IMG/VR virus record: IMGVR_UViG_3300026478_000696 | Span: 1-24,709 of that record | DNA from: a virus | DNA: 24,709 bases | Direction: 5' to 3' (one strand) | The notes under the pieces: model-generated | The model's database searches: none | What the model saw: only the letters and a program-made list of their open reading frames with translations | Told to the model about the DNA's origin: nothing | Shown here: in pieces, positions 1-24,709 of the stretch | Numbering within the stretch: the stretch's first letter is position 1 | How the letters are laid out: each line of letters starts with the position of its first letter | Position numbers and translations under genes: made by a program

Positions 1-1077
1 GGCAAGGCCAGCCGTAGCCGCCACCGCCGCCACCGCCGCTCCCTCGACGATATAGGCGACCACCGGGGCCGCTGTAGCCGCCGCTGTAGCCCCAACAGCC
101 GCATCCACGGGCTTGGTAATGGCAAGGGTAGCCGTAGCCGCAGCCTCGGCCTGCGTTGCGCCTTCTGCGGGCTTGGTGATACCCGCCGAGGCGCTTGCCG
201 AGGAGATGGCTACGCCGCTGGCGTACAGGGCATGAGCAAGGTCGACATTGACGCTGGCAACCGCCGTCGCACCGCACCCGAGCGGCTTCGTGATCGCGCT
301 GCCGGTCGAGGCCAAGCAGTCGCCGGATACCGACGCACCGAGTGGCTTGTCGAGGGTGGCGCTAACCGAGGCGGTTGCCGTTGCCGCAGCGTTCGCATCT
401 GCGACGAACGCAACGGTGATGTTGCCCGTTGCTGTTGCGGTGGCAATCGCGGAGTCCGCGAGCGGCTTGGAGACGTCGGTCGAGGTGCTGCTTGTCGCCG
501 ACGCCGAGAGGCTGCCTGCGAGCGGGGCCGTCTTGTCGAGCGTAGCGTTGCCAGCCGTACTGATCGCGGCGACGCCCGCCATGAGCGGAGCGGTCTGGCT
601 CGTGTTGCCAGCCGCCGTCGCTGCGCTGCTAACCGCCGCAGCCAGCCCCTTGGTGACCGAAAGCGGGACGGTAACGCCAGCGAGCGCTGCGCCCGTGCCA
701 CCGAGTGGCACAGACAGGGCAACGGAGGTGTTGGTGGCGGTGGCAAGGCCGAAGCCGGTCGCACCAAGGCTTGCCGCACGCGTCAGCCCAGCCGTCGTAC
801 TTGCGACGGCGGTCGCCGTCGAGGCGATGCGGTACGCGACGCTGGTGATCGCGGTAGATGTCGCCAGCGCAGCGAAGGATGCGCCGAGCGGCTTGCTGAC
901 TGCCAGCCCAGCAGACGCTGATGCAACGCCGGTGGCGCTGCTTGCTAGCCGAGCAGTTTTCGATAGGGACGCGGAAGCACCCGCGACCCCCGAGACGGAG
1001 GCCGCGAGCGCATGAACCTCCCCAGCCGAGCCGTTGAGTACGGCTTGGTTGAGGACCGGGGTATTAAATACCGCCAC
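1..1077 (-). CDS. Ala-rich repeat virion-type protein (3' end outside window)
   Basis: I see an open minus-strand frame of 359 codons with no stop down to the left edge, so the C-terminus is missing. The proposed start is GTG at 1077 (VAVFNTPVLNQAV); its ribosome site is weak. The protein is very rich in Ala, Thr, Ser, Val and Gly and poor in charged residues. It carries a degenerate repeat marked by the tag (S/T/D)KPLG or TKP, recurring about every 20-40 residues (SKPLG, DKPLG, TKPLG, TKPAEG, TKPVDA). Such low-complexity repeats are common in phage tail fibre or virion-decoration proteins, but I do not recognise a named family. It follows the 145-aa tail-type gene and lies in the same frame as it, separated by one TAA. 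Long plus-strand frames over this region are composition shadows. Confidence 0.65.
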   Translation of the reverse strand, partial: MAVFNTPVLNQAVLNGSAGEVHALAASVSGVAGASASLSKTARLASSATGVASASAGLAVSKPLGASFAALATSTAITSVAYRIASTATAVASTTAGLTRAASLGATGFGLATATNTSVALSVPLGGTGAALAGVTVPLSVTKGLAAAVSSAATAAGNTSQTAPLMAGVAAISTAGNATLDKTAPLAGSLSASATSSTSTDVSKPLADSAIATATATGNITVAFVADANAAATATASVSATLDKPLGASVSGDCLASTGSAITKPLGCGATAVASVNVDLAHALYASGVAISSASASAGITKPAEGATQAEAAATATLAITKPVDAAVGATAAATAAPVVAYIVEGAAVAAVAATAGLA

Positions 1078-1098
1078 GCCCGCGGCCCCCGCGCCCGA

Positions 1099-1536
1099 TT
1101 AGTTGTCGATCTGGAACGACAGCGACGAGATCGGGAAGGTGACGGTGTCGCCTTGGTTGATCGTCTTGGCGATGTTGAGCGCACCGTAGACCAGCAGGTT
1201 GCCGCTAGTCGACGCGTCCCACACGCCGAAGTGCGTCACCGTACCCCACGAGGCCGTCGGAGTCGGAAACGTGATCGCCACGTTGTTGCTCGTGGTGCCG
1301 CTCGTTCCGGACGACGCAGTCGTCGAAGCAGCGGCCTGCGTGCCCGCCCAGTTGGTAAGCGACGGGGCGAGGTCTTGACGCGCATAGGCGTTGCCAGACA
1401 CCTCGGTGCCACCGCCCGTGTCGGACGGAGCCGCGGTGAGCAGCCCAACGTGGAGGCCAGCCGGGAAGGTGTACGCCTGCCCGCGGAACAGCTGGTCGAT
1501 CAGCTTGTTCTCAAGATAGTCGGTCATTGCAGCCAT
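1099..1536 (-). CDS. phage tail-fibre-like small virion protein
   Basis: 145 aa. The N-terminus (MTDYLENKLIDQLFRGQAY), followed by a LHVGLLTAAPSD segment and an SGNAYARQDL segment, resembles a small family found in many phage structural modules, often annotated as tail fibre or Gp80-like protein. That assignment is from memory of the pattern. The rest is predicted beta-rich, with a Ser/Thr/Gly-rich centre (residues about 68-90) and a C-terminal stretch typical of a beta-sandwich (INQGDTVTFPISSLSFQI). The start at 1536 is supported by AAGGAG eight bases upstream; this site overlaps the TAA stop of the preceding gene, which suggests coupled translation. A second Met at codon 4 is possible. Its place directly after the portal and a small beta protein is unusual, because capsid genes normally sit here. 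Confidence 0.75.
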   Translation of the reverse strand: MAAMTDYLENKLIDQLFRGQAYTFPAGLHVGLLTAAPSDTGGGTEVSGNAYARQDLAPSLTNWAGTQAAASTTASSGTSGTTSNNVAITFPTPTASWGTVTHFGVWDASTSGNLLVYGALNIAKTINQGDTVTFPISSLSFQIDN

Positions 1537-1548
1537 GGTTGTTTCTCC

Positions 1549-1881
1549 TTAAGCAATTTGTTCACGGACAAGGAACTTCAGCCGGTCGTAGAGCGTCTGC
1601 TTTTCGCCGTCGAAGTTGATTTCTACTTCGCCTTCGTAATACCCCGGGTCGACGTTCAGCGTGGCCCCCGGAAAGTTGAACATCACTTCGCCGCTCGCAC
1701 CTCCGTTCAGTTTGGTGACAGGGATGGTGGTTAGCACCGCCTCCGCTGTCACGCTGCGGAAGTGGATGGACACGGTGGTGTCTGCGTCGCTTACGTCGAG
1801 AGCTGTCCCGTCTGACTTGGTGAGCGTGAGTTTGATGTACGGGCGGTTATCGCCACGCACGAGTTTGATTTCTTCAGCCAT
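1549..1881 (-). CDS. small beta-sandwich phage protein (BppU/Ig-like)
   Basis: 110 aa, starting MAEEIKLVRGDNRPYIKL. The pattern of a short 'RGDNRP.IKLTLT..DG' strand pair, a 'VSIHFRS' strand, and a C-terminal 'PGYYEGEVEINF' element is like the N-terminal Ig-like domain seen in phage baseplate upper proteins (BppU/DUF2479 type) and in short stand-alone relatives; the family call is tentative. There is no membrane segment or signal. The start ATG overlaps the portal stop by eight bases and has GGGGAG seven bases upstream. The gene is co-transcribed between portal and tail-like protein. A role as a small virion or head-completion accessory is inference from position only. Confidence 0.7.
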   Translation of the reverse strand: MAEEIKLVRGDNRPYIKLTLTKSDGTALDVSDADTTVSIHFRSVTAEAVLTTIPVTKLNGGASGEVMFNFPGATLNVDPGYYEGEVEINFDGEKQTLYDRLKFLVREQIA

Positions 1882-3274
1882 TGCTGTTCTCCCCGTCGGT
1901 AGGCAGCGCCTCCGGCACGACAGGCGTCGCCTGCTCGTCGGTCGGCGTCGCTTCCATATCTGGCACGAAGTCGTCGCCCATAGATTCCTCTGGGGCGAGC
2001 GGCAAGCCAGCCGCCTGCCGCAGGTGGTTCTCTAGTTCGCGGTCGGGGAACAGCGTTGCGCCCGACGCAGTGAGCTTGCTGACAAACTCGCCCAGCGCAG
2101 TCAGGTCCGGCTTTTCCAGATCGCCCGGGACCAGCGACGGCATGACCTCGTGGTCCATCCCGTTGAGCTTCCAGAGCCGCGGCAGCAGGTGACGGTTGAA
2201 CACCTCGGCGATGCCTTTGGTGTACGCGCCGACTGCGGTGGCGAAGATTTCTGTCTTGTTCGACGACAGCGCGAAACTGCCTGTCGATCCCTGCCCAAGG
2301 AAAATGAAATCAGCGAGGACGCTGGTCGCAATCGCCTTGTTGTAGCGTTCGATGACTTTGCTGGTGTCGAACTGGCGGGAGCCGCCCGTCGACAGCAGTT
2401 TGATTTCGAACATCAGGTTCCCGCTGCTATCACGCGTCGACGGAAGGACCAAGCCTTCGTGCGTGTCGCGCTTGATGCTGCGGATCAGCCGCTTGTATTC
2501 CTCGGCGACCTGCCGGTCGAGCTTGTCCGCGCCCTGCATCAGGTAGTTGGACGGGATGTAGGCAATCGGCAGACCTGCGAGATCGCGCTCCAAGCCAATC
2601 GCCTCGACCTCTTCGATGCGCTTTTTGAAGAACCACGGGCGGTACGCGTTGCGTAGCACGCTGCGGCCCTCCGGGTTGTTGCGCTCCTCGGAGGTGCGGA
2701 ACAGCAGCAGCTTTTCGATAGGGATGCAGACCATGCCGCGGTCGTACGGCTGCTGCCAGAGACCGACGATGCTGCCGTCGTCCTTGTCCATCTCCCACTT
2801 GGGGATCGTGTTCTGGGCACGGAGCGACAGCGACCGGATACCAATCTTGCGGTCGTTGTAGACGCTACGTCCGGTCGGGTCCGTCGAGTCCGAGCCGAGG
2901 CGACGCTTCCAGATGATCTCCATCGGCGCATAGCCGTAGGTGAACATCGAGCAGACCTCGGTGATGACGGAGTTCCACGACACGCTCATGTCGTGCATGA
3001 CCTCCTCGACGAACTGCTTCGCGCCTTCGGCCTCCGGCGAGTCGTCGGTTGCCTGCACGCGCCACTCGACCTGTCTTATCAGCATCGTGATTGCGAACAG
3101 CACCGCGCCGACAATCGGATCGTTGTCAGCCATCTCGCGGTAGATGCGCGAGCCGTTGAGACCGCGCAGGTCGCGCTCGGCCTCCTCTTGGACATACCCG
3201 CCGTACGCACGCAGACCCGACGTGCCGATGACACTCGGGTCGTACTTCAGCGGTTCTCGGTTTTCTTCTGCCAT
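1874..3274 (-). CDS. phage portal protein (DUF935 / Mu gp29-like)
   Basis: 466 aa, within the usual portal range. Recognisable elements are an N-terminal IYREMADNDPIVGAVL helix, the VEWRVQ strand, the TYGYAPMEIIWKRR segment, a WFFKKRIEEVEAIGLERDLAG helix region, and the FIFLGQGSTGSFALSS loop typical of the DUF935 (Mu gp29-like) portal family. The last ~40 residues are acidic and Pro/Thr-rich, probably a disordered tail. Portals form the dodecameric ring at one capsid vertex through which terminase drives DNA. The start ATG overlaps the terminase large subunit stop (TGATG), showing translational coupling. Odd: the downstream genes are not MuF, protease or capsid genes, unlike the usual order. 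Confidence 0.93.
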   Translation of the reverse strand: MAEENREPLKYDPSVIGTSGLRAYGGYVQEEAERDLRGLNGSRIYREMADNDPIVGAVLFAITMLIRQVEWRVQATDDSPEAEGAKQFVEEVMHDMSVSWNSVITEVCSMFTYGYAPMEIIWKRRLGSDSTDPTGRSVYNDRKIGIRSLSLRAQNTIPKWEMDKDDGSIVGLWQQPYDRGMVCIPIEKLLLFRTSEERNNPEGRSVLRNAYRPWFFKKRIEEVEAIGLERDLAGLPIAYIPSNYLMQGADKLDRQVAEEYKRLIRSIKRDTHEGLVLPSTRDSSGNLMFEIKLLSTGGSRQFDTSKVIERYNKAIATSVLADFIFLGQGSTGSFALSSNKTEIFATAVGAYTKGIAEVFNRHLLPRLWKLNGMDHEVMPSLVPGDLEKPDLTALGEFVSKLTASGATLFPDRELENHLRQAAGLPLAPEESMGDDFVPDMEATPTDEQATPVVPEALPTDGENSNG

Positions 3275-4548
3275 CAGTATTCTCCTCGCTCATCGGCGCT
3301 GACCCACGGACTGATCCGTGACAGGCCGTCTGGACGCGCATACGCCAAATCGGGCGCAGCAGCGCGGTACTGTTGCCACGCAAGTGCCAACGCCACGACG
3401 CAGTCGTCGTGTAGCCCTTCCGGTGCGTTGTAGGTCGCGCCGGTACGGGTGTACCTGTACTCAAAGCTTTCCAGTTCCGACCGGAGAATCCCGTCGGGGA
3501 TGCGAAGCTGACGTTGCTGGATGGCGAGGACTAGCCCCTCCATCAGCTGCTGCTTCGACTGCGAGGTGAATTTGAAGCCGCTGACGTTGTGTCGCTTGGA
3601 CTGCAGGCGCTCGACAATGGGGTCGCCTACACCCGTGGAGTCTACCAGTGTCGGCACGTTTCCGATAAGGGACAAGATACGTCCCTCGGTCGTTTCCCAC
3701 GTTCCCTGCCAACGCTCAAACCCGCAGACCGCGCCGCGGCGATCTAGCCCAACGACCACGGTCCAGTCATGCGACTTGGCGAGGTCGATGCCCACCGCGA
3801 CGGGCCGGTCCTCGGAGATCGTTCCGACGCAGCCCGCGATGTGGTGAATCCCGAATGGGTTCCCTTGGTCGTCCGACGGTTCGGCGAGGTATAGCTCCTT
3901 GAACACCGCCTCGGGGAGGATGCGCTTGGCGTCCTCGACCTCTGCGGCGTCCAGCACCCCGCCAGCCACGGCGTCGTAGGCCGTCAGCTTGGCGTAGTGG
4001 TAGCCCGCGTCGCCGGACTCGGCCCGCCGTGCGATCCGGTAGTGCCAGTTCGTGCGGCCCTTTACGTTTCCGATGATCCGGACCGGACCCTTGGTCGCGG
4101 TCAGGGTGGAGCGGACGGCAATCCACGAGTCCTCCCGGCAGCGCGACGCCTCGTCAATGACGGCGGCGTAGACGTCTTCACCGTAGAGGTTGTCTGGCTT
4201 TTCTGCGGTCTTGAACCAGATCGTGGACATAGGCGCGAGCAAACGGATGGTGAGTTCGGACTCGTTTGCAAGATAACTACCGACGGGCAATCCCGCCTTG
4301 ATGCGCCGAAAGGCGATCTTGGCCTGCGGATATACCGGGGCCACCCACCAGAAGTTGCGGTTCATGCCGCCGTTGAGGACCGCCTGCTCGACCAGCCACG
4401 CCATGCAGCCGACGGTCTTGCCCGCCTTGGTGCTGGCCTCGACCACGCCGTATCGCGCCGCGCAGAAGATCGCCCGCTCTTGTGCGTCGTACAGCCACGG
4501 ACGGATGTACTCGCCTTGAATGGGTTCTAGCTTCCGCGCCGCGCCCAT
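3274..4548 (-). CDS. terL: terminase large subunit
   Basis: 424 aa. The N-terminal ATPase shows a Walker A-like STKAGKT (residues 39-45), a Walker B with AAVIDEAS (D132, E133) and a coupling motif IIGNVKGRTNWHY (158-170). The C-terminal RNase H-like nuclease shows acidic metal ligands in VGIDLAKSHDWT (D255), LVDSTGVGD (D303) and LHDDCVVALALAW (D381/D382). This is the motor and nuclease that cuts concatemeric DNA and pumps it through the portal. It is at the shorter end for the family but all key motifs are present, so it looks intact. Start and stop both overlap their neighbours as TGATG, placing it in one translational unit with terS and portal. Confidence 0.95.
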   Translation of the reverse strand: MGAARKLEPIQGEYIRPWLYDAQERAIFCAARYGVVEASTKAGKTVGCMAWLVEQAVLNGGMNRNFWWVAPVYPQAKIAFRRIKAGLPVGSYLANESELTIRLLAPMSTIWFKTAEKPDNLYGEDVYAAVIDEASRCREDSWIAVRSTLTATKGPVRIIGNVKGRTNWHYRIARRAESGDAGYHYAKLTAYDAVAGGVLDAAEVEDAKRILPEAVFKELYLAEPSDDQGNPFGIHHIAGCVGTISEDRPVAVGIDLAKSHDWTVVVGLDRRGAVCGFERWQGTWETTEGRILSLIGNVPTLVDSTGVGDPIVERLQSKRHNVSGFKFTSQSKQQLMEGLVLAIQQRQLRIPDGILRSELESFEYRYTRTGATYNAPEGLHDDCVVALALAWQQYRAAAPDLAYARPDGLSRISPWVSADERGEY

Positions 4549-5027
4549 CAGTTAACCATCGGGCGGTCGCCCAATCGCAGGGTGAAGCGGACCGGTCCCG
4601 CGGACTCCATCACCGCGGTCGCCTCGGCAGCGCGGTCGTTGTAACCGCCCTTCGACTTGAGCAGGAATATCGACGCCGTGAGCGCCGCCTTGATGTCCTG
4701 CTGCTGCGACGCGATCCGATACAGGTTCGCGGAGACGCGGGACAACATCCGGAGCTTCCCTTGCTCCAGTTCGTCGGCGTAGTGGACCCGGAGTGTCTTG
4801 GCGTCGATCCCCACCAGCTGCGCCGTCTGCTCGTGTGTCATGTCGTTGAGCATCGCCAGTTCCACGAGGTTCCGGGTTTGGGGGGTCGGGGCGTGCTTGT
4901 TCGCCGGTCCCTTTTTTTCAACGGGGGAAGGGGCAGGGGGGGCGGCTACCGGGGCCACGGGGGCGGTAACGGCGGCAGCCGGGGCCGGTGGCGGGGTAGG
5001 GGCGGGGGTTCGGGCTTTCTTCGGCAT
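4548..5027 (-). CDS. terS: terminase small subunit-like DNA-binding protein
   Basis: 159 aa from the ATG at 5027. A Pro/Ala-rich linker (about residues 6-40) precedes a helix-turn-helix segment (NLVELAMLNDMTHEQTAQLVG, then IDAKTLRVHYADEL). An alpha-helical part follows (AALTASIFLLKSKGGYNDR), matching the familiar phage small-terminase pattern ending in an 'A.I.FWLK...GW' motif. Small terminases recognise the packaging site and regulate the large subunit encoded next. The start is uncertain: an in-frame TTG at 5063 gives 171 aa, and neither start has a clear Shine-Dalgarno sequence. I prefer the ATG because the protein then begins MPKKAR, typical for the family. The stop overlaps the terL ATG. 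Confidence 0.82.
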   Translation of the reverse strand: MPKKARTPAPTPPPAPAAAVTAPVAPVAAPPAPSPVEKKGPANKHAPTPQTRNLVELAMLNDMTHEQTAQLVGIDAKTLRVHYADELEQGKLRMLSRVSANLYRIASQQQDIKAALTASIFLLKSKGGYNDRAAEATAVMESAGPVRFTLRLGDRPMVN

Positions 5028-5083
5028 AGGGGTTATCGCCAAGTTGATATTGAGGACTTGCAAAGCCCCGGAAACCGAGCAAC

Positions 5084-5112
5084 ATTGTCACCACGGTGAT
5101 ACCAGAGGGCAA
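5084..5112 (-). promoter_or_regulatory. terminase operon promoter with repressor-type operator
   Basis: On the minus strand: -35 TTGCCC (5112-5107), 17-bp spacer, -10 GACAAT (5089-5084), about 50 nt before the terS ATG. A 16-bp palindrome TGTCACCACGGTGATA (5086-5101) fills most of the spacer. It matches the TRTCAYNNNNRTGAYA motif found at five other promoters in the window. The promoter hexamers are only moderate matches; the palindrome is clear. Confidence 0.55.
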
Positions 5113-5241
5113 AGGGCGGGTTCGGGGCCATACGGAGGCTCATGCCGGTGAGAACGGATACCGCCAAGCGATACAGGAATTCGGGGGTTAGTTCAATCAC
5201 CGGGGCCATTCCCCCAGCCCCACTTTTTCGGAGGAAGCGAT

Positions 5242-5763
5242 ATGACGGCGTTGCAGAAGGTATTTCTACCCAAGGGCGGGTTTGAGGCGATTCAGGCGGT
5301 GGTGGGCAAGATGGCGGCGCAGAAGGCCGCGACCATGCCCACGAAGCCGCCGCGCTCGACCCTGCTCTCACAGGCGCGACAGGCGGTGGCTGGGGGCAGC
5401 CTCCCGCCGGAGTTGGAGTTCAACAGCGAACGGAATTACAGCTACAACACCCACGCGAAGGCGCTTCACCAGCTGGCTCGTGCTGGTGACGTCGCCGGTC
5501 TTGCTGCTTACCCGCTCAAGGGGAGCAACACCTACGCCCGGGCGCTGATCGGCTACCGCGACTTGCTGCTGTCCCATCTCAATGCTGCCAAGGTTTCGGG
5601 GCTGGCGAACCTCGCCGCCCAGTCGAACGTAGCGAAGGCGACGAAGCAGACCGCGCCGCAGAACGCTCCCGCCATGAACGCCAAGAAGGCGACGCCAAAT
5701 GCGAAGAAGGCGACCGCGAGTGCGGTGAGCCGGACGACGAAGGCGAAGAAGGCTTCCAAGTAG
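5242..5763 (+). CDS. hypothetical protein with H1-like Lys/Ala tail
   Basis: 173 aa. GGAGGA precedes the ATG at good distance, so the start is firm. Residues about 59-115 form the most conserved-looking part (LEFNSERNYSYNTHAKALHQ, then a GSNTYARALIGYRDLLLSHL segment), probably helical. The C-terminus from about residue 130 is a low-complexity Lys/Ala/Thr tail with repeated NAKKAT blocks, like histone H1 or HU-type C-terminal tails, which bind DNA without sequence specificity. A nucleoid-associated or DNA-condensing role is inference from the tail. There is no signal peptide or membrane segment. It is transcribed divergently from the terminase operon and alone with one small gene downstream. 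Confidence 0.75.
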   Translation: MTALQKVFLPKGGFEAIQAVVGKMAAQKAATMPTKPPRSTLLSQARQAVAGGSLPPELEFNSERNYSYNTHAKALHQLARAGDVAGLAAYPLKGSNTYARALIGYRDLLLSHLNAAKVSGLANLAAQSNVAKATKQTAPQNAPAMNAKKATPNAKKATASAVSRTTKAKKASK

Positions 5764-5870
5764 CGCATGGTTGGTCCGAGGTTGGTTTTTGGTTAAGCAA
5801 CCGGTGGCGTATCGAATCTAGTGTTGACAGGATTCGGCACGCCACCGACGCTCTTGGGCGAGGAGTTGAG

Positions 5871-6149
5871 ATGGCGAGTATCTGGGTGCAAGAAAAAGGT
5901 CAGAAGGAGCCGCAGAAGGTGCGCGGCTACCTCGACGCGGGTGAGGCCAAGAAGATTATCCGGTCGATGGTCCGGCGCTGGGCGGGACCGGTCGTTGAGG
6001 CGCAAGCCTACGACTACCTGCTGTTCCGCGATGAGGTCGCCTACCTGCAGGGCAAACCGTGTGGGAACATCTTCGTGGAATTCTTCAGCCCGCCGTCGCA
6101 GCCCGAGCGCGGGCAGCCGGTACGCCCGACCGTCAAGAGCCGCGACTGA
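5871..6149 (+). CDS. small hypothetical phage protein
   Basis: 92 aa. GAGGAG lies five bases before the ATG, supporting the start. It is a mixed-charge, probably alpha/beta soluble protein with no recognised motif (MASIWVQEKGQK start; FVEFFSPPSQPERGQ near the end). It ends two bases before the convergent methyltransferase gene. The 107-bp gap upstream holds a TTGACA-like hexamer at 5823 but no convincing -10, so it may be co-transcribed with the H1-like gene. Function unknown. Confidence 0.65.
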   Translation: MASIWVQEKGQKEPQKVRGYLDAGEAKKIIRSMVRRWAGPVVEAQAYDYLLFRDEVAYLQGKPCGNIFVEFFSPPSQPERGQPVRPTVKSRD

Positions 6150-6151
6150 TC

Positions 6152-7393
6152 TCACGCCGCCTTGCGGGCGCTGCCGAGTTCGGCAAACGTGCGCCCGTCC
6201 GATTCCAGCGTGGCCTGTTTCCCGGTGAACTCCTGCCACCGCTGCACAATCACATCGACGTACTTCGGGTCCAGTTCCATGAGGCGGGCCACGCGCCCGT
6301 TCTTTTCCGCAGCGATCAGCGTGGTCCCCGACCCGCCAAAGTTGTCCAGCACGATGTCGCCGCCCTTGGTGTTGTTGAGTAGCTGATACTCAAAGAGGGC
6401 CACCGGCTTCATCGTCGGGTGCGACTCGTTGCGCGAGGGGCGGTCGAAGTCGAGGATGGTCGTCTGCTTGCGGTCCGCAGCCCAGAGGTGCGCCGCGCCT
6501 TCCTTCCACCCGTAGAGACACGGCTCGTGCTGCCAGTGGTAGTCCTGACGGCCCATGACCATGTGGTTCTTGCGCCAGATGAGGCATTGGCGCACGGTCC
6601 AGTTCGCGTCCTTACACGCGCCGCGGAAGTTGTAGCCCTCCGAGTCCGCGTGCCAGATGTAGAACACCGCGCCAGCCTTCATCACGGTGTCGGCAGAGAC
6701 AAAGGCGTCGCGCAAGAAGTCGCGGAAGGACTGGTCGTCCATGCTGTCGTTCTTGATCGTGAGCGCGTCTTTCGTCTTGCCGGTGTACGCGACGTTGTAG
6801 GGCGGGTCGGTCAAGAGCATATCGACGGCCTGCCCAGCGCAAAGCTTGTCGACCGCCGTCTGCTCCAAGCTGCTGCCGCACATGACGCGATGCGGACCGC
6901 ACACCCATACGTCGCCGAGCTTGGTGATCGGCTCGACCGGCACCTCCGGCGTATCGTCTGGGTCGGTTAGTCCCTCCGTCCCCGCGGGGGCGAGGAGCTT
7001 GGACAACTCGTCCACCGAGAAGCCGGTCAGGGCGATGTCGAAGCCTTGCTCATTGAGGTCGCCTAGCTCGACCTTCAGCAGTTCGAAATCCCAGCCCGCG
7101 TTGAGGGCCAGCTTGTTGTCGGCGAGAACGAGCGCCCGCCGCTGCGCCTCCGATAGCCCGACGATCTGGATCGTGGGCACCTCGTCCATCTTCAGCCGCT
7201 GGGCAGCCAGCAGACGCCCGTGGCCCGCGATGATCCCGCCGTCCTCGTCCACAAGGATCGGGTTGGTCCAGCCGAACTCTTTGATCGACCCAGCCAGCTG
7301 GGCGACCTGCTCGTCGGAGTGCGTCCGGGCATTCCGGACGTACGGGATGAGGTCCGTCAGCTTTCGGTACGTGACCTGAAGGGCGTTCGCCAT
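6152..7393 (-). CDS. ParB/Srx-like domain fused to N6-adenine/N4-cytosine DNA methyltransferase
   Basis: 413 aa from ATG 7393, chosen because AGGAG lies just upstream; an open frame extends to 7558 but looks non-coding. Residues about 10-77 form a ParB/sulfiredoxin-type domain (LIPYVRNARTHSDEQVAQLA, then GIIAGHGRLLAAQRL with GHGR at 57-60). Residues about 160-400 are an amino-methyltransferase. Motif IV is TDPPY (DPPY at 196-199) and motif I is DNFGGSG (350-356); IV before I indicates a beta-class enzyme, which methylates adenine N6 or cytosine N4. The conserved 'SHPTMKPVALFEYQL' element is also present. No restriction nuclease is next to it, so it is an orphan, often used by phages for anti-restriction or regulation. 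It has its own leader and promoter. Confidence 0.92.
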   Translation of the reverse strand: MANALQVTYRKLTDLIPYVRNARTHSDEQVAQLAGSIKEFGWTNPILVDEDGGIIAGHGRLLAAQRLKMDEVPTIQIVGLSEAQRRALVLADNKLALNAGWDFELLKVELGDLNEQGFDIALTGFSVDELSKLLAPAGTEGLTDPDDTPEVPVEPITKLGDVWVCGPHRVMCGSSLEQTAVDKLCAGQAVDMLLTDPPYNVAYTGKTKDALTIKNDSMDDQSFRDFLRDAFVSADTVMKAGAVFYIWHADSEGYNFRGACKDANWTVRQCLIWRKNHMVMGRQDYHWQHEPCLYGWKEGAAHLWAADRKQTTILDFDRPSRNESHPTMKPVALFEYQLLNNTKGGDIVLDNFGGSGTTLIAAEKNGRVARLMELDPKYVDVIVQRWQEFTGKQATLESDGRTFAELGSARKAA

Positions 7394-7432
7394 ATCGCTC
7401 CTGTAAGAGACGGCGTACCCCGGACGGGCGGC

Positions 7433-7460
7433 AAAAAGGTGGGCGGTTCTTCGCCCGCCC
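7433..7460 (-). terminator. terminator-like hairpin in methyltransferase leader
   Basis: Read on the minus strand: GGGCGG (7460-7455), an 8-nt loop, CCGCCC (7446-7441), three bases, then TTTTT (7437-7433). It lies about 40 nt before the methyltransferase ATG and about 80 nt after its predicted promoter. No other minus-strand gene lies upstream, so it would act as a leader attenuator rather than an end-of-operon terminator. The stem is only six GC pairs. Confidence 0.45.
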
Positions 7461-7548
7461 GGGGTCGCCAATGCGGACGGCCCGGGGCAGGGATGGGTCT
7501 GGAGGAAGGGGAACCGCCGCCAAGCCCCGGAAAATGCGTCCGGGTGTA

Positions 7549-7577
7549 CTTGTATCACCGGGATGACAGGCGCACAA
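7549..7577 (-). promoter_or_regulatory. methyltransferase promoter with operator
   Basis: Minus strand: -35 TTGTGC (7577-7572), 17-bp spacer, -10 TACAAG (7554-7549). The palindrome TATCACCGGGATGACA (7553-7568) occupies the spacer and touches the -10, as in the other operator-promoters. It would give a leader of about 150 nt before the methyltransferase. The -35 is weak; the conserved geometry is the main support. Confidence 0.5.
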
Positions 7578-7618
7578 GCCCCCGGGGCGGTTTTTAGCGT
7601 CTGAATGAGAAAAAGGAC

Positions 7619-7646
7619 TTGCGGAATGTCACAGGGATGATATTAT
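7619..7646 (+). promoter_or_regulatory. DUF932 operon promoter with operator
   Basis: -35 TTGCGG (7619-7624), 16-bp spacer, -10 TATTAT (7641-7646). The operator palindrome TGTCACAGGGATGATA (7627-7642) overlaps the spacer and the first two bases of the -10. It is divergent from the methyltransferase promoter 42 bp away, so one repressor could close both. The remainder of the 302-bp gap 7394-7695 holds only these sites and the leader hairpin. Confidence 0.65.
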
Positions 7647-7695
7647 TCAGGCGTCCCCAATACCGGGGGCCAACTCAAAAGGAAGGGTGAAAGCC

Positions 7696-8868
7696 ATGAG
7701 TTACCAGATCGACGTAAGCAAAGGGCAGATGGTGGGCACCGTTAGCGCCCAGTGGGCCAACCGGCCCGACGACCAGCGGTTTACCAGCCTCACGGACCTC
7801 CGAGCGCAGGTCGCCAGCTGGGCCGACCAGAGCAGCGTTCAGAACGTGCTGCCCAACCAGATCAACGCGCTGTACAGCGACGACCAGCCGGACTACCTCG
7901 CCATCGAAGCGGAGGGGGCGACGGTCACCCCCAGCCATTGGGCATTTGATCAGGTCTGCCGAACCGCCGGGGCACCCGCCAACTACCTGCGAAGCCTCCC
8001 CGGGCCGCTTGCCGCCATCAACCTGAACTACGGGCTGCAGACCGCCGAGCAGAAAAGCGTGGCCCTGTACCTGCGCGACCCCGGCGAGAGCGGGCGGCTC
8101 CTGCGCGGCATCACCAGCCCGCGCTACGGGCGCATCTACGACCGCGATGTGGTGGATGCGGTGATGAAGGTGGCGGGCAACGGAACGGGCGATACCCGCT
8201 GGAAGGTGCCCGGGACCATTGAGTGGGGCAGCAAGTTCGGCGTGTCGTACAACCCCAACGTCAATATCACCAAGGAGAACACCACGCTGTACGCCAGCGA
8301 CCGCGACGTGTTCCTCTTCTTGGTCGACGACAAGAACCCGATTGAGGTCGGCAAGCTGCCCAACGGCAACCCGGACCTGATGTTCCGCGGGTTCTACGTG
8401 TGGAACAGCGAGGTCGGGAGCCGCACCTTCGGCTTCGCCTCGATGTACCTGCGCGGGGTCTGCCAGAACCGAAACCTCTGGGGGGTCGAGGACTTCAACC
8501 AGATCGTGTTCAAGCACACGAGCGGCGCACCGGAACGCTTCTTGGAAGAGGCCGAGCCAGCCCTGCTAGAGTTCGCCAACCTCACCGAGTCCCGCCTTGT
8601 CGCGGGAGTCAAAGCAGCCAAGGCGGCTATCGTTGCCCGCAACGAGGAAGACCGGCTGGAGTTCCTTGGGCGCTACGGGTTCACCGAGAAAGCTGCGAAG
8701 AACGTCATCGATACGTGCGTGGTCGAGGAGCAGAAGCTGCCCGAGTCCGTATGGGACTTCGCGCAGGGCGTCTCCGCGGTAGCGCGGCGCGAAACCCTGC
8801 AGGAGAACCGACTTCGGATTGAGCAGGTCGCCGGTCGGATGCTGGATCGGGTGAAGGTGGCGGCGTGA
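7696..8868 (+). CDS. DUF932 family phage/plasmid protein
   Basis: 390 aa. I chose ATG 7696 because AGGAAGGG is correctly spaced for it; the GTG at 7687 lies inside that site. The protein carries the DUF932 (phage/plasmid-like protein) signature: AFDQVCRTAGAPANYLRSLP in the N-terminal third, LLRGITSPRYGRIYDRDVV in the middle, and MFRGFYVWNSEVGSRTFGF followed by YLRGVCQNRNLWG. The C-terminal third is helical and charged. The family is widespread on phages, plasmids and mobile islands; its molecular function is not established. It is the first gene of a four-gene plus-strand operon and has an operator-bearing promoter. The downstream gene's GTG overlaps its stop. Confidence 0.9.
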   Translation: MSYQIDVSKGQMVGTVSAQWANRPDDQRFTSLTDLRAQVASWADQSSVQNVLPNQINALYSDDQPDYLAIEAEGATVTPSHWAFDQVCRTAGAPANYLRSLPGPLAAINLNYGLQTAEQKSVALYLRDPGESGRLLRGITSPRYGRIYDRDVVDAVMKVAGNGTGDTRWKVPGTIEWGSKFGVSYNPNVNITKENTTLYASDRDVFLFLVDDKNPIEVGKLPNGNPDLMFRGFYVWNSEVGSRTFGFASMYLRGVCQNRNLWGVEDFNQIVFKHTSGAPERFLEEAEPALLEFANLTESRLVAGVKAAKAAIVARNEEDRLEFLGRYGFTEKAAKNVIDTCVVEEQKLPESVWDFAQGVSAVARRETLQENRLRIEQVAGRMLDRVKVAA

Positions 8869-9170
8869 GCCGCCAGTACCCATCGCCGGTATTCGACGAC
8901 GCTGTAGATGCAGCGGCGGCAAAGAAGGCTGCGGAGGAGGCGCGTCTCGCGGAGCAACGCGAACGCGCCCGCCGCAGGTTCCGCACCGAGTTCCCGCAAG
9001 TGACAGCCTTTGCTGACGAGTTCCGAGAAAAGTTCGGCGACGGCGTCAGAGTGATCTGGGCGGTAGAGGACGGCAAGTACGTCGGTCGCCCACCTAAACT
9101 TGTGATGGAACAGTATGGAACGCCTGATAAACCCCTGCGAGCGTTGCGGCTCACAGACGAAGATCATTAG
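8865..9170 (+). CDS. hypothetical coiled-coil-like small protein
   Basis: 101 aa, GTG start overlapping the DUF932 stop (GTGA), so probably translated by coupling. Residues about 12-42 are Ala/Glu/Arg-rich and likely a long helix or coiled coil (AAAAKKAAEEARLAEQRERA). The second half has a compact alpha/beta look (FREKFGDGVRVIWAVEDGKY). No recognised family. It overlaps the next gene by 56 bp in another frame. Confidence 0.65.
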   Translation: MSRQYPSPVFDDAVDAAAAKKAAEEARLAEQRERARRRFRTEFPQVTAFADEFREKFGDGVRVIWAVEDGKYVGRPPKLVMEQYGTPDKPLRALRLTDEDH

Positions 9171-9441
9171 AACGCAAACCGACCCGAGAACGGGCTACAT
9201 CAAACGGCGGCGCGAGTGCGTCGGCTGCGCGGCCCGCTCGACGACGCTCGACGCACCTCCAGTACACGAGAAGCCCCCGCTGACCGCGTACCAAGCGGGG
9301 CGCATAGACCGCCGGTCGGCACGCATCAACGCCGCGATGGCGCGAGCGAATCTTGGAACAACGGTCAACTTTCGGGACGGCACAGGTGCCGCGCCCACGG
9401 ACCTGCTAGAGGAGATGAAAGCAAAATGTGGATTTTCTTGA
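9115..9441 (+). CDS. zinc-ribbon protein, NrdR-like N-terminus
   Basis: 108 aa. A four-cysteine zinc ribbon sits at the N-terminus: CERCG (residues 8-12), then about 23 residues later CVGCAAR, separated by 'TDPRTGYIKRRRE'. This spacing and the Arg-rich hairpin resemble the zinc ribbon of NrdR, but the ATP-cone that defines NrdR is absent, so it is not NrdR itself. The rest is short and basic, perhaps DNA-binding (AYQAGRIDRRSARINAAMAR). The start overlaps the previous gene; no strong ribosome site is seen, consistent with coupling. It is likely a phage DNA-binding or regulatory protein; the function is inference. Confidence 0.7.
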   Translation: MERLINPCERCGSQTKIIRTQTDPRTGYIKRRRECVGCAARSTTLDAPPVHEKPPLTAYQAGRIDRRSARINAAMARANLGTTVNFRDGTGAAPTDLLEEMKAKCGFS

Positions 9442-9848
9442 ACGACGCCTTTTTGTCGATAGTACAACCCAAGCCCCACGACGTTCCCAAACCCCTGCGT
9501 GGACGCGACCTGCTACTGGTGCGCGGTCGAAAGAAGGGTGACCTGCAGCGCGTGTTCCCAAACGTGCGCGTCACGCGCACCCCGAACCGTGACTATATGT
9601 TCCGCGCCTTTGTGCCGCGGCACCGCGTGATGGAGACGATCTCGCGGAGGCTACTCGACATGGAGTACACGAACTTTAAGGATTCGGTTCGCAACGACGA
9701 GCGACACGATGCGTACCTAAAGGTCTGGACGACGATGTACCAGTACCAAGGCGGGTCGTTTCGGTCGAAGCCGACCTACCAGAGCTACGGCGACACAGAT
9801 GATCGCAGCTACCTGCTCTGGCCCGACGAACACTACGCGGGCAACTGA
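9426..9848 (+). CDS. conserved hypothetical protein
   Basis: 140 aa from ATG 9426, preceded by GAGGAG about ten bases upstream; it overlaps the previous gene by 16 bp. It begins MWIFLNDAFLSIVQ and has the pieces LLLVRGRKKGDLQRVFPNV, DYMFRAFVPRHRVMETI and NFKDSVRNDERHDAYLKVWT. I recall similar short conserved proteins in phages and in many bacteria with this 'MWIFLNDAFLSIV' start, without a known function. No metal or catalytic motif stands out. It closes the DUF932 operon and faces the convergent helicase gene six bases away. Confidence 0.75.
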   Translation: MWIFLNDAFLSIVQPKPHDVPKPLRGRDLLLVRGRKKGDLQRVFPNVRVTRTPNRDYMFRAFVPRHRVMETISRRLLDMEYTNFKDSVRNDERHDAYLKVWTTMYQYQGGSFRSKPTYQSYGDTDDRSYLLWPDEHYAGN

Positions 9849-9854
9849 CGCGCC

Positions 9855-11345
9855 CTAGCGGATATTGAACCGCCGCTGTTCAAAGACGAAGTCGGCCTCT
9901 TCGTCGCCCGGGGTTCCAATCAGGTCGTGATAGCGCGACTTGGCGACGCGAATCAGAGTGAAGTCCGGGTAGCGGTGAACCACCACCCCGATATCTGCCT
10001 TGTTGTACCAATGCGCCGAGTCCGATATGTCGTAGAGCGTCGGGACACGGTAGTCGCCCTTATCATCCTTCTGCTGCTTCGCGGGGTGAGCGACGATCAC
10101 CACGTGGACCATGAGCTTTCGCGCAAACCGGCGCAGCGCCTTGATAGCGCGTCCGGTGTACTCCGTCAGGCTTTCCTCGCGGCTGCGGGCGTGGTCCATC
10201 TCGTTCCACGGGTCGATGACAATCACCTTGCACCCGTGCTGGATCACAGCCGCCTCTGCCTTGTCGAGCATCCACTCTAGGGTGACGTCCTCGTCCTCGT
10301 TCGGCACGAGGAACGTGAAGTGCTGGTCGATCCATTGGTCCGCGGCAGCAAGCTCGCGGCTGTCGCAATGGCTCGTCGGCTTCTGGCAAAACCACGTGCG
10401 GAGGTTGCGGCGGTGATCGCGTTGCGGCATTTGCTCAAACGAGGCGAACGCGACGTTCAACCCGTACCGGTCGACCAAGCGACAAAAGATGTCGTTGACC
10501 ACCGACGACTTGCCGTGCGACGGGATGCCGGTAAACACCGCGAGATCGCCAAGCCGCACCTTGTATCGGTCGACGAGCTTCTTCATCGGGATGTCGTAAA
10601 CCGGCGCTTCTGGTGCTGGCGGCAACTCGCTCATGCGATAGACGCCGTCGACGCGCAGCCATTGCGCTCGATCCAGCGTTGCCGCGACGCCCTTCGGCCC
10701 GTAGTGGATCAGCACCTCGTTGAGGTCTTTGAGCCGCCGCTCGCGGTCCTCCGGGTGCTTCGGATACGTGACGTACTTGCACCGGAAGCGCCCGAGGCGC
10801 ACCGATAGATCGTGCATCAGGTTCGCGCCGGGAGCGTCGCCGTCGACCGCGAGAACGACGGTGGTCACGCGCTCGACTGAAAGGAGGGATCGCGCCTCCT
10901 GCAGGAATGTGTACTTGCTCGTATCGTTTGGCAGCGGCTTATCCGGTGCGCCGCCCGGGACCGAAACTGCTCGGAGCCATCCCGCCTGAATGGCTGCCAG
11001 CGCATCAAGTTCGCCCTCGGTGATGACCAGCGGCTGGTTGATCAGCGAATCATCGCGGAGGATGTCCTCGTTCCAGAAACATTGCACGCCGCCCTTGTCC
11101 TGCCAGAACCTCTTCTCGCCGCCGAGCGTGCGGAACTTTCGATTGACGACTTTGCCTTCCCGTAGAAACGGGATGCATAGCGCCTCAATACCACCTGTTC
11201 CAACGAGGGCGTGCAGCCCCAGCTTGAGCGCCAACTCCGGGTCGAGGTGTCGCGCTTCCAGTCCTTCCTGAATCGAATGAGTTAGTCCTTCCACCAGTTC
11301 CTCCGCTCCATCCACAGTGAAAACAATGCCAAACGGCCCGCCCAT
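9855..11345 (-). CDS. TOPRIM primase / DnaB-type helicase (T7 gp4-like, lacking zinc ribbon)
   Basis: Up to 496 aa. A TOPRIM domain (about residues 105-200) shows LVITEGELDAL (E110, E112, D114) and VVLAVDGDAPG (D168, D170). A RecA-fold helicase follows, with Walker A GIPSHGKSS (273-281) and Walker B VIVIDPWNEM (D378). This is the primase-helicase architecture of T7 gp4, acting at the replication fork. The zinc ribbon that normally begins such proteins lies upstream in a different frame (11185-11520). The start is unsure: ATG 11345 has a ribosome site too close, whereas GTG 11294 has GGAGG five bases upstream and starts just before conserved sequence (LEARHLDPELALKLG). Either it is a separately translated polypeptide or it is joined to the zinc ribbon by a +1 shift. 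Confidence 0.9.
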   Translation of the reverse strand: MGGPFGIVFTVDGAEELVEGLTHSIQEGLEARHLDPELALKLGLHALVGTGGIEALCIPFLREGKVVNRKFRTLGGEKRFWQDKGGVQCFWNEDILRDDSLINQPLVITEGELDALAAIQAGWLRAVSVPGGAPDKPLPNDTSKYTFLQEARSLLSVERVTTVVLAVDGDAPGANLMHDLSVRLGRFRCKYVTYPKHPEDRERRLKDLNEVLIHYGPKGVAATLDRAQWLRVDGVYRMSELPPAPEAPVYDIPMKKLVDRYKVRLGDLAVFTGIPSHGKSSVVNDIFCRLVDRYGLNVAFASFEQMPQRDHRRNLRTWFCQKPTSHCDSRELAAADQWIDQHFTFLVPNEDEDVTLEWMLDKAEAAVIQHGCKVIVIDPWNEMDHARSREESLTEYTGRAIKALRRFARKLMVHVVIVAHPAKQQKDDKGDYRVPTLYDISDSAHWYNKADIGVVVHRYPDFTLIRVAKSRYHDLIGTPGDEEADFVFEQRRFNIR

Positions 11346-11520
11346 CCTCTAGAAGCCCGCCGTGTATCTGCGTCGGTCCGACGGCGACGCTCAAGCACGG
11401 CTTGCGCTTGTTCATACTTTTTCTGGAATCGCTGCACTTGGGGCAGATCGTGTAGTGATTGCCCGAGTCGTACTTCCGCAGTCGAATTCCCTCGGCGTTG
11501 AGCTTGTCGGCGACGCTCAT
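11185..11520 (-). CDS. primase zinc-ribbon module, separate frame
   Basis: 111 aa from ATG 11520, which overlaps the previous gene's stop (TGATG). It has C26-PK-C29 (NHYTICPKCS) and C66-FH-C69 (VWHCFHCGWSG), with the intervening RKPCLSV strand, matching the N-terminal zinc ribbon of phage T7-type primases that reads the priming site. After residue about 75 the sequence (TGGRTNSFDSGR onward) is probably an out-of-frame tail, since the other frame there codes for conserved TOPRIM-helicase sequence. Zinc ribbon and helicase are thus offset by +1. This may be a genuine split gene, a programmed shift, or a sequencing or assembly error. Confidence 0.75.
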   Translation of the reverse strand: MSVADKLNAEGIRLRKYDSGNHYTICPKCSDSRKSMNKRKPCLSVAVGPTQIHGGLLEDGRAVWHCFHCGWSGGTGGRTNSFDSGRTGSATPRPGVGAQAGAARPRWNRWY

Positions 11521-12308
11521 CAGCCGCCCACCCCAAATGCGTCGCGCCCCACCGGACCCTTCGGCCTCGCGGTCGCCGCGTCGTCCCACCGGCCTTGGTT
11601 AAGCCACGTGGTGGGGTGTGCGATGTACTTCTCATCCTTGCCCGCCGTTGCCGCACCGTAGGCTTGAGCGCCAGCGAGTAGGCGAGGGGCAGCCTCGCCC
11701 CCGAGGTGGCGCTTGGCGGTCTGGTAGGCGCGGAATGCGGCGAGCTTGCCCACCTTGCGTGGATACGCAGCCCACCACGCCTCAAACTCACCGGTGTAGG
11801 CGACGGTCTTTTTGCAATTCTCACCGCGATGAGAGTCCTCGACAGCCCCACCGTCAGCCGTAGGCTGATCGATAGTTTTATCTTCTGAAGTAGAAGATGA
11901 AGATGAAGATGAAGGGGTTGGCTTTTGCTTGGACATTTGGTTATTCTTTTGGTTAAGCAAAGTCGGGTTTCCGCCTAGCTTCCCAGCAGCCGCACGGACG
12001 TTTCGAATTTGCTCATCCCGAATCATTCGGCGGCTGAAGATCGCGCCACTCTCATCGCGGGAGAAAACTCCTGCGGCTTCCAACTCGTCCAGCAGCCCCT
12101 GCACAACGTCCATCGGTTCGCCGACGGCCCTGCTGATCTGCAGGTCTGTCATCGGCCTGCCGTTGACCGCCAGCACCCCGTACGGGGACGCCTCGTGCAT
12201 GATGCACATGAGTTCGATCCACAGCCCTCGTGCCGCGAGACAGCACGTCGACAGCGACGGGTCTTTGCGCCAATCGGCGGGATAAAACTGGAACGCGGGG
12301 CGCTTCAT
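11520..12308 (-). CDS. replication initiator / helicase-loader-like protein
   Basis: 262 aa. The N-terminal ~110 residues (FQFYPADWRKDPSLSTCCLA, then GLWIELMCIMHEASPYGVL) match the winged-helix domain of phage replication proteins of the DUF1376/replisome-organizer kind. A Ser-rich linker follows (a run of seven Ser at about residues 132-139). The C-terminal domain has FEAWWAAYPRKVGKLAAFRA and AHPTTWLNQGRWDD, a pattern seen in many phage replication proteins. By analogy it would bind the origin and load the helicase encoded two genes downstream. It is the first gene after an operator-bearing promoter. The linker-coding DNA is an AT-rich island in GC-rich surroundings, as in lambda O, where the origin lies inside the gene. 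Confidence 0.8.
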   Translation of the reverse strand: MKRPAFQFYPADWRKDPSLSTCCLAARGLWIELMCIMHEASPYGVLAVNGRPMTDLQISRAVGEPMDVVQGLLDELEAAGVFSRDESGAIFSRRMIRDEQIRNVRAAAGKLGGNPTLLNQKNNQMSKQKPTPSSSSSSSTSEDKTIDQPTADGGAVEDSHRGENCKKTVAYTGEFEAWWAAYPRKVGKLAAFRAYQTAKRHLGGEAAPRLLAGAQAYGAATAGKDEKYIAHPTTWLNQGRWDDAATARPKGPVGRDAFGVGG

Positions 12309-12365
12309 GGTCGCCCCCGGGTTTGTTCAAACGGTGATACTGACGGCACGCCATCCTCCAAACGC

Positions 12366-12407
12366 TGTCATGGGCGTGATAATTATGTCTCACTCACATT
12401 AGGTCAA
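12366..12407 (-). promoter_or_regulatory. replication operon promoter with operator
   Basis: Minus strand: -35 TTGACC (12407-12402), 17-bp spacer, -10 AATTAT (12384-12379). The palindrome TGTCATGGGCGTGATA (12366-12381) overlaps the -10 and start point rather than the spacer. It differs from the operator at 13573 only in its two central bases. The rest of the 129-bp gap (12309-12437) shows nothing else. Confidence 0.65.
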
Positions 12408-12437
12408 GTCCTTGCGGCAAATGAGATGCGTCTGGCA

Positions 12438-12785
12438 CTAGCCGACTTCGACAATGTCGACGTCATACAGCGCCTTGAGCAGCTTCTTTTTGATCCGGTA
12501 CTCCGGCGTTCGAGTGGGCTTGGACTTCACGTCCTCCGTGATGATTTCGCCGGTCGATACGCGCCGATAGCGAAAGTCCGCGATGTACGCACATACCTTG
12601 ATCCCGTTCACGACAAGGTTGTGTCGGGGCTGAAGCTCAAGTTCCGCAATCTCTCCAACCCGCAGCAGATTCTTGAGGTAGACATATCGGGTCGCCTCTG
12701 CCTTGGAGGCGAAGACGACACCGTCGATTTCGGTCTTGATGTTCCGAAACTTAGAGGAACTACCGCGAGCAAACCGCAGGGGCAT
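12438..12785 (-). CDS. DUF1064 family putative nuclease
   Basis: 115 aa. The family signature is clear: a DGVVFASKAEATRYVYLKN segment, the GEIAELELQPRHNL segment, AYIADFRYR, and EIITEDVKSKPTRTPEYRIK. DUF1064 proteins are small phage proteins predicted to have a PD-(D/E)xK restriction-endonuclease-like fold. The D of ADF, the E-x-x-K of EDVKS and an upstream E fit such an active site. They may process recombination or replication intermediates; this is family-level inference. It starts 101 bp from the divergent repressor gene and lies upstream of the replication operon, which however has its own promoter. Confidence 0.85.
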   Translation of the reverse strand: MPLRFARGSSSKFRNIKTEIDGVVFASKAEATRYVYLKNLLRVGEIAELELQPRHNLVVNGIKVCAYIADFRYRRVSTGEIITEDVKSKPTRTPEYRIKKKLLKALYDVDIVEVG

Positions 12786-12845
12786 GGGTTATCCGTGTTG
12801 CGCGCAGTGGAGAAGCGCTTTGGTTTGTGAAGAACTAAAAGTTTT

Positions 12846-12861
12846 TGTGATGAGGATCATA
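12846..12861. promoter_or_regulatory. variant operator upstream of repressor gene
   Basis: TGTGATGAGGATCATA is a palindrome of the same length and layout as the six operators, but with C replaced by G at position 4 of both half-sites. It lies 25-40 bp before the repressor GTG, so it could mediate autoregulation or Cro-like discrimination. No good -35/-10 pair is visible beside it. Confidence 0.3.
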
Positions 12862-12886
12862 AAAATTCGCAAGGAGGGCCACCGGT

Positions 12887-13501
12887 GTGACTGTTAAAAA
12901 GAATGCGTCCCGTGATAGCTTCAAGTCGTTCATGGAAAAGCGCGGCCTGAAACCGCACCCATGGGCGAAGAAGGCAGGAGTTCGATCCAGCACTCTCTAC
13001 AACTACTTGAGCGGAGTCAGCGCAAATCTGACAGCCGACACGCTGCAGAAACTTGCAAAAGCCGCCAGCACGTCTGTTGATGAACTGCTTGGTAATACCC
13101 CTGTTGCGTCTAAAGCTACGCCGCCACAGATGGTTCGCGTCGAAGCTGTGGTTGGCATCTACGGGAGGGTATTCAGCGTGGACGACCAAGCGTTTGTTGC
13201 CAGACCGATTGGGCTGCCGACCGATGTCGAAGTGCTTGCCGCCAGAATAGACAAAGACGGCCTGCATCCAATCCCCGGTGGATGGACGCTGTTTTACGAG
13301 AAGCAAGCACGACCGCCGGACGCCCTCATCGGCAAGCTGGCAGTAGTAGACGTCACGGCGCAAAAGCAGCGTCTGGTCAGAGAGATTCAGCGCGGCTCGC
13401 AGGCTGGGTTGTACACGCTGACGGCGTGGAACGCTGCTGCGCTGATCGACGTAGAGGTTGATGCGGCTCATGCTGTCGTTTCGATTGCCCAAGTCGTTTG
13501 A
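12887..13501 (+). CDS. CI-like phage repressor (XRE HTH + S24-like domain)
   Basis: 204 aa, GTG start with AAGGAGGG eight bases upstream. Residues about 20-70 form an XRE-type helix-turn-helix (PHPWAKKAGVRSSTLYNYLS, then TADTLQKLAKAASTSVDELLG). The C-terminal half (about 85-204) resembles the S24/LexA repressor fold (GGWTLFYEKQARPPDALIGK, then LAVVDVTAQKQRLVREI). The catalytic Ser-Lys dyad is not evident: no SMxP-like motif, and Arg stands where 'vKrl' usually supplies Lys. It may therefore be unable to self-cleave. It sits between divergent replication and recombination blocks, the usual place for an immunity repressor, and is the best candidate to bind the recurring TRTCAYNNNNRTGAYA sites. 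Confidence 0.82.
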   Translation: MTVKKNASRDSFKSFMEKRGLKPHPWAKKAGVRSSTLYNYLSGVSANLTADTLQKLAKAASTSVDELLGNTPVASKATPPQMVRVEAVVGIYGRVFSVDDQAFVARPIGLPTDVEVLAARIDKDGLHPIPGGWTLFYEKQARPPDALIGKLAVVDVTAQKQRLVREIQRGSQAGLYTLTAWNAAALIDVEVDAAHAVVSIAQVV

Positions 13502-13508
13502 AGAAAAG

Positions 13509-13592
13509 TATCACCGAAAAAACAGTTAGACGCTAGAAAATATCACGACCCGAACATTTCCTATTGCGTAACTGTCATGCCCGTGATATCTT
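13509..13592 (+). promoter_or_regulatory. recombination operon promoter with operator cluster
   Basis: -35 TTGCGT (13564-13569), 17-bp spacer, -10 TATCTT (13587-13592). The palindrome TGTCATGCCCGTGATA (13573-13588) covers the spacer and first two -10 bases. Two further strong half-sites, TATCACC at 13509 and TATCACG at 13541, lie exactly 32 and 64 bp upstream of it, about three helical turns apart. The exonuclease gene starts 36 bp after the -10. Confidence 0.6.
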
Positions 13593-13628
13593 CCGGTTTA
13601 CCGCATTGGGCGGCAACCGGAGGATTTC

Positions 13629-14630
13629 ATGGGCGCAATCGCAGTAAGCAACGAGGCCGAATGGCTCTCGCTACGTGACAGTCACGTAGGTGGTTCGGAA
13701 GTCGCCAGCCTGTTCTATCGCTGGCGATACGCAGACGGCACCGAGGCCGTCCTGCACCTGTACGAGACCCCGCCCGAGGGCGCGACCCTCGTCGAGAGTC
13801 TTTCCCCCTTCAAGACCGGCTACCGCCTCTGGCAGGAGAAGGCCGGTCGCGTCATGCCCGACGATTTGTCGAGCAACGAGCGCGTGCAGGCGGGCAACTT
13901 CCTTGAGCCTGCGCTTGCCGCGTGGGCCGGGGAGAAGTTCAAGTGGAAGCTCCGCAAGGTGCGCCGCTACTGCACCCACGCCACGGTGACGGGGTGGGGA
14001 GCCAGCCTCGACTACGAGGCGCACGAGCCGGGGTTCCCGCCGATTGAGTTCAAGAACGTCGATGGCTTGGCGTTCCGCGACAGCTGGGCGGTCGAAGGCG
14101 ACGAGATCATCATGCCGCCCCTCAACTACGTCCTGCAGCTACAGCACCAGATCGGCGCAGTAGGCGCGGACCACGGCTGGATCGTCGCGTGTGTGGGCGG
14201 CAACCGCCTCCTGCGCGGGCGCATTGAGCGGCACGAGCCGACGCAGCAGAAGATTGCCGAGGCCATCGCCGCCTTCTGGGAAGGAGTCGAGACCGGCACC
14301 GAACCCAAGTGGGTCGCCGACTACGACAGCGTTGCCGAGACCTACCGCTACGGTAGCAAGGCACTGCAGGTCGACCTCACCGCCGACGGCGACCTGCCGC
14401 AACTCTGCGCGGACTACCTCGCCCGCAAGGCCGAGGCCGACCAGCTAGAGGCCACCATCTCGCATCTCAAGGGGCAGATCGCCTCCAAGCTCGGTGACGC
14501 CGCCAAGGCGGTCGCGTCGGGCTACCGGATGTCATGGCCCGTAGTCGAGCGCCCGGAAAAGGTCATTCCGGAGCGCATTCAGAAAGCGCTCACGTATCGG
14601 GGCGCTTTGACCATCACTCCAACCTTGTGA
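13629..14630 (+). CDS. YqaJ-family viral exonuclease (lambda Exo-like)
   Basis: 333 aa; GGAGGATTTC before the ATG fixes the start. The YqaJ pattern is present: EWLSLRDSHVGGSEVASLFY at the N-terminus, NFLEPALAAWAGEKF (E93), TGWGASLDYEA (D128), PIEFKNV (E140, K142) and YVLQLQHQIGAVGADHGWIV. E93, D128 and the E-x-K at 140-142 fit the metal-binding active site of the PD-(D/E)xK fold. The enzyme resects dsDNA 5'-3' to give 3' tails for the annealase encoded next. It is the first gene of the early plus-strand operon, under the operator-bearing promoter. Confidence 0.92.
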   Translation: MGAIAVSNEAEWLSLRDSHVGGSEVASLFYRWRYADGTEAVLHLYETPPEGATLVESLSPFKTGYRLWQEKAGRVMPDDLSSNERVQAGNFLEPALAAWAGEKFKWKLRKVRRYCTHATVTGWGASLDYEAHEPGFPPIEFKNVDGLAFRDSWAVEGDEIIMPPLNYVLQLQHQIGAVGADHGWIVACVGGNRLLRGRIERHEPTQQKIAEAIAAFWEGVETGTEPKWVADYDSVAETYRYGSKALQVDLTADGDLPQLCADYLARKAEADQLEATISHLKGQIASKLGDAAKAVASGYRMSWPVVERPEKVIPERIQKALTYRGALTITPTL

Positions 14631-14643
14631 GGAAGGGCACACC

Positions 14644-15396
14644 ATGTCAGCCGTAACAACCATCGAAAGCACCCAGCCCCGCGCCCGACTGCTCGCCTTG
14701 ATGGCGAACAAGTACAGCGTGGACCCCGACAAGATGCTCTCTGCGCTGAAGGCGACTGCCTTCCGCGGCGACGTCACCAACGAGCAGATGATGGCGCTCC
14801 TCGTGGTCGCCAACCAGTACGACCTCAACCCATGGACCAAGGAAATCTACGCCTTCCCAGACAAGAAGAGCGGGATTGTTCCGGTGGTTGGCATCGACGG
14901 GTGGAGCCGCATCATCAACAGCAGCCCGCAGTTCGACGGCATGGAGTTCGTCGAGAGCGAGAAGCTGGTCGAGAGCGCGGAACACCAGCCCTGCCCGGAG
15001 TGGATTGAGTGCCGCATCTACCGCAAGGACCGGTCGCATCCCATCAGCGTGCGTGAGCGGTTCAGCGAGTGCTACCGCCCGCCGTTCAAGAACGACCGCG
15101 GCTACGTCAACAACGGCCCGTGGCAGACCCACACCAGTCGGTTCCTGCGGCACAAGGCGATGATCCAATGCGCCCGCGTCGCCTTCGGCTTCGTGGGTAT
15201 CTACGACCCGGATGAGGCAGAGCGCATCCGGGATGCAGTGGATGTCACACCGCCTGTAGCGCGTATCGCCACGCGCAACGCACGTGCCGCGCTCGACGAT
15301 TTCGCCGGTGGGGCCAAGCCCGAACCCACCGCGGCATTCCCGCCGACCGAGGGCAACTTCCAAGAGGACAACGATGGCAACAGTTCCCACACCTAA
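14644..15396 (+). CDS. bet: Bet/RecT-type single-strand annealing recombinase
   Basis: 250 aa. The Bet signature is clear: NEQMMALLVVANQYDLNPWT followed by KEIYAFPDKKSGIVPVVGID, GWSRIINSSPQFDGMEF, and the later RFLRHKAMIQCARVAFGFVG. Bet anneals complementary single strands and works with the exonuclease encoded 14 bp upstream in phage recombination and concatemer formation. Residues about 205-250 are a Pro/Ala-rich variable tail. The ribosome site GAGGAAGG lies a few bases before the ATG. The 3' end overlaps the next gene by 23 bp. Confidence 0.94.
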   Translation: MSAVTTIESTQPRARLLALMANKYSVDPDKMLSALKATAFRGDVTNEQMMALLVVANQYDLNPWTKEIYAFPDKKSGIVPVVGIDGWSRIINSSPQFDGMEFVESEKLVESAEHQPCPEWIECRIYRKDRSHPISVRERFSECYRPPFKNDRGYVNNGPWQTHTSRFLRHKAMIQCARVAFGFVGIYDPDEAERIRDAVDVTPPVARIATRNARAALDDFAGGAKPEPTAAFPPTEGNFQEDNDGNSSHT

Positions 15397-15661
15397 AGGC
15401 GACTTTGAGGCGCGGCTTGGCGAGACCTTTCGGGTCATCCGGCGTGCGCGTTCCGTATGGCTGCGCGATCTGGCGAAGGTGCTGGGCGTTTCGGTCAACA
15501 CCATTCGGTGGCACGAGAACGGCGCTCGCATGATGCGGGCCGACCTGATTGTCAAAGCCGCCGACCACATGGGCGTCGAACCCGGAGTTCTGCTGGGCGA
15601 GACGACTGAAGAAATCACTCTCAACGAGGAAAGCACAAATGGCATCCAAGCAAACGCATGA
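15374..15661 (+). CDS. XRE-type HTH regulator
   Basis: 95 aa from ATG 15374 (AGAGGA upstream), inside the end of bet. Residues about 12-75 are a helix-turn-helix of XRE type (FRVIRRARSVWLRDLAKVLG, then VSVNTIRWHENGARMMRADL, then a VEPGVLLG end). The C-terminal tail is acidic. It lies between annealase and SSB-like genes, so a Cro-like or other early-operon regulator role is plausible but unproven. A longer frame from 15284 is a shadow of the bet 3' end. Confidence 0.82.
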   Translation: MATVPTPKGDFEARLGETFRVIRRARSVWLRDLAKVLGVSVNTIRWHENGARMMRADLIVKAADHMGVEPGVLLGETTEEITLNEESTNGIQANA

Positions 15662-15962
15662 TCTTGTTCTGAAGGTTGGCGAGTACACCGACCGGACCGG
15701 CGCGACCAAGGCACGCACCAAGAACATCGGCGCGGTCTACACCAAGGACGACGGCACCATGTTTCTCGCCATCGACTCCATCGTGATTGCGATGGAGACG
15801 CAGTACGTGGCGAACAAGGACCGCTCGGATCGCGTGATGGTGTCGGTCTACCCCGTGCGCGAGAAGTCGTACGGCGAGAGCGCGGCTCCGGCGCGTAGCG
15901 CCTCGGCGTCGAAGCCTGCGGCACCGGCAGCCGACGACCCGAACGACGACATCCCGTTCTAA
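15639..15962 (+). CDS. phage SSB-like protein with SSB C-terminal tip
   Basis: 107 aa from ATG 15639, with GAGGAAAG upstream. Residues about 5-70 look like an OB-fold beta barrel (LVLKVGEYTDRTGATKARTK, NIGAVYTKDDGTMFLAIDS, MVSVYPVREK). After an Ala/Ser/Pro linker the protein ends in DDPNDDIPF, the acidic-aromatic tip by which bacterial SSB proteins recruit partners (consensus ending DDDIPF). It is not a classical SSB in sequence. Together with exonuclease and Bet it makes a complete recombination set: resect, coat, anneal. It overlaps the HTH gene by 23 bp. Confidence 0.8.
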   Translation: MASKQTHDLVLKVGEYTDRTGATKARTKNIGAVYTKDDGTMFLAIDSIVIAMETQYVANKDRSDRVMVSVYPVREKSYGESAAPARSASASKPAAPAADDPNDDIPF

Positions 15963-15975
15963 CGCGGAGGCTGGT

Positions 15976-16317
15976 GTGGAAGCGCATCACGCAGAAGCAT
16001 TACGGATTACTCACCACGTTGAGTACAGCGCTCCGTCGGCTTCTATCAAAGCGCAATGGTGGCGGTGGCATAAGCAGAACCCGCACGTCTATGAACTGTT
16101 CAAGCGGTTCACCTACGACGTCATTCGCCGTGGACACCATCACTACTCCAGCAAGGCCATCTTCGAACGCATCCGCTGGCATACAGAAATCGAGACCGAC
16201 GGCGAGGAGTTCAAAATGTCGAACAACTACACGCCGTACTACGCCCGTCTGTTCATGCATGATCATCCGCAGCACGCGGAGTTCTTCCGGACCAAGAGCC
16301 TCCGTAGTGGCACATGA
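15976..16317 (+). CDS. conserved phage protein of unknown function
   Basis: 113 aa, GTG start with GGAGG five bases upstream. It is rich in His, Tyr, Arg and Trp: WWRWHKQNPHVYELFKRFTY, RRGHHHYSSKAIFERIRWHT, and NNYTPYYARLFMHDHPQHAE. I recall this pattern (NPHVY...FKMSNN..PYYARLF) from small conserved proteins in phage early regions; the function is not known. The spaced His residues could bind metal but no specific motif is clear. Its TGA overlaps the next ATG (ATGA). Confidence 0.75.
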   Translation: MEAHHAEALRITHHVEYSAPSASIKAQWWRWHKQNPHVYELFKRFTYDVIRRGHHHYSSKAIFERIRWHTEIETDGEEFKMSNNYTPYYARLFMHDHPQHAEFFRTKSLRSGT

Positions 16318-16547
16318 CCGGCGAATTTCGACGTGCCATTCAGCACGAGGTCTCCAGCTGGGTCGGGGCCAGCGTCTTTTTCACCGAGCGACGCAAACAT
16401 TCCGCTGCGTCTCTCGTCTTTCAGGAGCAAGCCCGGATGGTTGTGGTTGCACGCTCTGCCAGCGACACCCGCGCTCTCCGGAACGTCATCTCGGAAGTCC
16501 GTCGGGCGCTTCGTGCGCTCGGCGCGATTAGGAGTGAGCAGTTATGA
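16314..16547 (+). CDS. small hypothetical phage protein
   Basis: 77 aa, coupled by ATGA overlaps to both neighbours. A predicted alpha-beta-beta-beta-alpha pattern (FRRAIQHEVSSWVGASVFFT, ARMVVVARSASDT, LRNVISEVRRALRALGA) is faintly like the dsRBD-type fold of HicA toxins. The HicA catalytic His is not placed convincingly and no HicB partner is nearby, so I give no function. Confidence 0.65.
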   Translation: MTGEFRRAIQHEVSSWVGASVFFTERRKHSAASLVFQEQARMVVVARSASDTRALRNVISEVRRALRALGAIRSEQL

Positions 16548-16663
16548 GTACGTTCGCAGTCTTGATGTGTGGAGCGTGGGGCGGCGCGGTGCTGGGATAT
16601 TTCGTCGCAGCGCTGTGCTGGACTGCACGAGACAACAAGCCTGAAAAACCAGAGGACGAGTAA
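16544..16663 (+). CDS. 39-aa single-pass membrane microprotein
   Basis: 39 aa. ATG overlaps the preceding stop (ATGA) and AGGAG lies nine bases upstream; its TAA abuts the next ATG. Residues about 4-26 form one hydrophobic Gly/Ala-rich helix (FAVLMCGAWGGAVLGYFVAA), followed by a charged tail (RDNKPEKPEDE). It is probably an inner-membrane protein. Candidate roles such as superinfection exclusion are speculative. Confidence 0.6.
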   Translation: MSTFAVLMCGAWGGAVLGYFVAALCWTARDNKPEKPEDE

Positions 16664-17170
16664 ATGAGTTACTTGGTGTTCAAAGACCAGAAATCCTTCA
16701 TGAACTACTTTCGGCAGGAGCCGTCGCCCGCGACCGCGGAGCTATACAAGCGGCTCGTCGACGAGGAGTTCTCGGAGCTTGAGGAGGCGTGGCGCGATCA
16801 CCTGCGCCAGCCAACCGACGGCTCGGTCACCGAGATCGCCGACGCGTGCCTTGACCTGATCTACGTCGCCAGCGGTTTGATGCACGCGCTGGGGCTAGAC
16901 CCACAGCCGCTGTGGGACGAGGTCCATCGCAGCAACGTTGACAAGATTAAGCACGTCTGCCTCGCCTGCGAGGCAACTGGCAAGGTCGCCTACATCGACA
17001 ATCAGGAGCGGCGCTCTCAACAGCCGTGCCTGTCCTGCAAAGGACAGGGATTCGTCTACGAGGTGCGTCGGCGCGAGGACGGCAAGGTGCTGAAGCCCGG
17101 GGGATGGACCCCGCCGCAACTGCTGCCGCTGGTGCAGACGATGCTGCGCCCGAAAGACCCGACGGCATGA
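16664..17170 (+). CDS. MazG-like NTP pyrophosphohydrolase with DnaJ-type zinc module
   Basis: 168 aa. The N-terminal part (about 10-95) has the all-alpha NTP pyrophosphatase motif: E35-x-x-E38 (DEEFSELEEAW) and E57-x-x-D60 with D64 (TEIADACLDLIYVAS), ending GLDPQPLWDEVHRSN. This family hydrolyses (d)NTPs to monophosphates; phage versions are proposed to tune nucleotide pools or the alarmone response. A four-Cys module follows: C99LAC102EATG and C122LSC125KGQG, which is the CxxCxGxG type seen in DnaJ zinc domains, then a basic tail. That fusion is unusual. The start follows the previous stop directly; the stop overlaps the next ATG (ATGA). Confidence 0.85.
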   Translation: MSYLVFKDQKSFMNYFRQEPSPATAELYKRLVDEEFSELEEAWRDHLRQPTDGSVTEIADACLDLIYVASGLMHALGLDPQPLWDEVHRSNVDKIKHVCLACEATGKVAYIDNQERRSQQPCLSCKGQGFVYEVRRREDGKVLKPGGWTPPQLLPLVQTMLRPKDPTA

Positions 17171-17322
17171 AGCGGCTTGCCTTGATCATCGTGTGCGTCG
17201 TAGGGGTCACCACCATTTTAGGTTACCTGCACCTGCTGCGACACGCGCAATGCGCTCCGGCAGAGCTTCAGGGACTACCAAGCGGCGACATTCAGAAAGC
17301 CATTCAGACCGGAGACTACTGA
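17167..17322 (+). CDS. 51-aa membrane-anchored small protein
   Basis: 51 aa, ATG overlapping the MazG-like gene's stop (ATGA). MKR is followed by a hydrophobic segment (LALIIVCVVGVTTILGYLHL, residues about 4-23) that fits a signal anchor, then a short soluble part with one Cys and the end SGDIQKAIQTGDY. No lipobox is evident. It is probably inserted in the inner membrane with a small periplasmic domain. An Rz/spanin role is not supported by context, since no lysis genes are nearby. Confidence 0.6.
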   Translation: MKRLALIIVCVVGVTTILGYLHLLRHAQCAPAELQGLPSGDIQKAIQTGDY

Positions 17323-17353
17323 AAGCGAGACTTGCACGGCACGGGGGTTTGAG

Positions 17354-17536
17354 ATGCGGCAACGCGACTGGCGACACGAAGAGAAAGATCACGTCAGCAA
17401 AGACGAGGCGCGGCAACGTGACCCAGTAGAGGGCGACTGCGACCTCTGCGGCGAGTGGGCGGGTCGGCTCGTTGAGGGCGTTTGCCAGCCGTGCAGGAAT
17501 CAATACCACCTCGACCGGCCCAAGCGGGTGTGGTGA
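17354..17536 (+). CDS. 60-aa zinc-ribbon microprotein
   Basis: 60 aa. The first 28 residues are very charged (Arg, Lys, Asp, Glu); then C-DL-C (CDLCGEW) and, 11 residues on, C-QP-C (CQPCRNQY), a compact zinc ribbon. It may bind DNA, RNA or a protein partner. The ribosome site is weak (GGGGG). Its TGA overlaps the ATG of the next microgene (TGATG). Confidence 0.6.
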   Translation: MRQRDWRHEEKDHVSKDEARQRDPVEGDCDLCGEWAGRLVEGVCQPCRNQYHLDRPKRVW

Positions 17537-17682
17537 TGCGTTGGACGGTGTTGCGGCGCGTCGTGCGCTTGCGCCGCTGGTGGTGGTGGCTTTGGACCGG
17601 CGAGTCGTCGCTGCAGAAAGTGCGGCGCAAGTTAGACAGCGAAGTCCGTCGGTTCGGCGGCAGAGTGACGTGGGACGACTGA
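17536..17682 (+). CDS. 48-aa Arg/Trp-rich cationic microprotein
   Basis: 48 aa, coupled by TGATG to the gene before and followed one base after its stop by the next ATG. The N-terminal half is strikingly Arg/Trp-rich (RRVVRLRRWWWWLWTG), amphipathic or membrane-active in character, like some cationic antimicrobial peptides; the second half is charged (QKVRRKLDSEVRRFGG). Tight spacing on both sides supports expression. Function unknown. Confidence 0.5.
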   Translation: MRWTVLRRVVRLRRWWWWLWTGESSLQKVRRKLDSEVRRFGGRVTWDD

Positions 17683-17683
17683 A

Positions 17684-17959
17684 ATGAGAATCACGATTCA
17701 AGAGTGCGCCATACGCCTTGGCGTGTCGCCACGCACTGTCTTGCGGCTCTGCGTCAGCGGCCAGATTCCTAGCGCCATTCAGGTCGGAAAGCGATGGACC
17801 ATCGACGAGACCGCGATCCGCGGTTGGATACAAGGTAAGGAACAGCGATGTCAGGCAACATCTACCGACGAGGTAAGACGTGGTGGGGTCGGCTACAGGT
17901 CCGGGGTGTTGAGTACAGACGAAGTTTACGCACGGCTGATGAGGCTACCGCCAAGCTAG
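17684..17959 (+). CDS. MerR/excisionase-type HTH protein
   Basis: 91 aa. Residues 1-50 match the HTH_17/excisionase fold: TIQECAIRLGVSPRTVLRLC followed by QIPSAIQVGKRWTIDETAIR and GWIQG. Small proteins of this fold next to a tyrosine integrase often act as recombination directionality factors (Xis) or regulators of int, so excisionase is the favoured role. The last 37 codons overlap the integrase start by 112 bp and look like unconstrained sequence. It lies directly upstream of int. Confidence 0.75.
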   Translation: MRITIQECAIRLGVSPRTVLRLCVSGQIPSAIQVGKRWTIDETAIRGWIQGKEQRCQATSTDEVRRGGVGYRSGVLSTDEVYARLMRLPPS

Positions 17960-18972
17960 CGCTCGCCGATTGGAAGGAGCAGCTGGGTAGGAGCGAGGGC
18001 GGCGGTGAGGCGACGTGGCGGGCTGCGGTGGTCGCATGGTCCGAGACCATAGGGTCAATGGAACAGGGCGGCGGTGGGCTTAAGCCGCGGGTACGGGGCC
18101 GCTATCTGGACAGCCTTCGGCTATTCGACCACTTCTGGTGTAACAAGCGCCTCTCCGAGATCGGGCGACGCGAGATCGCCGACTTCATCCGGGAGCGCAA
18201 GAAGGGGTTCGTGCGGCGCGGGCCGGACGGCAAGCTCAAGCAGATGGGGCCGGTGTCCAACTATTCCATCTTGTGCGACCTGACGGCGGCGTCCAGCGTG
18301 TTTCGGGTCGCCGTAGCGTCTGGGATGTGCGACCACAACCCAGCCCGGGAATGGGACCGGAAGCTCGTGCGCCCGCGCAAGCGGGTGATGGTTCCCCCAA
18401 CCCTAGATGCCATTGAGACGGTCGCCTCGTACGCGACAGGCAACGTGGGTCGCCTGATCCTGTTTGCTGCAAACACCGGGATGCGCCTTATGGAGGCGGT
18501 GACGCTCGACTGGCGGGAGGTACGAGAGGACCGCGGAGAGGTGCTGCTGACGCAGACCAAGGTTTCGCGCCCGCGGGTCGTGAGGCTCAAGACGCCGGGG
18601 GGGGACGCTACCGGCACACTCGCTGGCACACCCCGGCACATCCGGTCGCACCTCGTGTTTGGGCATGGCGTCGACGGAGAGCAGCTAGCCAGTCCAGCCG
18701 GTGCTTTCCGGCACGTGATGCAGCGGGCGGTCAACGGAGAGGCGGTCCAAGGCCGTGCTTTAAGGCGATTTCGCTTCCACGACTTACGGCACGCCTTCGC
18801 GGTCCGCTGGCTGCTTGCGGGCGGGGACATCTATGGGCTGTCGAAGCACCTCGGGCACACCTCGGTCAAGACGACCGAGATATACCTTGCGTATCTGCCT
18901 GCGTACGAGGAAAGTAACCGGCACACCGCTGGCACAATGCCACCGGTTTCTGGCGACAGGCGTACCGCGTAA
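17848..18972 (+). CDS. int: tyrosine-family site-specific integrase
   Basis: 374 aa. An N-terminal arm-binding-like region (MSGNIYRRGKTWWGRLQV) is followed by a core-binding helical domain (about 55-175) and the catalytic domain. Active-site residues visible are R213 (NTGMRLMEA), H311 and R314 (FHDLRHAF), H337 (LGHTSVKTTEIY) and the nucleophile Y346. All are present, so the enzyme should be active. It integrates the phage at a chromosomal attB by recombining with attP, which is expected just downstream. AAGGAA precedes the ATG; the gene overlaps the HTH/Xis-like gene. Several GGCACA repeats, possible arm-type sites, lie in its 3' end. Confidence 0.94.
   Translation: MSGNIYRRGKTWWGRLQVRGVEYRRSLRTADEATAKLALADWKEQLGRSEGGGEATWRAAVVAWSETIGSMEQGGGGLKPRVRGRYLDSLRLFDHFWCNKRLSEIGRREIADFIRERKKGFVRRGPDGKLKQMGPVSNYSILCDLTAASSVFRVAVASGMCDHNPAREWDRKLVRPRKRVMVPPTLDAIETVASYATGNVGRLILFAANTGMRLMEAVTLDWREVREDRGEVLLTQTKVSRPRVVRLKTPGGDATGTLAGTPRHIRSHLVFGHGVDGEQLASPAGAFRHVMQRAVNGEAVQGRALRRFRFHDLRHAFAVRWLLAGGDIYGLSKHLGHTSVKTTEIYLAYLPAYEESNRHTAGTMPPVSGDRRTA
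18613..18640 (+). repeat. GGCACA repeat cluster, left copy (possible integrase arm sites)
   Basis: GGCACA occurs at 18613, 18625 and 18635, about one helical turn apart, inside the int 3' coding region. Positions 18622-18640 (GCTGGCACACCCCGGCACA) are a 19-bp exact direct repeat of 19228-19246. Two further copies lie at 18920 and 18931. Confidence 0.5.
18920..18936 (+). repeat. GGCACA pair near int stop
   Basis: Two GGCACA hexamers at 18920-18925 and 18931-18936, 11 bp apart, near the end of int. They share sequence and spacing with the clusters at 18613 and 19228 and could be part of the attP P-arm. Confidence 0.4.
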
Positions 18973-19006
18973 TCGCAGAAAACGCCGAGAAAAATAGGAC
19001 CGCGAG

Positions 19007-19022
19007 TGTTTCACGTGAAACA
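19007..19022. promoter_or_regulatory. parS: perfect parS palindrome
   Basis: TGTTTCACGTGAAACA is identical to the consensus parS bound by chromosomal ParB/Spo0J in most bacterial phyla. It starts 34 bp after the int stop and 16 bp before the putative attP core. A chance 16-bp exact match is very unlikely in a window of this size. No parA or complete parB is present in the window. What binds it here is inference. Confidence 0.8.
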
Positions 19023-19038
19023 GGTGCAGACCCCGAAA

Positions 19039-19055
19039 ACCGGTCTTGAAAACCG
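19039..19055 (+). other. attP: putative attP core (tRNA-Ser anticodon-arm fragment)
   Basis: ACCGGTCTTGAAAACCG has the stem-loop of a bacterial tRNA-Ser(UGA) anticodon arm, with loop CTTGAAA. From memory it equals the E. coli serT anticodon arm. It is not part of a full tRNA here. Its position between int and the late-gene end, and the frequent use of anticodon arms as tyrosine-integrase crossover sites, make it the best attP core candidate. Eleven bases (19043-19053) recur in the complete tRNA at 19117-19127. Confidence 0.55.
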
Positions 19056-19073
19056 ATGCTTGGGTATTAGTAT
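19046..19073 (+). promoter_or_regulatory. probable tRNA-Ser promoter
   Basis: -35 TTGAAA (19046-19051), 16-bp spacer, -10 TAGTAT (19068-19073), ending 13 bp before the tRNA. The -35 falls inside the putative attP core, so recombination there could change the upstream half of this promoter. Confidence 0.45.
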
Positions 19074-19086
19074 CGTGACACCGCAG

Positions 19087-19177
19087 GGTGGGGTGGCCGA
19101 GAGGTTTAAGGCTCCTGTCTTGAAAACAGGCGAAGTTTCAAAGACTTCCGTGGGTTCGAATCCCACCCCCACCGCCA
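19087..19177 (+). tRNA. tRNA-Ser(UGA), complete with encoded CCA
   Basis: A full class II tRNA. The acceptor stem GGTGGGG pairs with CCCCACC; discriminator G and CCA (19175-19177) are encoded. The anticodon stem CCTGT/ACAGG encloses CTTGAAA, giving anticodon TGA (UCA codons). A long variable arm (GAAGT/ACTTC stem) is typical of tRNA-Ser, and the T arm is GTGGG-TTCGAAT-CCCAC. It appears functional. It lies in the attP region, downstream of int, with phage genes on both sides, so it is carried by the phage rather than being the host target cut by a prophage junction. Confidence 0.95.
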
Positions 19178-19227
19178 ACCTCGCAAGTGACAGGCGCGAC
19201 AGGCTGGACACTACGGACGCACGGGCG

Positions 19228-19246
19228 GCTGGCACACCCCGGCACA
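19228..19246 (+). repeat. GGCACA repeat cluster, right copy
   Basis: GCTGGCACACCCCGGCACA, identical over 19 bp to 18622-18640. It lies on the opposite side of the putative attP core, as expected for P' arm-type integrase sites. Confidence 0.5.
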
Positions 19247-19258
19247 GGGCAGAGAAAA

Positions 19259-19284
19259 AGGGCGGGGTTACCCCCGCCCTCTTT
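19259..19284 (-). terminator. Rho-independent terminator of the 19301-19669 gene
   Basis: Minus strand: AGGGCGGGG, 4-nt loop, CCCCGCCCT followed by a T-rich run (TTTTCTC). It lies 17 bp after the gene's stop. On the plus strand the run after the stem (CTTTGC) is weaker, but some bidirectional action is possible. Confidence 0.85.
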
Positions 19285-19300
19285 GCTGGCGCTGTTGCCA

Positions 19301-19669
19301 CTAGCCGTCGAGCCGCATCGCGGTGATCGCCGCGTCCGCGAAGGCTGGGTTCTGCCCAGACTTGCCAAACTCCTCCGGGCGCTGCCGCTGGTCCTCCTTG
19401 CGCTCCTTTCGGAACGCGACTGCCAGCTTGCCGCCAGCCTCAAAGTCCGGGTCCATCTGGTCAATCTCGGCCTTGGTCAGCAGGCTGGCGAGCGGGGTAA
19501 AGCCGCCGTCCGGGTGCTGGTAGCCAACGATCACGTCCGGAATCATCCCGACGGTGCCATCCAAGGCGATCTTCGGTCGACGCGCAATGGTGACCGTGAG
19601 CCGGTTGTCGTTCGCGCACAGCATCACGTACTTCTCGTACAGCTTCTGGGCCACAGAAACATCCTTCAT
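19301..19669 (-). CDS. hypothetical protein, solitary transcription unit beside attP
   Basis: 122 aa; AGGAGG eight bases before the ATG fixes the start. The N-terminal helix (KDVSVAQKLYEKYVMLCAND) is followed by a beta-rich part (RLTVTIARRPKIALDGTVGM) and a charged C-terminus (FRKERKEDQRQRPEEFGKSG). There is no signal, membrane segment or known motif. The gene has its own strong promoter with operator, a 5' hairpin and its own terminator, and is bounded on the other side by the terminator of the kinase operon. It is therefore expressed independently of the late genes. Position next to att is typical of accessory (moron-like) genes, but the operator suggests repression in the lysogen. Function unknown. 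Confidence 0.75.
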   Translation of the reverse strand: MKDVSVAQKLYEKYVMLCANDNRLTVTIARRPKIALDGTVGMIPDVIVGYQHPDGGFTPLASLLTKAEIDQMDPDFEAGGKLAVAFRKERKEDQRQRPEEFGKSGQNPAFADAAITAMRLDG

Positions 19670-19699
19670 GCTTTCATCCTCCTAGTTGGTAAAGAGCGC

Positions 19700-19720
19700 G
19701 TGGTAGGCGTCTGCTACCAC
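19700..19720 (-). promoter_or_regulatory. 5' leader stem-loop
   Basis: GTGGTAG (19700-19706) and CTACCAC (19714-19720) form a perfect 7-bp stem with a 7-nt loop, right at the expected transcript 5' end of the 19301-19669 gene. It could stabilise the mRNA or be a second protein site. Confidence 0.45.
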
Positions 19721-19726
19721 ACGACA

Positions 19727-19755
19727 ATAATATCATCGTGATGATACTTTGTCAA
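19727..19755 (-). promoter_or_regulatory. strong promoter with operator in spacer
   Basis: Minus strand: -35 TTGACA (19755-19750, perfect), 17-bp spacer, -10 TATTAT (19732-19727). The spacer holds a perfect inverted repeat TATCATC-GT-GATGATA (19731-19746). It is the best promoter in the window and drives the solitary gene at 19301-19669. Confidence 0.85.
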
Positions 19756-19796
19756 GTTTGCGATACTCTTGTTCTCATCCTGATGAGTGCTTCGCG

Positions 19797-19825
19797 CAAA
19801 AAAAACCCCGGGGGATACCCGGGGT
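19797..19825 (-). terminator. Rho-independent terminator of the tail/kinase operon
   Basis: Minus strand: ACCCCGGG, 5-nt loop, CCCGGGGT followed by an unbroken run of T (8 A on the plus strand, 19798-19805, shared with the stem's last base). It lies about 35 bp after the kinase stop and ends the late operon entering from the right. Confidence 0.88.
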
Positions 19826-19860
19826 AAGCGCGATCTCACTCGGAGGTCGTCAGGCAAACT

Positions 19861-20415
19861 TCACGCTACCAGCGGCTCGTCTCCGGAGACCGGGGAGGCA
19901 AGCAGGTGATCGACAGAGGAGTATAGGGCGGGAATGCTGGTCGCGTTGTTGATGAGGACGTCCTCCAGAATTGCCTTCTGGGCACGCTCGCTCGCGTGGT
20001 CCATCGTGTTCAAGCCGGGGCGGTAGACGCGCCACAGCACGCCACCCATCTCCTTGATCAGAGTCGCCTCGTTGGGGAACCGAACGTCATCGACCACCAG
20101 CGGCGTCGTGCAACGCTCGGCCTCGGCCCGCAGCACGTTGATCCAGATGTCGCCGTAGACCTGTCGCCGACCCCACTCGGTCCCAAGGGACTGCATCATC
20201 GCCCGCGGCGTCGCACCGCCGAACTGGGGCAGCGCGGTCATCTTGGCGTCGCCGTCGAGTTGCTCGTCGGTCAGGCCAAGCGCCTTCAGCATCCGCTTGA
20301 TAGGGTCGGCGAAGCGCATCCGGGTGTAGCCGTGCTGCTCTGACAGGTGCTTTGACACGAGCGTCTTGCCAGACCCCGCCACTCCAAGGATTCCAATCAC
20401 GCGTGGTCCGGACAT
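19861..20415 (-). CDS. deoxynucleoside monophosphate kinase
   Basis: 184 aa from ATG 20415, which has AAGGAG seven bases upstream; a longer frame to 20484 has no support. The N-terminus is a P-loop (IGILGVAGSGKT, Walker A residues 11-18), followed by RFADPIKRMLKALGL, SLGTEWGRRQVYGDIWINVL and VVDDVRFPNEATLI. This matches T4 gp1-like dNMP kinases, which phosphorylate dNMPs to supply phage DNA synthesis. The motifs are intact. It is the last gene of the right-hand minus-strand operon, just before a strong terminator, one base after the upstream small gene. Confidence 0.9.
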   Translation of the reverse strand: MSGPRVIGILGVAGSGKTLVSKHLSEQHGYTRMRFADPIKRMLKALGLTDEQLDGDAKMTALPQFGGATPRAMMQSLGTEWGRRQVYGDIWINVLRAEAERCTTPLVVDDVRFPNEATLIKEMGGVLWRVYRPGLNTMDHASERAQKAILEDVLINNATSIPALYSSVDHLLASPVSGDEPLVA

Positions 20416-20416
20416 C

Positions 20417-20620
20417 TTATTTCTCCTTCGGCTTTGAGTTGATCTTCTTTGCCGCAGGCTTGCGCTTCGGACGCTTGGCGACACGCGGCTCCAGATGCTT
20501 TGGAATCGACAGCTGCGGCGGCGGGGGCAGGGCGGGAGCCGATGGCTCGTTCCTGCCGAACACCGCCAAAAGCCGTGTCAGCGTGTCATTCCAAAGTGCC
20601 TGCAATCTGCCGTCTGCCAT
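20417..20620 (-). CDS. small basic Pro/Lys-rich protein
   Basis: 67 aa; GAGGAG six bases before the ATG. The N-terminal ~25 residues look helical (GRLQALWNDTLTRLLAVFGR), then a poly-Pro stretch (APALPPPP) and a very basic tail (RVAKRPKRKPAAKKINSKPK). The tail could bind nucleic acid. There is no signal peptide or known family. It lies between the tail-assembly-like gene and the kinase. Confidence 0.65.
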   Translation of the reverse strand: MADGRLQALWNDTLTRLLAVFGRNEPSAPALPPPPQLSIPKHLEPRVAKRPKRKPAAKKINSKPKEK

Positions 20621-20623
20621 ACG

Positions 20624-21001
20624 TCACTCCTCGGGTGTGGGTTTGGGTATCTGCTCCTTCACAGCCATGATCGCCGCTTTCATGGCCTCTAGCTCTGCGC
20701 CCCCTTTCCAGATTGCGTCTAGCTGGTCACCGATGTCCGGGTACGCCTGCCGCCGTCGCTCGGCATAGTCAAATGGCACCGGCTGGTCGACGATTTCGTA
20801 CACAGCGACGCCTGCCTGTTCATCCTCCCGCCGCTCGTAGCGGTACACATACTGCGATGGCGGGTATTGTGTCCGGTCGACCATATAAACCCTGACCCAC
20901 GCGTCGCTCGTATCGCCGGGAACGTTCTGGATAGATGACTCCATCCCGTTCGCGCCCCAGCGGACGTATCCAATCTGCCACGGCTTGCTTGTTTGGCTCA
21001 T
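20624..21001 (-). CDS. phage tail fibre accessory/assembly-like protein
   Basis: 125 aa; ATG overlaps the tail protein's stop (TAATG). The C-terminal part has DYAERRRQAYPDIGDQLDAI followed by WKGG, a motif found in many small proteins encoded just after phage tail fibre genes. The N-terminal half is beta-rich (WVRVYMVDRTQYPPSQYVYR). Location and motif suggest a fibre chaperone or minor tail component; this is inference. Confidence 0.72.
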   Translation of the reverse strand: MSQTSKPWQIGYVRWGANGMESSIQNVPGDTSDAWVRVYMVDRTQYPPSQYVYRYERREDEQAGVAVYEIVDQPVPFDYAERRRQAYPDIGDQLDAIWKGGAELEAMKAAIMAVKEQIPKPTPEE

Positions 21002-24000
21002 TACCGAATACCCATCGCAAGAATGTCAATGCTACTCAAAATGACGCGGTTTGCTGTGCCAGCGCGACAACGCACCTGATACGACCGGCCCAGCGTCGTG
21101 GTCAGTTCAGGTAAGAAGATACTTGTTGCTCGCTGCGACGCGTTGACAACAGTGATTCCGCGAACCTGTGAGTATGATCCTACCTGCCCGTTTGCCAGCG
21201 ATTGGCGGCTGCGAACGTACGGGCCGCTGAGTGAACCGCCCCACGTCGAGACATACACTTGCTGTTGTGAGCCAGCCATAAAGACCTGCTCAACGTAACC
21301 AGTCTCATTCATGGAGTTTGTCAGCGCGTCGCCAACTTCGATGTCTTGTGCGTTGTTGAAATACAGAGTCCAGCCAATCTGCTCGTAGTATCCAAACTCC
21401 GAATCGTAAAAGTACCAGTAGCTCTCTCCGTTCGGAGTGACTGTGATGTCAGAAATTGTCGCGCCAGTTCCGACGGGTGCGGAATAGAGATTGATGAACA
21501 GGTTTGACGCAAGCGACGTGCCGCTTAATACGTTCAGCTGAACGTACGGCTTGTGTCCACTCGGATGCGTCGATGCGGGCAACTGCACGGTCAGGTATAT
21601 CTGCTCGTACGTCGGAACGTATCCACCGTTTGAACTGCCCTGACCGATGACATAGGTCGTGATGTCGCCGGTCAGCTTGTTGACGTTGAGAGTGTCAATC
21701 TTGGCGTTGGTGATGACTCCATCGCCAATCTGTGCAGACGCCGTGATGACGCTTGTCGCCGCGAGTTTCGCTGCGGTGATAGCGCCTGCTGCGATCTTGT
21801 TGCTGGTAATCGCATCAGCGGCGATCTCGGTCGCCGTCACAGCGTTTGCCGCGATCTTTCCTGCGATCACAGCGCCTGCAGCGATCTCGTTTGCTGTGAC
21901 CGCGCCTGCCGTGAGCTTCGCCGTAGTCACTGCGCCAGCGTCAATTTTCGCAGACGTAATAGCGTTCGCCGCGATCTCGTTCGCCGTGACTGCACCAGCC
22001 GCGAGCTTGGCAGTTGTCACCGCTCCCGCTGACAACTCTGAGGCCGTGATCGCATTAGCCGCTATCTTGTCGGAGGTGATCGTGTCAGCAGCAATCGTCG
22101 TTGCGGTTACTGCGCCCGCAGCAATCTTTGCCGTTGTGATGGCTCCGTCAGTAATCAACGTGCCGTCCGTCTTAAGCATAAGACGGATGCCGGTCGCCAA
22201 CTGCGTTCCGCTGCCAGAGTAGTTGGACAGCAGACCGATGCGGATGTACCGCGCCCCTGAAGGAATGGTTGCGCTCTCGTTCGGACCGAAGCTGATGCGG
22301 TACTCTGTCCACGAGGCCGGGAGCCACCCGTTAACAAGAGCGAAGTAGTGATACGTGCCCTGCGACCAGCCGGACGCGCCGCCGCTGATGATGTTGTCGT
22401 TCGCGTCGTAGAACGCCACCGTCAGATAGGTGGTGCTTGAGCCGGTCTCTTGGCGAGTCCAGATGCGGTACTCGTAGTTCCGCGACGCATCTAGCGGCAT
22501 CCGACGCGAAAGAACCGTCGCGCTTCCCGAGGCGCAGCGGAGGACTGTATTGCCAACGGGGCTAGTGTTGTCCGTGATGATCGACAGCCCGGACCCAGCC
22601 CACGCAGAGATATCCTGTGTGTTCGGATCGTCGTTGATAGCGGTGCCGCGCCCACCCACGTAGAGCTTTTCGGTCGTAATCGCGCCGGAGGCAATTTCAG
22701 AAGCCGTGACAGCCCCAGCAGCAATATTGCTCGCGGTAATCGTGTCCGCTGCAATTTGTCCACCCGTAATGGTGTTGGCTGCGATCCGGTCTCCGGTGAT
22801 GGTCCCAGCGGCAATCTCATTAGCGGTCACCGCACCAGCAGCCAGCTTTGCCGTGGTGATTGCGCCTGCGGCGATTTCCGATGCCGTCACCGCATTAGCG
22901 GCGATCTTGTCTGCGGTTACTGCATCGGCAGCCAGCACCGCCGTCGTGACGCTGCCAGCCGATAGCTTCGCCGTCGAGATCGCGCCGTCGGTAATTTGTG
23001 TGCCGGTGATTTGTCCGGTGACCTTCGCGGCATCGATAGCAGCCAGCTGCGTATTCGACAACTGACCAGTGATTTTACCAGCCGCCAAGCCAGCGATTTG
23101 AGCGTCGGCAATGGTTCCGGAGAGGTCAGACGTTGGCACTTCGGCGCTGTAGGCGCTACCAACCCAGCGATACAGCTTTCCAGTTCCTGTGAGATAGATG
23201 CTGTTGGTGCTTTTGGTCGTCGGCAGCGTAGAACCTGCAACGATGGTGACCGGCTCAAGTCCAGACGCAAACTTCGCTGTAGAGATAGCGGCGTCCGCAA
23301 TCTGCGACGACACCACCTGTCCGGTGATCTTTGCAGCCGAGATGGCAGCAAGCTGCGAGTCAGAGAGCGTCCCGGAGATTTTCGTCGCAGCGAGATCAGC
23401 AATCTGCGCGTTCGACAGTTGGCCCGTGACCTTTGCGGCAGCGAGACCAGCAATTTGAGCGTCGCTGATTGTGCCGCTGATATCCGTGGAGGGTACTGCA
23501 GACGTCCACGCGCTGCCGGTGTACCGATAGAGCTTGTTATCGGTAGTCAGGAACACCATGCGCCCAGCGAACAGGTTCGTCGACGGCAACGTGGCGACGA
23601 TCTCGTAGCCCGTCTTGACCTTGGAAACCGAGAACACGCGGGTGTATGTGACGCCACCGTAGACCGCCGACAGTGTCAGAGTGCCCGTATCCGCGCTCAT
23701 TGCGGTGACACGGTAGTACCCCTTGGGCTGCCCGCTGACCGGCGTATTGGCTGCCGTGTTGATGGTTCCTGTCAACCCACTCGCCGTTGCGGAAAGCGTT
23801 GCCGAGGCCGTTACATCCGTCGAGCCGCTGTACACCAGCAGTTGCCCGTCAATACCTGAGAACGACGGCACGCTGCCATCAGCGTATGCAAAGACCGTCG
23901 TTGCCGCGTTCGAAAGCGTCACATCGACGGCGTTGACACCGTTCGTGCCGTTTGTCCCGTTGGTGCCATTGGTGCCGTTCGTACCGGCACGCGCCTTGGC

Positions 24001-24709
24001 AACGGTGAACTCCTTGGTGATCGACTGCCCGTTGTAGGTCGCAGTGATCGCCAGCTTGGCGTTGTCGGCGCTTGCGGCGGTGACAGCGTAGTAGCCCTTC
24101 GGCTGCCCGTTCGTGGGCGTATTGGCGGCGGTATTGACCGTTCCGGTGCAGCTAGTCGCCACAGAGGACAGCGTCGCGCTGGCGGTAACATCGGTGTTAC
24201 CGTCGAACACGGTCAGCGTACCGACTGCGGTGGCAAACGAGGTGACGGCACCAGCGGAGTCCGCGGCGAGCGAGACAGCCTCGTTTGTGATGTTCAGCGC
24301 CAGCACACGGTTCAACGCCGTCGCGCTCACGCCAGAGGAGAACGCGCCCTTGTTGCCGCTCGTATCGACGGACTTCAGCCAGTAGTAACGCGCCCCGTTA
24401 GCACTCTCCAGTCCGAGCCGGTCGTAAGTGCTAGCGGTAACCGTGGCGAACAACGTGGCGGTCGCCGAGTTGTTGACGGTGTTCTCGTATATCTCCGTTT
24501 CCCAGAGGTCGGTGTTGGTGGGGTTGGCCCACGCAAGACGAATCCCTCCGGGGATTGCGGTCGCCGACACGCTCGTTGCGACGCCCGTAAAGTTGGTCTT
24601 GCCCACCACGGTGTGTTCCACGGTCGTCGACCATGTACCGCTTGCGCCGGACTCCGTGATCCCGCGGCTCCGCAGCTGGTAGATGTCGCCGACGACGACA
24701 CGGTCGATA
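21001..24709 (-). CDS. large tail fibre / tail-tip host-specificity protein (5' end outside window)
   Basis: About 1235 residues are visible. The frame is open to the right edge, and an internal GTG at 24621 is not the true start because the upstream codons (VVVGDIYQLRSRGITESG) are clearly coding. From the N-terminal side there is a fibronectin III-like domain (IRLAWANPTNTDLWETEIYE). Two ~110-residue Ig-like repeats follow (each with TDVTASATLS and GQPKGYY), joined by a collagen-like GTN run. Next come SGTISDAQIAGLAA-type repeats and two blocks of 10-residue AGAVTANEIA/AGAITTAKLA repeats. Between the blocks lies a jelly-roll, carbohydrate-binding-like domain (around 22160-22650). The C-terminal domain ends at 21001. 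Such proteins bind the host receptor at the tail tip. Confidence 0.9.
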   Translation of the reverse strand, partial: IDRVVVGDIYQLRSRGITESGASGTWSTTVEHTVVGKTNFTGVATSVSATAIPGGIRLAWANPTNTDLWETEIYENTVNNSATATLFATVTASTYDRLGLESANGARYYWLKSVDTSGNKGAFSSGVSATALNRVLALNITNEAVSLAADSAGAVTSFATAVGTLTVFDGNTDVTASATLSSVATSCTGTVNTAANTPTNGQPKGYYAVTAASADNAKLAITATYNGQSITKEFTVAKARAGTNGTNGTNGTNGTNGVNAVDVTLSNAATTVFAYADGSVPSFSGIDGQLLVYSGSTDVTASATLSATASGLTGTINTAANTPVSGQPKGYYRVTAMSADTGTLTLSAVYGGVTYTRVFSVSKVKTGYEIVATLPSTNLFAGRMVFLTTDNKLYRYTGSAWTSAVPSTDISGTISDAQIAGLAAAKVTGQLSNAQIADLAATKISGTLSDSQLAAISAAKITGQVVSSQIADAAISTAKFASGLEPVTIVAGSTLPTTKSTNSIYLTGTGKLYRWVGSAYSAEVPTSDLSGTIADAQIAGLAAGKITGQLSNTQLAAIDAAKVTGQITGTQITDGAISTAKLSAGSVTTAVLAADAVTADKIAANAVTASEIAAGAITTAKLAAGAVTANEIAAGTITGDRIAANTITGGQIAADTITASNIAAGAVTASEIASGAITTEKLYVGGRGTAINDDPNTQDISAWAGSGLSIITDNTSPVGNTVLRCASGSATVLSRRMPLDASRNYEYRIWTRQETGSSTTYLTVAFYDANDNIISGGASGWSQGTYHYFALVNGWLPASWTEYRISFGPNESATIPSGARYIRIGLLSNYSGSGTQLATGIRLMLKTDGTLITDGAITTAKIAAGAVTATTIAADTITSDKIAANAITASELSAGAVTTAKLAAGAVTANEIAANAITSAKIDAGAVTTAKLTAGAVTANEIAAGAVIAGKIAANAVTATEIAADAITSNKIAAGAITAAKLAATSVITASAQIGDGVITNAKIDTLNVNKLTGDITTYVIGQGSSNGGYVPTYEQIYLTVQLPASTHPSGHKPYVQLNVLSGTSLASNLFINLYSAPVGTGATISDITVTPNGESYWYFYDSEFGYYEQIGWTLYFNNAQDIEVGDALTNSMNETGYVEQVFMAGSQQQVYVSTWGGSLSGPYVRSRQSLANGQVGSYSQVRGITVVNASQRATSIFLPELTTTLGRSYQVRCRAGTANRVILSSIDILAMGIR
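21700..22160 (-). repeat. 30-bp coding repeats, block 2 of the tail protein
   Basis: About 15 degenerate 30-bp units encode 10-residue repeats of the type AGAVTANEIA. Codon-level divergence is high, so this is an old protein repeat rather than a fresh DNA expansion. Confidence 0.8.
22650..23005 (-). repeat. 30-bp coding repeats, block 1 of the tail protein
   Basis: About 11-12 units of the same 10-residue repeat (AADAVTADKI, AAGAITTAKL and similar). It is separated from block 2 by the jelly-roll-like domain. Confidence 0.75.
23938..23988 (-). repeat. 9-bp collagen-like (GTN) repeats
   Basis: Tandem 9-bp units encode GTN repeated four times plus GVN, a short collagen-like trimerising linker between the two Ig-like repeats. 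Confidence 0.75.

Follow-up and report, generated by a model that had tools for sequence, protein, structure and literature searches.

A palindromic 16-mer of the chromosomal parS type lies within the phage attachment (attP) module of a viral DNA stretch of 24,709 nt (the whole stretch analysed, hereafter the window), at positions 19007-19022. The best explanation, to which we assign a probability of about one half, would be that host ParB loads on the phage DNA and that the extrachromosomal phage genome is treated as a centromere-bearing replicon, in a phage with tRNA-dependent lysogeny. The site, TGTTTCACGTGAAACA, matches the parS consensus TGTTNCACGTGAAACA exactly by sequence comparison and is the only one of its kind in the window, where no other position comes within two mismatches of parS and one three-mismatch site is found at 13290 (shuffled sequence yields 0.05 sites at three mismatches or fewer). 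At the window's composition, about 1.4e-6 exact matches are expected. The identification as a canonical chromosomal parS of authentic host type is strong, as judged from the sequence. The gap between the end of the integrase gene int (18972) and parS is exactly 34 bp, and another 16 bp separate parS from a 17-bp core, ACCGGTCTTGAAAACCG (19039-19055), so that an exact consensus palindrome, placed 34 bp past int and adjoining a putative crossover site, is found just as a preliminary description of this DNA had proposed. The location is internal to the phage genome, away from any prophage-chromosome junction; by its sequence the site would work like parS but, lying on a phage contig, is no chromosomal locus.

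The consensus TGTTNCACGTGAAACA is the general chromosomal parS, of which Hyphomonas carries two exact copies (PMC7022226). We found it in 87/115 alphaproteobacterial genomes, typically as about two sites some 2 kb apart, while the reversed control sequence was found in none. In comparison with the chromosomal parS of Hyphomonas, Caulobacter and Bacillus (PMC7022226), the 16 bp of the phage are identical, and the second phage variant is natural as well, both T and C at the N position occurring among the alphaproteobacterial host sites; the phage copy differs in being inside attP, away from a chromosome origin and with no parAB in the window. Alphaproteobacteria are the host class that we infer from the tRNA, the core and the integrase relatives, the core alone being not class-specific.

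Resemblance to ParB is confined, in the window, to one gene (6152-7558, minus strand; profile match), in which a ParB_N domain is joined to an N4/N6 DNA methylase and which encodes no centromere-binding ParB; therefore, the window appears to encode no parS-binding ParB, and the earlier statement that it has neither parA nor a full parB holds. The fusion gene is easily taken for parB. Cognate par genes were found neither in the window nor in its sister contigs, all of which are fragments, and parAB may lie elsewhere in the phage genome, of which the window is a linear piece. The sequence supports the initial view of a host-type parS within an attP module, with host ParB as its obvious reader.

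The elements of the module, all on the plus strand apart from the palindromic parS, follow the order excisionase-like HTH gene, int, GGCACA pair, parS, core, promoter-like pair, tRNA-Ser(UGA) and second GGCACA pair. The tyrosine integrase (17848-18972; PF00589, 6e-18; phrog_1, 6e-41) is overlapped at its start by an excisionase-like HTH_17 protein (17684-17959; profile matches). From their repeat pattern, the direct repeats GGCACA at 18920 and 18931 (18920-18936) and those at 19231 and 19241 (19231-19246) are putative P-arm and P'-arm Int sites, respectively; further copies are present within int at 18613, 18625, 18635 and 18854, the GCACA spacing is identical in the relative L004, and similar repeats occur in the relative L170. 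A promoter-like TTGAAA-16-TAGTAT (19046-19073; 0.1 expected) is presumed to serve a complete phage tRNA-Ser(UGA) with encoded CCA (19087-19177; tRNA prediction), and, because its -35 lies within the core, it would outlast integration. The preliminary description had recognized core, parS and int and had left the complete tRNA unmentioned. Past the P' arm, converging late genes encode a protein of unknown function, a deoxynucleoside monophosphate kinase and a tail fibre, and a CI-type repressor is encoded at 12887-13501 (plus strand; profile match).

Many Alphaproteobacteria have precisely the core sequence in the anticodon arm of their tRNA-Ser(UGA), and the exact 17 bp were present in 10/12 alphaproteobacterial tRNA-Ser(UGA) loci tested. 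When integration was simulated in silico at 10 host loci, the host tRNA was broken and the phage tRNA was left as the only intact tRNA-Ser(UGA), positioned at the junction directly downstream of the host's tRNA promoter and of the 5' half of the host tRNA, so that the module looks like a case of tRNA-dependent lysogeny and probably an alphaproteobacterial one. It combines a tyrosine integrase beside attP and a complete tRNA-Ser(TGA) with a short core located in a host tRNA gene that is not rebuilt at the junctions, and in this it matches the tRNA-dependent lysogeny defined by Guerrero-Bustamante and Hatfull for Fionnbharth and the cluster L mycobacteriophages (PMC10865867). Unlike in those phages, the tRNA is a tRNA-Ser(UGA) of a probable alphaproteobacterial phage, it lies inside attP, co-directional with the core, from where it would fall behind the host promoter, and it is accompanied by parS, of which PMC10865867 makes no mention. 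Judged by this anatomy, the module gives a new instance of a mode of lysogeny that was described only recently, and it would add a probable alphaproteobacterial case with the replacement tRNA placed under the host tRNA promoter.

An ordinary attP, containing the 3' half of a tRNA gene, was considered and rejected, the identity to host tRNA-Ser(UGA) being exactly 17 bp and the tRNA not being rebuilt; the ordinary 3' half, of tRNA-Ser(GCT), is used by the distant integrase relatives in Vineibacter and Siccirubricoccus. The anticodon-stem pair 29-41 of the phage tRNA is T-A in the window and A-T in L004, and the corresponding pair in the core is G-C; the difference from the core is thus compensated in different ways in the two phage types. 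The altered pair may serve to keep Int off the phage's own tRNA. Among the GTDB species representatives, neither a close relative nor a prophage at the predicted attB was found, and a lysogen sought among the genome contigs with both parS and the core was not found.

In the contiguous genomes that allowed both to be located, the tRNA-Ser(UGA) or best tRNA-Ser match lies 0.5-2.6 Mb from parS and mostly near the opposite side of the chromosome: the distance is 2.6 of 5.4 Mb in G119 and 0.5 of 2.3 Mb in G088 (the two genomes in which UGA identity was checked by ARAGORN), and it is similar in G099, G169, G181 and G143. A role of parS in bringing the phage to the ParB-rich origin region, as initially considered, finds no support as a way of homing to attB, the candidate attB being this far from host parS. 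Because host parS is far from tRNA-Ser(UGA), joint capture of parS with the host tRNA is also unlikely.

Five other IMG/VR contigs carry the module. Three of them (L002, L003 and L006) represent almost the same phage as the window, with 99.7-100% identity, and the other two (L004 and L005), at about 80-85% identity across the genome that they share with it, have the parS as TGTTCCACGTGAAACA. A further relative, IMGVR_UViG_3300013087_000033 (L135/L160), about 75-84% identical to the window, also keeps parS as TGTTCCACGTGAAACA, and it does so without xis, int, core, tRNA and the HTH part of the repressor. About 60 bp around its parS survive as an island between two separate deletions, and traces of the core and the P' arm suggest that what is absent was once there and has been lost. 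The losses are seen at 2410-2630 and 6770-6880 of L160, which has probably descended from a temperate phage and become obligately lytic.

Conservation in relatives sharing the att region, on which the preliminary description had made its proposal depend, was thus observed, natural variant included. The phage group offers only three independent parS haplotypes, among which parS varies in 1/16 columns and the flanks in 25/53 (p ~0.002, from a small and alignment-dependent comparison), and the sole parS change falls on the N position and gives another valid parS; the simpler pairwise test of the window against L004 returned p = 0.07. These data bear on the idea of a relic or neutral hitchhiker, that is, a host DNA fragment acquired once and now functionless. 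Such an origin would agree with the narrow distribution, confined to a close contig group, but we hold it improbable, given a 16-mer that is conserved while its flanks diverge, that changed only into a valid parS and that outlived deletions on both sides, and given the distance of host parS from tRNA-Ser(UGA), which makes joint capture unlikely. An operator of a phage regulator that merely resembles parS is highly improbable: the phages of the group do encode CI-type and other HTH proteins, but the site is single and far from the repressor promoter, it matches parS over exactly 16 bp, allowed N variation included, and it was retained in L160, which has lost the repressor HTH.

The xis-int-attP order is kept in the more distant L170 and L168, whose integrases are 46-47% identical, and L170 has a tRNA-Ser(TGA) after attP (L168 ends too early to tell). 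Their att slot lacks parS and holds another palindrome, ACACGTTTCCAGAACGTGT (2787-2805 in L170), which was rejected as a host site, with 0/115 alphaproteobacterial genomes carrying it. parS is also absent from the int-less relatives L136 and L171, and from the prophages of Vineibacter terrae (41%) and Siccirubricoccus (32%) with their tRNA-Ser(GCT) attachment. Since the integrase relatives at ≤47% identity are without it, parS is, on these sequence comparisons, a lineage trait and no feature of the integrase family.

The position of the site, with the putative P-arm Int sites on one side, the core on the other and the tRNA -35 23 bp downstream, would suit local regulation, with ParB clamps acting on int, on the tRNA promoter or on the intasome and with integration and excision tracking ParB; the other palindrome in the slot of L170 and L168, as if a protein site were wanted there, points the same way. 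We nevertheless regard such regulation as quite improbable, parS having persisted in L160 without int, xis, core and tRNA. Its retention there argues for a replicon-level role and against a role restricted to integration. Silencing of int, or any other int-tied attP function, which the preliminary description had listed, is hence disfavoured together with origin homing, and segregation or positioning of the free phage DNA appears the best fit among the options that it had named.

According to the preferred reading, a phage replicon engaged by the host partition system, Int would act on the 17-bp core and on the matching anticodon arm of the tRNA-Ser(UGA) of the host; their recombination would break the host tRNA and leave the phage tRNA-Ser(UGA) downstream of the promoter of the broken gene. 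Loaded at the phage parS, host ParB-CTP would spread over a few kb, and host ParA and ParB would bind and move the extrachromosomal circle, after infection, ahead of integration or while replicating, with the outcome that the circle is positioned and inherited; at higher copy number, the phage parS would draw the segregation machinery off the chromosome. That ParB loads, that partition follows and that the phage benefits is what we infer here. Because Caulobacter ParABS handles plasmid-borne parS, a phage circle with parS should, by analogy, be engaged by host ParB and ParA.

When a low-copy plasmid in Caulobacter bears a single strong parS, viability falls by up to ~1000-fold, at a cost proportional to affinity, and the loss was attributed to plasmids being segregated in place of the chromosome; at ectopic sites in the chromosome, parS is harmful in some positions and tolerated in others (PMC5815017). 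Unstable plasmids were stabilised by chromosomal par operons plus one parS (PMC7022226). That parS would have a stabilising effect in lysogeny cannot be taken for granted, because extrachromosomal parS is toxic in Caulobacter. The toxicity by mis-segregation would fit a decoy in lytic growth, in which phage parS copies outnumber the host sites and titrate ParB and ParA (and SMC), so that host segregation and division stop and the phage benefits, and so would the retention of parS in L160 although the lysogeny genes are gone. We consider such a decoy possible, if unlikely, as any gain to the phage is hypothetical, the int-less L136 and L171 have no parS, and L160 may be a recent derivative yet to lose it. 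Engagement by host ParB and ParA may serve either the inheritance of the free genome or the sabotage of host segregation.

If host ParB does load, a virus would here be borrowing the host centromere in a minimal form, by means of 16 bp and without any protein; the fate of the phage DNA would be linked to chromosome segregation, and pre-integration inheritance of the extrachromosomal genome, or stalled host segregation, would be explained. No gene would be altered by scrambling the parS, which makes a direct test of the question feasible. In the open-access literature searched we found no chromosomal parS in a phage att site, in agreement with the preliminary description, which knew of no well-described case of this placement. 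A close likeness is SGI1, which owes its stabilisation to the parS mimics of its IncC helper plasmid that it carries (PMC10954446): a mobile element without cognate par genes of its own (here, within the window and its sister contigs), with a mimic read, or in the phage possibly read, by the ParB of another replicon. In contrast to SGI1, the mimicked system would here be that of the host chromosome, with no helper plasmid and with one site, in attP. Phage-plasmids and extrachromosomal mycobacterial prophages with their own parABS (PMC7157519) are alike in the use of parS and ParB by a phage, but they encode ParA and ParB, whereas the window shows none and has the host parS sequence.

The exact parS 16-mer was found in at least 120 stretches of IMG/VR, against 1 for the reversed palindrome, counts in which host contamination is possible. 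Among the matches listed, 120 parS loci formed 90 clusters, and 33/90 were wholly outside ORFs (≥80 aa), compared with 11% of random positions; ParB_N was essentially absent from the 43 parS records tested. A tyrosine integrase was present in 9/120 records among the matches listed, and in one of these, the unrelated Firmicutes-type IMGVR_UViG_3300021440_000128 (L119/L247), parS follows int by 0.4 kb. In L247 (4891-4961), the exact parS lies about 30 bp after a tRNA/tmRNA-like 3' end, which is probably the att core, and converging late genes come next. One int-att-parS case in nine among the matches listed is suggestive, not significant. A broader reading, that several temperate lineages carry a single host parS, often beside att, and exploit or subvert the host's ParABS while encoding none, is tentative, its chances being somewhat short of even; it would be the chromosomal counterpart of the plasmid centromere mimicry of SGI1, and the literature searched contained no description of it.

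Apart from these, a cluster formed by L022, L049, L080 and L103 has up to five exact parS within 1 kb (L022, 2657-3444), with no ParB in the records tested; in L103 parS lies 20 bp after a tRNA-Gly, and the L022-type cluster may be of phage or host origin. A larger family defined by the parS-flank pattern was rejected, the matches beyond the phage group and L160 belonging to one marine phage family. In that family (L075, L144-L159), the exact 16-mer occupies a conserved place, which in most of the members examined is within a long late-gene ORF.
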